A DNA stretch of 64,000 bases, from the NCBI RefSeq assembly GCF_020463795.1, contig NZ_CP080025.1, forward strand, positions 2,973,501 through 3,037,500, in the 5' to 3' direction. Numbering within the stretch: the stretch's first letter is position 1; each line of letters starts with the position of its first letter. The notes below the pieces were generated by a model, which did no database searches, was not told the origin of the DNA, and was given only the letters and a program-made list of their open reading frames with translations. Shown one piece after another: positions 1 through 64,000 of this stretch. This DNA is from Echinicola marina. GTDB lineage: Bacteria > Bacteroidota > Bacteroidia > Cytophagales > Cyclobacteriaceae. The position numbers were made by a program, and so were the translations under genes.

Positions 1-738
1 ATACTGCTCTGGAGTATTGAACCTGCCTTTATGCTTGATGACTGTTTCAAAGACTTCCTCTGAAGTTTCTCCAAATTTTCCAGGAGCTGCTTCAAAGTTC
101 TGGTCATTGATCTGACTGACTACATCTTGTGGTACCAAACCGTAAAGCGCGAGCTTTTCAGGGTTTAGCCAAATCCTCATGGAATAGTTTCTTCTCCCTA
201 CAAAAGAGGCTTGTGCCACACCTTCAACCCTTAAAAGTTCTCTCTTAACATCAATTCTGGAGAATCCCTGGATAAAGGTTTCGTCATAGGGGCTGTCTTC
301 ATCCTCTGTAAAAATATTGATGGTCATGATATTACCTGTAAGTCTTTTCAATACAGACAAGCCTTCTTTGACCACTTCAGGAGGTAGATCACCGGTAACT
401 GCAGAGACCCTGTTCTGGACGTTTACAGTGGCCATATCAGGATCAGTTCCTGGTTTGAAATAAATATTGATGCTTCCCCGTCCAGAGTTGGTTGATTTGG
501 AACGGATATAGGTCATGTTTTCCACGCCGTTGATGGCTTCCTCCAATGGTGTCATGACCGAAGTCGCCAAGGTCTCTGCATTACTGCCTGGGTAATATAC
601 ACCCACCCTTACACTGGGAGGGGCAATATCTGGGAATCGGGCTACAGGTAGTCTTAAAAGGCCAATTATCCCCGTTAAGACGATCAATATTGAAATTACT
701 GAGGCAAAAATCGGCCTGTCGATGATAAATTTTATCAT
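1..738 (-). CDS. RND efflux transporter permease (AcrB/MexB type), 3' part missing
   Basis: This is the N-terminal 246 residues of an inner-membrane RND pump that uses the proton gradient to expel drugs or other small molecules through a tripartite complex. The protein begins MIKFIIDRPIFASVISILIV, the usual start of HAE1-type pumps, with a first transmembrane helix at about residues 9-28. The porter region follows, with family-like stretches such as PLEEAINGVENM and VQNRVSAVTGDLP. A full protein has about 1,050 residues, so roughly 800 lie beyond the left edge. The start codon is 48 bp after the stop of the adaptor gene, so the two are an operon; an outer-membrane TolC-like gene may follow outside the window. 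The substrate cannot be told from the sequence. Confidence 0.93.
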   Translation of the reverse strand, partial: MIKFIIDRPIFASVISILIVLTGIIGLLRLPVARFPDIAPPSVRVGVYYPGSNAETLATSVMTPLEEAINGVENMTYIRSKSTNSGRGSINIYFKPGTDPDMATVNVQNRVSAVTGDLPPEVVKEGLSVLKRLTGNIMTINIFTEDEDSPYDETFIQGFSRIDVKRELLRVEGVAQASFVGRRNYSMRIWLNPEKLALYGLVPQDVVSQINDQNFEAAPGKFGETSEEVFETVIKHKGRFNTPEQY

Positions 739-786
739 TTAGCTAGTTTCTTAGTTAATAAAAGAGATGTTTGCTGCCTGAGGAAA

Positions 787-1941
787 TTATTTTTTGGCGA
801 GTCTCTTATCGTGTTCAGGTAGGATCTTCATTCCGTTACTGATTTTGCTGATGCCTGATAGCACAATGGTTTGGTCTTCATTAAGGCCACTTCCTTTGAC
901 AATAAAGTTTTTTCCGGATTTTCCTTCTGGGGATATTTCCTTCATTTTTACTGTGTTATCATCTTGAAGTAGGTACACAAATGTTTTGTTTTGTACCTGG
1001 TAGGTGGCTTTTTGTGGGATCAAGAACACATCTGAATGTATTTGCTCAAGGATAATCTTTCCTGTATTACCACTTCTGACCAGTTTTTCTGGGTTTTTGA
1101 AGCTGGCACGCATGGTGATGGTACCTGTGGAAGGGTCTATTTCTCCTCCGTCAGCATCTATTTGGCCTTTGTGTTCATAGGTGCTTCCATCTGCCAAAAT
1201 CAACTTAACCTCTGGTTTCATGTAATAGTCAGCAGTGCTATCTGCACGCATTCTTTTGTACTTCAGGTAGTTGGATTCACTCATGGAGAAATATACATAT
1301 ACCTCGCTAATATCCGAAAGGTTAGTGACGGGTTGAGGGTCATTTTTGGTGACCAAGTTTCCCACTCTTTTAGGTATTCTGCCAATATAACCGCTTACAG
1401 GAGCCTTTATTTTAGTGAAGCCTACGTTTAGTCTGGAGGTAGCTTCCAACGCTTTTGATTGGGCCAAAGAAGCCTTGGCTACTTCAAGGTCCGACTGGGC
1501 AGTCCTCAACTGGACTTCAGAGATGACATCATGGTCTACCAGTGGTTTTAATCTTTCCAGCTCGATTTTCGCATTCTCTAATTTGGCTTCTTCTACCTCT
1601 ACTGCTGCATGGGCATTTTTAAGGTTTTCCATGTATGGGCTTGCATTTACCGTAAAAAGCAGTTGGCCTTTTTCCACATAGTCACCTTCATCCACATGGA
1701 TTTGATCCAGTAGACCTTCAACTTGTGGGCGGATTTCCACATTTACCTTGCCTTCAATTGAACCCAAATATTCGAAGTTGATCACTGCCGTGTCTTTTTC
1801 TAATGGTAGAACAGAGAGCGAAAGTAGTTCTTCTTCTATCTCTTTTCCCTCTGTATTGCAAGAGATGCAAATTCCCGAAGTCAAGGCGATCACAGGCAGG
1901 ATTGCCCAGGTCTTTAATGTTTTAAGTATGCTACAATTCAT
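787..1941 (-). CDS. RND efflux periplasmic adaptor (membrane fusion protein, AcrA/HlyD family)
   Basis: This 384-aa protein bridges the RND pump and the outer-membrane channel. It has an N-terminal hydrophobic segment ending in Cys (ICISC, about residue 28), which fits a lipoprotein signal, although the lipobox is not ideal. A lipoyl-type hairpin (about 65-97, with VEGLLDQIHVDEGDYVEKGQ) is followed by an alpha-helical coiled coil (about 105-165), the second half of the lipoyl domain (IKAPVSGYIGRI), and beta-barrel and membrane-proximal domains to the C-terminus. The length is normal for the family. It is the first gene of the operon with the permease at 1-738. The start is the only Met giving a complete signal segment. 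Confidence 0.93.
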   Translation of the reverse strand: MNCSILKTLKTWAILPVIALTSGICISCNTEGKEIEEELLSLSVLPLEKDTAVINFEYLGSIEGKVNVEIRPQVEGLLDQIHVDEGDYVEKGQLLFTVNASPYMENLKNAHAAVEVEEAKLENAKIELERLKPLVDHDVISEVQLRTAQSDLEVAKASLAQSKALEATSRLNVGFTKIKAPVSGYIGRIPKRVGNLVTKNDPQPVTNLSDISEVYVYFSMSESNYLKYKRMRADSTADYYMKPEVKLILADGSTYEHKGQIDADGGEIDPSTGTITMRASFKNPEKLVRSGNTGKIILEQIHSDVFLIPQKATYQVQNKTFVYLLQDDNTVKMKEISPEGKSGKNFIVKGSGLNEDQTIVLSGISKISNGMKILPEHDKRLAKK

Positions 1942-2586
1942 AGTAAATGAATGATATTTTCGATATTTGATAAATTTCTTTTATTCTGATGTTGATTCTA
2001 TTTACAATATTGATTCCAACTGTTGCTTTTCACTTGTTTAGGTGAAAAACGGCATGTTGCAGGTCAAAAAGTGTGGAATCTCTCTACACTTTATCCCATT
2101 TTTACGTTACATTTTGGTTATTTTGTCCCTGATTAGGATTGGATTGTTATGTCCATATGAAAAAAAGATCCATAATTAAGTTTCGTCAGGTTATCCTTTT
2201 ACTCGGGGTTGGGTTTTATTTTAAAATTTTACAATTATGGTTCCACTCTTTTACTTTTTGATCATAATTGTTCTCAATGGTGCTATTTTGTAAAATAATT
2301 GCATTATTCTGAACTTAAATACACGTCTGCTATAGGTTTGAAACTGTGTACCTACTCTCTACATTTTGGGGAATTTAAGATCAGTTTATTAAGTGTGTTT
2401 TCTTCTATGTTTTTAGTTTTTACTTTTATTGCTTGTTGATCAGTGGTTTAGGTGATTTTTGGAGGTGCAGATACAGGTTGTTGTTTTAGCAGGCTGTATT
2501 TCAGCCTATTAAAAAAAATCGATTTGATTTAAATTTTTATTAATGCAATTTTCGGGTCTATAAGTCATTAACTATATTAATGCTCA
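1942..2586. other. Long AT-rich divergent intergenic region
   Basis: These 645 bp separate the divergent efflux operon and the decarboxylase gene, and no convincing ORF or RNA was seen. There are two related segments, TCTCTACACTTT at 2081-2092 and TCTCTACATTTT at 2357-2368, each with GTGT a few bases upstream. A short hairpin (AGGCTG, TATTT, CAGCCT) sits near 2490-2506. A TAGGTTTG match to the Bacteroidota -7 element lies at 2333-2340 but has no good -33 partner. Confidence 0.5.
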
Positions 2587-3978
2587 ATGAACAAATACAT
2601 TGATTTAATTCAGCAGACATTTGATTTCCCTACTAAGGAATTTAAGGTAGAGGACAATCAACTTTTATTCAATGGAGTGGATCTTATGGAAATAATTGAG
2701 ACCTATGGAACCCCCTTGAAATTGACCTATCTTCCTAAGATTAGTGAGAGCATTCAAAATGCTAAGACATATTTTAGCAATGCCATGCAGGCCCATGATT
2801 ATCATGGCAAGTATACTTACTGTTATTGTACCAAATCTTCCCACTTTAGTTTTGTCTTGGATGAGGCACTGAAAAACGATATTCATATTGAAACTTCGTC
2901 GACATTTGATATTCCTTTGGTGAGGAACCTTTACGAAAGGGGAAAGATTACCAAAGAAACCCATATTGTTTGCAATGGTTTCAAAAGGGAGCTTTACAAG
3001 GAGTACATTGCAGGACTGCTCAATGATGGTTTTGTCAATTGCATTCCTGTACTGGATAACCTTTCGGAGATAGACTATTACTTGGAACATGTGAAAGTGC
3101 CTTTTAAAGTTGGTATAAGGATCGCTGCCGATGAGGAGCCTAAATTCGGATTTTATACGTCTAGGCTGGGAGTTAGGTATAAGGATATCATTGATCTTTA
3201 TGAAAATAAGATTAAAGATAATCCCAATGTGAGTTTGAAAATGCTCCATTTCTTTATCAATTCAGGAATCAGGGATACGGCTTATTATTGGTCTGAGCTG
3301 ACAAGGTTCATTCAGAAATATGTCGACTTGAAGGCAATTTGTCCTGAATTGGATACTATGGATATCGGGGGAGGCTGGCCAATCAAGACCAATGTGTTTT
3401 TTGATTATGATTACCAATATATGGCTGATCAGATCATCAAAAACATCAAATGGATGTGCGCCAAAAACAATACGGTCGAGCCTAATATCTTTACGGAATT
3501 TGGAAGCTACACAGTAGGGGAGAGTGGAGCCGTTTTGTATTCTATTTTGGAAGAAAAGCTTCAAAATGATAAAGAGCTATGGTATATGATCGATGGCTCT
3601 TTTATCACCCAGCTACCGGATAGTTGGGGGCTAAACCAAAAGTATATCATGCTTGCGGTAAACAATTGGAATGAAGAGTACCATAACATCAATTTAGGTG
3701 GATTGACCTGTGATAGCATGGATTATTATAATTCAGAGGCACATCAATACAATATTTATTTACCTAAGAAAGCAGATAAAAAACCTCAATATATTGGATT
3801 CTTCCATACAGGAGCCTATCAGGAATCTCTCGGTGGTTATGGAGGAATACAGCATTGCTTGATTCCTGCACCGAAGCATGTCCTGATTGATAGGAATACA
3901 GATGGAAGCATAAGTCATCGACTTTTTGCAGAAGAGCAGACAAGTGAAAATATGATGAAAACCTTAGGTTATGAATAA
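2587..3978 (+). CDS. Arginine decarboxylase-like PLP enzyme (alanine-racemase fold)
   Basis: A fold-type III PLP decarboxylase of 463 aa that probably turns arginine into agmatine for polyamine synthesis. It is much shorter than E. coli SpeA (about 630-660 aa) but resembles the short form usual in Bacteroidota. Visible marks are the likely PLP lysine in CTKSSH (K83), the phosphate-binding glycine run DIGGGWP (259-265), CDSMDYY (C375) at the position of the family's catalytic cysteine, and FHTGAYQESLGGYGG near the C-terminus, close to the FLTGAYQE motif of SpeA. The gene stands alone, with a strong terminator right after the stop. Diaminopimelate or another basic amino acid as substrate is possible but less likely. 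Confidence 0.8.
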   Translation: MNKYIDLIQQTFDFPTKEFKVEDNQLLFNGVDLMEIIETYGTPLKLTYLPKISESIQNAKTYFSNAMQAHDYHGKYTYCYCTKSSHFSFVLDEALKNDIHIETSSTFDIPLVRNLYERGKITKETHIVCNGFKRELYKEYIAGLLNDGFVNCIPVLDNLSEIDYYLEHVKVPFKVGIRIAADEEPKFGFYTSRLGVRYKDIIDLYENKIKDNPNVSLKMLHFFINSGIRDTAYYWSELTRFIQKYVDLKAICPELDTMDIGGGWPIKTNVFFDYDYQYMADQIIKNIKWMCAKNNTVEPNIFTEFGSYTVGESGAVLYSILEEKLQNDKELWYMIDGSFITQLPDSWGLNQKYIMLAVNNWNEEYHNINLGGLTCDSMDYYNSEAHQYNIYLPKKADKKPQYIGFFHTGAYQESLGGYGGIQHCLIPAPKHVLIDRNTDGSISHRLFAEEQTSENMMKTLGYE

Positions 3979-3980
3979 AA

Positions 3981-4006
3981 AAGGCCGCGAAAGCGGCCTT
4001 TTTTAG
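3981..4006 (+). terminator. Rho-independent terminator after the decarboxylase gene
   Basis: A perfect 8-bp stem AAGGCCGC / GCGGCCTT with a GAAA tetraloop is followed by a T run. It starts 2 bp after the stop codon. Confidence 0.95.
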
Positions 4007-4130
4007 TTAGATAACTAATTAAAGTTTTATCAATATAGCTGTTAGAATAAATTACTGAATTGTTAATTCGGTAATGAATTGATTGTTTTTATGTTTCTTA
4101 CGTAAATTTTTAATTTATTTGTTGATATAT

Positions 4131-4161
4131 TTTGAATTAATACCTTCTTGAATTACCTTTG
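4131..4161 (+). promoter_or_regulatory. Bacteroidota-type promoter of the tRNA-like gene
   Basis: A TTTG (4131-4134) is followed after exactly 19 nt by TACCTTTG (4154-4161), matching the TTTG / TAnnTTTG promoter of the primary sigma factor of Bacteroidota. The same boxes and spacing occur before the SRP RNA gene and the phhA leader in this window. Transcription would begin near 4167, about 28 nt before the tRNA-like 5' end. Confidence 0.8.
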
Positions 4162-4195
4162 TATCATAAGGAAGAGATAAAAGGTCTCTATACAC

Positions 4196-4319
4196 TGTAG
4201 GATGTTGAAATTGGCAGACAAGCCCTCCTGTCTCGAGGGTGGAGAATCAGGGATAAAGCAAATATCGAGCTCGTGTTTTGCCTAACTACTCCGTGGAGGT
4301 TCGAGTCCTTCTCCTACAG
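4196..4319 (+). tRNA. Atypical class II tRNA-like RNA, anticodon GUC, 55-nt variable region
   Basis: The stretch folds as a complete cloverleaf. The acceptor stem is 7 perfect pairs (TGTAGGA 4196-4202 with TCCTACA 4312-4318). The D arm is 3 bp with an AAATTGGCAGA loop (4205-4221), very like tRNA-Leu. The anticodon arm is CCCTC / GAGGG around CTGTCTC (4223-4239), giving anticodon GUC (Asp). The T arm is 5 bp with the canonical loop TTCGAGT (4295-4311). Discriminator is G4319; CCA is not encoded. The variable region (4240-4294) is about 55 nt, far beyond the usual 11-23 nt of Leu/Ser tRNAs, and can itself pair (GGAG with CTCC, GCAAA with TTTGC). Residue 37 is U, where a purine is usual. It has its own promoter and terminator. 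It may be a non-standard tRNA, a tRNA-like regulator or a decayed tRNA; a normal tRNA-Asp is class I, so Asp charging is doubtful. Confidence 0.65.
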
Positions 4320-4354
4320 CAGGTTATTTTGGGTTTATTGTTAATTGACTAAAG

Positions 4355-4384
4355 CTATGGAATACTATTTCATAGTTTTTTTTT
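4355..4384 (+). terminator. Terminator of the tRNA-like gene
   Basis: A 9-bp stem (CTATGGAAT / ATTTCATAG, one G-U pair) with an ACT loop spans 4355-4375 and is followed by nine T. It lies 36 nt downstream of the tRNA-like 3' end and closes a unit that holds nothing else. Confidence 0.8.
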
Positions 4385-4679
4385 GCCTATTTTTTTCTGA
4401 ATTATCCTATATATATTATGATGAAGTTAAGTGGAAACGTTTTTAAATAAGATAGGTTTTACTATGATTATTCGTGTTTTTAATGTGGTTATATTTGTTT
4501 TTATTGTGGTTAAATTGAATTTTCATAATGCTATTTTTTTGAGCTGTGAACATGTTCTAAATGGATTTAGCTGATGGAATAATATTTTACTATTAAAAAA
4601 TAGCCTTTATTTAAAGGTTTGGAGTTTTAAATAAAAGGAAATATTCTTTTATTTAATTAGCAATAGACCCAAACCCTAA
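4385..4679. other. AT-rich region upstream of the ECF sigma gene
   Basis: No ORF or RNA was seen in these 295 bp. A 9-bp inverted repeat AAATAAAAG / CTTTTATTT (4629-4637 with 4646-4654) lies 26 bp before the sigma-factor ATG and could be an operator or an mRNA hairpin; its role is unknown. Confidence 0.4.
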
Positions 4680-5309
4680 ATGAAAAGTCACCTAACTAAT
4701 ATTCTTTCAGCTAAAGAGGGAAGTGTTTCCCCCAATAGTATGCAAATGACGCATCAAAACGACTTGGATTTATGGAAAGCTTTTAAAAATGGAAGTAATG
4801 AGGCGTTTTTAAGCATTTATAAAAAATATTTTAAAAGCTTGTTCAGTTATGGAATCAGGATAAAAGACAATGAGGATTTAGTAAAAGATGCCATCCAAGA
4901 TGTTTTTTTTGAATTAAAAAAGAATTGTCAGTCACTAAGTGATACTGACTGTATAAAGTTTTATTTGTTTAAGTGTCTTAAACGGAAGATATTCAAAGAG
5001 TTTAAGGAATGGGAAGGTCAGCGAGAGGAATTGGTCATACCTGATAGTTTTTCGATTACTTTCTCACATGAGCAAAGGCTAATCAATAAACAAATCGACC
5101 TAGAAAAGTCAAAGCGGATAAATAAGGCCATAGGGAAACTTAGTCCAAGGAAGAGGGAGGCCATTTATTATATTTTTTACGAAGGAATGTCCTATCAACA
5201 GGTATCCGAATTGATGGAGCTTTGTGATGCCAAATCAGCAAGGGATTTAATATATAAAGCTTTAAGATGTCTTAGGGATTCGGTAGGTGTGCAGTCAGTT
5301 TTTTATTAA
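4680..5309 (+). CDS. ECF-type RNA polymerase sigma factor (sigma-70 family, Bacteroidota FecI-like)
   Basis: A 209-aa sigma factor with region 2 at about residues 28-100 (AFLSIYKKYFKSLFSYG, then DAIQDVFFELKKN) and region 4 at about 140-200 (INKAIGKLSPRKREAIYYIF followed by a helix-turn-helix around MSYQQVSELM). It should direct RNA polymerase to the SusC/SusD pair downstream when released by the FecR protein encoded next. Met21 or Met23 are possible later starts, since the first 20 residues look non-conserved. The gene is followed by 144 bp and then fecR, the standard order for this relay. Confidence 0.9.
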   Translation: MKSHLTNILSAKEGSVSPNSMQMTHQNDLDLWKAFKNGSNEAFLSIYKKYFKSLFSYGIRIKDNEDLVKDAIQDVFFELKKNCQSLSDTDCIKFYLFKCLKRKIFKEFKEWEGQREELVIPDSFSITFSHEQRLINKQIDLEKSKRINKAIGKLSPRKREAIYYIFYEGMSYQQVSELMELCDAKSARDLIYKALRCLRDSVGVQSVFY

Positions 5310-5453
5310 GTAATTGTTTCTTTTTGTTTAAGTTTTATTCTGTGTTTTTTGATTTATTTAGTTTTATAATTTTATTGTTTCGTAAAATAAGTAATTTTTT
5401 TTGGCGTTGTTTTGCTCTTTGTCGCCATTACTTAATAAAGAACCATCATACCA

Positions 5454-6491
5454 ATGAGCAAAGCATCTGAGCTTTTAGAAGATTTGGAATTTATCAAATG
5501 GGTAAAATATCCCAGTAAAGAACGGGATGCTTTTTGGAATAAATGGATGGAAGCTAATCCCGATAAAATTAAGGAGTTAATGCTTGCCAGAGAGATAATA
5601 TTGGGGCTTCAATTTCCGGCTAAACTCCCTTCTCATGAGCTTGAAGAGGAAGTGCTGGCTGGACTGCTCAGGGAGAAAGGGGAGTATGAGAACAAAAAAA
5701 AATCAGGTGAAAAGGAAGGATATAGATATGAATGGTTCAATAAGCAACAATGGTTAAAAATAGCGGTAATAGTGACGATGGGCATGGTACTCGCTGTTCT
5801 TTATACAGGGTTAGACTCTGGTCAATTGGACAATGAATCCATTTCCGAGACAAAATGGTTGACGAAATCTGTAAATGCTGGAGAAAAGCTAAGTTTTAAG
5901 CTTCCTGATCAAACAATCGTGTGGCTAAATTCTGGAAGTAGTTTAAGGTACCCAGAGCGTTTTGACTCGACAGTAAGATGGGTGGAGCTGGACGGAGAAG
6001 CTTTTTTTGAAGTGGCAGAAAATCCAGAAAAACCATTTCAGGTTTCATCAGATGGACTTTTGACTACCGCCTTAGGAACATCCTTTAATGTTAATAATAT
6101 AATTCCAGGGAAAGTGAAAGTGGCCTTGCTTACGGGGAAAGTTTCTATTCAGGCCCGAAATGATAGCCTAACTTATTTTTTGAAGCCAGGGTTGGCCCTT
6201 GACTTTGAAAAAGAGTTTCAACAAGCCAAAATCAGGACATTTGATCATGATATAGAACTGGGATGGAAGTCTGGAAAACTTATTTTTGATAATGCCTCAT
6301 TTAAACAAGTGACTAGAAAGCTTCAGAAATGGTATGGGGTGGATTTTGAAATTGTCGGAGGACCCAAGGAAGATTGGCAATTAAAAGGGGAATTTGAAAA
6401 CCAGACCCTTGAAAGTGTTCTGAAAAGTATGTCCAATATAGAAGATTTTACATATCAGTTTAAGAATAAAACCGTAGTCCTAAAATTTTAA
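5454..6491 (+). CDS. FecR family anti-sigma factor
   Basis: A 345-aa inner-membrane anti-sigma protein. The cytoplasmic N-terminal part (1-100) should hold the ECF sigma factor. A single transmembrane helix lies at about 101-120 (LKIAVIVTMGMVLAVLYTGL). The periplasmic FecR domain is at about 135-235 (AFFEVAENPEKPFQVSS, LGTSFNVN) and a DUF4974-type domain at about 275-345 (LIFDNASFKQVTRKLQKWYG) contacts the STN domain of the SusC partner in known systems. Position between sigma and an STN-bearing SusC fits trans-envelope signalling by an imported nutrient. Confidence 0.93.
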   Translation: MSKASELLEDLEFIKWVKYPSKERDAFWNKWMEANPDKIKELMLAREIILGLQFPAKLPSHELEEEVLAGLLREKGEYENKKKSGEKEGYRYEWFNKQQWLKIAVIVTMGMVLAVLYTGLDSGQLDNESISETKWLTKSVNAGEKLSFKLPDQTIVWLNSGSSLRYPERFDSTVRWVELDGEAFFEVAENPEKPFQVSSDGLLTTALGTSFNVNNIIPGKVKVALLTGKVSIQARNDSLTYFLKPGLALDFEKEFQQAKIRTFDHDIELGWKSGKLIFDNASFKQVTRKLQKWYGVDFEIVGGPKEDWQLKGEFENQTLESVLKSMSNIEDFTYQFKNKTVVLKF

Positions 6492-6530
6492 CCATCAAAA
6501 TATGAATTACATCAATGACTCTTAAAAAAA

Positions 6531-6553
6531 GCCAACTGATTAAATCAGTTGGC
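6531..6553 (+). repeat. Perfect hairpin between fecR and susC
   Basis: GCCAACTGAT and ATCAGTTGGC form a 10-bp stem with a TAA loop. It is preceded by seven A but not followed by T on the plus strand, so it is not a classic terminator for fecR. It may be a processing or stabilising structure that separates low fecR from high susC expression. Confidence 0.6.
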
Positions 6554-6652
6554 ACTTGTTAGCGGTCTGAAAGGGGGATAAATCTATTGGGGAATAGGAT
6601 GCCCCTTAAAGACCTAATGTTTAATGAAAGTTTCAATAAACCCTTCAAAAAT

Positions 6653-9600
6653 ATGAAATTAAACTTACAAAAGACAATATATATGTTGTCAAGGTACTTC
6701 TTGTATATATTTATTATCCAACTATTGGTCATTAATCTGGTCTCAGCAACTACCGTGAAAGGCCAATATAAACCTATAGACGAGGTTTGGGTGAAAATTG
6801 ATAAAGAAGCGGTTACGCTAGACCAATTTTTTAAGGCTATCGAAAGTCAGACTGCCTATAATTTTTTATATGATAGGAGAGAAATAGATGCAAAGACAAA
6901 GCTTGTGCTCCAACCAAAATCCGGTTCTGTGGAAAGCCTGTTGGTACAGGTGTCCCAGCAATCGCAGCTGAGGTTTAGACAAGTCAATAATAGCATTGAT
7001 GTTCAGTTAGAAGATATGCTTCCTCTGGAGAGTGAAACAAAAGTCCTTGCAGAGGTTACAGGAGTAGTGGTGGATCAAAAGGGAGATCCTTTACCAGGTG
7101 TGACAGTGGTTATCCAAGGGACCACTGTGGGAACGGTCACGGATTTAGACGGTAATTTTTCACTTGATGTTCCAGATGGTGGTGTATTGGTGTTTTCATT
7201 TATAGGCTATGAGGATCAAGTCGTGGAGGTCGGAAATCAAAGGACGCTCAATGTGGTTTTGAAAGAAAACCTTTCAGACCTTGATGAGGTGGTTGTTGTG
7301 GGCTATGGTACCCAAAAAAGATCTGATTTGACAGGTTCTGTGGGTTCTGTGTCAGGTGATGAACTGATGCAAAGGCCGGCCACTTCTATCAATCAATCTA
7401 TTGCCGGAAGGATACCTGGTGTGCAGGTAAATGTGAATTCAGGCCGACCAGGTGGAAAAACAAATATCAGGGTGAGGGGGTTTAGTTCTATCAACTCCTC
7501 AAACAATCCACTGTTTGTAGTAGATGGGGTGCAGCTGCCCGTGGGCAATCAAGCACAGAGAAGTAATGCTATTGATTTCATTAACCCGAGTGATATCGTG
7601 TCGGTGGAAGTCCTTAAGGATGCATCATCTACCGCTATATATGGTGCCAGAGGTGCAAACGGTGTGATTTTGATCACCACCAAGAAAGGTAAATCCGGAG
7701 AAGGGAAAATTACTTATAACGCTGAGTTTAGCACCAATACATATGGTCCAAATAAGCCAGAAGTGTTAAATACCCAGCAGTATATGGAAGTTGAGCAACT
7801 TGCATGGGAAAATATGGCGAAATTTGATCCAGAGGGATGGGCTGCTGGAAAATGGGCTTACCTTAATCCTGCATTAAAAAGAACAGATCCTAGGTTGTTT
7901 GATAGTAATGGTAACCCTTATTATGATACTGACTGGATCAAAGAGTCTACCCAAAGCAAACTATCCCAAAATCATCAATTGAACTTTAGCGGAGGAAGTG
8001 ACCGTACCACTTATTCTCTCTCTCTAGGCTATCGAAATGATGAAGGATTGTACAAAAACTCTTTCTTGACCAGATATTCCGGTAGATTGACCGTCGATTC
8101 AAAGGTTAAAGAATGGTTGACTTTAGGAACTTCAATTAGCTATAACTATCAATCTGAAAATATTGTAGACTATAGTGATCAGGTGCCGAGAAGGATGGTG
8201 GAGGATTTTCCTTTTTTACCTGTGTATTATGAGGATGGAACCTATGCAGACAACAGGGACTATCCATATGCAGAGGGAACAATGAGTTCGGTTCATAATT
8301 TAATGGAAAGACAATTTATTTTGAATACCCAAACCCTATTGGGAAGTGTCTATGCTAATATCAATCTCGCTAAGGATTTGGAATTCAGGACCGTCCTGGG
8401 TTCTAATGTAATTACCCGAGAAACGGATAGATATGAGGGTAGAACCATTCAAATTGGTTCTCAAGGAAGAGCTTGGCTTGACAATTCAAGAGAAACCTTT
8501 TGGTCTTTCGAAAACTACCTGACTTACAAGAAGACGTTTTCAGAAATTCACTCTTTCACAGGTATGTTGGGTATTTCATGGCAGGAGTCCAATGATTTTA
8601 ACATGAGTATGGAAGCGCGTACTTTTGCTACCGATTACTTTCAGTACAATAATATTGGTGCGGGAAGTAATAACTTGGGAGTAGGCTCAAATGCTACAAG
8701 AGAAGCATTGAACTCCTATTTTGGAAGGTTCAACTATACCTTGATGAACAAATATCTTTTCACGTTCACAGGTAGAATGGATGGCTCTTCCAAGTTTGGA
8801 GACAATAATAAATATGCATTTTTCCCCTCTGCTGCTTTGGCATGGCGAATGTCCGATGAAGATTTCCTGAAGGACAGTGATGTTATTTCCAACCTTAAAC
8901 TTAGAACCAGTTACGGCCTTACAGGTAACTCTGAAATCCCACCATATTCTTCACTTTCTTTACTGGGATCAGGTTATGCTGCAATTCTCAATGATTCAAG
9001 AGTAGGGGGAACCGGTATTAACCGTTTGGCAAATCCTGATTTGAAATGGGAAAAAACCAGCCAATATGATTTCGGATTGGAACTGGAACTGTATAAAGGA
9101 AGGGTTTCTTTTGAAGCTGATATTTATTATAGAAAAACCACTGATATGTTATTGGATGCTCCAGTGCCACAATCTAGCGGCTATGCAACCATCAGGCGAA
9201 ATGTGGGATCAATGGAAAATAAAGGACTGGAACTTTCTCTTAATACAATCAATATTGACAAACCAAATTTCACCTGGAGTACCAGTTTCAATATTTCATT
9301 TAATAGAAATAAAGTGCTCTCTTTGGCCACTCCTGCAGATATATTTGGAGTAGGCGGACCTGGAATTACCAATGAAACTAGCATTATCAGGGTTGGTGAA
9401 CCTGCAGGTGCATTTTGGGGCTTGACCAGATTAGGAGTTTGGGGAACAGATGAAGCTGCTGAGGCTGCAGAGTATACGAGTTACCGAAATGGTTTGACGA
9501 TTCTTCCCGGTGATATCAAATATGAAGATGTAAATGGAGACAAGGCCATTACAGATGCTGATAGAAAAATCATTGGTAATGGTAGCCCTGATGGTTGGGG

Positions 9601-10102
9601 TTCATTTATCAATAATTTTAGGTTTGGGAATTTTGACTTGACCGTCGATCTTCAATTTATGTATGGTAATGACATTATGGATATGAACCTACACTCTAGC
9701 GAAGACCGTCAATCCTTGGCAAATAGCTACACGACCGTATTGAATGCCTGGACACCAGAGAATCAAAATACGATGATTGCACAAGTGAGAGATACCAGGG
9801 CAGGTTATGTGACGAATGTGGATACTCACTGGGTCCAAGATGGGTCTTTTATTCGTGGAAGGAACCTGGTGGTGGGATATAATTTCCAAAAATCACTTGT
9901 CAATAGATTGCGTCTAAGTAATCTAAGGTTATATGCTTCAACCCAAAACTTTTTCTTGATAGTTGATGATGAAGTGATCGGTGATCCTGAAATCACCCCT
10001 ATTAGAGGAAATGACAGCAATAATGTTTTCTCGCAAGGGATGAAATGGCATGAATATCCTAAGCCTACTGTGTTTTTAATGGGGCTACAAATTCAGCTTT
10101 AA
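6653..10102 (+). CDS. SusC/RagA family TonB-linked outer membrane protein with STN signalling domain
   Basis: A large TonB-dependent outer-membrane transporter (about 1,149 aa from the start chosen here). After a signal segment (YFLYIFIIQLLVINLVSATT) come an STN secretin/TonB N-terminal domain (TLDQFFKAIESQTAYNFLYD), a carboxypeptidase-regulatory-like domain (TGVVVDQKGDPLPGVTVVIQ), a plug with the SusC mark DEVVVVGYGTQ, and a beta-barrel to the end. The STN domain fits sensing through the FecR protein upstream. The reading frame stays open upstream (TTG at 6587, ATG at 6599 and 6617); ATG 6653 was chosen because it sits just before a compact signal peptide. SusD follows 31 bp later. The substrate is unknown, since no enzyme gene is attached. 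Confidence 0.92.
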   Translation: MKLNLQKTIYMLSRYFLYIFIIQLLVINLVSATTVKGQYKPIDEVWVKIDKEAVTLDQFFKAIESQTAYNFLYDRREIDAKTKLVLQPKSGSVESLLVQVSQQSQLRFRQVNNSIDVQLEDMLPLESETKVLAEVTGVVVDQKGDPLPGVTVVIQGTTVGTVTDLDGNFSLDVPDGGVLVFSFIGYEDQVVEVGNQRTLNVVLKENLSDLDEVVVVGYGTQKRSDLTGSVGSVSGDELMQRPATSINQSIAGRIPGVQVNVNSGRPGGKTNIRVRGFSSINSSNNPLFVVDGVQLPVGNQAQRSNAIDFINPSDIVSVEVLKDASSTAIYGARGANGVILITTKKGKSGEGKITYNAEFSTNTYGPNKPEVLNTQQYMEVEQLAWENMAKFDPEGWAAGKWAYLNPALKRTDPRLFDSNGNPYYDTDWIKESTQSKLSQNHQLNFSGGSDRTTYSLSLGYRNDEGLYKNSFLTRYSGRLTVDSKVKEWLTLGTSISYNYQSENIVDYSDQVPRRMVEDFPFLPVYYEDGTYADNRDYPYAEGTMSSVHNLMERQFILNTQTLLGSVYANINLAKDLEFRTVLGSNVITRETDRYEGRTIQIGSQGRAWLDNSRETFWSFENYLTYKKTFSEIHSFTGMLGISWQESNDFNMSMEARTFATDYFQYNNIGAGSNNLGVGSNATREALNSYFGRFNYTLMNKYLFTFTGRMDGSSKFGDNNKYAFFPSAALAWRMSDEDFLKDSDVISNLKLRTSYGLTGNSEIPPYSSLSLLGSGYAAILNDSRVGGTGINRLANPDLKWEKTSQYDFGLELELYKGRVSFEADIYYRKTTDMLLDAPVPQSSGYATIRRNVGSMENKGLELSLNTINIDKPNFTWSTSFNISFNRNKVLSLATPADIFGVGGPGITNETSIIRVGEPAGAFWGLTRLGVWGTDEAAEAAEYTSYRNGLTILPGDIKYEDVNGDKAITDADRKIIGNGSPDGWGSFINNFRFGNFDLTVDLQFMYGNDIMDMNLHSSEDRQSLANSYTTVLNAWTPENQNTMIAQVRDTRAGYVTNVDTHWVQDGSFIRGRNLVVGYNFQKSLVNRLRLSNLRLYASTQNFFLIVDDEVIGDPEITPIRGNDSNNVFSQGMKWHEYPKPTVFLMGLQIQL

Positions 10103-10133
10103 TTTTATTAATAACATAATAAAAATAATCACC

Positions 10134-11699
10134 ATGAAAATTTCCATGAAAAAATATATAAATACAGTTCTTCTAGGCAGTTTGTTTGTAATGGGGAGTG
10201 GCTGTTCGGGCTTTTTGGATGAAGAAGATCCTTCCAATTTGACTCCTGAGAGTTTCTATACAATACCTGATCATGCAGAAGCAGCTATAGCTGCTGTTTA
10301 CGATAATTCCAGGTTTTATGGAGATGGAGCAGGCATCTTCTCCTCCAACTGGCAGTTATTGGAAGCCCCCACCGGAACTTCTACCACAGAAACTGCTCAA
10401 AATTCTGATTTGAATAACCTGTACTCCCTGACTTGGGATGGTAATACAGGGCATATCAAAAACTGGTGGAGAGGGATTTATAGGTTGATCGCTCAGACAA
10501 ATTTAGTATTGGATAAAGTCCCAGGGATTTCTCCAATGGATGAAGCACAAAAAAACAAAATTTTGGGGGAAGCTAGGTTTTTTAGGGCTTGGGCATATTT
10601 CTATGCAGTAAGACTTTGGGGGGATGTGCCTTTAGTGCTTAATCCACAAACAGCTAATTCAGAAAACTTCTTTCCCATTAGAGAAACTCAGGAGAATGTT
10701 TATGCCCAAATTATTGAGGATTTGAAATTTGCGGAAAGCGCCGATTTGGGTTGGTTGAATACGAGCGGTCGAATTTCCACTTCAGCTGCCAAAGGCTTAT
10801 TGGCAAAAGTTTACCTTACCATGGCAGGTTATCCACTAAACAAAGGAAGTGAATATTATCAAATGGCCGCCAGTAAAGCAAAGGAAATTATCGATAATCC
10901 AGGGGAAATTGGGCTATTTGATACTTACTATGAGGTACATGATGAGAGCTTGGGGAATATGAAAGAACATCTATTCAGTATTCAGTACAATGACCTAGTT
11001 GCTGGAAATCCCATGGGAAATATGTTTCCCAACTTTAAGCCAGTTTCATATCGTGGACCATCAGGTACAGGTTCCACCGTACCAACACTTTCATTCTATA
11101 ATTCCTATGAAGATGGCGACAAGAGAACGGTGGATCAGGAAGGCTATTTCTACACAAGTTACTATACCAATGGCAATGGAGAGCCCTTTGATCTGGGGGC
11201 ACCTTATATCTTCAAGCACTTCAATATCACCGCGAATGGTAGTCCTGGTGTAGCTGGAACTGCCAAGGATAATCTTAATGTTCCTATGCTACGTTATGCA
11301 GAAGTATTGTTAATTTATGCAGAAGCCCAAAATGAAGTGGGAAGTGGTCCTAATATGGATGCTTATAATGCTCTAAAAGGCATTAGGGATAGGGCAGAAC
11401 TGATCACTCCGGCAATGGGTACATTTGACCAAGCAAGCTTCCGGGAAGCTGTTTGGAGAGAGCGTTGGTATGAGTTCTGTTATGAGGGAATCACTTGGTT
11501 TGACATGGTACGTCTACGGAAAGTCTTTAATGAAACGACCAAAGGTTTTGATAATTTTGTAGGGCATGTTAACCTGAGTTCGGATCAGCCACTACAGGAA
11601 AAACATTATTTGTTTCCACTTCCAATTCCTGAAATGCAAAACAATCCCAATCTAACACCCCAAAACCCAGGGTATCCTGGTCCTGCAGGAAGCAATTAA
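10134..11699 (+). CDS. SusD/RagB family outer membrane nutrient-binding lipoprotein
   Basis: A 521-aa surface lipoprotein that acts as the lid of the SusC channel. The signal peptide ends in the lipobox GSGCSGFLDEEDPSNLTPE (Cys24), the typical start of SusD proteins. TPR-like helices include RWWRGIYR-type and EARFFRAWAYFYAVRLWGDV segments, and the C-terminal half carries the family stretch REAVWRERWYEFCYEGITWF. It is 31 bp downstream of susC, with no further gene of the locus after it, so this is a stand-alone ECF/FecR/SusC/SusD unit. Confidence 0.94.
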   Translation: MKISMKKYINTVLLGSLFVMGSGCSGFLDEEDPSNLTPESFYTIPDHAEAAIAAVYDNSRFYGDGAGIFSSNWQLLEAPTGTSTTETAQNSDLNNLYSLTWDGNTGHIKNWWRGIYRLIAQTNLVLDKVPGISPMDEAQKNKILGEARFFRAWAYFYAVRLWGDVPLVLNPQTANSENFFPIRETQENVYAQIIEDLKFAESADLGWLNTSGRISTSAAKGLLAKVYLTMAGYPLNKGSEYYQMAASKAKEIIDNPGEIGLFDTYYEVHDESLGNMKEHLFSIQYNDLVAGNPMGNMFPNFKPVSYRGPSGTGSTVPTLSFYNSYEDGDKRTVDQEGYFYTSYYTNGNGEPFDLGAPYIFKHFNITANGSPGVAGTAKDNLNVPMLRYAEVLLIYAEAQNEVGSGPNMDAYNALKGIRDRAELITPAMGTFDQASFREAVWRERWYEFCYEGITWFDMVRLRKVFNETTKGFDNFVGHVNLSSDQPLQEKHYLFPLPIPEMQNNPNLTPQNPGYPGPAGSN

Positions 11700-11731
11700 G
11701 AAAAAATAGTTGGATTGAATGTTGATTTTAG

Positions 11732-11777
11732 GCCTCTCTATAAAGTTTTCTTGACTTTTTGAGAGGCTTATTTTTTT
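11732..11777. terminator. Terminator after susD (convergent junction)
   Basis: GCCTCTC (11732-11738) pairs with GAGAGGC (11761-11767), followed by a T run on the plus strand. It abuts the stop codon of the convergent PLP-enzyme gene. Confidence 0.75.
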
Positions 11778-12880
11778 GAATGTCCTTCTAAGTGATCGAT
11801 GATTTCCCCTTCAGTACTTATATATGAGCCCATACAATCTGCGGTCATACAACTATGAACAGGTAAAATGCCGATGACATCACCGATTTTTATGTTCCTG
11901 ATCAGTTGATCTGAAGCTTTGATAATCCCATGTTCCTGGGAAATACTCTTAATATAGGAAGGATGGCCCTGAAGCTGCCAGTGTCGGTCCTTGAAAAGGA
12001 CAACTTCTCCGTAGTTTTTTGATCCATCAGCATTTATAAGCTCATCTTTGGCCAAATGTACCCCTCCTCCATGCACCAAAACCTCTTTTTTGTCCCAATG
12101 AATATCTACCACTGGGACAGCTAGGGCCACTGCAATATCCTCTTTCAAACAACTTCCTATTTTGGCTTGGGTGAGATCGTAAAAAACAAAGTTCCCCGGT
12201 CCTATTTCGTCTATTCCTTCAAAATTATCCATGATGGAACAGCAGGGAGTATCCCCGGATCGAGTAAGCAGATGGGGGAATTCACTATGATATTTGTCCT
12301 TCAGCATTTTTAGTGCAGCCCTAGTTTGCTCGTGGATATGTTTTATACCATCCAAATCAGCATGATAACTATGTCCTGCGTGAATATAAAAGCCCTTAAA
12401 AAACATATTCTTATTTTTACTGGCTACACGCATGATTTTTTCTATTAAGCCAAAATCACTTACTTCTACTCCTGTACGGCCATATCCAGCATCAATTTCT
12501 ATAAAGTAGCCTATTGGATGATCAATAGCCGCAGCTAAAATCAGGCAAACTTCTTCATTGACGAGCTGAATGGAAATTGACTGAGATTGGGCCAATTGAT
12601 TAAGCTCAGCAGTCAGGAGAGGGTTAAAGGGAAAAGCTATATGGATATTGTCCCAAGCTTGTTGCGAAAAATACTGCGCCATTTTAAGTGAAGAAACAGT
12701 GATCTCCTTTACTCCAAAATCACGGCACCATTCCCCGACTTTTAGTGATTGGTGGGTTTTAAAATGAGGGACGAGATTTAACTGGTGTTTCTTGGCCTTT
12801 TCTGCCATTTTGGAAAGGTTTTTCCTACAGATGGTTTCGTTTAGTACAAGAATAGGCTGTTTGATGGATAGAAAAGTCAT
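11768..12880 (-). CDS. D-threonine aldolase / D-serine dehydratase-like PLP enzyme
   Basis: A 370-aa fold-type III PLP enzyme acting on D-hydroxy amino acids. The PLP lysine is in PHFKTHQS (K41), DAGYGRTGV and HAGHSYHA follow, and the C-terminal PVHSCMTADC holds the probable metal site (H342, C344). A His-x-Cys pair at this place is typical of eukaryotic-type D-serine dehydratases, whereas D-threonine aldolases usually have His-x-Asp, so D-serine (or D-threonine) deamination is a better guess than aldol cleavage. It lies 14 bp after the hydrolase gene, so the two are probably cotranscribed. Confidence 0.8.
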   Translation of the reverse strand: MTFLSIKQPILVLNETICRKNLSKMAEKAKKHQLNLVPHFKTHQSLKVGEWCRDFGVKEITVSSLKMAQYFSQQAWDNIHIAFPFNPLLTAELNQLAQSQSISIQLVNEEVCLILAAAIDHPIGYFIEIDAGYGRTGVEVSDFGLIEKIMRVASKNKNMFFKGFYIHAGHSYHADLDGIKHIHEQTRAALKMLKDKYHSEFPHLLTRSGDTPCCSIMDNFEGIDEIGPGNFVFYDLTQAKIGSCLKEDIAVALAVPVVDIHWDKKEVLVHGGGVHLAKDELINADGSKNYGEVVLFKDRHWQLQGHPSYIKSISQEHGIIKASDQLIRNIKIGDVIGILPVHSCMTADCMGSYISTEGEIIDHLEGHSKK

Positions 12881-12894
12881 GGCTTGGATTTGGA

Positions 12895-13929
12895 TTAGGG
12901 CTGAACCTCCATTTCATTGGTTTTGGACACAGGGACTTCTAGGATGTTTTCAAGAAAATCAATGCTTGATTTAAGTACATCTTCCCACTGTTTAGAGGTG
13001 ATAGAAGAAGCAATCACGTGATCTCCTGCTTCAGGAAAGGCCTGTTTAACTTTTAAGTCTTCTGTAGTTTTTACTTCCTTAAACATCTCCAACATCGCAG
13101 GTACCGACACTACTCTGTCCTGATTTTCTTCATCTTTATAGTAATAACCTAGAAATAACGGTTCTTCGATTTTATCAAAGGTTTTGGAATCCATTTTACT
13201 ATAAATCAGCTTTGCCAAACTTTTATAAGCATTGATATGATATTCCTCTGCCCAATATTTGGCCTTTTCACCTTCTCTTGGGTTCAAGACTACTTTGTTT
13301 TCATTGGTGCCGAATTGCTCGAACAACCAGCCCTGCCAGGGACTGAAAAAGGCTTCCAATTGATTGCCGTAATCCCGGAAACAAGGAGAATAAAGTAAAA
13401 TGGAATGAATGTCATCTCTTTCGGAAGCCAGAAGACTAGTCAGCGCTCCTCCCATGGAGGTGCCAATAATAATCACCTTGTTTCCAAGGCTTTTGCCTAT
13501 CATAAAGGCTTCTCGGGCACCATCAGCAAGCTTTTCAGCAGTTAAATATTCAAAGGCATTGTCTCTTTTGATGCCATGCTCTGGCAGCCTGGCCAAATAG
13601 AGGTTTGCCCCAAAATGCTCCGCGATTTTTAGGTGCACTGGAGCCCCTTCCATCTGACTGGCACCAAATCCGTGTATGTACACAATGGAATAAGGAGTCT
13701 TTTGATGCTTCAAGCTGTCTGCCCAAACTATCCTTGCCTGATTATTCGCTTTAAGTCCCTTGACCGTATCTTCCTTTTTGCTGATAAATGCTTCCAGCTC
13801 CTGAAGGTCCTTGGGCACAGTAGGGTATTCACCTTCTAGTTTTGAGTATGATTCCTTTGGTCCCAACATATAGACAATCACAAGGATAACACAGGTGGAT
13901 AATAATATGGGAAGTAGTTTTTTCATCAT
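12895..13929 (-). CDS. Membrane-anchored or secreted alpha/beta hydrolase
   Basis: A 344-aa serine hydrolase with an N-terminal hydrophobic segment (about 4-22) that may be a signal anchor. It shows the alpha/beta-hydrolase order: oxyanion-type HGFGAS (86-91), nucleophile elbow GTSMGG (S158), and a late AGDHVIASS with the likely catalytic His. Substrate cannot be deduced; related proteins are annotated as lysophospholipase-like. It is the first gene of a two-gene unit with the PLP enzyme. Confidence 0.8.
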   Translation of the reverse strand: MMKKLLPILLSTCVILVIVYMLGPKESYSKLEGEYPTVPKDLQELEAFISKKEDTVKGLKANNQARIVWADSLKHQKTPYSIVYIHGFGASQMEGAPVHLKIAEHFGANLYLARLPEHGIKRDNAFEYLTAEKLADGAREAFMIGKSLGNKVIIIGTSMGGALTSLLASERDDIHSILLYSPCFRDYGNQLEAFFSPWQGWLFEQFGTNENKVVLNPREGEKAKYWAEEYHINAYKSLAKLIYSKMDSKTFDKIEEPLFLGYYYKDEENQDRVVSVPAMLEMFKEVKTTEDLKVKQAFPEAGDHVIASSITSKQWEDVLKSSIDFLENILEVPVSKTNEMEVQP

Positions 13930-14073
13930 TACTGGTCAGTCTAAAATTAAAAGTTAAAACTAAACTGTTTTTTAAGATTATCCTATAAAATCAAATGGTG
14001 GTCCTGAATTTTGGAAAGGAAATTAATTGCATTTTATTTACTGTTTTGTGATTGAAACAAATCTACCAAATAC

Positions 14074-14400
14074 ATGGATATGAAAAACTTAAGTCTCCTG
14101 TGTGCTTTGATGGTCTTTGTAGTTTTGGTGGCTTGCGGGCCGAACTCTAAAAACAATAGTACAAAGGCTGCTATTAGCGCCAGTATATTTGAAGAACATA
14201 TTGTGACATTGTCTTCAGATGAATTTATGGGGAGATTGTCCATTATGAAAATATGCAGTGATCTATATATTAGCCTTCAGCGCTTTGTGGATAATAGGCT
14301 ACTGAGATGGACGGCGGTTTGGAAAATGTTGGCCAGGACCGCAGAAGTATAATGGATCGTTTGTCTTTTGTGATCTTAAAATGATATGGTTGAGTAAACT
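14074..14400 (+). pseudogene. Degraded N-terminus of an M28 family peptidase lipoprotein
   Basis: An open frame at 14074-14352 starts with a lipoprotein signal (MDMKNLSLLCALMVFVVLVAC) and then the stretch IFEEHIVTLSSDEFMGR, the conserved N-terminal region of secreted M28 aminopeptidases. After DEFMGR the frame loses resemblance. In another frame at about 14329-14385 a piece reading YNGSFVF resembles the NNGS(Y)F motif that lies some 35 residues further in intact members. A normal member has 450-550 residues, so this is a truncated and frameshifted remnant. Translation of a short secreted peptide remains possible. Confidence 0.6.
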
Positions 14401-14618
14401 TTGGAAAAAAACGACATGTGTTAAGAAAAAGCCCGTAGTCAGGGGAGTAGAATTTTTTGCATAAAATTACTTTTTATACCTGCGAAAATTTGGATAAAGA
14501 CCTAAAAATGATTGTGGATGCGTTTTGCAGGGATATTACTTGAGGATATTTATTTTGGGAGCTGGGGTCAAACAGAAAACTAGCAGGGAGCAAAGCAGTT
14601 TAGAAGCAGAAGATTAAC
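14401..14618. other. Non-coding remnant upstream of ilvD
   Basis: No intact ORF and no structured RNA was seen. It may include further worn remains of the M28 peptidase gene, but nothing can be aligned by eye. No leader peptide with Ile, Val or Leu runs was found, so ilvD shows no attenuator. Confidence 0.35.
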
Positions 14619-14626
14619 TATCTTTG
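14619..14626 (+). promoter_or_regulatory. Possible -7 element of the ilvD promoter
   Basis: TATCTTTG fits TAnnTTTG and lies 43 bp before the ilvD start. The only upstream partner is TTTA at 14599-14602 with a short 16-nt spacer, so the call is weak. Confidence 0.4.
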
Positions 14627-14669
14627 GGCCGCAAAAGTAGTATCACACAAATTAGAAATAAAGTTTTTC

Positions 14670-16361
14670 ATGAGAAGTGATGAAGTAAAAAAAGGGCATT
14701 CAAGAACGCCTCATAGATCCCTGTTCAGAGCAACGGGATTGAAAGATGATGATTTTGATAAGCCATTCATTGGGGTGGCCAATTCATTTGTAGAGATTAT
14801 TCCCGGCCACTTTTTCCTAAATAAGGTTGGTCAAATTATAAAAGAAGAAATTAAGGCCAATGGCTGTGTTCCTTTTGAATTCAACACCATAGGGGTCGAT
14901 GATGGTATTGCAATGGGACATGACGGGATGTTATTTTCTTTGCCAAGCAGGGAGCTTATTGCCAGTTCAGTGGAGACGGTGATGAATGCACATAAGCTGG
15001 ATGCCATGATAGCCATTCCTAACTGTGATAAGATCGTTCCTGGAATGATCATGGGAGCACTTAGGGTAGACGTACCAACTATATTCGTCAGTGGAGGCCC
15101 TATGACCAAAGGACATACCAAAGATGGAACACCTATTGACTTGGCCACTGCTTTTGAAGCTGTAGGAAAGCATGAGGCAGGCAAGATGAGTGATGAAGAA
15201 CTGAAGGATATTGAATGTAATGCTTGCCCAAGTGGGGGAAGTTGTTCGGGCATGTTTACAGCTAATTCCATGAATACTTTGATGGAGGCTATGGGAATAG
15301 CATTGCCTGGAAATGGAACCATTTTGGCATTGACTAAAGAGCGTGAAGAACTTTACAGAAAGGCGGCCAGAAGAATTTGTGAAATTGCAAAAGACGAAGC
15401 GGCAAGGGAGAAGTTCAAGCTGAAAAATATCTTGAATGAAAATGCCGTGAAGAATGCCTTTGCAGTGGATATGGCCATGGGTGGAAGTACCAATACCGTC
15501 TTGCACATGTTGGCGATTGCCCAAGAAGCCGGTGTGGATTTTCAGTTGAAAGATATCAATAAGATCTCCCAAAGGGTTTCCCATATCGCCAAAATATCTC
15601 CTAGCCTTGGTACAGTCCATATGGAGGACATCAACAGGGCAGGTGGTGTAAATGCTGTGATGAAGGAGATGACCAAGCGAGGCGACGATGTACTTATTGA
15701 TAATTTGACCATCGGTGGTGAAATGCTCTTGGAAAAAATAGCAGATGCCTATATCAAGGATACCAAAATTATCCATACCATCGACAATCCTTACAGTAAA
15801 GTAGGTGGCTTGGCCATTCTTTACGGTAACTTAGCTGAAGAAGGTGCTGTAATCAAAACGGCTGGAATTACAGGAGAAAGGGTCTTTACAGGAAAAGCAG
15901 TTTGCTTTAATGGACAGCCAGAAGCCATCGAAGGTATCAGAGGAGGAAAAGTGAAGGCGGGCGATGTAGTGGTGATCCGTTATGAGGGGCCAAAAGGCGG
16001 TCCAGGTATGCAGGAAATGTTAAGTCCTACCAGTTTGATCATGGGGATGGGCCTTGGCAGTTCGGTAGCCTTGATCACTGATGGGAGATTCAGTGGGGCT
16101 ACCAGGGGAGCTTCTATTGGACACGTTTCTCCAGAGGCTGCTGAAGGTGGGATGATTGGACTGCTCAAGGATGGAGACGAAATTCATATCGACGTGGATA
16201 ATTATATCTTATCGGTGAATTTGAGCGATGAGGAAATTGCCAAAAGAAGAGCGGAATTTGTGCCAGTCAAAAAGCCTTTGACTTCAAGATGGTTGGGTCA
16301 GTACCGTGCTTTGGTAACTAATGCAAGCAATGGTGCCATCCTAAAAACTGACTTGTTTTAA
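14670..16361 (+). CDS. ilvD: Dihydroxy-acid dehydratase
   Basis: This enzyme dehydrates 2,3-dihydroxy-isovalerate and -methylvalerate in valine and isoleucine synthesis using an iron-sulfur cluster. The 563-aa protein has NCDKIVPGM (C119) and [17 protein letters not shown] (C192), the conserved cysteine motifs, and the C-terminal [12 protein letters not shown] and [20 protein letters not shown]. Length is normal. It stands alone here; in many Bacteroidota ilvD heads a cluster with ilvB, ilvN and ilvC, which must be elsewhere. A strong terminator follows. Confidence 0.97.
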
Positions 16362-16390
16362 GTTAAATAAGCTTTTGTATTAGCAATAGA

Positions 16391-16428
16391 AAGAGCCCAT
16401 TCCTCATAAAAGGAATGGGCTCTTTTTT
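16391..16428. terminator. Bidirectional terminator between ilvD and proC
   Basis: A perfect 14-bp stem AAGAGCCCATTCCT / AGGAATGGGCTCTT with a CATAAA loop and T runs on both strands separates the two convergent genes. Confidence 0.95.
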
Positions 16429-16463
16429 AGGTATTAGTTCGCCAAGACTTGTAGAGAACCTGA

Positions 16464-17261
16464 TTATTTTTCGATTTTTTCATAGGAGGCCAAAACCCCT
16501 TTGACCATTGCAGCACTAAAACCATGGTGTTCCATTTCATTTAGTCCCACTATGGTGCAGCCTTTTGGAGTAGTAACCTTATCAATCGCAGCTTCAGGAT
16601 GGATGCCTTTTTTGATGATCAACTCTGCAGCGCCTTTGACCGTTTGGTTCACGATGGCATTGGCCGTTTGAGCATCAAAACCAATCTGTATGCCTCCTTG
16701 GGTCATGGCCCGCATAAATCTGAGTACATAAGCTATACCACATGCGCCCAAAACGGTTGCTGCTTCCATCAAATGTTCTTCGATTACAATGGATATACCG
16801 ATACTATTAAAGAGTGCTTTAATGTGGTTTTCTGTTTCAGTCGAGCCGTTTTTACCACAAATACAGGTAATGGACTCTTTGATATCGGCAGCAATGTTTG
16901 GCATGGCCCTAAAGACACCTATTTCATTAGGAAGATGTTGGTACATGTCTTCAAGGGTAACTCCGGTAGCCAAAGAAATGATGGTTTGTTTTTCAGGGCT
17001 TAATACAGGGGCGATCTCCTTGAGAATATGGGGGATATTATATGGTTTGACTCCTAATATCACCATGTCAGCCTCCTGTGCTGCATATTTGTTGTCTGAA
17101 GTAACTTCAATGCCTTGTGGTTTTAAATAAAAGAGACTTTCTGGATGCCGTTTGGTGACATACAGGTTGTTGGCATTGAAGCCTTCAGTTTCTAATAAAC
17201 CATTCACAATGGAAAGGCCTAGGTTTCCACATCCAATAATGGCTATTTTTAAATTTTTCAT
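16464..17261 (-). CDS. proC: Pyrroline-5-carboxylate reductase
   Basis: Last step of proline synthesis, reducing pyrroline-5-carboxylate with NAD(P)H. From Met at 17261 the protein has 265 residues, the usual length, and starts MKNLKIAIIGCGNLGLSI with the GxGxxG dinucleotide fold at once. The frame is open 18 codons further upstream, but this extension has no family resemblance. The substrate-binding region reads GACGIAYVLRFMRAMTQGGI where E. coli-type enzymes have GSGPAY, and VTTPKGCTIVGLNEME near the end matches the family. Single gene. Confidence 0.93.
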   Translation of the reverse strand: MKNLKIAIIGCGNLGLSIVNGLLETEGFNANNLYVTKRHPESLFYLKPQGIEVTSDNKYAAQEADMVILGVKPYNIPHILKEIAPVLSPEKQTIISLATGVTLEDMYQHLPNEIGVFRAMPNIAADIKESITCICGKNGSTETENHIKALFNSIGISIVIEEHLMEAATVLGACGIAYVLRFMRAMTQGGIQIGFDAQTANAIVNQTVKGAAELIIKKGIHPEAAIDKVTTPKGCTIVGLNEMEHHGFSAAMVKGVLASYEKIEK

Positions 17262-17539
17262 CTGGCTAAAGCTGGAATAGTAAATGATGCTTTTGTGGCT
17301 GTAAAAATAATCCAATACTTTGAATGTTAATTAACCTGTTAGGAAAAAGAATTATCCATGATGTGTTTTTCCCAGTATTTATAGAATAAAGAAACCAATT
17401 GGAGAATGAAGATTTCAGGATTATGGAGGAAAACTTGAATGGCTGATTTTGGTTTTTTTTGGCGAATTTGTTTTAGCTTTGGCCTTTCTAGGAAAACAGA
17501 CCTGCTTTACTCTTATGGTCTGATTGTTTGATATATTAA

Positions 17540-18211
17540 ATGTTTATTATGGTTAATCCAATAAAGAATTCCTCATTTTATTTATTCGTCTTATTGGCTG
17601 TGGGCACTTTGATATCCTATAACAATGCATATGCCCAAGCATCCAAGGATGGAATAGAAGTTTCATTTGGCCCCTTTCTGCATTCCAACAGTATGAATGA
17701 GGATAACTATTATAATTTCAAAAGAAGCTCAACAGGTCCAGATAATGAAATTCTCCAAGGGGTGAATTTAAAATTTACACTTCCAACTAGGTTGCCGTAT
17801 TTGGATATTATTTTTGGCTCATTAATAGAGGGAGCTTCATCAAGTTACGGAAGTACAAATTGGAGTCCTCAGAGGACTAATTCTTACGATTATAAGCTAA
17901 ATGGTGGAGGCGTGTATGCAGGTGTTAGTCCAAAGTTAAAAGGGAAGCATTTTGGTCTAACATCTGAGTTTGCGATAGGGGTGTTCAGTTATAAAGAGGT
18001 TTTTGCGATTTTTAATAGTATAGAAGAACCCTATATGGATGTTAATGATAGGAGGACTTCTTTTGGATTGGGGGGATTGAGCTCCATTGGGTTTTATGTC
18101 AAATTCGGGAGATTGGGGATTAACCCGAATTTAAATGCTGTTTTTTCGGGTGGGGATAATGCGAGTTTTACCTTTTATGGTTTAGCAGTTCCACTTACCT
18201 ATAGCTTTTGA
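17540..18211 (+). CDS. Putative outer-membrane beta-barrel protein, function unknown
   Basis: A 223-aa protein with a signal peptide (FYLFVLLAVGTLISYNNAYAQ). The mature part is rich in Gly, Ser, Tyr and Phe with alternating polar and aromatic residues, and ends in a hydrophobic aromatic strand (FYGLAVPLTYSF) as outer-membrane barrels do. No named family is recognised. Met4 is an alternative start. It is a single gene between proC and valS with its own terminator. Confidence 0.65.
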   Translation: MFIMVNPIKNSSFYLFVLLAVGTLISYNNAYAQASKDGIEVSFGPFLHSNSMNEDNYYNFKRSSTGPDNEILQGVNLKFTLPTRLPYLDIIFGSLIEGASSSYGSTNWSPQRTNSYDYKLNGGGVYAGVSPKLKGKHFGLTSEFAIGVFSYKEVFAIFNSIEEPYMDVNDRRTSFGLGGLSSIGFYVKFGRLGINPNLNAVFSGGDNASFTFYGLAVPLTYSF

Positions 18212-18220
18212 AAATCACAA

Positions 18221-18256
18221 AAAAGCCAGTCTATTTTAAAGAGACTGGCTTTTATA
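18221..18256. terminator. Bidirectional terminator between the barrel gene and valS
   Basis: AAAAGCCAGTCT (18221-18232) pairs perfectly with AGACTGGCTTTT (18242-18253); T runs are present on both strands between the two convergent genes. Confidence 0.9.
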
Positions 18257-18278
18257 TAGCTTTGAAGTGAATGGGAGT

Positions 18279-20912
18279 TTAAGTCAATTTGGCTAAGCTT
18301 TCCTCCAAGGCTTTGATTTTTGCTTCTGCATCTGCCTGCTTTTTCTTTTCATTTTCCACGACCTGAGCAGGGGCACCGCTGACAAATCGTTCATTGCTAA
18401 GCTTTTTCATTACCGAATTCAAGAAGCCTTTGGTGTATTCCAATTCTTTGGTCAGGTTTTCTTTTTCTGCTTCCACATCGATTTGCTCGTTGAGTGGAAT
18501 AAACAGTTCATCAGACTTCACCACAAAGCTCAAGGCTCCATCCACTTTTTCAGCAAATCCAAGTTGGCTTAGGTTAGCCAATTTTTTCAAGATAGCCTCA
18601 AAAGACAGGTAAAGTTCTTGGTTTTGTGTATTGATACTAAGCTCAAAAGCTTCTTTTGGTGAGATCCCTTTGGAAGCCCTGATATTTCTGATTTGTGAAA
18701 CCACCTCGAATACTTGGGCAGCGTCATTGATCAGTTTTTCATCGTACTCACCCAGCTTTGGCCAAGAGGAAACAATCAAGGCTTCTTTTACCTCTCTGGT
18801 TTTTACCTGATGCCAAAGCTCTTCAGTGATAAAAGGCATAAAAGGATGTAATACCTTCAAGATAGACTCAAAGAAACCAATGGTCTTTTCATAGGTTTCT
18901 AGGTCAATTGGCTTTTGGTATTCTGGCTTGATCATTTCAAGGTACCAAGAGCAGAAATCATCCCAAACCAATTTATAAGTACTCATCAAAGCATCAGAAA
19001 TCCTGAACTTACTGAAGTGGTCTTCGATTTCAGCCAAGGCCTGGTTGAAACGGTTTTCAAACCAGTTGATAGCTGTGTGGTTTTGGTGCTCCAAAATATT
19101 GGAATCCACTTCCCATCCTTGGATCAATCGGAAGGCATTCCAGATCTTATTGGAGAAGTTTCTGCCTTGTTCTACCAGTTTTTCATCAAAAGGAAGGTCA
19201 TTACCAGCTGGCGAACTGAAAAGCATTCCAGTACGTACACCATCCGCACCGAAATCTTTGATCAGCAGCAATGGATCAGGTGAATTGCCCAGGGATTTGG
19301 ACATTTTTCTACCTTGCTTATCTCTTACTATACCCGTTAGATAAACATTTTTGAAAGGTTTTTCGCCCATATATTCATATCCGGCGATGATCATTCTGGC
19401 TACCCAAAAGAATAGGATCTCCGGAGCAGTTACCAAGTCATTAGTAGGGTAATAGTATTTTAAATCTTCGTTTTTCTCACCAGTAGTGAAGACATCGGTG
19501 TCGAATACTGAGATCGGCCATAACCAAGAAGAGAACCAAGTGTCCAACACATCTTCATCCTGCTTCAGGTCCTCAAGGCTGTAATTCTCTTGATATTTTT
19601 CATTGGCAATTTTAAGGGCTTCCTCAGCGGTTTTGGCGACTACATATTCCCCATTAGGAAGATAGTAGGCTGGAATCTGATGGCCCCACCAAAGCTGGCG
19701 GGAGATACACCAGTCCCTGACATTTTCCATCCAGCTGCGGTACATGTTTTTGAACTTGGGCGGATAAAGTTTAATGATGTCATCCATTACTGCTTTTAGT
19801 GCAGGTTTGGTGATGTCTTCCATGGTCAAGAACCATTGCAGGGATAGTTTGGGTTCGATGACAGCATCTGTTCTTTCTGAATGGCCTACATTGGAAGTGT
19901 AGTCTTCCTCTTTAGAAAGTTGATCAGCCTCTTTCAGCATTTTAGCAATTTTCTTTCTTGCTATAAAACGATCCTCACCAACTAAGATTTGTGCCTTTTC
20001 ATTTAAGGTTCCATCATCATTAATGATGTCTATCACCTCAAGTTTATGTCTTAGACCGATTTCATAGTCATTTACGTCATGGGCAGGGGTTACCTTCAAG
20101 CAGCCTGTTCCAAATTCCATGTCCACATAGTCGTCCTCTACAATAGGGATGGCACGGTTGATCAAAGGAATTAAGGCTTTTTTGCCTTTTAAATGCTCAA
20201 AGCGGGTATCATTGGGATTGATACAGATAGCCACATCGGCCATGATGGTTTCTGGCCGTGTAGTGGCAATGGTCAGGTGTTCATTCTCACTGCCTTCAAT
20301 TTTATAATTGATATAATAAAGTTTGGAATTGACCTCCTTGAAGATCACCTCATCATCTGAAAGGGCCGTTTTTCCTTGTGGATCCCAGTTGACCATTCGG
20401 ATGCCTCGATAGATTTTTCCCTTATTGTGCAAGTCAACGAACACGCTGATAACAGCATCACTTAGGTCCGCATCCATGGTGAATTTGGTTCTGTCCCAGT
20501 CACAGGAAGCCCCCAATTTCTTTAGCTGGTCCAGGATGATACCACCGTATTTTTCTTTCCATTCCCAGGCATATTGCAGGAACTCTTCCCTGTCAATGGA
20601 TTTTTTATCTATTCCTCTTTCCTTAAGCATAGCCACTACTTTGGCCTCTGTCGCAATGGAAGCATGGTCTGTTCCAGGAACCCAACAAGCATTTTTGCCC
20701 TCCATTCTGGCTTTTCTGATCAGCACATCCTGAATGGTGTTGTTCAGCATATGGCCCATATGCAATACCCCGGTCACATTAGGAGGGGGCATGGAAATAG
20801 AATAAGGTTCTTTATTATAATCTACTTTGGAACTGAACAATTTATTTTCCATCCAGAATTCGTACCATTTCGATTCGGCTTCGGCTGGATTATATTTTGT
20901 AGATAGCGACAT
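18279..20912 (-). CDS. valS: Valyl-tRNA synthetase
   Basis: A class I aminoacyl-tRNA synthetase (877 aa) that charges tRNA-Val and edits mischarged threonine. The HIGH-type motif is HMGH (51-54, in [13 protein letters not shown]), KMSKS lies at about residue 535 ([15 protein letters not shown]), and a C-terminal coiled coil (about 805-877) is typical of ValRS. Length and order of domains are normal. Single gene; a possible -7 element lies upstream. Confidence 0.98.
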
Positions 20913-21233
20913 AATTGCTTTTAGGATTTGTATTGTAGAAATGGAAATATTTCCCAGTGTGCAAAAATAATATAAATATCTTTGAAGGCATTAAAAATCC
21001 CCCAATAAGGTACTTATCTTGTTTATTTTACCCCCTTTTCTTTAAAAATGGATAACATTGACTTTTGGGTTCATGGTTACTGATTTGGTAGGGAGGGGGA
21101 AAGAGGTAGGGTTTTTGTCGAAGTGTTTGTAAATTAAGGAGAATTGGATTGGGGATAAAGTTTGGTAGATCCGAGAAGAGGAATCAATTTTATCCCACTT
21201 CGAGAATTTTAATTTTATAATAGCGCTATTTTT
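20913..21233. other. Divergent intergenic region valS / fahA
   Basis: The region should hold both promoters. On the minus strand a TATTTTTG (plus coordinates 20962-20969) matches the -7 element and would start valS mRNA about 45 nt before its ATG, but a clear -33 box is absent. Nothing else was recognised. Confidence 0.4.
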
Positions 21234-22508
21234 ATGAATATGAAAAAAGAGGATTTTACCGTTTTGACAAGTTGGGTGCAGGTTCCAAAAAAGTCCGATT
21301 TTACCATATATAACTTACCTTATGGAGTTTTTAAAAATAAACGATTATCTCCTCGGATAGGGATAGCTATAGGGGATAAAATAGTTGATCTATCAGTTTT
21401 ACATGAAAATGGATTTTTTATGGAATTTGATCTACCTGATGGGATTTTTTTAAACGACAAACTCAATGATTTCATTGCTTTGGGCAAGTCGATTACCCGC
21501 AAAGTACGGGAGAGGGTGCAGGAATTATTAATAGAAGATAATCCAGAACTAAAAGACCATAGGATAAGAGGAAAGGTGATGATCAACAGGAAAGAAGCGC
21601 AGATGTTACTACCAGTGAAAGTTGGTGATTACACAGATTTTTATAGCAGTAAGGAACATGCGAGCAATGTAGGAGCAATGTTTAGAGATCCCGAAAATGC
21701 CTTATTACCAAATTGGAAGCATTTGCCTGTGGGCTACCATGGTCGGGCTTCTTCTATTATACCGTCAGGAACAGCGATTATTCGGCCCAAAGGTCAATAC
21801 AAAGATCCCGATATGGATCGGCCAGCTTTTGGACCAACAAGACGATTGGATTTTGAACTGGAAATGGCTTTTATTACAGGGAAACCAACAAAAATGGGTG
21901 AAAGAGTTTCGACAGAAGAGGCAGAGGACTATATTTTTGGTTTTGTGTTGTTCAATGACTGGTCGGCAAGAGATGTTCAAGCTTGGGAATATGTGCCTTT
22001 AGGGCCGTTCTTGGGAAAAAGTTTTGCCTCTAGTATTTCTCCATGGGTGGTGGTCATAGAAGCACTGGAACCATTCAGGACAGCATCTCCAGCACCGGAG
22101 GAGGAATTATTACCTTATCTGCAGTATAAAGGAGACCATGCTTTTGACTTAAATCTGGAAGTGTATATACAGCCAGAAAATGGTGACGAAAATCTAGTCT
22201 GTCAGTCCAATTTTAAATATCTCTATTGGAATATAGTGCAGCAAGTGGCCCACCAAACAATCAATGGCTGTAATATCAATATTGGGGATGTATATGCTTC
22301 AGGAACCATTTCAGGGCCTAATGAAAACAGCTATGGGTCCATGCTGGAGTTGGCCTGGAAGGGAACAAAACCCATCCGGCTGAAGGACGGTACTGAGCGA
22401 AAATTTATTGAGGATGGTGATACGGTGAAAATGAGAGGATATGCAGAAAAAAAAGGGATACGGATTGGTTTTGGAGAAGTGAGTACTCAAGTAAATCCAG
22501 CTAATTAA
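21234..22508 (+). CDS. fahA: Fumarylacetoacetase
   Basis: Final step of tyrosine/homogentisate breakdown, splitting fumarylacetoacetate into fumarate and acetoacetate. The 424-aa protein carries the long FAH signature around DYTDFYSSKEHASNVGAMF and the following PVGYHGRASS (about 130-175), nearly the same as in animal FAH, and the metal and substrate residues in DFELEMAF and FNDWSARDVQAWE. Met3 is an equally good start. It stands alone; the phenylalanine hydroxylase at 53707 feeds the same pathway but is far away. Confidence 0.95.
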   Translation: MNMKKEDFTVLTSWVQVPKKSDFTIYNLPYGVFKNKRLSPRIGIAIGDKIVDLSVLHENGFFMEFDLPDGIFLNDKLNDFIALGKSITRKVRERVQELLIEDNPELKDHRIRGKVMINRKEAQMLLPVKVGDYTDFYSSKEHASNVGAMFRDPENALLPNWKHLPVGYHGRASSIIPSGTAIIRPKGQYKDPDMDRPAFGPTRRLDFELEMAFITGKPTKMGERVSTEEAEDYIFGFVLFNDWSARDVQAWEYVPLGPFLGKSFASSISPWVVVIEALEPFRTASPAPEEELLPYLQYKGDHAFDLNLEVYIQPENGDENLVCQSNFKYLYWNIVQQVAHQTINGCNINIGDVYASGTISGPNENSYGSMLELAWKGTKPIRLKDGTERKFIEDGDTVKMRGYAEKKGIRIGFGEVSTQVNPAN

Positions 22509-22560
22509 TTGAATTCCCGTTCCAGAATTAATGGAGCAATTTGATCGGCTTAGAAAGAAA

Positions 22561-22592
22561 TAGAGGGGCTTTCTTATTAAAAAGTCCCTCTA
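22561..22592. terminator. Hairpin at the fahA / sulfatase convergent junction
   Basis: TAGAGGGGCTTT pairs with AAAGTCCCTCTA (12 bp, one G-U) around CTTATTAA. The T-rich side is on the minus strand, so it probably ends the polysaccharide locus transcript as well as fahA. Confidence 0.7.
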
Positions 22593-22656
22593 TTAAAAGG
22601 TGTAATAGGTATTTAAAAACAATGATTTTTAATAGGAAGCTAAGTGGTACATCATT

Positions 22657-24294
22657 TTATCGTTCGTTTTTGATGATGCCTCTATCTATATATTTTTGGA
22701 TAAAATGCTGATCCAATGCTTCAGAATCTTTGTACTTGACTCTTAGTTCTTTGAGCTTTTCTTTAAGCTCCTTAACTACATTTTCATAAGCAGGATCATC
22801 ATAAACATTGTTCATTTCCAAGGGGTCTTTTTTGCGGTCATATAATTCCCACTCATCAATATCATAGTAAAAATGCGCCAACTTAAAGTCTTCATTTACA
22901 ATGCCGTAGTGCCGCTTGACCATATGGAAACCTGGATATTCATAATAATGATAATAAACACCCTCTCGGGTCCATTTTTCGGGCTGTCCTTTTAATAGCG
23001 GCATCAGGCTTTCTCCTTGCATATCGGCTGGTGCTTTCACATCGGCAGCTTCAAGAAATGTTTGCGCAAAGTCAAGGTTTTGTACCATAACATTACTTTT
23101 GCTCCCAGCCTCAATTTTTTCTGGCCACTTTATCAATAAGGGTGTTTTGAAGGATTCATCATAAATAAAACGCTTATCAAACCAGCCATGCTCACCCAAA
23201 TAAAAACCTTGGTCTGAAGTATATACCACAATGGTGTTTTCGCTTAACCCATTTTCATCGAGGTAATCCATAAGACGGCCCACATTTTCATCTACTGCGG
23301 CTATTGTGCCTAGATAATCCTGCATGTACCTTTGGTATTTCCATCTCATGAAATCTTCTTCACTCATAGAAGGGTATTGCCTTTTAAACTCCTCGTTTAT
23401 TGGTCCATATATCGCATCCCATTCAGCTTTTTGTGCTGCGGTAAATCTACCATATTTGCTTTTGAAGACATTATACCCCCATTCGGAAGGCTCTTTAATG
23501 CCTAGTTCCTTGGCAATTTCGGGATAGATTTTATTATCTGCCGAAACAGTCATATGTTCTCTGATATTCATTTCTGCTTCACGAGCAGCCGTTCCCCTTC
23601 CTTCATAATCATCGAAGAGAGTAGCTGGTTCAGGGAAAGTACGTTTGGTAAATTCCTTATAATGACGCGGGGCAGGCAACCATTCCCGGTGGGGAGCCTT
23701 ATGAAGATAAAACAACATAAAAGGCTTGTCCGCTTCTCTACGATGATCAAACCAGTCAAGCGTGAGATCAGTAATAATATCCGTTACGTAACCCATGACG
23801 GTTGTATCTCCTTTATTGGTGATAAATTCTGGATTATAATAATCACCTTGGTCAGGAAGGATTTTGAACTCATCAAAGCCTTTGGGCTTGTTCCCAAAAT
23901 GTAGTTTACCGAACATGGCAGTTTGGTAGCCAGCATCATGAAGTAACTGTGGGAAGGTCACATTGGTCGTGTCAAACGGAAAAATATTGTCGACTTTTCC
24001 ATGGATATGCGTGTGTTTTCCTGTCAATATCGTTGCACGGGAGGGAGCACAAATGGAGTTGGTCACTGATGCATTGGTGAACAACATGCCTTCCTTGGCA
24101 ATGCGGTCTATGTTGGGGGTATTGATCAATGTATTATCATAGGCACTGATCGCTTGGTATGCATGATCATCACTCATGATAAAGACAATATTGGGACGTT
24201 TTTGCTCAATTGTCCTTTCCTGACAGGAAGTGATGAGCAATAAGGCTAAGGCAGTAGGGATTAAAATTCCTTGGTGAAAGCTAGACTTATCCAT
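22657..24294 (-). CDS. Sulfatase (type I, formylglycine-dependent), lipoprotein
   Basis: A 545-aa arylsulfatase-family hydrolase that removes sulfate esters, here probably from a sugar. The lipobox is ITSCQ (Cys24), the metal-binding start of the fold is PNIVFIMSDDHAY (D42, D43), and the active-site cysteine to be turned into formylglycine is in SICAPSRATILTGKH (C82), the CxPSR motif. GEHGWFDKRF and the C-terminal DPLEMNNV are also typical of S1 sulfatases. An anaerobic or oxygen-dependent maturation enzyme must lie elsewhere. It is the last gene of the polysaccharide locus, after GH43. Confidence 0.94.
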   Translation of the reverse strand: MDKSSFHQGILIPTALALLLITSCQERTIEQKRPNIVFIMSDDHAYQAISAYDNTLINTPNIDRIAKEGMLFTNASVTNSICAPSRATILTGKHTHIHGKVDNIFPFDTTNVTFPQLLHDAGYQTAMFGKLHFGNKPKGFDEFKILPDQGDYYNPEFITNKGDTTVMGYVTDIITDLTLDWFDHRREADKPFMLFYLHKAPHREWLPAPRHYKEFTKRTFPEPATLFDDYEGRGTAAREAEMNIREHMTVSADNKIYPEIAKELGIKEPSEWGYNVFKSKYGRFTAAQKAEWDAIYGPINEEFKRQYPSMSEEDFMRWKYQRYMQDYLGTIAAVDENVGRLMDYLDENGLSENTIVVYTSDQGFYLGEHGWFDKRFIYDESFKTPLLIKWPEKIEAGSKSNVMVQNLDFAQTFLEAADVKAPADMQGESLMPLLKGQPEKWTREGVYYHYYEYPGFHMVKRHYGIVNEDFKLAHFYYDIDEWELYDRKKDPLEMNNVYDDPAYENVVKELKEKLKELRVKYKDSEALDQHFIQKYIDRGIIKNER

Positions 24295-24340
24295 TTTTCA
24301 AACTGTTTATACATGTTATCAAACTGAAATGGACTCATTT

Positions 24341-26146
24341 TTAATTGAGTTTTGTAATGGCTGTTTTTTCGGAAATCCCGTTCTCATTAAAGGATTCGAT
24401 GGAGAAGTAATATACAGTATCTTTATCCAGACACCGCATAAAATGCTCAGTGGTGTCATAGACCAGCCAAGACTGATAAAGTTTATCAGGAGCAATTCCC
24501 CATCTGATATTATAACCTTGAGCACTTTTTACAGGTTTCCAGGATAAAGAGACATCTCTGCGGTCTTCTTCCCTTTTCAAGGAGAAGTCTTTTACTGAAT
24601 GGGGAACTTTTCCAAAACCTAATCCAAATACCCTGATTTCTGACAGGGCAAAATTGTTTCCTGGTACTTCGATATTATTATAGCGAATATATTTACCTTC
24701 AATTGGTTGGTTGAGAACAATATAAGCATTAGGGCTGTCCTGATAACTTTTGCTTCTGTCCACTACAGTTTCCCAATTTTTCCCATCAGTTGAAACTTCT
24801 ATTGTAAAGCGGTGTCTCAAGCCCTCTGTCCGAGTATAGATCCCTGATTCATGGTCATGAAAGTTCAATTGAAAAGCATATATCTTTCCATGATTTAGCA
24901 TTTCTATTTCCACCCATTGTTGATCATCATTGGCTTCAGCAACCCAGAATGATTTTGGACTTTCATCGGTCAGTACTTTTGATAGGATTTTCCCGTCTTC
25001 ACTTTTTTCCAAAGGCATTTCGGTTATTTCCACTTCATCATCTGTAGAAGTGCTTTTTCTAATTTGCTGTTTTGAAGAGGAAACAGTGGTTTTTCCCCTG
25101 TAGGAAAGCAACATCCATCCACAGTGCTCGCCGGCTTTTGTGGGGTGGTTGGGAGCATAGCGCGGATAATCACCATAATGGGTGTTAGAGTGCATCAAGC
25201 CTTCATCATCAAAGTAGGTGGGAAACATGCATAGTCTGCGTTCCCAATGGGAATTGGAGGCTAAGGCCATGGTGCCAAAATGCCAATATTGCCCGTTGGT
25301 CTGTTTTACGGTAATGCCGTGTCCTGCACCATTGGTGAAGCCTCCTGGTTTAAAACTCATAGGATTGTTTTTCATATAAGTGAAGGGGCCTAGTGGAGAA
25401 TCACTCATATAAACCCCATCTCCGTAAACATTGAATTGGGTGCCAGGAGCGGCATATTGCAAATAGTATTTGCCATTGTGCTTGGTCATGGAAGCCCCTT
25501 CCATATAACCTTCTTTTAAAGTAGGGTGGAAGTTGTTCTCACCAAACCGTTCCCAGCCATGTTCTTCCTCGACAAGGTTAATCAAATCTTTTTTTATACC
25601 GGTTTCTAGGAACCGGTCATCTTTGTTCAGCATTTTGACTCGTATGGGATGTACATTGGATGAACCCCAGTACAAATAAGTTTTACCATCATCATCGATA
25701 AATAATTCTGAATCCTGGATATTATTGGAAATTGAAGCTGTTGGCGTCCATTTACCGCTTTTGGGATCATCTGTATAAAGAATACTGCCATAACCTGCAG
25801 GATCCCCGGCAAAGTACACCAAGGAATCTTTATAATTAAAGGCAGTAGGGGCATTGCTCCCTTCAAAAAACCATTGCTGGGGTTTGATGAAATTCCAATT
25901 GACCAGATCAGTGGAATGCCAATAGCCAAAGGAACGGGTAACAAACATGTAATATTCACCGCGAAACTCAATCACAGCCGGATCTGCTCCCGAGCGGTAA
26001 GATATATTTCTGGCAGAATTATAGACCATATAGGTGTAATCTATATCCAGTGGGTTACAGTAAGTTTGTGGTACTATTTCCTGGGCCCGGATGTTGTTCG
26101 TCAGGAGAAATAGTACGAATGCAATGATAAAGTATAACTTTTTCAT
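24341..26146 (-). CDS. Family 43-type glycoside hydrolase with F5/8C and FnIII-like domains
   Basis: A secreted enzyme of 601 aa from the Met at 26146, where a signal peptide (MKKLYFIIAFVLFLLTNNIRA) begins; the frame extends six codons upstream. The catalytic five-bladed propeller is at about 25-335 (SGADPAVIEFRGEYYMF near the start with the likely base Asp, and LKEGYMEGASMTKHNGKYYL with a candidate acid Glu). A discoidin/F5/8 type C region follows (about 355-500, AFQLNFHDHESGIYTRTEG), then a fibronectin III-like module to the end. It probably removes arabinose, xylose or galactose side groups; specificity cannot be read from the sequence. Confidence 0.85.
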   Translation of the reverse strand: MKKLYFIIAFVLFLLTNNIRAQEIVPQTYCNPLDIDYTYMVYNSARNISYRSGADPAVIEFRGEYYMFVTRSFGYWHSTDLVNWNFIKPQQWFFEGSNAPTAFNYKDSLVYFAGDPAGYGSILYTDDPKSGKWTPTASISNNIQDSELFIDDDGKTYLYWGSSNVHPIRVKMLNKDDRFLETGIKKDLINLVEEEHGWERFGENNFHPTLKEGYMEGASMTKHNGKYYLQYAAPGTQFNVYGDGVYMSDSPLGPFTYMKNNPMSFKPGGFTNGAGHGITVKQTNGQYWHFGTMALASNSHWERRLCMFPTYFDDEGLMHSNTHYGDYPRYAPNHPTKAGEHCGWMLLSYRGKTTVSSSKQQIRKSTSTDDEVEITEMPLEKSEDGKILSKVLTDESPKSFWVAEANDDQQWVEIEMLNHGKIYAFQLNFHDHESGIYTRTEGLRHRFTIEVSTDGKNWETVVDRSKSYQDSPNAYIVLNQPIEGKYIRYNNIEVPGNNFALSEIRVFGLGFGKVPHSVKDFSLKREEDRRDVSLSWKPVKSAQGYNIRWGIAPDKLYQSWLVYDTTEHFMRCLDKDTVYYFSIESFNENGISEKTAITKLN

Positions 26147-26303
26147 GTCGTTTGTTTTATCCATTTGGCATAATAGTGAGCGGTTTTTGATATGATTTCC
26201 TCCACTTTATTAGGAGAAAGTGTTGGAAGTCATTTGAATAAGTCTCTCCCTTTTCGACTATCCCAAAATATGGGGATAGCAAGAGGAATTAGCGCTTTAG
26301 ATA

Positions 26304-27893
26304 TCAAGGGTTGCTTTCAAAGCCCAGTTTTTTCAGTCCGTCTTGGATTTCTGGTGCTCCCATAAATAGCTTCCATCCTAGTCCAGAGCGGTAGTTTTCA
26401 ATCATGGCAACTATCGGTCCTTGGTCAATAGCCAAGTAACGTTTTGGATAATAGTTGTTTTCAGGACTTAATGCATCATAAAAGCCATATCGGCCAAAGA
26501 CCTTTTCTCCATAGTTATAATAAAGGTTTTTGATGACCTTTAGAGATTCCTCAGGAGTATAGGGAATGGAAGAAAGAGCCGCTGTTGGAGAAATCACACC
26601 GAGATCGGCTCCTGGACGATGGGCTGAATAGCCCTTTACAGAATAACTGGCCGTCAGCCCCCAAAGATCCTCTCCATAGCCTTTAAATTTATTGGGATTG
26701 TCCACACACCATGCACGGTTAATGAGCGTATGGTTTTTGTTTTCTTCCCAATAATTGGCATACTGGTCTGATAAGCCTTTGGGATTGAGACCCAAATAAG
26801 AGTAGTGAGCCCAGAACAAAGGACCGCCCATTTTTTCAGCGCCATTGTGTTTTAGCCGTAAGGGATGGTCATAGGCTTCCACATTGGTATTGATGCCACC
26901 ACTGCGCGCCCAGCCCTTATGGTAAGCCGAGGCAGGTATTCCGTGAGTAGGAGAGGAGGCTGCCAAAACATAGGTGATCAAACATTCATTATAACCTTCT
27001 AGGGGGAAGTTCATTTCCCACTCGTGCGTAGGGGACCAGTGCCAATAGAGGACGTCATGACCTCCTTGGGTATACCAGTCCCATTCCATTTCTTTCCAAA
27101 GCGTATCTATTCGGTTGGCCAGTGATTTTTCAGCATCATTGCCATTTTTGAAATACTCTCTGACCGCCAATAGCCCTTGCATTAGGAATGCGGATTCGAC
27201 TAAATCTCCTCCATTATCCTTGTCGCTAAATGATCTCGCTTTACCTGTTTCTCCATAAATCCAATGAGGCCAAACCCCATGGAAGCGATCAGCATTTTCC
27301 AAAAAGGTGACCATTTTATTGAATCTGTTGAGCCCCTCTTCTCTATTTATCCAACCACGATCAATGGCCGCAATGATGCCAAAGATGCCAAATCCTGTAC
27401 CTCCTGTAGTAACTACCGATTGATCATTTTGGGGATAGTCGCCATCTATGTGGATTCTTTCGGGTCCCATTCCAGATATGGGTTCTGCCCCTTCCCAAAA
27501 ATAGCGGAAGGTATAAAATTCGACCATGTCCAATAATTCTTCATCAGTGAAGTCTTTGGTAGTGGCCATTGCCAAACCTACTTCAGTGTTTTTACCGGCA
27601 TCCTGCAGGCCTACGACTTTATATTTTAAAGTGAGATTATTGCCCAGGTCATTGACGAAATCCATGTATATGGTGTCTTGTACCGTCGCTCTTTTGCTGA
27701 AACTATTGTTTTCTGTACTGACCCATATTTCATATTGGGATATTCCACTTTGTTTGGGCCAGTGGAGTTCAACGTGTCGGTCATAGCCATTTGCTTGAAC
27801 TGGACTGTCAATGGTTTTGTCCCCAGAAGAACATCCCCATAGCGAAAATCCAAGCATTAGCATTAGGTAAAATGAAAGTCTTTTTTTCTTCAT
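26304..27893 (-). CDS. Glucoamylase-like family protein, GH144-type (beta-1,2-glucanase family), lipoprotein
   Basis: A 529-aa lipoprotein (GFSLWGCSSGD, Cys21) with an FnIII-like N-terminal module (about 30-115) and an (alpha/alpha)6 catalytic domain (about 120-525). The family (Pfam glycoamylase, CAZy GH144) is known from the endo-beta-1,2-glucanase of Chitinophaga pinensis and a sophorose-releasing enzyme of Parabacteroides. Conserved stretches include FHGVWPHWI, DNGGDLVESAFLMQGLL, YWHWSPTHEWEMN and AIDQGPIVAMIENYRSGL. A second member of the same family is encoded at 31129, sharing these motifs but with other N-terminal modules. Its place beside a GH3 gene fits stepwise breakdown to glucose. 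Confidence 0.86.
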   Translation of the reverse strand: MKKKRLSFYLMLMLGFSLWGCSSGDKTIDSPVQANGYDRHVELHWPKQSGISQYEIWVSTENNSFSKRATVQDTIYMDFVNDLGNNLTLKYKVVGLQDAGKNTEVGLAMATTKDFTDEELLDMVEFYTFRYFWEGAEPISGMGPERIHIDGDYPQNDQSVVTTGGTGFGIFGIIAAIDRGWINREEGLNRFNKMVTFLENADRFHGVWPHWIYGETGKARSFSDKDNGGDLVESAFLMQGLLAVREYFKNGNDAEKSLANRIDTLWKEMEWDWYTQGGHDVLYWHWSPTHEWEMNFPLEGYNECLITYVLAASSPTHGIPASAYHKGWARSGGINTNVEAYDHPLRLKHNGAEKMGGPLFWAHYSYLGLNPKGLSDQYANYWEENKNHTLINRAWCVDNPNKFKGYGEDLWGLTASYSVKGYSAHRPGADLGVISPTAALSSIPYTPEESLKVIKNLYYNYGEKVFGRYGFYDALSPENNYYPKRYLAIDQGPIVAMIENYRSGLGWKLFMGAPEIQDGLKKLGFESNP

Positions 27894-27905
27894 GAGATTG
27901 AGGAA

Positions 27906-28718
27906 TTAATGATGTTTTGAAAAAAGCCATGGCAATAGTTCTGGCTCCGCAAATGTGGGATCCCAGGAATTATGGTTGGCTTCTGGATAGAGTGTGTACT
28001 TGACCTCAGCTCCTTCTTCTTTTAATACTTCATATACTCTTTTGGAAAGTATAGGAGGAACAATATCATCTTTGCCTCCATGAGTGATCCATATAGCTGT
28101 GTGTGGAGCATATTTTTTTGCAAGTGATAAGTTGCCTCCTCCACAGATGGCTACAGCAGCCGCATATTTTTTTGGCCACCTTCCGAGGGTTTCAAAGGTG
28201 CCAAACCCACCCATGGAAAGTCCCATGATGTAAAGTCGGTCTTTGTCAACTTTTTCAGCTTTGAATAGTTTTTGCATCAGTTCGTTGACCAGGTCAAGCT
28301 GTTCTGATGGCTGCTCAATGGATTGGCTAAAGTTAGGATCTCCCTTGCCAAACAACTCTTTTCGAATGCTGACATCAATCCAGTATTTGTCTTCTGGGCA
28401 TTGAGGAAAGACCACGATGGAAGGAAACTTCTCTCTGTTTTCTTGATCGAGAAATAGATCAGCTCCATGGGTGAGTTGCTTTTCGTTGTCATGGCCTCTT
28501 TCTCCTGCTCCGTGCAGAAAAAGTACTAGAGGATACTCTTTTCCACGATCATAATTTGGGGGATAAAGTATGCGGTACAATAGTGAATCACCTTTTTTGT
28601 TTAGAAATACCTGGTTTTTAAAAAGGGACTTATCCTGGGCCTGTAGCAATCCCGCTCCCAAAGCGTTCAGGATAAGTACAAATAATAAAAGGTATATGCT
28701 GGTTTTATTCATGGTCAA
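27906..28718 (-). CDS. Secreted carbohydrate esterase / prolyl-oligopeptidase-like hydrolase
   Basis: A 270-aa alpha/beta hydrolase with a signal peptide (about 1-28, ending LLQAQ). PLVLFLHGAGERG (63-75) forms the oxyanion region, GLSMGG (S168) the nucleophile elbow, GKDDIVPP the acid loop and EANHNSWD the catalytic His. Such proteins in polysaccharide loci are often deacetylases or feruloyl-type esterases that strip acyl groups from glycans. It lies 12 bp from the GH144 gene and 44 bp from GH3. Confidence 0.82.
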   Translation of the reverse strand: MTMNKTSIYLLLFVLILNALGAGLLQAQDKSLFKNQVFLNKKGDSLLYRILYPPNYDRGKEYPLVLFLHGAGERGHDNEKQLTHGADLFLDQENREKFPSIVVFPQCPEDKYWIDVSIRKELFGKGDPNFSQSIEQPSEQLDLVNELMQKLFKAEKVDKDRLYIMGLSMGGFGTFETLGRWPKKYAAAVAICGGGNLSLAKKYAPHTAIWITHGGKDDIVPPILSKRVYEVLKEEGAEVKYTLYPEANHNSWDPTFAEPELLPWLFSKHH

Positions 28719-28762
28719 TTATTTTTCTTTTGTGGTTTGATCCTTATGGTACATTTCTTCAA

Positions 28763-31057
28763 CTACTCTGACCAATTGATTTTTGCCTTACTCAATTCTT
28801 CAGAATTGCAGCCCACCATGATTTCAAATTCCCCAGGCTCAAAAACAAAGTCGAGGTCATGGTTATAAAATTTAAGATCTTCTTTCCTTAGCTCGAATTT
28901 GATTTCTTTGCTTTCCCCGGCTTTCAAAAAGACTTTTTGAAAGCCTTTCAATTCTTTTACTGGCCGAGTTATGGTGCCCACCATATCGCGTACATAAAGT
29001 TGTACGACTTCCGCACCATCATATTGACCACTATTGGTAAGTTGGATGCTGGCAGTTAGGGATTCGTTGCCCGAAAGTTCCTTGTTGCTGATATTAAGGT
29101 CGCCATATTCGAAAGTCGTATAACTTAAGCCGTAGCCAAATGGGTAGAGCGGTTCATTGGATACATCTAGGTAATTGGAGCGGAATTTCTGGAACCACTG
29201 CCCCTCAGGAAGTGGTCGTCCAGTATTCTTATGGTTGTAGTATATAGGGATTTGACCGGTGTTTTGGGGGAATGTGGCAGTAAGCTTTCCGGAGGGATTG
29301 ACATCTCCAAAAAGTACGTCCGCTATGGCGTCTCCTGCCTCACTTCCTCCAAACCATACATTTAAGATTGCGTGGAGGTTGTCAGCTTCCCACTTAATCG
29401 CCAAGGGTCTTCCTGTAAACATTACCATGATGACGGGTTTACCAGTTTTTACCAGTTCTTGGAGCAGTCTTCTTTGGTTGGCAGGTAATTCTATATTACT
29501 TCTACTGGATGATTCTCCGCTCATTTCAGCTGATTCACCCATAGCAGCGATGATGATATCTGAATTTTTAGCTGTTTCTAGGGCTTCTTTGATCAACGCT
29601 TCTTCTGATCTATTATCTCTGTAAGTAGGTTTTCCAAACACACTTACCCTTGATTCGAGCAAAGAATCAGTCACAATATTCGCGCCTCTGGCGTGTACAA
29701 TATTGACTTGTTCACCGACGGCATTTTTGATGCCTTGCATGAGGGAAACGGATTCTTTGAACCTGCCAGCTACACTCCAAGTGCCGGTCATGTTTTCAGC
29801 ATTGTCCGCCATAGGGCCTATCAGGGCAATGGTGCCTGTTTTCTTTAATGGAAGCGTTTGATCGTCATTTTTTAGCAAGACAAAAGACTGTGCAGCAATC
29901 TCACGGGCAATTTGTCTGTTTTCTGTATTGAAGATTTCATTTTTAGCTCGTTCGGTGTCACAGTATTTGTAGGGATCATCGAAAAGACCAAGCTCAAATT
30001 TTTTCGCAAGGATCAAACGACAAGCATTATCAATTTGATCTTCTGTGATGTTACCATCTTCTAGGGAACTTTCCAAGGTGGTGAGAAAACCTTCGCCTAC
30101 CATATCCATTTCCACACCAGCTTTTAAAGCCAATGCTGACACGGCTTTCAGATCGCCCATGCCATGGTCAATCATTTCATTGATGGCGGTATAATCGGTC
30201 ACCACAAAGCCATCAAAACCCCATTGCTTGCGCAAGACATCCGTCATCAGCCATTTGTTAGCACTGGCCGGTATGCCTTCCACTTCATTGAAAGAAGTCA
30301 TGACGGTGCCGACACCCGCTTCGATGGCTGCTTGGTAGGGTTGGAAATATTCATTGTACATCCTTTGGCGACTCATGTCCACAGTATTATAGTCTCTTCC
30401 TGCCTCTGGAGCACCATAAAGGGCAAAATGCTTTACACAAGCCATGATGGTATTGTTTTTACTGAGATCATCCCCTTGGTAACCCTTAACCATGGCTTTG
30501 GCAATCTGGGCACCCAAATAGGGGTCTTCTCCGCTTCCCTCAGATACACGACCCCAGCGAGGATCCCGGCTGATGTCTGTCATGGGAGAAAAGGTCCAAT
30601 TGATGCCATCAGCACTGGCTTCCTTGGCGGCAATTTGAGCCGAGCGTTTGATCAAGTCCATGTCCCAGCTGCAGGAAAGTCCAAGTGGAATGGGAAAAAC
30701 AGTTTCGTAACCATGGATTACATCCATGCCAAATAACAAGGGGATGCCCAGTCGACTTTCTTCAACAGCCACTTGCTGCACATCTTTGATCTTTTCTACT
30801 GTTTTGATGTTAAAAAGACCGCCGACTTTTCCTGCTTTAATTTTCTCGGCAATATTGGAACTGGCAGCTTGGCCAGTAGTAAAGTCACCAGCAGCGGGGA
30901 GGTTGAGCTGACCGATTTTTTCTTCCAAGGTCATTAATGCCAAAACGGAATCTGCTCGGTGAAGATGGATGTTCTGCGGACCGTGAGAATCTTGGGATGG
31001 AGAACAGGCCATTGTCATGCCTCCAACTACCAATGCGAGGAGAATAAGGTTTTTCAT
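28763..31057 (-). CDS. GH3 beta-glucosidase (BglX type), lipoprotein
   Basis: A 764-aa family 3 glycoside hydrolase from Met at 31057, chosen because the lipoprotein signal MKNLILLALVVGGMTMACS begins there; the frame is open eight codons more. The N-terminal TIM barrel includes GIPLLFGMDVIHG and DPRWGRVSEGSGEDPYLG, and the nucleophile Asp is in GFVVTDYTAI. The middle alpha/beta sandwich has IALIGPMADN and the C-terminal FnIII-like domain begins near YGDLNISNKELSG. GH3 enzymes next to GH144 enzymes are known to split sophoro-oligosaccharides into glucose, which supports a beta-1,2-glucan substrate here. Confidence 0.93.
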   Translation of the reverse strand: MKNLILLALVVGGMTMACSPSQDSHGPQNIHLHRADSVLALMTLEEKIGQLNLPAAGDFTTGQAASSNIAEKIKAGKVGGLFNIKTVEKIKDVQQVAVEESRLGIPLLFGMDVIHGYETVFPIPLGLSCSWDMDLIKRSAQIAAKEASADGINWTFSPMTDISRDPRWGRVSEGSGEDPYLGAQIAKAMVKGYQGDDLSKNNTIMACVKHFALYGAPEAGRDYNTVDMSRQRMYNEYFQPYQAAIEAGVGTVMTSFNEVEGIPASANKWLMTDVLRKQWGFDGFVVTDYTAINEMIDHGMGDLKAVSALALKAGVEMDMVGEGFLTTLESSLEDGNITEDQIDNACRLILAKKFELGLFDDPYKYCDTERAKNEIFNTENRQIAREIAAQSFVLLKNDDQTLPLKKTGTIALIGPMADNAENMTGTWSVAGRFKESVSLMQGIKNAVGEQVNIVHARGANIVTDSLLESRVSVFGKPTYRDNRSEEALIKEALETAKNSDIIIAAMGESAEMSGESSSRSNIELPANQRRLLQELVKTGKPVIMVMFTGRPLAIKWEADNLHAILNVWFGGSEAGDAIADVLFGDVNPSGKLTATFPQNTGQIPIYYNHKNTGRPLPEGQWFQKFRSNYLDVSNEPLYPFGYGLSYTTFEYGDLNISNKELSGNESLTASIQLTNSGQYDGAEVVQLYVRDMVGTITRPVKELKGFQKVFLKAGESKEIKFELRKEDLKFYNHDLDFVFEPGEFEIMVGCNSEELSKAKINWSE

Positions 31058-31128
31058 GGTTATAGGTTTCTTTACTTCCATATCTTTATCTTACAGGCAA
31101 TATTTTGCCATATTTATAGTTTATCTAT

Positions 31129-33090
31129 TCAATAAGTGAATTCCAGTTTGTCCAGACCAGATTGGACTTCTTCATTTGTCATGAATAGGTTCCAAAGCAA
31201 TCCAGTCCGATAATTTTCAATCATTAGAATTATAGGGCCTTGATCAATGGCCAAATAACTGTCTGCATACCAGTTTTCAGTGATATTGTAGGCATCATAA
31301 AAGCCATACTCTCCCCAGATTTTATCTCCCAGCTGGTAGTAGAAATATTTCATGGCTTTCATAGAAGCCTCAGGGGTATAAGGCAAAGATGAAATAGCAG
31401 CAGTAGGTGTGATGACACCAAGATCATTGGAAGGGGAGTGCGCGCTGTAGCCACTAGGGCTATCACTGGCTGTCAGTCCCCAAGCAGTTTCGGTATAACC
31501 AACAAAACCTTTTGGGTTTTGGATGCAATATGCTTGGTTGATCAGGCTGTGGGCTTGATTCTGGTCCCAATAGTTGGCGTACTGATCGGAAAGGTTTCTG
31601 GGATCAAGCCCTAAGAAGGAATAGTGTGCAAAGAACAAAGGGCCTCCAAGATCATTGCCCAATGGTAGCTCATGTCCATAGAATGAGTTGCCGTTTTTTA
31701 TACTGCCATTTCTGGCCCAACCTGCATCATAAACAGCCTTGTCAATAGGATGTGTAGGGGATGATGCGGCAAGCACATAGACAATCAACGATTCATTATA
31801 GCCACGAATAGGGAGGTTTATTTCCCATTCATAATCGGGAGACCAGTGCCAGTAAAGTACATTGCTGTCGTTTTGGGTATACCAGTCCCATTCCACCGTT
31901 TCCCAAAGATGGGTGATTTTATCTATGAGCTCTTTTTCTTCAGGTTTGTTGGCATCGAGATAGGCCCTCACAGTGAGTATACCTTGGATCATAAAGGCTG
32001 TTTCTACCAAATCCCCTCCGTTATCTTTTGAACTGAATGGGATGGTTTTACCTGTTTCGCCATTCATCCAGTGAGGCCATACTCCATGAAAACGATCAGC
32101 GGAAGTCAGGAAATCCAGTATTTTTGTCCATCGTTCAATAGCCTGTTGCCTGGTAATAAAACCTCTTTCCACTCCTACTATGAGAGACATTACACCAAAT
32201 CCTGAACCGCCTATGGTGACGGTGTTGCCTGAACTGTTTCTTTCTCTCGCCAATCCACTCGTCGGATGGGCAAAATCCCAAAAATAACGGAATGTTTGGG
32301 ACTGTATTTTTGTGAGTAATGCATCTTCGGAAAGCAATGGGAACTTAGGCGTTTCATCTATTTGGGTATAGAAAGTACTATTAAGGCCTGCATAGTTTTC
32401 TCCGTTGATGCCTTTAAGTTGCTGATTGATTTTTAGGGAATATTTGGATAGGTACTGTAAAGGAGTTGAGACTGAAAGTGTTAATTTTTGGTTGTTATCC
32501 ATCAGCTCATACTGTAGGTTGGGGTTATCAGGACCAGTAATGGAAAAGGCGGCTTGTAGAGAAGATGGATCCAGTGGTTTGTTGAAGGTCAATTCCGTGC
32601 TAAAGTTTACAGGGACATTTTGGATTCGGCCTGTTCTAGTGGTATCACCACCTGATAATTGCACACTGGTAATTTCAACTGAGCCCAATATCGTAGTGAA
32701 CTCTATGGTGGTTTCTGTAAAATGAGCTCCGTTGGAGGCGGTTAGGGCCGAAGATATAGACAAAGTATAGTTACTACTGGTTGCTAAGGTGCCAACAGGG
32801 CTGATAATGATAGTTGTGTTGCTAATAAGGTTGGTGTTAAACTTGACCGGAATGCCTTCGGAGGATAAAGAAATGGCAGCAGATATACTTTCTCTTTGGA
32901 TAGCCTGAGAAAAGGTTAAGCTGATCGTTCTATCTATAGGAATATTATTACTGGGACCTTGTGAGTTAAGTGTTTTATCACCCACTTTGGCGTCAATCAG
33001 CTGCAAAGGTGTAATGGAACCCTCTTCTTTGCAGGAGAGGAAAAGGATAAAAAATACCAGAAAAACTGAGTGCTTCATCATTTTGGGCAT
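31129..33090 (-). CDS. GH144-type glucoamylase-like enzyme with two Ig-like modules, lipoprotein
   Basis: A 653-aa surface lipoprotein (FILFLSCKEEG, Cys20) with two bacterial Ig-like (Big_5-type) modules at about 25-130 and 135-245, followed by the same (alpha/alpha)6 catalytic domain as the protein at 26304 (about 255-650). Shared motifs are FHGVWPHWMNGETG, DNGGDLVETAFMIQGIL, YWHWSPDYEWEIN and AIDQGPIILMIENYRTGL. The long N-terminal stalk suggests an outer-surface position for first attack on the polymer, with the shorter paralogue acting later. It lies between GH3 and the LamG lipoprotein. Confidence 0.86.
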   Translation of the reverse strand: MPKMMKHSVFLVFFILFLSCKEEGSITPLQLIDAKVGDKTLNSQGPSNNIPIDRTISLTFSQAIQRESISAAISLSSEGIPVKFNTNLISNTTIIISPVGTLATSSNYTLSISSALTASNGAHFTETTIEFTTILGSVEITSVQLSGGDTTRTGRIQNVPVNFSTELTFNKPLDPSSLQAAFSITGPDNPNLQYELMDNNQKLTLSVSTPLQYLSKYSLKINQQLKGINGENYAGLNSTFYTQIDETPKFPLLSEDALLTKIQSQTFRYFWDFAHPTSGLARERNSSGNTVTIGGSGFGVMSLIVGVERGFITRQQAIERWTKILDFLTSADRFHGVWPHWMNGETGKTIPFSSKDNGGDLVETAFMIQGILTVRAYLDANKPEEKELIDKITHLWETVEWDWYTQNDSNVLYWHWSPDYEWEINLPIRGYNESLIVYVLAASSPTHPIDKAVYDAGWARNGSIKNGNSFYGHELPLGNDLGGPLFFAHYSFLGLDPRNLSDQYANYWDQNQAHSLINQAYCIQNPKGFVGYTETAWGLTASDSPSGYSAHSPSNDLGVITPTAAISSLPYTPEASMKAMKYFYYQLGDKIWGEYGFYDAYNITENWYADSYLAIDQGPIILMIENYRTGLLWNLFMTNEEVQSGLDKLEFTY

Positions 33091-33226
33091 AACGGGGCAG
33101 CCGCTTTTATAGATTGTGCTTGATTTATTTGATGGTTTGCAGTTTAATAAAAAGCCAAGGTTTTGAAATTCGATAAATCTAAGTAGGAGGGCTTATATAA
33201 GAAGCCCTCCTTGGATTTATAAAATA

Positions 33227-34318
33227 TTACGGCTGTTCATTATCCATGATTGTCTGCACTTCAGATGAGGAAAGCGCTCTGTTAAAGATGCGGAGTTCAT
33301 CAATATAGCTATTGTCAGAAAGGTGTCCCCATCCAGTGAATCTAGGCGCTCCGGAGCCAATAGACAGGATGTCACAGCCCTCCCAGGAAATACCCGGATA
33401 AGTACCTTGACTCACCACTGTTCCATTGATATAAACGGTACATTCTGTTCCGGAAATCGTAAAAGCTATATGTACCCATTCATTGCTGTTCGGGTTGATA
33501 TCAGCCGCACTACCACCGTCAAACCAGTTTTCACCACTGCCATTCCCCACATTTAGTTTTATACGTTGGTTACTTCCAGCAGCCTCTCTAAAGAGTCTAA
33601 AGCCAGCAGTACGCTTGTTTTGGGCCTCAGGATTGGCTTCATCAGGCGGTCCCATGACCAATATACCCGCTCTGTTAGGATCTGCATCGACCTTGTACCA
33701 TAGGGAAGCACTGAATGCATCATTGATTAAATCAGCTGTAGGGAAGGTCAAATAGGAATCCGTTGCACCTGCGTAGGCATTGGCACCAGAAGCACTTTCA
33801 CCTGCAAAACCAGGATCCCCTACCACACTGGCTTCACTTACACTGACCAGTTCCAAATACTCGTTATCAAATGGCATATAGAAAATCTCTCCATCGTATT
33901 GAGGTACATAGAACTCTGGCTTGGAAAAGGCTACTGTGCTTGTTGTTGTTTTTCCAGATAGGTCATTGGCGGTTACAGTTAAAGTATGTTCACCATTCGT
34001 GATATTGTCATAGGGCAGTTTGACAGCTGTTCTTCTGTAATCTTTGAAATCCGAATAGCTGCCGATTTCACTGCCATCCAAGGCCACAGTGATGTCCTGA
34101 ATTTCTACATCATCTTCTACTTCAAAATCAATATTGATAGACATCACATCTTGAGGAACCCAGGTAAGTGGGCCTTCCTCAGGGAAGTTGATGTTGACCA
34201 TGGGAGCAGTTTCATCTGAGGCTGGTGGAACTTGACTGATGTCGTCTATATAACCGTCTTTACAGGCAAAACTTGTTGCCATCAAACCTGCAATAAATAT
34301 TTTAGAAGTTAATTTCAT
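33227..34318 (-). CDS. LamG-domain surface lipoprotein (SusE/SusF-like glycan-binding protein)
   Basis: A 363-aa lipoprotein (MATSFACKDG, Cys19) with an Ig-like region (about 40-130, VNINFPEEGPLTW to TTTSTVAFSKPEF) and a LamG/concanavalin-like jelly-roll domain (about 145-355, with AFSASLWYKVDADPNRAG, VHIAFTISGTECTVYINGT and YIDELRIFNRALSSSEV). The position right after SusD, where SusE/SusF-type accessory binding proteins sit, suggests it holds the polysaccharide at the cell surface. No catalytic residues are apparent. Confidence 0.82.
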   Translation of the reverse strand: MKLTSKIFIAGLMATSFACKDGYIDDISQVPPASDETAPMVNINFPEEGPLTWVPQDVMSINIDFEVEDDVEIQDITVALDGSEIGSYSDFKDYRRTAVKLPYDNITNGEHTLTVTANDLSGKTTTSTVAFSKPEFYVPQYDGEIFYMPFDNEYLELVSVSEASVVGDPGFAGESASGANAYAGATDSYLTFPTADLINDAFSASLWYKVDADPNRAGILVMGPPDEANPEAQNKRTAGFRLFREAAGSNQRIKLNVGNGSGENWFDGGSAADINPNSNEWVHIAFTISGTECTVYINGTVVSQGTYPGISWEGCDILSIGSGAPRFTGWGHLSDNSYIDELRIFNRALSSSEVQTIMDNEQP

Positions 34319-34346
34319 GTCTTTTGGGTTTGTGTTTTACCGAAAC

Positions 34347-35888
34347 TTATTGATTACTTGCCTCTTTTAGTTGAGGAAGGATGTCTTGTTGGTCAAGTGG
34401 ATAAGGCAGGAACCTATCACCTTCATTGAAATTTCTGCTTCCATAGTTAAGTTCACTTGTGCGGTCATGCCTTACCAAGTCAAAGAAACGAACACCCCAT
34501 TCCATACCGAATTCGGCAAATTTTTCATCCAACACTTCGTCCAAAGTCACCCCACTTAGCATGCCTAGATTAGCCCTGGATCTTACAGCATTGACTGCTT
34601 CATCTGCTGACATGACATTGCTGGAGGCGCCGCTTACCAGTGCCTCTGCATGTATCAATAGGATTTCTGCGTACCGGATGGCGATCATGTTTTTATTCTC
34701 GCCATAATTAAACCTTCCAGGGGTCAACTGGGTAGTAGGCAGATAATGTTTTCCACTGAGGAACCTATACCTGGGGGCATTGCCAAAACCGTCCCCATCA
34801 GGGGTGATATTGGTAATCCAGTTAGGTAAATTGGCATAGTTTGGATCTGATTCAATATCACTGATTCCATCAGGCGTAAATAGTACGGTTGTTTCGAGAC
34901 GCTTTCGATCATTCCGGTCAAGCATAAACTTGATGTATTTTTCTGTAGGTTCCCAGAAGCCCCATCCGCCACTTGATCCAGGCACGGCGGGTTGCCAGCC
35001 TACGGCTTGAGGGCCATATACTTGCCAAGGGAATCTGTCTGAAGTACCACTTTCAGCGCCGTAATCTGAATATTGGAATTCAAGAATATTTTCATTGTTT
35101 AGCTTTCCTGGGATTTTAAATAACTGATAGTAATCAGTTTCTAGCATGAATTCTCCGCTGCTGATGATCTCTCCAGTGGCATCAACTACACCTTGGTAGT
35201 TTTCCATTTCCAGGTTGGCCAATGCTTTAATGGCTAATGCAGTGTATCGTGTGACGCCTCCTCTGATGTCCGAGCGTTGGTTAGGGTGGACATTGGGTAG
35301 ACTGGGCATGGCCTGATCCATCAAATCAGAGATATACTGCATGGTTTCATTAAATGGAGTGAGCTCTACTTCGTATAGTGCATTGGGATCAGAGCTCACG
35401 GGAATTAGGATGTTATTCCACAATCTGGCCAGCTGAAGAAGGTTGTATCCTCTCATGACATTGATTTCCGCGATGTATTGACTGGCATTTGCTGCACTTG
35501 CACCAGCTTCTTGGTATTTTTGGATCTCTTCGATGGCTCCATTCCAATAAATGATATCGGAATACATATTTAGCCATGTGGAATTATAAATCCAGAAGCT
35601 CCTGTCATAGTCATAAGTATCTGTTTTGAAAAGGGGTTCTTGGTCCCCCGCAGGGTTAGCATCATCGCCTCTGACAGAAATTAACGGAAAGGTTTCCCAC
35701 TGAAACCCATAAAGCTCTGCATAAGATCCATTAAGCAATAATATCATGTTTTGGGATTGGGAATAATCAGTTTCCTGGGCCAGGATTTGATCTTCTAAGG
35801 ATGCATCCAGGTATTCGCTACAGGAAAAGGTAGTCACTAAGCTTAATGCTGTGACCAATTTAATCAGTTTATATTCAAATATTTTCAT
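34347..35888 (-). CDS. SusD/RagB family nutrient-binding lipoprotein of the polysaccharide locus
   Basis: Surface lipoprotein of about 513 aa that captures glycan for the SusC partner. Met at 35888 was chosen since the signal MKIFEYKLIKLVTALSLVTT and lipobox FSCSEYLD (Cys23) follow directly; the frame extends 12 codons into the end of susC. Helical family stretches include AEINVMRGYNLLQLARLWNN and IRYAEILLIHAEALV, and the C-terminal FAEFGMEWGVRFFDLVRHD is typical. It starts 22 bp after susC. Confidence 0.94.
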   Translation of the reverse strand: MKIFEYKLIKLVTALSLVTTFSCSEYLDASLEDQILAQETDYSQSQNMILLLNGSYAELYGFQWETFPLISVRGDDANPAGDQEPLFKTDTYDYDRSFWIYNSTWLNMYSDIIYWNGAIEEIQKYQEAGASAANASQYIAEINVMRGYNLLQLARLWNNILIPVSSDPNALYEVELTPFNETMQYISDLMDQAMPSLPNVHPNQRSDIRGGVTRYTALAIKALANLEMENYQGVVDATGEIISSGEFMLETDYYQLFKIPGKLNNENILEFQYSDYGAESGTSDRFPWQVYGPQAVGWQPAVPGSSGGWGFWEPTEKYIKFMLDRNDRKRLETTVLFTPDGISDIESDPNYANLPNWITNITPDGDGFGNAPRYRFLSGKHYLPTTQLTPGRFNYGENKNMIAIRYAEILLIHAEALVSGASSNVMSADEAVNAVRSRANLGMLSGVTLDEVLDEKFAEFGMEWGVRFFDLVRHDRTSELNYGSRNFNEGDRFLPYPLDQQDILPQLKEASNQ

Positions 35889-35910
35889 GACTGTTCTTGG
35901 GTTATTGATT

Positions 35911-38900
35911 TTAGAACTTGACATTTAATCCCACAGTATATACAGCAGGGATAGGATAAGTCTGTCGGTCAATGCCATTATCCACTTCTGGGTTGAAACC
36001 ATTATAGTTGAAAATGGTCAATGGCCGTTCTGCTGTCAAAGTGATACGCGTTTCTGGCATGATTACTCCCATCACTTCTTTGTCAAGAAGTGAATAAGAC
36101 ATGCGCACATTTTGAACCCTAAAGAAAGAACCGTCTTCCACGAAATAATCACTGAAATTTTGGTTCCATCCTTTACGCAGTCCGGCAGCAGAAGGATATT
36201 TGTTAGAGGTGCCTTCACCTCTCCATAGATTAGTGGCCAAGTCTGCGTCAATATTGGTGTCATTAGTGAAAATCATTTCCCCTCTTTTTCTATTCAGGAT
36301 GCTGTGGCCTGATTGACCTTGGATCAGTACCGAAAAGTCAAGGTTTTTGTACCTAAAACCAAGATTGCCACCATAGGTGAGTTCTGGTAAATAAGAACCC
36401 AATACTACCCTGTCCAAATCATCGATGACTCCATCTTCATTTTGGTCTTTAAACATCAAATCTCCTGGAGCAAGGTCGTTTTCAGTTAAGAATTGCTCTG
36501 AATAACCACTATTGGTGATATCGGCTTCGGTTTGAAATACGCCTTGAACTTCGTAACCATAGAAAGCCTGGTAGGGCTGTCCCACTATGGAACGCTGACG
36601 GAATTCTGCCTGACCGGCATTGAGGTATTCAGGCCCTCCAAGTCCTCTGACCGTATTTTTTAGGGTAGCGAAGTTGCCGCCAATATAGTAGGAAAAGTCA
36701 TCAGTAACTTGGTTTTCCCAATTGAGGGACAGCTCCAAGCCTTGGTTTCTGATCTCACCAACGCTTCTTCTCACCGCACCTCTGAACAGGGGTTGCAGAA
36801 CGGTTACAGCCAGACTTTGTGTGTTCCTTATATAGTAATCAGCTTCTAGGGACAGTCTGTTTTGAAAGAACTTGGCCGTCAGACCAAAGTTGGTTTCTTC
36901 CGTAGTCTCGATTTTATCGATTAGGTCATAAGTGGGGTCCAGCCTAAAGCCTGGAATTCGCACATCATTGATGGCGTGGTTGGTTCCCTGTAGGGTGGGC
37001 TGACCCACAGATGGGCTGATACCATCATTACCAAGCTGTCCCCATGACGCTCTTAACTTAAGAAAATCGATGCCTTTCACATCAAAGAAATCCTCTTCGG
37101 TCGCTACCCAGCCTGCTCCAAGGGTAAAGAAATCTTCACTATCCACTTGGAACTTGTTATAATTGTCCTGACGGTAGGTAGCATAAAGCAAGTATTTTTC
37201 TTTGTAGTTATAGGCTAACCTGCCAAAGAAAGAGAGGTAAAATATGCGACTACCGGCATCTGAGACCGTATTGATATCATTGGCCTGTCCATTGTTCAGA
37301 TACCATAGCTCTTCATTACCAAATGTAGGATTAGGGTCCAAATCATTTCTGTTTCCACTGAGCTGTTCAAAGGTCTCACTTCTGAAGGATTGTCCCAGTG
37401 TGGCAGTTATACCGTGGTCACCAAAGAATTCCTTATACGTAAGATAATTGTCCACAATCTGGTCAAAATACAAGCTGCTAGATCTAGAAAGGCTAGAAAG
37501 AGGATTAAGGACACCGTCATTATAGGCGAAATTGACATTTCTGGCATTGATTAAATCTAACTTATAGTTATAAGCAGACCTAAAGGTCAATTTATCAGGG
37601 ATAAAAGTCAGCTCGGCATGGAGATTCCCGTTGATTTTATTGACTTTATTTCTGCTGTCATTATAGAGAAGTGGGTAGAAAGGGTTTTGTCTTCCCCTAT
37701 AGCCCAGTCTTTGAGCATTGGACAATGCTACCGGTGATGTGCCAAAATCTTCATCGTATTTAGGAAGAATAGGTACCGCAAAGTAGGCGTTAAACCAAGC
37801 CGCATCTGATCCTACATATTGTTTGGCTGTACTGAAGGTGAAATTACCGCCCACAGTGATCCATTCTTTGACTTTAGAGTCGATATTGGCGCGGATGTTT
37901 ACCCTTTCATATTCGTTTCTGGTCTCGTTAAGCAGTCCATCCTGTTTGAAATAACTGCCTCCAATGGAATAGCGTGTTTTGGTACTACCACCAGAGAACG
38001 TCAAGGTATGGTTTTGGATAGCAGCAGGGCTCATGATCTCATCGTACCAGTCCGTGTTTACGGCAGGAATACTTGGATCTATACGGCTCCTTCCATAGGC
38101 CTGCATGGCATTGTCAATGAATTCCATGTCTGGTGCTGACCCTGTTTCATTGATGTATTGCACAAATTGCTGGCTATTGGCCATTTTGAGGACGTTTTGT
38201 GGGTTTTGTACCCCGTAGTATCCATCATAGACAATTTCAGCTTCTTGTTCATATTCACCTGAGTTGGTCTCTATCAGTACGACGCCATTGGAAGCCCTTG
38301 CACCATAGATAGCAGATGCAGAAGCATCTTTTAGTACAGAAAGGGTCTTGATATCATTGGAGTTGAGGAAGTCAATATTGTCAAAGAACATACCGTCCAC
38401 GACGTATAAAGGGGCTCCACCTCCTTCAAAGGAACCTATACCCCTTACTCTTACTGTGGGAGAGGCTCCTGGTGCGCCTTTACTGACGATTTGTACCCCG
38501 GCTACCTTCCCTTGGAGAGATTGCATGGCGTTCGAGCTCGGCGTTTTGACCAGGTCCTCTGTTTTCAAGGTGGTAATCGCAGAGGTCATTTCCTTTTCTT
38601 TTTGCGCACCATAACCGATGACAACTACTTCATCGAGTCCAGTTAGTTCTTCTTGAAGGGTGATGTCAAGCTGAGTCCTTCCATTTAGCTCAACGAGCCT
38701 TGATTCAAAACCAATAAAAGAAAAGTTTAATGTCGCATCTGGAGAGCTGACTGTAATCGAATACTTACCGTCTAAATCAGTGACGGTTCCATTTGTGGTA
38801 CCCTGTTCTAGAATGTTTACCCCAGGTATGGGTTCACCTCCTTGATCAAGTACTGTTCCTGTAACATTGGTGTCCTGAGCGGCAGCTGTACTGAGGGTGA

Positions 38901-38994
38901 CCGCAAAGACTAATAGCAACACCATGGATAGTTTTCCTAGTTGAGGGATTTTGGGTTTCCATGATTCCTTACTTATGCGTAAAGACTTAATCAT
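35911..38994 (-). CDS. SusC/RagA family TonB-linked outer membrane transporter of the polysaccharide locus
   Basis: A 1,027-aa TonB-dependent transporter for oligosaccharides. A signal peptide (LSMVLLLVFAVTLSTAAAQ) is followed at once by a carboxypeptidase-regulatory-like domain (VTGTVLDQGGEPIPGVNILE), the SusC mark DEVVVIGYGAQ, a plug domain (VRVRGIGSFEGGGAPLYVVDG) and a barrel to the C-terminal VGLNVKF. It has no STN domain, unlike the SusC at 6653, so it is not expected to signal through FecR. Instead a membrane regulator gene lies directly upstream at 39264. It is the first gene of the locus. Confidence 0.95.
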   Translation of the reverse strand: MIKSLRISKESWKPKIPQLGKLSMVLLLVFAVTLSTAAAQDTNVTGTVLDQGGEPIPGVNILEQGTTNGTVTDLDGKYSITVSSPDATLNFSFIGFESRLVELNGRTQLDITLQEELTGLDEVVVIGYGAQKEKEMTSAITTLKTEDLVKTPSSNAMQSLQGKVAGVQIVSKGAPGASPTVRVRGIGSFEGGGAPLYVVDGMFFDNIDFLNSNDIKTLSVLKDASASAIYGARASNGVVLIETNSGEYEQEAEIVYDGYYGVQNPQNVLKMANSQQFVQYINETGSAPDMEFIDNAMQAYGRSRIDPSIPAVNTDWYDEIMSPAAIQNHTLTFSGGSTKTRYSIGGSYFKQDGLLNETRNEYERVNIRANIDSKVKEWITVGGNFTFSTAKQYVGSDAAWFNAYFAVPILPKYDEDFGTSPVALSNAQRLGYRGRQNPFYPLLYNDSRNKVNKINGNLHAELTFIPDKLTFRSAYNYKLDLINARNVNFAYNDGVLNPLSSLSRSSSLYFDQIVDNYLTYKEFFGDHGITATLGQSFRSETFEQLSGNRNDLDPNPTFGNEELWYLNNGQANDINTVSDAGSRIFYLSFFGRLAYNYKEKYLLYATYRQDNYNKFQVDSEDFFTLGAGWVATEEDFFDVKGIDFLKLRASWGQLGNDGISPSVGQPTLQGTNHAINDVRIPGFRLDPTYDLIDKIETTEETNFGLTAKFFQNRLSLEADYYIRNTQSLAVTVLQPLFRGAVRRSVGEIRNQGLELSLNWENQVTDDFSYYIGGNFATLKNTVRGLGGPEYLNAGQAEFRQRSIVGQPYQAFYGYEVQGVFQTEADITNSGYSEQFLTENDLAPGDLMFKDQNEDGVIDDLDRVVLGSYLPELTYGGNLGFRYKNLDFSVLIQGQSGHSILNRKRGEMIFTNDTNIDADLATNLWRGEGTSNKYPSAAGLRKGWNQNFSDYFVEDGSFFRVQNVRMSYSLLDKEVMGVIMPETRITLTAERPLTIFNYNGFNPEVDNGIDRQTYPIPAVYTVGLNVKF

Positions 38995-39029
38995 AAGTGT
39001 TTGGTTTTGGGTTTAAAATGGATAATATT

Positions 39030-39057
39030 TCAAACGTTTGCATTTTTGCTCGTTTGA
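39030..39057. promoter_or_regulatory. Repeated CAAACG/CGTTTG sites upstream of susC
   Basis: A perfect 10-bp palindrome CAAACGTTTG (39031-39040) and a further CGTTTGA (39051-39057), in inverted order to TCAAACG (39030-39036), lie 36-63 bp before the susC start. They are candidates for the binding site of the regulator encoded at 39264 or of another locus regulator. This is inference from symmetry and position. Confidence 0.45.
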
Positions 39058-39263
39058 GACTGAAAAGGTAGAGGAAAGAAGAAAAAACTACGTTAAAAAA
39101 TGTAAAATCTTGGCTGTTTGACTAGGGGTTAGGGCGGATAAATTAGACTGTAATTAGCGGTTTAATACCATGTGAAAATGGCTTATTTTAGCTTTTTAAG
39201 CATTTTTACAGTTTAGCGTCACGCTATAATACTATTAGGGGATTTAATGGAGGATTATAAGGC

Positions 39264-41147
39264 TTACTTCGACTTTTCTTTCTCTTCCTCCATCATCAAG
39301 ATGTCATACCAGTGAGGAGATTCCAACTGTAAGGCTTCAATGTTTTGCTTGGTTTTCTTTCTGAAGTTCCAAACTGTATTTTTACGAATATCCAAAAGTT
39401 CTGATAGCTGTTCTAAGGTTTGTTTTTCAGTATTGGCAATAATATCGTAAGCGATATAAAAGGCCTTTTCCAAGGGGAATTTTACTCCATGAAAGATAGT
39501 GCCTGCGGTTACCGAGTCAATATGGCCGCAACGGCTACATCTGCGGGTGAAGAGTTTTGGCCCTTTGGAGCTTTTGGTGTATTTGCAGTTTCTGCATATG
39601 AAGCCATTGCCCCATTTGAATTCTTCTAGGTGCCTTAAACAAGCGGATTGGTCTGGGAAGATACGTTGAAATTCGTCATAGGAGAGCAACTGGTTCGTTA
39701 ATCTGGCCTGAAAAGAAGCCTTGATACTGCTTTTTAGCCTCCAGTTATCTTTATCCAAAAGGGAATTTATCCGTTTGATTTCTTCATCTTTTTCCATGAG
39801 TTGATGGTTATATTCTTCCAGCAAACTGTTTTTTTGTTCCAGCTCTTGGGTCCTTTCTTGGACTTTGAGTTCCAACTCCCGGTTTACTTTTTCCTTTAGG
39901 GCATAATTTACTTCTATTTGTTTTATGGTTCTTTTCAAGGCCCTGTCCCTGTTATCTTTTAATATTCTGATCCTGTCCCCCAGAGCAAATGTCAAAAGTA
40001 GCATCTCTAAAAGGAAAGCGATGTGTAGGCTATAATAAACCATGGTCATATGAGGGATAATAGCGGCATTTACCAAGACTTTTATCACCACTCCAACGAA
40101 TAATACACCATATGCAAATACAAAGAAGCGAGCAACTTTATAGCCTTGGTACCAAATGTAAATACTAGCCGTGAAAATGAAAAAGAAGGGAATAATGTCG
40201 TAATATTTGATCTCAAACAGTTTTTGGTCAAAAAACAGTCCGATAAGAAAGAGCAAAGACTTTATTCCCAAAATGGCCAACAGGGAATAATGGAGTTTGG
40301 GCGTACGGTATTTGGTGTTGAGAAATTTGATGGAAAACATAATCGCCCACAGCACAATGGAGTAATTGAAAACTCCATTGGCTATTTGGTTCCATTCAGG
40401 GTAGTTGGGCCAAAGATACTGAAAGGCTATTCCGTCTACGCACATGGCATAAATACCCACGCTGACCAAATAGAAGGAATAATAGAGGTATTTGATTTCA
40501 CGAACTGCCGCATACACTAAAAGGTTGTAAAGCCCTATGATGGCGATCATTCCATAAAAGATGCCGTAGACAAAGTATTCATTCAATGCATAGAAAATGA
40601 AGCGGTTTAAGGAGCGGATGGCAATGCGAATATCCGCTTTTTGACTGGAGCGGATTTTAACATAATAGTTAGAAATCCCTTCAGAAGCATTTTCTATGAT
40701 TATTTCAAAGTTTTTATGTCTGAAATTACGTATGCCAAAAGGAACGGCATCACCTAGGACGATTTTTTTATAATTACCATTATCTTGAGGAGCATATATT
40801 TCTACCAGGTCCATGGTTTGATCATAAAACTCCATCAACCATTTTTTGCTGCTTTCAGGGGTTTTGTCAATAGAAAGTTTTACCCAATAGGTATGGTTGA
40901 TATCGAACTTGTTCTTATTGAATGAAGGTCTGATTTTGAAATTGTCCTGAAACCTCGGTTGGATGATCTGATGGAAAGTAAGGAGATTACTGCTGTCTTC
41001 GAAGAACTCCAATTGTGATATGGAAAAAATCCTTTCCTGAAGGTTGTCATCAATTTTAAGTGTAGAACTTCCAGAGATCCTTTGGGCAGATAGCTGATGA
41101 GTGGATATAAAGGCAGATAGGAAGATGATATAAATAAGTTTTCTCAC
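39264..41147 (-). CDS. 7TMR-DISM membrane sensor fused to an IS1595-transposase-type zinc ribbon and HTH
   Basis: A 627-aa protein with a signal peptide (1-22), a periplasmic 7TMR-DISM extracellular domain (about 30-170; HTYWVKLSIDKTPESSKKWL, EIYAPQDNGNYKKI), seven predicted membrane helices (about 185-395), a coiled coil (about 395-475, ELELKVQERTQELEQKNSLL), and a cytoplasmic end that is the surprise. Residues about 504-560 form a zinc ribbon (CRNC 518-521, CSRC 537-540) followed by SVTAGTIFHGVKFPLEKAFY, the hallmark of the IS1595-type transposase zinc-binding domain, then an HTH-like segment (576-604, TLEQLSELLDIRKNTVWNFR). There is no DDE nuclease domain. It probably binds a glycan signal outside and DNA or a partner inside, controlling the adjacent polysaccharide locus; that role is inferred from position. 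Confidence 0.85.
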   Translation of the reverse strand: MRKLIYIIFLSAFISTHQLSAQRISGSSTLKIDDNLQERIFSISQLEFFEDSSNLLTFHQIIQPRFQDNFKIRPSFNKNKFDINHTYWVKLSIDKTPESSKKWLMEFYDQTMDLVEIYAPQDNGNYKKIVLGDAVPFGIRNFRHKNFEIIIENASEGISNYYVKIRSSQKADIRIAIRSLNRFIFYALNEYFVYGIFYGMIAIIGLYNLLVYAAVREIKYLYYSFYLVSVGIYAMCVDGIAFQYLWPNYPEWNQIANGVFNYSIVLWAIMFSIKFLNTKYRTPKLHYSLLAILGIKSLLFLIGLFFDQKLFEIKYYDIIPFFFIFTASIYIWYQGYKVARFFVFAYGVLFVGVVIKVLVNAAIIPHMTMVYYSLHIAFLLEMLLLTFALGDRIRILKDNRDRALKRTIKQIEVNYALKEKVNRELELKVQERTQELEQKNSLLEEYNHQLMEKDEEIKRINSLLDKDNWRLKSSIKASFQARLTNQLLSYDEFQRIFPDQSACLRHLEEFKWGNGFICRNCKYTKSSKGPKLFTRRCSRCGHIDSVTAGTIFHGVKFPLEKAFYIAYDIIANTEKQTLEQLSELLDIRKNTVWNFRKKTKQNIEALQLESPHWYDILMMEEEKEKSK

Positions 41148-41228
41148 AATTTACCCCAGGTTATATGGATGTTGAACAGAAAGTGATTTTAGGATAAAAT
41201 ACAATCAATTATCGATTGCTTTATAAAG

Positions 41229-41236
41229 CAAAGGTA
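41229..41236 (-). promoter_or_regulatory. Possible -7 element for the membrane regulator gene
   Basis: On the minus strand TACCTTTG matches the Bacteroidota -7 box and would start mRNA about 75 nt before the regulator ATG. No good -33 TTTG was found, so the call is tentative. Confidence 0.35.
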
Positions 41237-41293
41237 AATATTTATAAATTGCTTTTGGAATCTACTTGTTTTATCCTGCAAAAGCGATGTTTG

Positions 41294-42199
41294 ATGAGTC
41301 AAAAAATGAAGACAATAAATCCCAAAGATATTTCAGTAGCAGACTTTCATAGTTATATGTTGGGAGCAATAGTTCCAAGGCCCATAGCCTTTGCAAGCAC
41401 TATTGATGCCAATGGTCAGGTAAATCTTAGCCCTTTTAGTTTTTTTAATGCCTTTGGTTCCAATCCGCCCATTTTGATTTTTTCTCCTGCGAGAAGAGTG
41501 AGGGACAACACCACAAAACACAGTTTGGAAAATGTAATGGAAGTCCAAGAAGTGGTTATCAGTATAGTAGACTATAATATGGTACAGCAGATGTCACTAA
41601 GTAGCACCGAATATAGGAAGGGGGTAAATGAATTTGTAAAATCAGGTCTTACACCAGTCGCTTCTGATTTGGTAGGTCCACCTAGGGTGAAGGAATCTCC
41701 GGTAAGTTTTGAGTGCAAGGTGCTGGAAGTAAAGGAAATTGGCCAAGAAGGGGGGGCGGCAAATTTGGTGATTTGTGAAATTTTGTTGGCACATATTGAT
41801 GAGCATATTTTGGGAGTGGATGGGAAGATAGATCCTCATAAATTGGATGCGGTGGCGCGGATGGGCGGTAATTGGTATTGCAGGGCAAGTGGAGCAGCGC
41901 TTTTTGAGGTGGAAAAACCGATCAAGACACTAGGGATAGGAGTGGACCAAATCCCCGAAAGGATACGAATGAGTTCGGTCTTAACGGGTAATGACCTTGG
42001 GTGCTTAGGTAATGTTGAAGAGTTGCCGAGTGAAGAAGAAGTATTTTTATATGGTAATAAACCTGAAATAGAAGAAATGAAAATTCGTTTTCAAAACGAT
42101 GAGGAGAGTCTGATATTTCATTTGCATCAATATGCACAAGAGCTGATCCAAGAGAAAAAAATTATGGAAGCTTGGCTTGTACTGCTTCAATATTATTGA
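41294..42199 (+). CDS. Flavin reductase family protein (FMN-binding split barrel)
   Basis: A 301-aa protein from the ATG at 41294; the frame runs 26 codons further upstream without family resemblance, and Met at 41306 is also possible. The N-terminal half is a flavin reductase-like FMN-binding domain: LGAIVPRPIAFASTIDANGQ, NLSPFSFFNAFGSNPP and SPVSFECKVLEV are its usual blocks. The C-terminal half (about 215-301) is poorly conserved and helical. Members reduce flavins or use FMN in other redox steps; the partner is unknown. Single gene between the regulator and ftsE. Confidence 0.85.
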   Translation: MSQKMKTINPKDISVADFHSYMLGAIVPRPIAFASTIDANGQVNLSPFSFFNAFGSNPPILIFSPARRVRDNTTKHSLENVMEVQEVVISIVDYNMVQQMSLSSTEYRKGVNEFVKSGLTPVASDLVGPPRVKESPVSFECKVLEVKEIGQEGGAANLVICEILLAHIDEHILGVDGKIDPHKLDAVARMGGNWYCRASGAALFEVEKPIKTLGIGVDQIPERIRMSSVLTGNDLGCLGNVEELPSEEEVFLYGNKPEIEEMKIRFQNDEESLIFHLHQYAQELIQEKKIMEAWLVLLQYY

Positions 42200-42200
42200 T

Positions 42201-42911
42201 CTATATCTGATCCTTTTCGAATATGTCAGAAGTTTTGGAATCCAGTAAGAAGCCTTTTTCGCATTTAAGGATTCTATATGGATATTTTTTTAGCAGTTCA
42301 TGATTATGTGTGGCCATCAGTACGGCAGTGCCTTGTTTGTTGATTTCTTGAAAAAGTTTGAAAATTCCATCAGCAACTTCAGGATCCAAATTTCCAGTGG
42401 GTTCATCTGCCAATAAAATGGAAGGTTCGTTCAGCAGTGCCCTTGCAATTACCACACGTTGCTGTTCACCTCCGGATAGTTGATGTGGCATTTTGGTAGC
42501 GGAGCCACCAAGTCCAACTCGCATCAGTACTTCCACCATCCTGGTTTTCATCTTGGACTTTTCTTTCCAGCCAGTGGCACGCATAACGAAATAAAGATTT
42601 TCCGCTACGGTCCGGTCATTGAACAGCTGGAAATCTTGGAATACGATGCCTAGTTTCCTACGAAGGTAAGGGATGTCTTTGGATTTGATTTCCTTGAGGT
42701 TATAACCGGCAATGTGGCCTTCTCCCATCTTTAGGGGCAGGTCAGAATATAGGGTTTTCAATAGGGAGCTTTTTCCGCTGCCTGTCCGGCCTATTAGAAA
42801 TACAAATTCATCCTTATCAATTTCAAAAGTAACATCCTGTAAAATGGCTGTTATGCCCTGAAATATACAGGCTTTGTTTAATCGGACTACGGGCTCGCTG
42901 GAAAATACCAT
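42201..42911 (-). CDS. ftsE: Cell division ABC transporter ATP-binding protein FtsE
   Basis: A 236-aa ABC ATPase that works with FtsX to control cell-wall hydrolases at the division site. Walker A is GRTGSGKSS (about 41-49), the signature LSGGEQQRV (about 144), and Walker B ILLADEPTG with MATHNHELL as the switch. The Q-loop region FQDFQLFNDRTVAENL is typical of FtsE. ftsX is not next to it, which is common in Bacteroidota. It is 9 bp after a small gene (42921) with which it likely forms an operon. Confidence 0.9.
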   Translation of the reverse strand: MVFSSEPVVRLNKACIFQGITAILQDVTFEIDKDEFVFLIGRTGSGKSSLLKTLYSDLPLKMGEGHIAGYNLKEIKSKDIPYLRRKLGIVFQDFQLFNDRTVAENLYFVMRATGWKEKSKMKTRMVEVLMRVGLGGSATKMPHQLSGGEQQRVVIARALLNEPSILLADEPTGNLDPEVADGIFKLFQEINKQGTAVLMATHNHELLKKYPYRILKCEKGFLLDSKTSDIFEKDQI

Positions 42912-42920
42912 AATTTAAAT

Positions 42921-43142
42921 TTACAATTCTAACTTTTGCAATTTGCCAAAAGGAAGCTCTTTGATCAATTTCCCCATTTCTTCTTCTTTGCCTTCCAAGC
43001 CAAACTTTTCTAGGTTTTTGAGCGGACGGTCGGCCCTGAAGTAGGCTACCAGAACAAAGTTTTCATCTCTGATCTGAATATAGTCAGGGATTTTTGCCTT
43101 GCCTTTTACCTTGATGATATACATAGATGGATATTGAATCAA
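42921..43142 (-). CDS. Small conserved-looking protein upstream of ftsE
   Basis: A 73-aa soluble protein (or 67 aa from Met7, MYIIKVKGKAKIPDYIQIRD) with no signal peptide. Alternating hydrophobic residues suggest a small beta-alpha fold. No family is recognised. It is judged real because it is 9 bp upstream of ftsE on the same strand, is well formed, and no competing frame is present. Confidence 0.6.
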   Translation of the reverse strand: MIQYPSMYIIKVKGKAKIPDYIQIRDENFVLVAYFRADRPLKNLEKFGLEGKEEEMGKLIKELPFGKLQKLEL

Positions 43143-43301
43143 TTTTTAGAAAACGAAATTTAAATGATAAGGAGTTCAGATAAAAATATTCTGTCAAAAT
43201 AAAGATGAAAATGATTTGGCCCTATTTTACAAAATCTTTCTCAATAATCGATTGGGTGGGTTTAAGTACTTGTTTATTAATTTACTAATGCCCCTGGTAA
43301 A

Positions 43302-43341
43302 AAAAAATAAGGCATGATAAAAATCATACCTTATTTTTTGC
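43302..43341. terminator. Hairpin in the fsa / small-gene gap
   Basis: An AAATAAGGCATGAT-like arm pairs with ATCATACCTTATTT (one C-A mismatch) and has A/T runs on both sides, so it could stop transcription in either direction. Confidence 0.55.
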
Positions 43342-43345
43342 GTCT

Positions 43346-43401
43346 AAAAACCACCAACCCTCACCACTTTTGTCCAATGGACACTGGCGCATGGTTGGTG
43401 G
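43346..43401 (-). terminator. Terminator after the fructose-6-phosphate aldolase gene
   Basis: On the minus strand, CCACCAACC (43401-43393) pairs with GGTTGGTGG (43359-43351) around a 33-nt loop that itself can fold (TGTCC / GGACA), and TTTTT follows. The nested stem begins 13 bp after the stop codon. Confidence 0.75.
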
Positions 43402-43414
43402 AAAAATATAATGA

Positions 43415-44074
43415 TTATTTACCTGCTGCTTTAGCATGGTCAGCCAAGAATTTGGCCAATCCTGCATCAGTAAGTGGGTGGTTCAATAGGCCTGTGATCA
43501 CATTCAAAGGACAAGTAACCACATCGGCACCGATTTCAGCACATTTGATCAAGTGCATGGTGTGTCTTACTGAAGCGGCCAATACCTGAGTGTCGTAACC
43601 ATAATTTTGGTAGATATGAACGATTTGTTCGATCAACTCTAAACCGTCAAAAGCAATGTCATCCAATCTTCCGATAAATGGAGAAAGATAGGTAGCTCCA
43701 GCTTTGGCAGCGAGGATGGCCTGACCTGGAGAAAATACCAAGGTACAGTTGGTTCTAATGCCTTCGTTGCTGAAATATTTGATGGCTTTTACACCATCTT
43801 TGATCATAGGTACTTTAACTACGATTTTGTCATCAATTTTAGCTAGTTCTTTTCCTTCTTTGATCATTCCCTCAAAGTCGGTAGAAATTACTTCTGCACT
43901 AACTTTATCATCCACAATATCGCAAATAGCTTTATAGTGAGCCTTTACGTTTTCATCTCCTGTGATGCCTTCTTTGGCCATCAATGAAGGATTGGTAGTC
44001 ACCCCATCCAATACGCCTAAATCATAGGCTTCTTTGATTTCAGCAAGATTGGCAGTGTCAATAAAGAATTTCAT
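43415..44074 (-). CDS. fsa: Fructose-6-phosphate aldolase / transaldolase family
   Basis: A 219-aa TalB/FSA-type aldolase, the short form usual for fructose-6-phosphate aldolase or TalC-type transaldolase. From Met at 44074 it starts [20 protein letters not shown] and [13 protein letters not shown], both family signatures; the Schiff-base lysine is in DKIVVKVPM. The frame is open 23 codons further up, but the start here is fixed by homology of the first beta strand. In Bacteroidota such proteins usually serve the non-oxidative pentose phosphate pathway, so transaldolase activity is as likely as aldolase. Confidence 0.9.
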
Positions 44075-44110
44075 TTGTAAACGGTTTTGGTTATGTATGA
44101 ATTTGGCTTG

Positions 44111-44144
44111 CAAAGTTAGCCTAATATTTTGAAAGTCGGGCAAA
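44111..44144 (-). promoter_or_regulatory. Promoter of the fsa gene
   Basis: On the minus strand TTTG (44144-44141), a 22-nt spacer and TAACTTTG (44118-44111) fit the Bacteroidota promoter. Transcription would begin near 44105, some 31 nt before the ATG. Confidence 0.55.
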
Positions 44145-44189
44145 AAATATTTAAATGTTTTTATGACACTTAATTGTTAAAACAAAAAA

Positions 44190-44273
44190 GAAGCGGCATC
44201 GCACCGCTACAACCGTCTACCCTTGCTTCCTTCCGGACCTGGGGGAGTTGACAGGAGCTGGTCGTGCCGCTTG
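44190..44273 (-). ncRNA. ffs: Signal recognition particle RNA (small bacterial 4.5S type)
   Basis: On the minus strand the RNA reads GCGGCACGACCAGC at its 5' side, and has the invariant SRP domain IV block GGTCCGGAAGGAAGCA (about 44223-44238) with the GGAA tetraloop and the asymmetric AGCA bulge. The outer ends (GCGGCA / TGCCGC) pair to close the hairpin, and a T run follows the 3' end. It binds Ffh to target membrane proteins. Length about 80 nt is normal for the short form. Ends are approximate. Confidence 0.95.
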
Positions 44274-44277
44274 AATA

Positions 44278-44308
44278 CAAAGGTACGTCAAAAACTTACC
44301 TTTGCAAA
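44278..44308 (-). promoter_or_regulatory. Promoter of the SRP RNA gene
   Basis: On the minus strand TTTG (44308-44305), exactly 19 nt, and TACCTTTG (44285-44278). The predicted start, six bases after the -7 box, falls at about 44272, the expected 5' end of the RNA, so this unit calibrates the other promoter calls in the window. Confidence 0.8.
44297..44304 (+). promoter_or_regulatory. Possible divergent -7 element overlapping the ffs promoter
   Basis: TACCTTTG on the plus strand abuts the -33 box of the ffs promoter, so the two promoters may compete. It would give a 5' UTR of about 100 nt for the lipoprotein gene at 44414. Confidence 0.4.
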
Positions 44309-44413
44309 ATCTCGGTAATAAATATCTCTAACAAGCGGCTAAGGGCTTATGAATCAAAAGAAAAAAATGGCAATATTATTGATTTGACAATAACAGAATC
44401 AAACAGTACAACA

Positions 44414-44707
44414 ATGAAAAAGGTAATTACTATAGTTTGCATGGGCTTGATTTTAGGAGGATGTACAGTCTTCAATAAACAGCCAAAGTATGAGTTAGGA
44501 ATGGAGGAGAGGGATTTTGTGAAGAAACATGATGAGGCCGTCCTTAGTAAATTAGAAGATGGTCAACGAACCTACAGGCTAGTTAGGGACGAACATTTTT
44601 ATGTGTTGTTTACTTTTGAAAACGGGAAACTGATCAAGCTAGAAGAGAAGGAATTACCAAAAGCTTGGCAAGTCCCTCCCGGTCAAAACAATATAGAGGC
44701 CCAGTAA
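44414..44707 (+). CDS. Small lipoprotein, function unknown
   Basis: A 97-aa protein from the ATG at 44414 with a clear lipoprotein signal (MKKVITIVCMGLILGGCTVF, Cys17). The frame is open 50 codons upstream but overlaps the SRP RNA and its promoter, so that part is not coding. The mature part is short and charged (DGQRTYRLVRDEHFYVLFTF, then FENGKLIKLEEKE), reminiscent of small SmpA/BamE-like folds without enough similarity to name it. Confidence 0.65.
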   Translation: MKKVITIVCMGLILGGCTVFNKQPKYELGMEERDFVKKHDEAVLSKLEDGQRTYRLVRDEHFYVLFTFENGKLIKLEEKELPKAWQVPPGQNNIEAQ

Positions 44708-44718
44708 GATGGGAATGA

Positions 44719-44946
44719 TCAGCCCAATCCTTTTAAGTACAAATTAAACTCCAAAGGGCTGCAGGTTTCGAATTCGTCTACCTCAAGATCATCATAGATT
44801 TCTTCGTCGAATTCCATGGTGGTCTTTTCTATTTTCCCATCTGGGTGGATAATCAGTTCTATTCCTGTAAAGTCCTGAGGATTGACTTGCACTAATACCT
44901 TATAATCATCAAAAGTTCTTTTGAAGTATCTTGCCAAATTAGTCAT
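44719..44946 (-). CDS. Small conserved-looking acidic protein
   Basis: A 75-aa cytoplasmic protein rich in Asp and Glu (MEFDEEIYDDLEVDEFET), without signal or membrane segment. No family is recognised. It converges with the lipoprotein gene and has a likely promoter immediately upstream, which supports that it is expressed. Confidence 0.6.
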   Translation of the reverse strand: MTNLARYFKRTFDDYKVLVQVNPQDFTGIELIIHPDGKIEKTTMEFDEEIYDDLEVDEFETCSPLEFNLYLKGLG

Positions 44947-44968
44947 GGAAAACGAGTTGATAAGAGTA

Positions 44969-44976
44969 CAAAGTTA
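44969..44976 (-). promoter_or_regulatory. Possible -7 element for the 75-aa protein gene
   Basis: On the minus strand TAACTTTG matches TAnnTTTG, with a TTTA about 22 nt upstream. It would give a 5' UTR of about 17 nt. Confidence 0.4.
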
Positions 44977-45118
44977 AGCTAATTTTAGTAATTAAGATTA
45001 AACTGAATTTCCTTTAATTCTATGGGATTGTTCAAAGTATGGACACGGTTTTCTACTAATTATTGTATTTGCCTGAATTTTTTGGGATAAATATTTTTTT
45101 TAATATAAAATGCCTTTA

Positions 45119-45126
45119 TATATTTG
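45119..45126 (+). promoter_or_regulatory. Possible -7 element of the trp operon
   Basis: TATATTTG fits TAnnTTTG and would start transcription near 45132, about 10 nt before the leader-peptide ATG. A TTTG at 45081 is too far upstream to be the -33 box, so the promoter is only half supported. Confidence 0.45.
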
Positions 45127-45141
45127 CCTATCGTAAAAATT

Positions 45142-45219
45142 ATGAAACAAAAACATACTCAATATTGGTGGTGGCATACTCAACTTCTGAAAGCGGAAGA
45201 ACAGCATGCTATTGCCTAA
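45142..45219 (+). CDS. trpL: trp operon leader peptide
   Basis: A 25-codon ORF beginning MKQKHTQYWWWHTQ, with three consecutive Trp codons (TGG x3 at 45166-45174), ends 31 bp before a terminator hairpin and 82 bp before trpE. When charged tRNA-Trp is scarce, a ribosome should stall at the Trp codons and prevent the terminator from forming. Three adjacent codons for one of the rarest amino acids, just ahead of a T-tailed hairpin and trpE, leave little doubt about its role. Confidence 0.92.
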   Translation: MKQKHTQYWWWHTQLLKAEEQHAIA

Positions 45220-45290
45220 AATTAGAGCGTAGTAGAACCACATATAATGAGGCTTGCTGGAATTCCCAGTAAGCCTTTTTTATTTTATTT
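45202..45290 (+). promoter_or_regulatory. trp attenuator (antiterminator and terminator)
   Basis: The terminator is GGCTTGCTGG (45251-45260) paired with CCAGTAAGCC (45266-45275, one G-U) followed by a T-rich tail (45276-45290). An alternative antiterminator pairs CAGCATGC (45202-45209) with GCTTGCTG (45252-45259), seven of eight bases, and would remove the upstream half of the terminator. CAGCATGC lies in the last codons of the leader peptide, so a ribosome that reads through covers it, whereas one stalled at Trp leaves it free. Confidence 0.85.
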
Positions 45291-45301
45291 CAATGTTAAC
45301 C

Positions 45302-46714
45302 ATGAGCAAAACGCAAAATTTTAAGATCAAAACTCGCTATAAGAAGTTGCTGGCTGATACTATCACGCCAGTGAGTATTTATCTTCAGGTAAGGGATAAA
45401 TTCAAAAATCCCATTCTCCTTGAAAGTTCTGATTATCATGGACAGGATAATAGTTATTCATATATATGTTTTAATCCAATGGCTACTTTTTCTTTCGATG
45501 GTCTGAAAGTCAAAGAAACCTTACCCTCAGGTGAAAAGTTGCTTTATAAGCTTGAAGAAGGAGAAAAGCTGGTGGATAATTTGAGAAGCTTTTCCAGTAA
45601 GTTTAAGGAGGAAGAAAATAATTTCAAATTTATCTCAAATGGACTTTTTGGTTACATGCAATATGATACCGTCTCCAGTTTTGAGGACATACATTTAAAT
45701 AACACCCAAGCGTCAGAAATTCCACAAGCTTATTATGCGGTGTATAAGAATGTGATAGTGGTGGATCATTTCAAAAATGAACTGCACATCTTTGACCATC
45801 ACATCAATGGTGAAGGTGAAGATAGTATCTCAAAAATTGAAACTCTGCTGAATAATAAAAACATACCTAGCTATTCTTTTCAGCTTGATGGACCTGAGGT
45901 GTCCAATTATACCGACAATGAATTTTTGGACATCTTGCGTCAAGGCAGGGAGCATTGCTTTAGGGGCGATGTATTTCAGATAGTGCTTTCCAGGTCTTTT
46001 ACCACTGGTTTCAAAGGGGATGAATTCAATGTTTACAGGGCATTGAGGTCTGTAAATCCATCACCCTATTTGTTTTATTTTGATTATGGCTCCTACAAAG
46101 TTTTTGGAAGTTCACCAGAAGCGCAAATTGTAGTAAAGGGCAGAAAGGCTACTATTTATCCAATAGCCGGGACATTTAAAAGGACAGGTAATGATTTGGC
46201 TGATGCTGAACTGGCGACCAAGCTTTATGATGATCCAAAGGAAAACTCTGAGCATGTCATGTTGGTGGATTTGGCCAGGAATGATCTTAGCAGATCATCA
46301 GAAAAAGTAGATGTGGAAGTTTTTAAGGAAATCCAATATTATTCCCATGTCATCCATTTGGTATCTAAAGTTACTGGAGTATTGCCGGAGGAAGCCAACC
46401 CTTTACAGTTGGTGGCAGATACATTTCCTGCGGGGACTCTTTCGGGAGCACCAAAGTACAGGGCTATGGAATTAATCGATGAATTGGAAGGGACAAGTAG
46501 GAGGTTTTATGGTGGAGCGATTGGCTTCCTTGGATTTAACGGGGACTTTAACCACGCGATTTTGATTAGGTCCTTTGTTTCTGAAAACAATAAACTACGT
46601 TTCCAAGCTGGGGCTGGTGTGGTCGCCAAGTCTTCTATTGAGAGCGAGCTTCAGGAAGTTGCTAATAAACTGGAAGCCTTGAGGGTTGCGCTAAAGGCAG
46701 CTGAGGAGGTGTGA
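45302..46714 (+). CDS. trpE: Anthranilate synthase component I
   Basis: This subunit makes anthranilate from chorismate with ammonia supplied by TrpG. The protein (470 aa) begins MSKTQNFKIKTRYKKLLADT; Met at 45293 is an alternative, while any start further up would lie inside the attenuator. LLESSD near residue 40 is the tryptophan feedback site. The chorismate-binding half carries GDVFQIVLSRSF, SPEAQIVVKG, IAGTFKRTGND, ENSEHVMLVDLARNDL and FPAGTLSGAPKYRAM. Head of the operon. Confidence 0.96.
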   Translation: MSKTQNFKIKTRYKKLLADTITPVSIYLQVRDKFKNPILLESSDYHGQDNSYSYICFNPMATFSFDGLKVKETLPSGEKLLYKLEEGEKLVDNLRSFSSKFKEEENNFKFISNGLFGYMQYDTVSSFEDIHLNNTQASEIPQAYYAVYKNVIVVDHFKNELHIFDHHINGEGEDSISKIETLLNNKNIPSYSFQLDGPEVSNYTDNEFLDILRQGREHCFRGDVFQIVLSRSFTTGFKGDEFNVYRALRSVNPSPYLFYFDYGSYKVFGSSPEAQIVVKGRKATIYPIAGTFKRTGNDLADAELATKLYDDPKENSEHVMLVDLARNDLSRSSEKVDVEVFKEIQYYSHVIHLVSKVTGVLPEEANPLQLVADTFPAGTLSGAPKYRAMELIDELEGTSRRFYGGAIGFLGFNGDFNHAILIRSFVSENNKLRFQAGAGVVAKSSIESELQEVANKLEALRVALKAAEEV

Positions 46715-46730
46715 TGTATGACTAAAATCA

Positions 46731-46762
46731 AAAGATTGAAAAATTTCAAGATTGGAAGATTA
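46731..46762. repeat. Left AAGATTG-type repeat flanking the four-helix-bundle gene
   Basis: The stretch contains two AAGATTG units (about 46732 and 46749). AAGATTGGAAGATT (46749-46762) is an inverted copy, 13 of 14 bases, of AATATTCCAATCTT at 47183-47196 on the other side of the gene. Confidence 0.55.
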
Positions 46763-47157
46763 TGGTAAAGATCAGCTGTTTTGAAGAGTTGGATGTTTGG
46801 AAGCACGCAGCTCAGATAGGGATTGATATCTATCGAATAGCTGATAACACCCCACTTTCTAAAGATTATAAATCAAGAGATCAGTTAATTTCAGCTGCAA
46901 TTTCTATTTCAAATAACATAGCCGAGGGCTTTGAGTATAATAGCAACAAGGATTTTGTAAGGTTTCTCATTTATGCCAAAGGTTCAGCTGGAGAAGTGCG
47001 AAGCCAGGCTTATGTGTTGAATAAGGCTGCTCGGATCTCGGATGAAGATTATATTTCTCTCAGAGAGAGCCTTGTTCAGATTTCAAAGGAAATTAAAGGG
47101 TTTGTCATTTACTTAAGGGAGTTTGAAAAAAATAAAAACAAGAAGGTAGGGGATTGA
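46762..47157 (+). CDS. Four-helix bundle protein (23S rRNA intervening-sequence / S23 family)
   Basis: A 131-aa all-helical protein of the family first found in intervening sequences of 23S rRNA genes (TIGR02436 type) and related to the Avd accessory protein of diversity-generating retroelements. Typical blocks are FEELDVWKHAAQIGIDIYRI, DQLISAAISISNNIAEGFE and FVRFLIYAKGSAGEVRSQAY. The molecular role of the family is not known. It sits between trpE and trpG, where it has no expected function, and is flanked by inverted AAGATTG repeats, so it appears to be an insertion. It is in the same orientation as the operon and would be cotranscribed. Confidence 0.88.
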   Translation: MVKISCFEELDVWKHAAQIGIDIYRIADNTPLSKDYKSRDQLISAAISISNNIAEGFEYNSNKDFVRFLIYAKGSAGEVRSQAYVLNKAARISDEDYISLRESLVQISKEIKGFVIYLREFEKNKNKKVGD

Positions 47158-47164
47158 ATGAAGG

Positions 47165-47201
47165 TTAATCTTTCAATTTTACAATATTCCAATCTTACAA
47201 T
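47165..47201. repeat. Right, inverted AATCTT-type repeat flanking the four-helix-bundle gene
   Basis: AATCTTTCAATTTT and AATATTCCAATCTT occur in tandem, the inverse of the units at 46731-46762. They end 11 bp before the trpG ATG. Confidence 0.55.
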
Positions 47202-47211
47202 AATAATTAAC

Positions 47212-47781
47212 ATGAAAATATTAGTACTCGATAATTACGATTCTTTTACCTACAACCTTGTGTACATAGTACGTGAATTGGGTTTTGGGAATCAAATGGA
47301 TATATACAGGAACGATAAGATATCCTTGGAAGCTGTGGATGAGTATGATAAAATTCTGCTTTCTCCGGGGCCCGGAGTTCCAGCTGATGCAGGGATTATG
47401 CCTGAATTATTAAAGAAATATGCCAACAATAAGGATATTTTGGGTGTTTGCCTTGGACATCAGGCCATTGGTGAGGCTTTTGGGTCAGGGTTGAATAATC
47501 TTACAGAGGTAGTTCACGGTGTAGCTTCTGAAGTGAAGGTCATCAAAGAAGATATGATTTTTAAGGGAGTTCCAGAGAAGTTTAAAATTGGGCGGTATCA
47601 TAGTTGGGTGATCGATGAAAGTACTTTGTCCGATGAACTGGAAGTAACGGCTAAAACGCCTGATGGCCAAATAATGGCCATGAGACATAGAGATTATAAG
47701 GTCCGGGGCTTACAGTTTCACCCTGAAAGCATACTTACAGAACATGGCAAGCAAATGATTCTGAATTGGATTGAGGGATGA
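47212..47781 (+). CDS. trpG: Anthranilate synthase component II (glutamine amidotransferase)
   Basis: A 189-aa class I glutaminase that feeds ammonia to TrpE. The start at 47212 gives MKILVLDNYDSFTYNLVYIV, the standard N-terminus; the frame extends 18 codons further into the repeat next to the four-helix-bundle gene and is not coding there. LLSPGPGVP, the nucleophile GVCLGHQAIGEAFG, and GLQFHPESILTEHG with the catalytic His/Glu are present. Separate from trpE by the inserted gene. Confidence 0.95.
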   Translation: MKILVLDNYDSFTYNLVYIVRELGFGNQMDIYRNDKISLEAVDEYDKILLSPGPGVPADAGIMPELLKKYANNKDILGVCLGHQAIGEAFGSGLNNLTEVVHGVASEVKVIKEDMIFKGVPEKFKIGRYHSWVIDESTLSDELEVTAKTPDGQIMAMRHRDYKVRGLQFHPESILTEHGKQMILNWIEG

Positions 47782-47865
47782 TTTTATGCCAGTTATCGTT
47801 TATTAAGAATAAATTGAAAAACAACCACCTAAAATAAAGGAACACTGTTCCAAAGAAATATTATC

Positions 47866-48876
47866 ATGAAAGAAATATTAAATCACCTAATTGAGCACCA
47901 AACCCTTGGAAAGGAAGAAGCTAAAGAGGTCTTGAAAAATATCACTTCTGGGCAATATAATCAAAGTCAAATAGCCGCTTTCCTTACAGTTTTTATGATG
48001 CGTAGTATTACCGTTGAAGAACTTGGTGGTTTTCGAGAGGCCATGCTAGAGCAGTGTGTTCCGGTCGAAATAGAGGAGTATGATGCCATGGATTTATGTG
48101 GTACAGGAGGAGATGGGAAAGATACATTTAATATTTCTACCCTATCTTCATTTGTGGTAGCAGGAGCAGGCCAAAATGTAGCTAAGCATGGTAATAATGG
48201 TGTTTCTTCTATCTGTGGTTCCTCCAACTTATTGGCTAACTTCGGTTATCAGTTTACCAATGATATAGATGTGATTCGTAAAAACTTGGATGAAGCAGGC
48301 ATTTGCTTTTTACATGCCCCATTATTTCACCCAGCGATGAAAAATGTAGGGCCTATCAGAAAAGAATTAGGTGTAAAAACCTTTTTTAATATGCTTGGTC
48401 CAATGGTAAACCCTAGTTTTCCGAAAAAACAGCTTGTAGGGGTTTTCAGTTTGGAGCTAGCCAGGCTATATGGATACCTCTATCAGAATAACGATGTAAA
48501 ATTCAGTATTCTCCATGCTTTGGATGGTTATGATGAGATTTCATTGACAGGTGATTTTAAAATGATTTCAAACAGGGGAGAAAAATTATTTGACCCTGAA
48601 AACATTGGACTGCCTAAAATTTCGGCGGAAAGTATAAAAGGAGGAGAGACCATTGAAGAATCGGCTAAAATCTTTATAGATATTCTCAAAGGAAAAGGCA
48701 GTAAGGAGCAAAATGCTGTAGTTATTGCCAATTCTGCGGCCGCACTTTATACTGCTGACCAAAAACTCAGTTTTGAAGATGCAATTGAGAGAGCAGAAGC
48801 ATCCTTAAAAGGTGGTGCTGCTTTGAAAAAATTCAATGCTCTAGTGAATCCGAAAACATCTATTTCATTAGCTTAA
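47866..48876 (+). CDS. trpD: Anthranilate phosphoribosyltransferase
   Basis: Adds phosphoribose from PRPP to anthranilate. The 336-aa protein has DLCGTGGDGKDTFNIST (about 76-92), the PRPP-binding loop, then KHGNNGVSSICGSSNLL and GPMVNPSFPKKQLVGV. Length is normal and it is not fused to trpG as in some bacteria. It starts 84 bp after trpG. Confidence 0.96.
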   Translation: MKEILNHLIEHQTLGKEEAKEVLKNITSGQYNQSQIAAFLTVFMMRSITVEELGGFREAMLEQCVPVEIEEYDAMDLCGTGGDGKDTFNISTLSSFVVAGAGQNVAKHGNNGVSSICGSSNLLANFGYQFTNDIDVIRKNLDEAGICFLHAPLFHPAMKNVGPIRKELGVKTFFNMLGPMVNPSFPKKQLVGVFSLELARLYGYLYQNNDVKFSILHALDGYDEISLTGDFKMISNRGEKLFDPENIGLPKISAESIKGGETIEESAKIFIDILKGKGSKEQNAVVIANSAAALYTADQKLSFEDAIERAEASLKGGAALKKFNALVNPKTSISLA

Positions 48877-48885
48877 GTAAAGAAC

Positions 48886-49704
48886 ATGAACATTTTAGAT
48901 AAAATAATAGCCCACAAAAAAGAAGAGGTTGCCGAGAGGAAAAGCTTGGTGCCTACTAAATTGTTGGAAAGAAGTATATTTTTCGATAATCAGGTTGTTT
49001 CGATGAAGAAATATATTCTTCGTGAGGATAAGACAGGAATTATTGCTGAATTTAAGCGTAAATCGCCTTCGAAAGGCTTGATCAACGGGACAGCCACAGT
49101 TGAAAAAACCAGCATAGGATATATGCAGGCAGGGGCTTCCGCTTTGTCTATTTTAACTGATCAGGAGTTTTTTGGCGGAAAAAACGAAGACCTTGTTACG
49201 GCAAGGAAGTTTAACTTCTGCCCGATTCTAAGAAAAGATTTTATTGTCGATGAATACCAATTGGTAGAAGCCAAATCTATTGGAGCTGATTGTATACTAT
49301 TGATTGCAGCGGCTTTGGAACCACAAAGATTGGCTGAGTTGGCTAAGTTTGCCAAATCCCTTGGACTGGAAGTGCTAATGGAAGTGCATGATGGTGAGGA
49401 ACTGGAGCGATCTGTCAATCCTGATTTGGATTTGGTAGGTGTTAATAACAGAAGTCTGAAGACCTTTGATGTTTCATTGGATACCTCATATGGCCTGGTG
49501 GATAAAATCCCTGATGAGTTTGTGAAAATTTCTGAAAGTGGTATTTCTGATCCTCAGACTTTGGTTGATTTGGCTGCCGCGGGATTTAATGGTTTCTTGA
49601 TTGGCGAGAACTTTATGAAATCCATTAGACCACATCAGGCGGCATTAAATTTCATGAATAAATTCAAGGACTTAAGTCCTGATTTCCATAGTCAGAAAGC
49701 ATAA
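48886..49704 (+). CDS. trpC: Indole-3-glycerol phosphate synthase
   Basis: Closes the indole ring from CdRP. The 272-aa TIM-barrel protein shows IIAEFKRKSPSKG (about 46-58), LTDQEFFGG, CPILRKDFIVDEYQ, VGVNNRSLKTFDV and ISESGISD, all standard. It is 9 bp after trpD and is not fused to trpF. Confidence 0.96.
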   Translation: MNILDKIIAHKKEEVAERKSLVPTKLLERSIFFDNQVVSMKKYILREDKTGIIAEFKRKSPSKGLINGTATVEKTSIGYMQAGASALSILTDQEFFGGKNEDLVTARKFNFCPILRKDFIVDEYQLVEAKSIGADCILLIAAALEPQRLAELAKFAKSLGLEVLMEVHDGEELERSVNPDLDLVGVNNRSLKTFDVSLDTSYGLVDKIPDEFVKISESGISDPQTLVDLAAAGFNGFLIGENFMKSIRPHQAALNFMNKFKDLSPDFHSQKA

Positions 49705-49708
49705 TATT

Positions 49709-50335
49709 ATGTTGGTGAAAGTTTGCGGGATGCGCGAGCCTGGCAATGTGTCAGAATTGTTGGATAAGGTTTCTCCTGATTTAATGGGAATGATCTTTTT
49801 TCCAAAATCTTCCCGTTATGTGGGGCTTTCAAGTCCTGAGCTGGAAGTTGCCGACGTGGCCAAAGTGGGGGTTTTTGTGAACAGGCCACTGGCAGAAGTA
49901 AAGGAGATCGTTGATCAGTTTAATCTATCTTATGTCCAGCTTCATGGAGATGAAGGGCTTGATTACGTGCAGGAATTGAAGGGGCTTACCTCAGCAGAGA
50001 TCATTAAGGTTTTCAGGGTAGAAGAAAGTATTGATTGGGAGGAACTGAAAGCACTTGAACCCTTTGTGAAGTATTTTCTTTTTGATACTCAGACAAAACA
50101 GTATGGTGGTTCAGGTAAAAAGTTTGACTGGTCCATATTGGAGGATTATCCTTTAGAAAAAACATTTTTGCTGAGTGGAGGCATTGATGGAAATAATGTT
50201 AGGAAAATTAAGGAATTAGCATTGAAAGTGCCTCAGTTGGCCGGAGTGGATATTAATTCAAAGTTTGAAATCGAAGCAGCCCTTAAGGATGTTGATAAGA
50301 TCAAGGCATTTGTCGAGGCTTTGAGAAGTAATTAG
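49709..50335 (+). CDS. trpF: Phosphoribosylanthranilate isomerase
   Basis: Amadori rearrangement of PRA to CdRP. The 208-aa protein starts [13 protein letters not shown] with the catalytic Cys (C6), has YVQLHGDEG and the late Asp ([19 protein letters not shown]), and ends [12 protein letters not shown] and GVDINSKFE. It begins 4 bp after trpC, suggesting translational coupling. Confidence 0.95.
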
Positions 50336-50378
50336 TTTAGTAAATAAAGCTTGCCAAAACGGCATTAGAAATAGCGTT

Positions 50379-51557
50379 ATGATAAAAGTTGATGAAAAAG
50401 GGTTCTATGGCAAATTTGGAGGGGCATATATTCCAGAAATGCTTTACCCAAATGTTGAGGAACTCAAGAATAATTATGAGCGAATCATGGAGTCGGATGA
50501 CTTCAAGAAGGAATTTCACAGCCTGCTCAAGGATTATGTTGGAAGACCTACTCCACTGTACTTTGCGGAGCGACTTTCCAATCAATATGGCGCAAAGATT
50601 TATCTGAAAAGAGAAGATCTGTGCCATACAGGGGCCCATAAGGTGAATAATACCATTGGACAGATTATCCTTGCCAAAAAACTGGGAAAAAAGAGAATTA
50701 TAGCCGAGACTGGTGCTGGTCAGCATGGTGTAGCTACTGCGACTGTTTGTGCTCTTATGGGGATGGACTGTACGGTCTATATGGGTGAGATTGATATGGA
50801 GCGACAAAAGCCTAATGTGGAGCGTATGAGGATTTTAGGTGCAAAGGTAGTGCCCGCTACTTCCGGGAGTAAAACCTTAAAAGATGCTACCAATGAGGCT
50901 TTGAGGCAATGGATCAGCAATCCGGTGGATACTCATTATATTATTGGTTCTGTGGTAGGTCCACATCCCTATCCAGAGATGGTAGCCAGGTTCCAGTCAG
51001 TGATCAGCGAAGAAATCAAATACCAGTTAAAGGAAAAAGAAGGTAGGGAAAATCCTGACTTGGTAATTGCCTGTGTAGGTGGGGGAAGTAATGCTGCCGG
51101 TGCTTTTTATCATTATTATAATACTCCGGAGGTGAGACTGGCGGCCGTTGAGGCTGGAGGTCTTGGTGTTAATTCTGGGAAGTCAGCAGCTACTACAGCA
51201 TTGGGGACCCCAGGGGTACTTCATGGCAGTAAAACGCTATTGATGCAGACTGAGGATGGACAAGTGATAGAGCCACATTCCATTTCAGCAGGTTTGGATT
51301 ACCCTGGCATTGGGCCGGTTCATGCCCATTTATTTGATTCTGGAAGAGGGGAGTTTTATGCAGTGGATGATGAAGATGCCATGAAAGCAGGTATTGAGCT
51401 TAGCAGATTGGAAGGGATTATTCCAGCTATAGAATCAGCTCACGCACTTTCTGCATTGAAACAAATCAAATTTGATGCTTCAGATATTATTGTGGTCAAT
51501 TTATCTGGTAGAGGAGACAAAGATTTGGATACCTATATCAAATGGGGAGGCTATTAG
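50379..51557 (+). CDS. trpB: Tryptophan synthase beta chain
   Basis: Joins indole and serine using PLP. The 392-aa protein starts [20 protein letters not shown], has the PLP lysine in [15 protein letters not shown], the catalytic Glu in [12 protein letters not shown], the phosphate loop [11 protein letters not shown] and a C-terminal [10 protein letters not shown]. It lies 43 bp after trpF. Confidence 0.97.
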
Positions 51558-51603
51558 GAAGTTAGAAGTAAGAAGTACGAGGTTGGAAGTCTGATGACTG
51601 AAG
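51558..51603 (+). repeat. Degenerate GAAGT repeat tract between trpB and trpA
   Basis: Several copies of GAAGT occur within 46 bp (for example GAAGTTAGAAGTAAGAAGT then GGAAGT and a variant GACTGAAG). The gap of 110 bp is large for an operon whose other junctions are mostly a few bases to tens of bases. It looks like an intergenic repeat or the worn edge of a small insertion. Confidence 0.5.
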
Positions 51604-51667
51604 CGAGTAAGAATTAGCTAATAGTGACAGTTCAACAAAAATCACCACTAACCAATAACTAAACAAA

Positions 51668-52444
51668 ATGAACCGAATAGATCAATTATTTAAAACAAAA
51701 ACGGAAGGAGTCCTTTCCATTTACTTTACCGCAGGCTTTCCCCAATTGGAGGATACTTTGTCTATTATGGAGGCTCTAGAGGCTGCTGGTGCGGATATCA
51801 TTGAGATAGGAATGCCTTACTCTGATCCTGTAGCAGATGGTCCTACCATCCAAGAAAGCAATAAGGTGGCCTTGGATAATGGCATGAGCATGAAGAAGCT
51901 TTTTGAGCAGTTGAAAGATATGCGTAAAACTGTTGCTCTTCCTGTGGTTTTAATGGGGTACCTGAATCCTATCATGCAATATGGAATGGAGGCTTTCTGT
52001 AAGAAATGCCAAGAAGTTGGCGTTGATGGTTTGATTCTTCCTGATCTACCGATGCAGCAGTATTTGGATGAGTATAAGGAATTGTTTGATCAGTATGATT
52101 TGAGAAATACTTTCTTGGTTTCCCCACAAACCAGTGAAGAGCGAATTAGAGAGATCGATCAAAAATCTGACGGCTTTATCTATATGGTTTCTTCACATAG
52201 TATTACCGGAGCAAAATCAGGAATCAGCGAAGAGCAGGTAGCATACTTTGACCGAGTGAAAGCTATGGAATTAAAAAATCCACGATTGATAGGATTTGGT
52301 ATTTCAGATCATGCAACCTATAGCACGGCTTCTTCCTTTAGCAATGGGGCAATAATTGGTTCAGCATTTATTAAAGTTCTTCAGAATGCGGAAAACCTTC
52401 AGCAGGATATTAAAAATTACATTCAAGCAGTTAAAAACGGATAA
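51668..52444 (+). CDS. trpA: Tryptophan synthase alpha chain
   Basis: Splits indole-3-glycerol phosphate, passing indole to TrpB. The 258-aa TIM barrel has YFTAGFPQLEDT, the catalytic Glu in ADIIEIGMPYSDPVADGP and Asp in DGLILPDLP, and IGFGISDHATY at the phosphate site. It is 110 bp after trpB because of the repeat tract. Confidence 0.96.
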   Translation: MNRIDQLFKTKTEGVLSIYFTAGFPQLEDTLSIMEALEAAGADIIEIGMPYSDPVADGPTIQESNKVALDNGMSMKKLFEQLKDMRKTVALPVVLMGYLNPIMQYGMEAFCKKCQEVGVDGLILPDLPMQQYLDEYKELFDQYDLRNTFLVSPQTSEERIREIDQKSDGFIYMVSSHSITGAKSGISEEQVAYFDRVKAMELKNPRLIGFGISDHATYSTASSFSNGAIIGSAFIKVLQNAENLQQDIKNYIQAVKNG

Positions 52445-52447
52445 GCC

Positions 52448-53467
52448 ATGATTATTCAATTAAAACCTGATATTTCTGAAAGTCAAACCGAAAGTCTTAT
52501 CAATGAAATAGGTCAGATAGGTTATAAAATCACTGAAGTTAAAACTCAGGAAGGTACCTATTTAGTAGGGATAGGTAGTTCTGATTTTGATATTAGAAGG
52601 TTTGGCCATCATGAGGGGATCCAGGATATTCATATCGTTTCTGATGCCTATAAATTGGTGTCCAGAAAGTGGAAGGTAAAACCAACTTCCATTGATCTTG
52701 GTGATGGCGTATTTATCAAAGAAGGAGATATGGCCATCATGGCAGGACCTTGTTCCATAGAAACCGAGGACCAAATTGTCAAAGTAATTGACCACCTTAA
52801 AGCCAATGATATCAAGATCATGCGTGGTGGGGTTTACAAGCCAAGGAGCAGCCCTTATGCCTTTAGAGGTTTGGGAATTGATGGTCTCAAATTATGGCAT
52901 AAATTAGCCAGCGAAGCAGGGATAAAAATCATTACTGAGGTGATGCAGGTTTCCCAAATTGAAGAAATGTTGGATTATGTGGATGTGTTCCAAGTAGGAG
53001 CAAGAAATACCCAGAACTTTAATTTGTTGGACGAATTGGGCAAAGTGGATAAGCCTGTGATGATCAAGCGAGGGATTTCTGGCACCATAGAAGAACTCTT
53101 GCAATCTGCTGAATATGTGTTTTCAGGAGGGAACGAGAAATTGATATTGTGTGAACGTGGAATCAGGACTTATGAAAAGGCAAGTAGAAATACCTTGGAT
53201 CTGAATGCTGTTCCGATTTTGAAGGATAAGTCGCACTTGCCTGTAGTAGTTGACCCATCACACGGTATTGGTATTCGTAAGTTTGTACATCAAATGGCGC
53301 TGGCAGGTGTAATGGCTGGCGCTGACGGAATCATTTATGAGACCCATGAGGTGCCAGAAAAAGCCTATTCCGATGGGCAACAGACTTTGAACTTTGCCCA
53401 AAGTGCACAGTTGACGGATCAAATCAGGAAAATATTTGCCATGAGAAAAACATTTGACTTGTTGTAA
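52448..53467 (+). CDS. aroF: 3-deoxy-7-phosphoheptulonate synthase (DAHP synthase, AroA-beta type)
   Basis: First step of the shikimate pathway, joining PEP and erythrose-4-phosphate. The 339-aa protein has an N-terminal regulatory ferredoxin-like domain (about 1-70) and the catalytic barrel with MAGPCSIE, GGVYKPRSSPYAFRGLG, QVGARNTQNF and VVDPSHGIG. Its start is 3 bp after the trpA stop, so it is tightly coupled to the trp operon and should respond to the same attenuator. Confidence 0.95.
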   Translation: MIIQLKPDISESQTESLINEIGQIGYKITEVKTQEGTYLVGIGSSDFDIRRFGHHEGIQDIHIVSDAYKLVSRKWKVKPTSIDLGDGVFIKEGDMAIMAGPCSIETEDQIVKVIDHLKANDIKIMRGGVYKPRSSPYAFRGLGIDGLKLWHKLASEAGIKIITEVMQVSQIEEMLDYVDVFQVGARNTQNFNLLDELGKVDKPVMIKRGISGTIEELLQSAEYVFSGGNEKLILCERGIRTYEKASRNTLDLNAVPILKDKSHLPVVVDPSHGIGIRKFVHQMALAGVMAGADGIIYETHEVPEKAYSDGQQTLNFAQSAQLTDQIRKIFAMRKTFDLL

Positions 53468-53475
53468 GTCTTTGA

Positions 53476-53506
53476 TTTTGTTTTATTAAAATGAAAAGCT
53501 ACCTTT
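53476..53506 (+). promoter_or_regulatory. Promoter of the phhA leader region
   Basis: TTTG (53476-53479), exactly 19 nt, and TACCTTTG (53499-53506) match the Bacteroidota promoter and are identical in boxes and spacing to those of ffs and the tRNA-like gene. The start point would fall near 53512, right at an ATG (53513). Confidence 0.75.
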
Positions 53507-53512
53507 GAGCAT

Positions 53513-53579
53513 CATGTTCGAAAATCAAGCAGTAAAATATTATAGCCATTATTATCACTTCTTCTCCAGCTGGGATTAG
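53513..53579 (+). CDS. Aromatic leader peptide of phhA, apparently frameshifted
   Basis: From the ATG at 53513 the frame reads MFEKSSSKIL and stops at 53543-53545. One frame over, codons run VKYYSHYYHFFSSWD to a TAG at 53577-53579, with four Tyr, two Phe and one Trp in fifteen residues, but that frame has no start codon. Removing one A from the run of five A at 53520-53524 would join the ATG to the aromatic stretch in a 21-residue leader. A sequencing error, a strain-specific lesion or slippage are all possible. The position between a good promoter and a terminator/antiterminator pair makes a leader peptide very likely. Confidence 0.55.
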
Positions 53580-53652
53580 GTGTAGGGCTGTATGCTTTAC
53601 TTTGAGGAATAAATTTGTAAGCCTAATCCATTTGGATTAGGCTTTTTTGTTT
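53573..53652 (+). promoter_or_regulatory. Attenuator upstream of phenylalanine hydroxylase
   Basis: The terminator is a perfect 10-bp stem GCCTAATCCA / TGGATTAGGC (53621-53642) with a T-rich tail. GGATTAGG at 53573-53580 is perfectly complementary to CCTAATCC (53622-53629), the first half of the terminator, and overlaps the TAG stop of the aromatic reading frame. This is the classic layout: a ribosome reaching the stop hides GGATTAGG and allows the terminator; a ribosome stalled at Tyr or Phe codons frees it to form the antiterminator. Confidence 0.8.
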
Positions 53653-53706
53653 TAAACACGACTAGAGAAATAACGTAAATTTAGTAGGAACTAACCCAAA
53701 TATAAT

Positions 53707-54489
53707 ATGACTGAAAAATCAGTGGATTGGGTCTTTCAAGATCCACGATTAAAAAAAATGGAGCAAGATTATGCTGCATACACCCCTGAGGATTTTGAGG
53801 TGTGGAGAATCCTTTATGAAAGGCAAATTGTCAACCTTCCCAATGCCGCTTCTCAGGCCTATTTGGATGGGGTGAAAGCAATTAATTTTGGTCCTGACCG
53901 CATAGCCAATTTTAAGGAGGTCAATCAGATTCTTGGAGATTCAACAGGTTGGGGCGTACAGGTTGTTCCGGGTTTGATTGATGATGATTTGTTCTTTGGG
54001 CTCTTGAAAAACAAGCGGTTTCCTTCTTCAACATGGTTGAGAAAAATGGAACAATTGGATTATTTGGAAGAACCTGATATGTTCCATGATGCCTTTGCTC
54101 ATATGCCCATGCTGACCAACCAATCCTATGTGGATTTTTTGGAGAATCTGGGGGGGATAGCCTTGAATCATATTGAAAATAAATGGGCAGTGGAATTGCT
54201 TTCCAGAATTTACTGGTTTACCATTGAGTTTGGTCTGATCCGTGAAAATGGGGCTTTGAGAATTTATGGAGCGGGTATCCTTAGCTCGGCAGGAGAAACC
54301 AAGTTTAGCCTTTCCGATGAGCCTGCACATATCGATTATGATGTAAGGAGAATTATGCAGACGGCTTACTGGAAAGATAAATTCCAAGATAAGTACTTTG
54401 TGATTGACAGTTATGAGCAACTGTACAATTCCCTGCCAGAGATTGAACGGGTGTTATTGGAAGAATTGGAAAATTCATCTGTTGATTAA
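53707..54489 (+). CDS. phhA: Phenylalanine 4-monooxygenase (aromatic amino acid hydroxylase)
   Basis: Converts phenylalanine to tyrosine with a pterin cofactor and non-haem iron. The 260-aa catalytic domain shows the iron ligands H127 and H132 in MFHDAFAHMPM and E174 in YWFTIEFGLI, plus GAGILSSAGE. It lacks the N-terminal ACT regulatory domain of animal enzymes, as usual in bacteria. Since it sits after the aromatic-amino-acid attenuator and next to the trp/DAHP operon, it may serve tyrosine supply as well as breakdown; fahA at 21234 is a later breakdown step. Confidence 0.94.
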   Translation: MTEKSVDWVFQDPRLKKMEQDYAAYTPEDFEVWRILYERQIVNLPNAASQAYLDGVKAINFGPDRIANFKEVNQILGDSTGWGVQVVPGLIDDDLFFGLLKNKRFPSSTWLRKMEQLDYLEEPDMFHDAFAHMPMLTNQSYVDFLENLGGIALNHIENKWAVELLSRIYWFTIEFGLIRENGALRIYGAGILSSAGETKFSLSDEPAHIDYDVRRIMQTAYWKDKFQDKYFVIDSYEQLYNSLPEIERVLLEELENSSVD

Positions 54490-54668
54490 TAGGAGTAAGA
54501 AATGGCGGTTTGATATAAGTTTCAAGAAATGTTCCGGAAAAGGATAAAACAGCCAAATCAAGTCAAGAATACCTTCATTTATAGGGAATATTGTTTAATT
54601 TTGATGTTCTAAAAAAATGGAGCGAATTAGCTGTGAAAAGCAATTTGAAATATTAAAAACCTAAAGTA

Positions 54669-54705
54669 TAGACCTCAACAGATCCCTTTGGGAGTTTGAG
54701 GTCTA
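54669..54705 (+). repeat. Hairpin upstream of hisH
   Basis: TAGACCTCAA pairs perfectly with TTGAGGTCTA around a 17-nt loop. It is followed by TTTAGCTTT and not a clean T run. It may be a weak terminator or attenuator, but no short ORF with His codons precedes it. Confidence 0.5.
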
Positions 54706-54731
54706 TTTAGCTTTAAAGTAGATTGAAATAA

Positions 54732-55316
54732 ATGGATGTAGCCATTATTAAATACAATTCCGGGAATATACAGTCTGTTTTGTACGCCATGGAAAGATTA
54801 GGGGTGAAGGCTTCACTGACTGATAATCCTGAAGAAATAAAGAAAGCAGACAAGGTGATTTTTCCCGGTCAGGGAGAAGCCAGTTCTGCCATGAAGTACC
54901 TAAAAGAAAGGAACCTGGATCAGTTGATCAAAGATTTGAAGCAGCCCTTTTTTGGTATTTGCTTGGGGCAGCAGTTACTATGCGAATATTCAGAGGAAAA
55001 TGATACAAACTGCTTGGGGGTCTTTCCCATTAAGGTAAAAAAGTTTCCTCCTTTGGATAAGGTGCCGCATGTAGGCTGGAACAATCTTGAAAACCTCAAA
55101 AGCCCCTTGTTAAAGGGACTTGATGATAGTGATTATGTGTATTATGTGCATAGTTATTTTGCAGAGGTTCATCCTGAATATACCATTGCTACTACGCACT
55201 ATCTTAATGATTTCAGTGCTCTTTTACATAAAGATAATTTTTATGCCATGCAGGCACATCCCGAAAAGAGTAGTCTTTCCGGAGAGAAAATATTAACTAA
55301 CTTCTTGAATTTGTAA
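54732..55316 (+). CDS. hisH: Imidazole glycerol phosphate synthase glutaminase subunit
   Basis: Supplies ammonia to HisF in histidine synthesis. The 194-aa class I amidotransferase has [13 protein letters not shown], the nucleophile GICLGQQL (C77), [20 protein letters not shown] and QAHPEKSS with the catalytic His/Glu. It is the first gene of a four-gene his cluster and ends 2 bp before hisA. Confidence 0.95.
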
Positions 55317-55318
55317 TC

Positions 55319-56038
55319 ATGGAAATCATTCCAGCTATAGATATTATCGGGGGCAAATGTGTCCGTTTGACCCAGGGAGATTATGGACAGAAAAAAGAAT
55401 ATGCGAGCAACCCATTAGAGGTAGCGCAGAGGTTTGAACAAGCAGGAATCCGACGCTTACATTTGGTGGATTTGGACGGAGCCAAAGCCAAGACCATCGT
55501 CAATAGGGCTGTACTTGAAAATATTACCAGCAATACCCAATTGAAAGTGGATTTTGGAGGTGGTGTTCAGTCTGATGAAACCATTCAAATGGCATTTGAT
55601 GCTGGAGCAAGCCAGGTGACTGGTGGAAGTATTGCTGTTAAGAATCCTGAATTGTTCGAAGGCTGGATTAAAACCCATGGTTCAGAGAAAATTATTTTGG
55701 GGGCAGATGCGAAGGATAGAAAAATAGCCATCAGTGGTTGGGAAGAAACTACTGAGGCTGATTTGGTGGATTTTATCAAAGACTATCATGCCAAAGGAGT
55801 CAAGTATGTGATCTGTACCGATGTCGCCAAAGATGGTTTGCTTCAAGGACCCTCTGTGGATTTGTACAAGGAGATTCTTCAGGAGATTCCAGGTATTCAG
55901 TTGATTGCCAGCGGCGGTGTGGCAGAGATGAAAGACTTGGAAGAATTGGAGAAAATAGGCGTTTATGGGACAATAGTGGGGAAGGCTTTTTATGAAGGTA
56001 GAATTTCACTGGAACAATTGGCCTCATTCGTTAAATAA
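55319..56038 (+). CDS. hisA: Phosphoribosyl-formimino-AICAR-P isomerase
   Basis: Fourth step of histidine synthesis. The 239-aa barrel protein begins [20 protein letters not shown] with the first catalytic Asp (D8), has [28 protein letters not shown] with the second, and [13 protein letters not shown]. It ends 7 bp before the hisF start. Confidence 0.96.
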
Positions 56039-56045
56039 GAAAAAT

Positions 56046-56801
56046 ATGCTTACAAAAAGAATCATTCCCTGTTTGGATATTAAGGAGGGTAGAACTGTAA
56101 AAGGGGTTAACTTTGTTGATCTTAGGGATGCCGGTGATCCTGTGGAATTGGCCAAGGTTTATTCTGATGAGGGAGCTGATGAGCTGGTTTTTTTGGATAT
56201 TACGGCGACGGTGGACAAGCGGAAGACTTTGGTGGAATTGGTGACAAGAGTGGCCAAAGCAATCAATATTCCCTTTACTGTAGGAGGAGGTATTTCTACT
56301 GTGGAGGATGTGAAAGTCCTTTTGAATGCAGGAGCGGATAAAATCAGTATTAATTCGGCAGCGGTTAAAAGGCCTGAGGTTATCAATGAGATGGCGGCTG
56401 AATTTGGGAGTCAATGTATTGTCGTGGCCATAGATACTCGAAATATTGATGGAATTGATTTTGTCCATACCCATGGAGGAAGGAAGCCAACCATCTTGAA
56501 AACCCAAGAATGGGCAAAAGAAGTGGCCGATAGAGGGGCTGGGGAGATATTATTGACCAGTATGGATCATGATGGCACCAAAGCTGGATTCGCCATTGAT
56601 CTTACTAGTGAGATTTCTTCTGCTTTGAGTATCCCGGTGATTGCCTCGGGTGGGGCAGGAAATATGGAGCATTTCAAAGATGTATATACTGCAGGGAAAG
56701 CTGAAGCAGCCTTAGCAGCCAGTATTTTCCACTTTAAAGAAATAGCTATTCCTGATCTGAAATCCTATCTCTCTGGAGAAGGGGTAAGTACCAGACTTTA
56801 A
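56046..56801 (+). CDS. hisF: Imidazole glycerol phosphate synthase cyclase subunit
   Basis: Makes IGP and AICAR together with HisH. The 251-aa protein from ATG 56046 starts [20 protein letters not shown] (catalytic D11); upstream frame overlapping hisA is not coding. [30 protein letters not shown] (second Asp) and [13 protein letters not shown] are all present. Confidence 0.96.
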
Positions 56802-56850
56802 ATAAAACAGAAAATAAAACGCGGGGCTTTTTATCAGAGCTCAATATATA

Positions 56851-57456
56851 ATGGAGAATTTAAAAATCGATTTTGAAAAGGTAAACGGATTGGTGCCAGC
56901 AGTTATTCAAGATGCCAACACCAATAAGGTGTTGATGCTGGGCTATATGAATGAGGAGGCCTTAAAGCATACCCAAGAAAGTGGAAAGGTGACTTTTTTT
57001 AGCCGTACAAAACAAAGACTTTGGACCAAGGGTGAAACCTCTGGTAATTTCTTGAATGTAAAAGATATCAAGGTGGATTGTGACAATGATACCTTATTGA
57101 TTTTTGTGGATCCTGTTGGGCCAGTTTGCCATACTGGAGCAGATACCTGCTTTGATGAGAAAAATTCCTCTAAAACTGCTTTTATAGACCACCTACGAGG
57201 CATCATCAAGGATAGGAAAAACAATCCAAGTGATCAATCCTATACTGCTTCACTTTTTGCCAAGGGAATCAATAAAGTTGCCCAAAAAGTAGGCGAGGAA
57301 GCGGTGGAAATTGTTATTGAAGCCAAGGACGATAATAAGGATCTTTTTATGGGAGAAGCGGCTGATTTACTCTTCCATTATTTGGTGCTATTGGAGGCCA
57401 AAGGATATGAGCTGGATGAGGTGATGGATGTGTTGATCAAAAGACATCAGAAATAG
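56851..57456 (+). CDS. hisIE: Bifunctional phosphoribosyl-AMP cyclohydrolase / phosphoribosyl-ATP pyrophosphatase
   Basis: Carries out steps two and three of histidine synthesis. Residues about 1-110 are the HisI part (VLMLGYMNEEAL, LWTKGETSGNFLNV, DCDNDTLLIFVDPVGPVCHTG), and about 115-201 the HisE part (YTASLFAKGINKVAQKVGEE, AVEIVIEAKD, EAADLLFHYLVLL). Fused forms are usual in Bacteroidota. Last gene of the hisHAFIE cluster; hisG, hisD, hisC and hisB are not in the window. Confidence 0.95.
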   Translation: MENLKIDFEKVNGLVPAVIQDANTNKVLMLGYMNEEALKHTQESGKVTFFSRTKQRLWTKGETSGNFLNVKDIKVDCDNDTLLIFVDPVGPVCHTGADTCFDEKNSSKTAFIDHLRGIIKDRKNNPSDQSYTASLFAKGINKVAQKVGEEAVEIVIEAKDDNKDLFMGEAADLLFHYLVLLEAKGYELDEVMDVLIKRHQK

Positions 57457-57490
57457 TGAACTGATCTATATTATATATTATTGAACCTGT

Positions 57491-57565
57491 CAAACCACAG
57501 ATTTACACGTATGGACACAGATGATTAGTTTTTGTTTATCCAGTAAATCTGTGGTTTGTTTTTTT
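57491..57565 (+). terminator. Long-stem terminator-like repeat after hisIE
   Basis: CAAACCACAGATTTAC (57491-57506) pairs perfectly over 16 bp with GTAAATCTGTGGTTTG (57543-57558), followed by seven T. The 36-nt loop contains ACACAGATG (57515-57523), whose inverted copy CATCTGTGT is at 57693-57701. The stem is unusually long and the CACAGAT units look like a dispersed intergenic repeat used as a terminator. Confidence 0.65.
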
Positions 57566-57726
57566 GACTTGATTATTTTATAAACTTTTTGCAGTATTAG
57601 AGACTTTTAATGAGGTAGGTATAGAATGCTCTAATAGTATCTAAATAGCTTATTTTTAGACTAATACCCATTGGTACAGGTGAATGAAATACCATCTGTG
57701 TTTATCCTATTTATCTGAGATTAAAA

Positions 57727-59058
57727 TCAATAAGCAGGAAACTCCTTTTTAAGTCCCTCAAAATCATCGATCATCAACCAGCTAGGTTGTTTTACCAATC
57801 TTCGGTCAGCAGGAGGGAAAGTACCATTGCTGATATGGTAAATGGCAGCATTTAGCCTAGGGTCTTCAAGATCTCCCCAGTTTTTGCTGACTTCATCTGT
57901 GGCCTGAAAATCTACCGGAAAACCCTCAAAATATTCCGCTTTGCCGTCTGCATTGGCAGTGGAGAAAGTTATGGGTACAAGTTCAATATTGTGTTTTTTG
58001 AGCATTTTGTTGAAGTCTGAAACGGGGAAAGCACCTACTGGTTTACCATAAGTATTGCTACCTATCAAATAAACATCCATATAAGGGGTGAGGCAATTAA
58101 TGGTCAATTCACTCGCAGAGGCTGAGCCTCCCGAGGTGATGAAGTAAATCCTGTCCAAGCTAATGCCACCTGACTTTTTGAAATTCGTGGCATTGTCATA
58201 TTTGGTCTTATTGTGATTATGCTGATTGGTATACATGGTCATCCCATCAGCACTATTGGGAACAAGACTATTCATTATTTGCTCAGCCACATCGACCGAT
58301 CCACCGCCATTATATCTAAGATCAATGATCAATTCATCGATGTTTTGTTCCTCAAAATAAGCCAGGGTCTCTTCTACCTCAAGACTTTTGATGGGGGATT
58401 GGCCAGCTGTGGCTTTAAAACTGTTGTACACCCAATAGCCGATTCTTTTTCCAGCATTTTCATAGATGTTTTGATAGAGTACAGAATTGGCTTGATAGGC
58501 TTCTTTGGTGATGGTCCGTGTCGTGATACTTCCATCTGGAAGCTCAAAGGTGAAACTATTGCTCACGCCACTTTCCCCTGGGCCAAGTTGGAAGTCATAA
58601 CCATTTCCGACTTTGTAACTTGGAACTGGTTTTCCATTTATTTCTAATACTTTCCAGCCTCTTTGCCAGCCATCCATTCCTGCTGGGGATTCATTATACA
58701 CAAATGCCAAATATAGGTTTTCTTCCGCGTCAAGTGCCCATCCAAAGCCATGACCGCTATTTTGGCCAGTAAAGGCTCTGTCAAAATCTTCAGGAGTTGT
58801 AATATAGGACCATCGGTCGAGAGGCTTGTATTTTAACCTTTCCAAATAGCCTTGTAAAGACTCTGAACGGTCAAGGGAAAATTGCTCAGGAAGTTCTTTG
58901 TTCCAAAAATACCATTCATGCATGCTGGCAAAAATGGCTGTTTTTGCGGTGTCTTCAATATATACTGGGTCATCAATCTCATTACAGGATGACAGTGCAT
59001 AAAATAACACCATTGCTAGCGAAAAAAACTTGATCGACTTATAGAGAACTCTTTTCAT
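57727..59058 (-). CDS. S41 family C-terminal-processing-like peptidase, lipoprotein
   Basis: A 443-aa secreted serine peptidase. The lipobox is ALSSCNEID (Cys25). A helical N-terminal region (about 40-90), a PDZ-like domain (about 105-190, SPAGMDGWQRGWKVLEINGK) and the S41 core follow: ELIIDLRYNGGGSVDVAEQI, ITSGGSASASELTINCL with the nucleophile Ser and NTYGKPVG with the general-base Lys. Substrate is unknown; such lipoproteins are common in Bacteroidota. Single gene. Confidence 0.9.
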   Translation of the reverse strand: MKRVLYKSIKFFSLAMVLFYALSSCNEIDDPVYIEDTAKTAIFASMHEWYFWNKELPEQFSLDRSESLQGYLERLKYKPLDRWSYITTPEDFDRAFTGQNSGHGFGWALDAEENLYLAFVYNESPAGMDGWQRGWKVLEINGKPVPSYKVGNGYDFQLGPGESGVSNSFTFELPDGSITTRTITKEAYQANSVLYQNIYENAGKRIGYWVYNSFKATAGQSPIKSLEVEETLAYFEEQNIDELIIDLRYNGGGSVDVAEQIMNSLVPNSADGMTMYTNQHNHNKTKYDNATNFKKSGGISLDRIYFITSGGSASASELTINCLTPYMDVYLIGSNTYGKPVGAFPVSDFNKMLKKHNIELVPITFSTANADGKAEYFEGFPVDFQATDEVSKNWGDLEDPRLNAAIYHISNGTFPPADRRLVKQPSWLMIDDFEGLKKEFPAY

Positions 59059-59212
59059 AACTATGGACTATGCTAGTATAAACGTAATGTTCTTATTGCT
59101 TGGTTTAATTAAACCCCTAAGATAAAGGATTGTTAAATTTTAGAATAATATACAAAAGTTAAAACCACATTAGACCTTTCGGTGTTAATAATAGAGCTAA
59201 GCAAAAACGATT

Positions 59213-59878
59213 ATGGAAAAAACAGCAGCCAAGAAAACGACCAAGGTGGACAAAAGAGCCAAGCTCATTGAACAGTTTAAAAATCATGTGCTGGAAAATG
59301 GAAAAGAGCCCGTTTCTGTTTTTAAATTTACCCAGTCCTTGAAAATGAAGGAGGTGGATTTTTATGCTTTCTTCTCGAGCTTTACAGGAATAAAAAGAGC
59401 GATTTGGCAGACTTTTTTTAAAGAAACGATCACCATTCTAAATAACCAGGAGGTTTATCAAGAGTATAGCGGTCGAGAAAAGCTTTTGGCATTTTTTTAC
59501 ACTTGGATAGAGGAGCTGAAGAACAATAGAAGTTATTTGCTGACCTTATATGGTACAGATAAGTTTCCTAAAAGCAGTTTGCCACAAGAGTTGGGAGGCT
59601 TTAGACAGGATTTTAAAGAATATATAAATGAGATTCTTCAGGCTGGAGAAGAAACGGAGGAAATAGCATCTAGACCATATATCAGTGAAAAGTATGATGA
59701 GGCACTTTGGTTACAGGTGCTTTTTATATTTAGATTTTGGATCAAGGATCATTCTGAAGGTTTTGAAAAAACCGATGAGGCTATAGAGAAATCAGTCAAC
59801 CTAGCTTTTGATTTGATGGGCAAAAGTGCCTTGGATACCTTTATTGATTTTGCCAAGTTTCTTCACCAGTCCAGATAA
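59213..59878 (+). CDS. TetR-like regulator paired with an AarF kinase
   Basis: A 221-aa protein with a lysine-rich N-terminus, a three-helix region resembling a TetR DNA-binding domain (about 15-70, FKFTQSLKMKEVDFYAFFSS in place of the usual helix-turn-helix) and an all-helical C-terminal domain (80-215). The HTH is divergent, so DNA binding is uncertain. It is 3 bp from the AarF-like gene and must be expressed with it, suggesting a function in the same process, perhaps by binding a lipid. Confidence 0.7.
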   Translation: MEKTAAKKTTKVDKRAKLIEQFKNHVLENGKEPVSVFKFTQSLKMKEVDFYAFFSSFTGIKRAIWQTFFKETITILNNQEVYQEYSGREKLLAFFYTWIEELKNNRSYLLTLYGTDKFPKSSLPQELGGFRQDFKEYINEILQAGEETEEIASRPYISEKYDEALWLQVLFIFRFWIKDHSEGFEKTDEAIEKSVNLAFDLMGKSALDTFIDFAKFLHQSR

Positions 59879-59881
59879 ATA

Positions 59882-61201
59882 ATGAGAGAAAAAGGGAAAG
59901 AGCAAAGACAGATACCTGTCGGAAAGGTCCAACGTGCCGCAAAATTTATCAGCACGGGCGCTAAGGTTGGTGGGAACTATGTTAAACACTATGCCAAAAA
60001 AATAGCAGATCCGAAACTTTCCAGAGAGGAATTGGACAATGACAACGCCACCGATATTTATGATTCTTTGAGCCAACTTAAGGGAAGTGCACTCAAGGTG
60101 GCTCAAATGATGTCCATGGATAGGAATATGCTTCCTAGGGCATATCAGGAAAGGTTTTCTATGGCCCAATATAGCGCTCCTCCATTATCATATCCTTTGG
60201 TGGTGAAGACCTTTCAAAGGTACTTTGGTAAAACTCCAGATGTTTTATTTGACCAATTTACCAGGTCAGCTGTCAATGCGGCCTCTATAGGTCAGGTGCA
60301 TCAGGCTGTATTAAAAGACAAGAAGTTGGCAGTGAAAATCCAGTATCCTGGTGTTGCGGACAGTATAAGTTCTGATTTGAAATTGGTAAGGCCTTTTGCC
60401 TTACGTTTATTGAATATCAGTGATAAGGAATTGAGCCATTATTTGGGGGAAGTAGAGGAAAGGTTAGTGGAGGAGACTGATTATGAGTTGGAAGTAAAAA
60501 GATCAAAAGAAATTTCTGCTGAATGTGCCCATATTCCCAATTTGGCCTTTCCTCAATACTATGAGGAGTTAAGTTGTGAAAGAGTGATTACCATGGATTG
60601 GTTGGCAGGAAATCATATCAAAGAATGGCTCCAAAACAATCCTAGTCAAGATGATAGAAATACAATAGGTCAGGCATTATGGGATTTCTACCATCATCAA
60701 GTACATGAGTTGAAGCAGGTGCATGCAGATCCTCATCCAGGTAATTTTATCATTCTGGAAAATGGAAAGCTTGGGATAATTGACTTCGGATGCGTAAAGG
60801 TTATACCAGTGGACTTTTATCAAGGTTATTTTAGTCTCATAAAGAAAGAATTGGTCGCCAATCAAGAAGAATTGGATAAGATTTTTTTTAGCCTTGAATT
60901 TATTTCTGACCAAGATACGGAGGAAGAGAAAAGATTCTTTAAATCGATTTTCAAGGAGATGATTTCATTGATTGGTAAGCCATTTCATGAAGAGCGCTTT
61001 GATTTTGCTGACAATAATTACTTTGATCAGATTTATGAATTGAGCGATAGAGTTTCCAATGATAAAATGTTTAAAAAATCCAGACAAGCCAGGGGCTCCA
61101 GACATGGTTTATATGTGAATAGAACTTATTTTGGCTTGTATAGCTTATTGAACCAATTGGGTGCAAAAGTTAATACAACTAAGCCGGATTGGTTATTATA
61201 G
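59882..61201 (+). CDS. AarF/UbiB family atypical kinase (ABC1 family)
   Basis: A 439-aa atypical protein-kinase-like ATPase. The family KxGQ-type region appears as LKGSALKVAQMMSMD, the nucleotide loop as NAASIGQVHQA with the lysine in LAVKIQYPG, the catalytic loop as VHADPHPGNFI and the metal-binding DFG as GIIDFGCVK. UbiB members support ubiquinone or menaquinone synthesis and lipid homeostasis. Pairing with the upstream TetR-like gene is tight (3 bp gap). Confidence 0.9.
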   Translation: MREKGKEQRQIPVGKVQRAAKFISTGAKVGGNYVKHYAKKIADPKLSREELDNDNATDIYDSLSQLKGSALKVAQMMSMDRNMLPRAYQERFSMAQYSAPPLSYPLVVKTFQRYFGKTPDVLFDQFTRSAVNAASIGQVHQAVLKDKKLAVKIQYPGVADSISSDLKLVRPFALRLLNISDKELSHYLGEVEERLVEETDYELEVKRSKEISAECAHIPNLAFPQYYEELSCERVITMDWLAGNHIKEWLQNNPSQDDRNTIGQALWDFYHHQVHELKQVHADPHPGNFIILENGKLGIIDFGCVKVIPVDFYQGYFSLIKKELVANQEELDKIFFSLEFISDQDTEEEKRFFKSIFKEMISLIGKPFHEERFDFADNNYFDQIYELSDRVSNDKMFKKSRQARGSRHGLYVNRTYFGLYSLLNQLGAKVNTTKPDWLL

Positions 61202-61213
61202 CGTTAAAAATGA

Positions 61214-61250
61214 AAAGGCCAGTAAATTTATTATTTGCTGGCCTTTATTT
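61214..61250. terminator. Bidirectional terminator between the AarF and dehydrogenase genes
   Basis: AAAGGCCAGTAAAT (61214-61227) pairs with ATTTGCTGGCCTTT (61233-61246), 14 bp with one G-U, and A/T runs are on both sides. Confidence 0.85.
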
Positions 61251-61262
61251 ATTGAAAAGAAA

Positions 61263-62447
61263 CTACTGTTTATAGGTTACTCTATAGATACAGCCAGCCA
61301 TATCGTCAGAGATTAGCAAGCTTCCATCAGGTAGTTCTTGAACATCTACAGGCCTGCCCCAAACTTCTTGGCTTTCATCATCAAGCCAACCTGAAGCAAA
61401 GTCAGTTTCTCCACTTACTTCATTTCCATCGAGTTGTACATTGCTCACCACATAGCCTGATTTTTTGCTTCGGTTCCAAGAACCATGTTTGGCTATGAAA
61501 ATAGATTTGCTATATGATGCTGGAAATAAATCTCCTTTATAAAAACGCATGCCCAGTGGTGCTACATGAGGGCCTAGTTTGGCTTTCGGAGCCTCATAAG
61601 CGGATTGTGCTTCTCCTGCATCCCCAAATTCAGGGTCTTTAACATCTCCTGCATGCCAATAAGGATAACCAAAATGCTGCCCAGTTTCAGTGATCTCATT
61701 TAATTCACATTCAGGAATATTATCTCCCATTTGGTCACGGCCATTGTCTGTAAACCAAAGGTTTTTGGTGTCCGGATGGAAATCAAAACCTACTGAATTT
61801 CTCACCCCGTGTGCTACAATTTCCGGTTCTATAGAAGTAGCATTTACATCGATTCTGGTGATGGTCGCAAAAATGTCTTCCTCAGGGTCGCATATATTAC
61901 ACGGAGCCCCTACAGGTACATATAATTTTCCATCAGGGCCAAAGTCAATAAATTTCCACCCATGATGCCCTTCGGTAGGATAGCCATCATAGACCACTTC
62001 AAAGCTTGGATTGGCAAGGTTGTTTTTGACGTCTGGAAATTTTAGGATCCTACTGATCTCAGCTACATAGAGGTCTCCATCCTTATAAGCTACTCCGTTT
62101 GGAGAGTTTAAGTCTTCAGCAAGTGTATATCGGTAATTGGCTTTGCCATCTCCATCCTCATCGATTAAGGCATATACCTGTTTTTCCTGACGATTACCTA
62201 CAAAGACAATTCCTTCCTCACTTATCGCCATAGACCTGGCATTTGGGACATTTTCCGCCCAAACCTCAATGGAAAAGTTTTCAGGTAACTGTATAGTTTC
62301 CAGTTTTACTTCAGCAGAGTCTTTTGAAATGTCAGTCCTATTAGCACTATCCACGGCTTCAATAGGTTGAAGTTTGTTTTCATCAGCAGAGCAGGAAAAC
62401 AATAAACCAAGGGCCAAAGCCCCTAAAATGGATTTTTGATAGATCAT
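61263..62447 (-). CDS. Sorbosone dehydrogenase-like / PQQ-type beta-propeller lipoprotein
   Basis: A 394-aa lipoprotein (ALGLLFSCSADEN, Cys19) with a six-bladed propeller of the glucose/sorbosone dehydrogenase type: LPENFSIEVWAENVPNARSM at the start, DGKLYVPVGAPCN, IVAHGVRNSVGFDFHPDTKN, LWFTDNGRDQMGD and GSWNRSKKSGY. Members oxidise aldoses or related sugars with PQQ, but many secreted homologues have no proven substrate and cofactor binding is inferred only. Single gene. Confidence 0.86.
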   Translation of the reverse strand: MIYQKSILGALALGLLFSCSADENKLQPIEAVDSANRTDISKDSAEVKLETIQLPENFSIEVWAENVPNARSMAISEEGIVFVGNRQEKQVYALIDEDGDGKANYRYTLAEDLNSPNGVAYKDGDLYVAEISRILKFPDVKNNLANPSFEVVYDGYPTEGHHGWKFIDFGPDGKLYVPVGAPCNICDPEEDIFATITRIDVNATSIEPEIVAHGVRNSVGFDFHPDTKNLWFTDNGRDQMGDNIPECELNEITETGQHFGYPYWHAGDVKDPEFGDAGEAQSAYEAPKAKLGPHVAPLGMRFYKGDLFPASYSKSIFIAKHGSWNRSKKSGYVVSNVQLDGNEVSGETDFASGWLDDESQEVWGRPVDVQELPDGSLLISDDMAGCIYRVTYKQ

Positions 62448-62510
62448 AAGTTAGTATGCTATTTGTCCAATAATACTACAAGTTAACAAATTGCTGAAAT
62501 TTTTCCTGAG

Positions 62511-62543
62511 ATTGATATATAAGCGGGAGAATGCTTATTTTTG
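62511..62543 (+). promoter_or_regulatory. Possible promoter of the ABC-F gene placing the start at the ATG
   Basis: TATTTTTG (62536-62543) fits TAnnTTTG; the -33 box is only ATTG (62511-62514) with a 21-nt spacer. The predicted start point (about 62548-62549) coincides with the ATG at 62548, so the mRNA could be leaderless. Confidence 0.45.
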
Positions 62544-62547
62544 CAGC

Positions 62548-64000
62548 ATGTTATCCATCAATAATTTATCGTATTATATCGGCGGCAGGGCTTTGTATGA
62601 AAATGCATCTCTGCATATTAAACCAAAGGATAAAATGGGCCTCGTGGGGCTAAACGGTACAGGTAAATCCACCTTACTGAAAATTATCAATGGTGATTAT
62701 CAGCCAAGTAAAGGAGAAATTCAAAAAGCTAAGGATTGTACCATTGGTTTTTTGAATCAGGATTTGCTTTCCTATCAGTCTGAAGACAGTATCTTGGATG
62801 TTGCCTTGGAGGCTTTTAAGGAGACATTGAAGCTTCAGGATGAAATCGATGCTGTACTGAAGCAGATGGAGACAGATTACTCGGAAGAGATCATCAATAA
62901 ATTGGCCCATTTGCAAGAGCGTTTTGAGGCCAATGAAGGTTATAGCATTAAAGCAAAAGCCGAAGAAGTATTGGAGGGGATTGGTTTTTCCACTGAAGAC
63001 CTGCAAAGACCTCTGAAGACTTTTTCTGGAGGGTGGAGGATGCGTGTGATGTTGGCCAAATTACTTTTGGAAAAGCCTTCGCTGCTGATGTTGGATGAGC
63101 CTACTAACCACTTGGATCTTCCATCCATACAATGGGTGGAAAATTATCTAAAAACATATGAAGGAGCGGTAATTGTAGTGTCTCACGATCAAACATTTTT
63201 GGATAATTGTATTGAGACTACAGTGGAGGTTTCACGTCAAAGTTTGACGCCTTATGCCGGTAATTATTCTTTCTATAAAAAAGAAAAAGTAGAAAGAGAA
63301 GAGATTCAGCAGAATGCCTATGAGAATCAGCAAAAAATGATAAAGGATACGGAAAAGTTTATCGAACGTTTCCGGGCAAAGGCTTCTAAATCCAATCAGG
63401 TTCAGTCTAGGGTGAAGGCTTTGGAAAGATTGGAAAAGGTCAATGAAGTAATCAGTGATGAGATTGCGGTGAATTTCAAGTTTAAATTTTCAAAGCAATC
63501 TGGTAGAGACGTGATCACCTTGGAACATGTCTCAAAGGCTTATGGAGATGTAAGAATTCTTGAAAATTCTACTGCGAGAATTGAAAGAGGAGATAAGATT
63601 GCCTTGATAGGTGCCAATGGTAAGGGAAAGTCAACTTTATTGCGTATAATCGATGGAACGGAACCCATAGAAGGGAAGAGAAGTGAGGGGTATAATGTGA
63701 TCAAATCGTTCTTTGCCCAACACCAGTTGGAGGCTTTGAATGTTAATAATGAGATTTTGCAGGAAATGCTGCAAGCTGGCAGTGATAAGTCAGAGACTGA
63801 GTTGAGGAATGTATTGGGCTGCTTTTTGTTTACAAATGATGATGTGTTCAAAAAGATAAAAGTACTATCGGGAGGTGAAAAGTCAAGGGTTGCTTTGGCG
63901 AAGACCTTAATTTCCGAGTCTAATTTTCTTCTATTGGATGAACCTACCAACCACCTGGATATGCAATCGGTAAACATTCTGATACAGGCATTGCAGCAGT
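62548..64000 (+). CDS. ABC-F family ATPase, cut by the right edge
   Basis: At least 484 residues of a soluble twin-ATPase of the ribosome-associated ABC-F family. The first ATPase has GLNGTGKST (Walker A, about 34-42), FSGGWRMRVMLAK (signature) and LLMLDEPTNHLD (Walker B); the linker (about 235-305) is a charged coiled coil; the second has GANGKGKST, LSGGEKSRVALAK and LLLDEPTNHLD just before the end. The protein starts MLSINNLSYYIGGRALYENA, so the start is fixed. The usual length is 540-640 aa, so perhaps 60-150 residues are missing. The role is in translation (for example freeing stalled ribosomes) or antibiotic tolerance. Confidence 0.93.
   Translation, partial: MLSINNLSYYIGGRALYENASLHIKPKDKMGLVGLNGTGKSTLLKIINGDYQPSKGEIQKAKDCTIGFLNQDLLSYQSEDSILDVALEAFKETLKLQDEIDAVLKQMETDYSEEIINKLAHLQERFEANEGYSIKAKAEEVLEGIGFSTEDLQRPLKTFSGGWRMRVMLAKLLLEKPSLLMLDEPTNHLDLPSIQWVENYLKTYEGAVIVVSHDQTFLDNCIETTVEVSRQSLTPYAGNYSFYKKEKVEREEIQQNAYENQQKMIKDTEKFIERFRAKASKSNQVQSRVKALERLEKVNEVISDEIAVNFKFKFSKQSGRDVITLEHVSKAYGDVRILENSTARIERGDKIALIGANGKGKSTLLRIIDGTEPIEGKRSEGYNVIKSFFAQHQLEALNVNNEILQEMLQAGSDKSETELRNVLGCFLFTNDDVFKKIKVLSGGEKSRVALAKTLISESNFLLLDEPTNHLDMQSVNILIQALQQ

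Follow-up and report, generated by a model that had tools for sequence, protein, structure and literature searches.

The Polysaccharide Locus and the Adjacent Gene

The window (i.e., the whole stretch of 64,000 nucleotides of Echinicola marina DNA that was analysed) contains a polysaccharide locus with genes for a SusC/SusD pair, a LamG protein, a GH3 glycosidase and two GH144-type enzymes and, beside it, the gene of a membrane sensor with an unusual C terminus (Table 1). Both GH144-type proteins match 5gzh, the solved structure of an endo-beta-1,2-glucanase; PMC12102758 names the Chitinophaga enzyme CpSGL as the founding member of family GH144. The locus thus combines a GH144-type enzyme with SusC and SusD, the combination by which beta-1,2-glucan utilisation loci are recognised here, and beta-1,2-glucan is its predicted substrate.

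Table 1. Genes, protein domains and candidate regulatory elements in the window (positions counted from the first nucleotide of the window).
Feature	Position	Strand	Remarks
Second GH144-type enzyme	26304..27893	-	match to 5gzh, E 6.4e-197
GH3 glycosidase	28763..31081	-	
GH144-type enzyme with Big_5 domains	31129..33090	-	PF10091; match to 5gzh, E 7.6e-164
Laminin_G_3 (LamG) domain protein	33227..34318	-	
SusD-like protein	34347..35924	-	
SusC-like TonB-dependent receptor	35911..38994	-	target operon probably begins here
TACCTTT, -7-like element	39064..39070	-	100 bp past start of site 2; conserved in Echinicola alignment
Putative operator site 2, TGGTATTAAACCGCTAAT	39153..39170	-	direct repeat; starts 64 bp past start of site 1
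Putative operator site 1, TAGTATTATAGCGTGACG	39217..39234	-	
Sensor-regulator gene	39264..41147	-	Echinicola marina; 627 aa, GTG start
Post-ribbon IS1595-type segment, HTH-like helices, residues 555-603	39339..39485	-	NF033547, alignments
IS1595-type zinc ribbon (Zn_ribbon_IS1595), residues 498-542, CxxC...CxxC	39522..39656	-	PF12760, E 2.2e-07
7TMR-DISM_7TM membrane domain, residues 190-392	39972..40580	-	PF07695, E 7.2e-47
7TMR-DISMED2 extracellular domain, residues 45-177	40617..41015	-	PF07696, E 1.2e-26

Architecture of the Sensor-Regulator

The domains of the sensor protein are arranged in the order 7TMR-DISMED2, 7TM, coiled coil, zinc ribbon and HTH-like segment. With both the 7TMR-DISM_7TM and the DISMED domain it belongs to the 7TMR-DISM receptors. 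The match to the zinc ribbon PF12760 scores 31.1 bits, above the curated cut-off of 25.4, and the cysteine pairs read CRNC (residues 518-521) and CSRC (537-540), with the IS1595-type signature SVTAGTIFHGVKFPLEKAF in the tail. Residues 555-603 align with positions 2-51 of the 215 positions of the NCBIfam IS1595 transposase model NF033547 (E 3.5e-4), a match of 20.5 bits that is far under the cut-off of that model (75), and the protein stops 24 residues further on. These two placements indicate that the C terminus of the sensor corresponds to a transposase N terminus, without the catalytic DDE part. Compared with an IS1595 transposase, the protein thus has the zinc ribbon, although at the C terminus, and lacks the DDE domain: PF12762 is not among the Pfam and NCBIfam matches listed at E<=1, a level at which the HMMER filters discard most weak matches. 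The same holds, with the same effect of the filters, for the histidine kinase, receiver and HTH_AraC domains that together define the hybrid two-component systems (HTCS) and for sigma domains; Pfam also gives neither a FecR nor a Sigma-70 domain, by which ECF sigma/FecR systems are recognised. The signal peptide, the coiled coil and the HTH were called by eye or from general knowledge, and since the zinc ribbon plus HTH-like module has no solved structural relative at E <0.15, the HTH is a prediction from sequence.

A sequence-only reading of this DNA had proposed this gene with this domain order and these cysteine and signature motifs, lacking a DDE domain and any two-component, HTH_AraC or ECF part, and the open reading frame, the Pfam domains and the matches listed at E<=1 bear it out. 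The architecture fits a one-component membrane transcription regulator; its binding to DNA is suggested by the kinship with transposases and by the repeats described below.

A Family of Sensors With a Transposase-Type Tail

The same reading treated the protein as a single oddity, which has to be revised, as sensors with a transposase-type tail form a family, of which 89 proteins were aligned and 93 regulators counted. In the genome of E. marina itself the sensor gene is accompanied by one full-length paralogue (29% identity). Members are spread over several families within the order and also occur outside it. Orthologues in three Echinicola records are 82-92% identical. Matches to the tail profile were obtained in 165 of 390 genomes of the order (E<=1e-8) and in 17 of 395 genomes of the phylum (E<=1e-20), counts that take in transposases and for which at most 11 candidates per genome were scored. 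In one genome (G131) the module stands behind Reg_prop/Y_Y_Y sensors in three proteins of 997, 1011, and 1015 aa (L172, L194, and L195); PF12760 is unreported at E<=1e-5 in two of the three, for which the family profile gives 141 and 123 bits.

Matches to the tail in the genome of E. marina include 18 further frames of IS1595 type, 17 with a length of 313-315 aa and one of 376 aa that is interrupted by stops. These frames might suggest that the fusion arose recently, through a chance insertion of an IS1595 element, and has no function. This is extremely improbable, since an orthologue was found in each of the 10 other genomes of the genus searched (71-92% identity), the sensors extend over several families of the order as well as outside it, and the four zinc cysteines are invariant across the 89 aligned sensor proteins. 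The other invariant columns in this alignment are G195, T433, L471, and K511.

The gene neighborhoods were examined in 90 stretches picked from hit lists (44 from the family to which the window belongs), plus three further regulators in G131; the 93 regulators counted are at least 450 aa long, and the Echinicola duplicates L038, L039, and L041 were excluded. The loci were chosen by hand and are related by descent, so that all of the following counts are inflated. The next gene on the same strand encodes SusC for 32 of the 93 regulators (31 of 92 without the window), the second in 6 and the third in 2, while 5 more have a divergent SusC gene at most three genes upstream. For 48 of the 93, one at a contig edge, no SusC was recognised up to the third gene, whether following on the same strand or preceding on the opposite one. 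As a control, 17 loci with 18 DISM genes that lack the zinc ribbon were examined; for none of these genes was SusC next. The gap between regulator and susC measures 196-341 bp in 27 of 31 cases. A GH144-type enzyme is encoded at most eight genes away from 28 of the 93 regulators; some members without SusC adjoin GH3 or GH9 enzymes, and no SusC was recognised among the neighbors of the three G131 proteins. The expectation that relatives of the sensor would be found near polysaccharide loci is therefore confirmed by these SusC and GH144 counts. The proposal that the regulator controls the adjacent polysaccharide locus is supported by the many members with a putative susC target beside them, while the 48 without susC speak against extending it to every member.

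Probable Transposase Origin of the Module

The module was also placed in a quick maximum likelihood tree with 118 rows and 118 columns, in which 48 of 114 inner branches are open. All 93 sensors fall in one starred branch (support 99) among IS1595-type transposases, together with three short frames, of which two (L227 and L231) are cut off by the start of their contig and the third (L080) is a stand-alone protein. The tree left out the Echinicola duplicates as well as L179, L181, and L182, which are the same genes as rows L080, L214, and L217, respectively. The transposase rows nearest to the sensor branch are ten from a single genome (G574) and L214. The latter (i.e., L181), from a genome of the same family, possesses a DDE domain by Pfam and is 42% identical to the module over residues 481-604. 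Profile and tree thus agree in placing the tail in the IS1595 family, as the sequence-only reading had it, and a placement in an unrelated family, which it named as refuting, was not found.

The tree requires four label changes, of which the starred branches force two. This fits, and does not prove, the idea that the tails of the sensors stem from one capture of a transposase. The three G131 proteins with Reg_prop/Y_Y_Y sensors fall within the sensor branch, so that the module was apparently transferred at a later stage onto a second, HTCS-type kind of sensor.

Two further observations concern the relatives of the module. Genome G574 contains eleven divergent IS1595-like frames of 306-339 aa (L078, L086, and L088-L096), which are among its closest transposase-like kin. 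In these frames the first two catalytic aspartates seem substituted, as read by eye from the sequences, and they are possibly a domesticated family. Genome G572 encodes a stand-alone zinc ribbon plus HTH-like protein of 137 aa (L179, row L080 in the tree), without a sensor and without a DDE domain.

Twin Direct Repeats Between Regulator and susC

Motif finding in 34 intergenic regions between regulator and susC yielded a candidate site with, in its final form, the consensus TGTTaTTnAAGcGtgAaA, at a log-likelihood ratio of 163.9 compared to 65.6-75.0 in six randomised sets. Intergenic regions of at least 520 bp and the duplicates L038 and L039 were excluded from the fitting; L041 was kept in the motif finding and spacing sets and omitted from the -7 count and the leave-one-out analysis. 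The sites are paired in the same orientation with their starts 64-66 bp apart: spacing scores are 59.2 for 64 bp, 58.0 for 65 bp, and 44.1 for 66 bp, the next best being 9.7 (81 bp), against a null maximum of 5.1. On leave-one-out, the best spacing within 30-109 bp was 63-66 bp for 25 of 33 regions; for the other eight it was 49, 54, 55, 76, 80, 81, 101, and 102 bp. A profile permitting multiple sites in each sequence degenerated into a run of T and was abandoned.

When both strands of 115 loci were scanned with a threshold of 19 bits, pairs were detected in 27 loci, two of which are Echinicola duplicates. Every one of these 27 loci adjoins a regulator, with the pair directed at the neighboring operon. 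In 24 of them the pair precedes susC, whereas in three (L120, L129, and L163), all outside the training set, it precedes another first gene. Over the whole scan, 28 matches were obtained at the true spacings against 20 summed over six control spacing sets of equal width. GH144 is present in 24 of the 25 non-duplicate loci with a pair, and the pair stays below threshold in 4 of 28 GH144 loci (L099, L109, L127, and L136). The pair of the window is unique in the 5.69-Mb genome, without any other place at up to three mismatches. The repeat pair was not found in most of the 48 regulators without susC, and a de novo search for twin repeats in other clades of the family gave nothing consistent except for three f19 loci (L164, L167, and L170), which carry a related repeat pair spaced 80-81 bp instead of 64-66. 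The paralogue in the genome of E. marina (L133) adjoins GH3 and GH43 genes, and the twin-repeat scan found no pair there.

The sequence TACCTTT downstream of site 2 (Table 1) is likely a -7 element; in 9 of 25 loci, a count that omits those with a pair score below 15, TAnnTTT begins 99 or 100 bp past the point where site 2 starts. This arrangement bears on the direction of regulation. The module could bind the twin repeats as a repressor or anti-activator and free the DNA upon sensing of the glycan, and the repeats as such say nothing on the sign of regulation. We consider this unlikely, because a considerable distance separates the two sites from the -7-like element downstream of them, and sites far upstream of the promoter element are more usual for activators.

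A palindrome, CAAACGTTTG, is located near susC (39031-39040 in the window) and is exact in 8 of 11 Echinicola rows, disregarding row L015, which was misplaced in the alignment; we take it to resemble a LacI-type site. A derivation of the operator from the ends of IS1595 elements is unsupported though not disproved. When the 18-bp profile was run over the flanks of 20 IS1595-type loci (21 frames), the best scores were mostly below the 95th percentile of their own randomised sequences, with two exceptions (L089, 9.7 vs. 8.6, and L092, 8.6 vs. 7.0) and no common place, and the inverted repeats of the elements in the genome of E. marina itself have, by eye, only short words in common with the operator.

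GH144 Loci Outside the Training Set

Of 148 genomes belonging to the taxonomic family of E. marina, 87 contain GH144. Twenty GH144 loci were taken from genomes outside the motif training, and the pair was scored at most 500 bp from susC with spacings of 60-69 bp allowed. Eight loci with a regulator on the same strand beside susC score 17.2, 29.1, 29.1, 21.0, 21.0, 27.4, 27.0, and 31.7 bits, all with a spacing of 64 or 65 bp and all except the first above the 19-bit threshold. The nine loci without a regulator in the stretch, by contrast, all score between -3.4 and 9.3 bits. One of the searched loci (L247) gave a match of 19.2 bits over the whole locus, which is located ca. 2 kb from susC and was read as chance, its best score within 500 bp being 4.4. 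Two loci with a divergent regulator score 10.2 and 8.5 bits, although L163, where the regulator is also divergent, does carry the pair. The remaining locus, L258, has no regulator in the stretch and a pair of 29.0 bits; its genome (G286) has a regulator elsewhere (L100). For another genome in which the regulator lies away from the operon (G316), the stretch that was fetched, L264, was without susC.

Five of the nine genomes of the regulator-less loci (G011, G022, G025, G035, and G036) were searched for a regulator elsewhere, and no match spanning the tail was obtained; the match in G025 ends at residue 510, in a frame without a zinc ribbon by profile. In all five regulator-less GH144 loci tested (L244, L248, L249, L254, and L257), FecR adjoins susC, preceded by a gene with a sigma-70 domain in two, a gene without a match in two and a signal peptidase in one.

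This distribution should be taken into account when considering whether the tail is instead a protein-interaction or zinc/redox module, with the repeats bound by another factor that travels with the gene. Zinc ribbons often bind proteins, and the conserved palindrome near susC, exact in 8 of 11 Echinicola rows, points to an additional regulator. However, the repeats track the regulator gene and not the SusCD-GH144 operon, apparently even in trans (L258 and L100), and the tail is akin to a transposase N terminus, which makes this explanation improbable. That a captured transposase module works as a one-piece regulator, as was proposed from the sequence, has gained support from this kinship and from twin repeats that, in loci outside the training set, are present with the regulator and absent where it is not nearby, and it stays an interpretation of these data.

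Proposed Mechanism

A one-component regulator is what kinship, position and co-occurrence all suggest. We propose, with a probability of roughly 0.7, that the protein is a transposase-derived one-component membrane regulator that attaches to the twin repeats by its tail and switches on the susC-susD-GH144(-GH3) operon. The periplasmic 7TMR-DISMED2 domain would sense a glycan, probably a beta-1,2-gluco-oligosaccharide, and the signal would reach the cytoplasmic module via the seven helices and then the coiled coil of what is probably a dimer. This zinc ribbon plus HTH-like module, presumably a descendant of an IS1595-type transposase without the catalytic DDE part, would bind the two direct repeats 64-66 bp apart (approximately six helical turns) upstream of the susC promoter and, once bound, would activate rather than repress the operon.

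For the family as a whole, it seems fairly probable that we are dealing with a family of membrane transcription factors, not met in the literature searched, that arose by a single IS1595 capture. Its module would afterwards have been transferred to a sensor of HTCS type, and the family would have established itself at beta-1,2-glucan loci, in the slot otherwise held by FecR, where it would read the twin direct repeats. Other clades of the family would then read different sites.

Comparison With Known Systems

The sensor and membrane halves of the protein are clearly shared with the 7TMR-DISM receptors (PF07695/PF07696), for which kinases, cyclases, GGDEF, and PP2C domains are the known outputs, whereas here a zinc ribbon of transposase type and an HTH-like segment take this place. 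A DNA-binding domain behind sensory domains has a parallel in the ChiS family: according to PMC8092284, the ChiS-family DNA-binding domain of proteobacteria follows sensory domains as the C-terminal part of the protein, with 7TMR-DISM among the architectures given, and ChiS binds two sites at its target promoter. Such ChiS-type receptors in print provide a precedent for direct binding of DNA by 7TMR-DISM receptors. The ChiS-family domain, however, is proteobacterial and not derived from a transposase, and by its description in PMC8092284 as a helix-sheet-helix domain it appears unrelated to the module. The signalling-helix paper (PMC1592074) mentions 7TMR-DISM; the words zinc, ribbon and transposase do not occur in it. 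In the open-access literature searched, on which the claim of novelty rests, neither a 7TMR-DISM or 7TM protein with a transposase zinc ribbon nor an IS1595 zinc-ribbon regulator was found, and this kind of regulator of polysaccharide utilisation loci (PULs) was not met.

With IS1595-family transposases (PF12760 plus PF12762, NF033547) the sensor has the zinc ribbon and the next segment in common, but it is without DDE, fused to a receptor and often fixed beside susC. The HTCS of the PULs of Bacteroidota are likewise single membrane proteins that connect a periplasmic sensor to DNA, and the G131 relatives even combine an HTCS-type Reg_prop/Y_Y_Y sensor with the module; matches to histidine kinase, receiver and HTH_AraC are, however, missing from the window protein. 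The ECF-sigma/FecR and SusR regulators of PULs occupy the same slot upstream of susC, where FecR is found in the five regulator-less loci tested, but the domains of ECF-sigma/FecR systems differ from those of the sensor protein, as do those of SusR. Depending on the genome, this type of operon has either the sensor-regulator or FecR as its neighbor. If our reading is true, the family offers a defined candidate operator and, in beta-1,2-gluco-oligosaccharides, a candidate inducer.

Fusion of transposase DNA-binding domains to host proteins has given rise to transcription factors in eukaryotes. The case described here differs in being bacterial, membrane-embedded and coupled to a sensor and, if true, it would represent a bacterial transposase capture that made a transcription factor, tied to a membrane sensor, across many genera.
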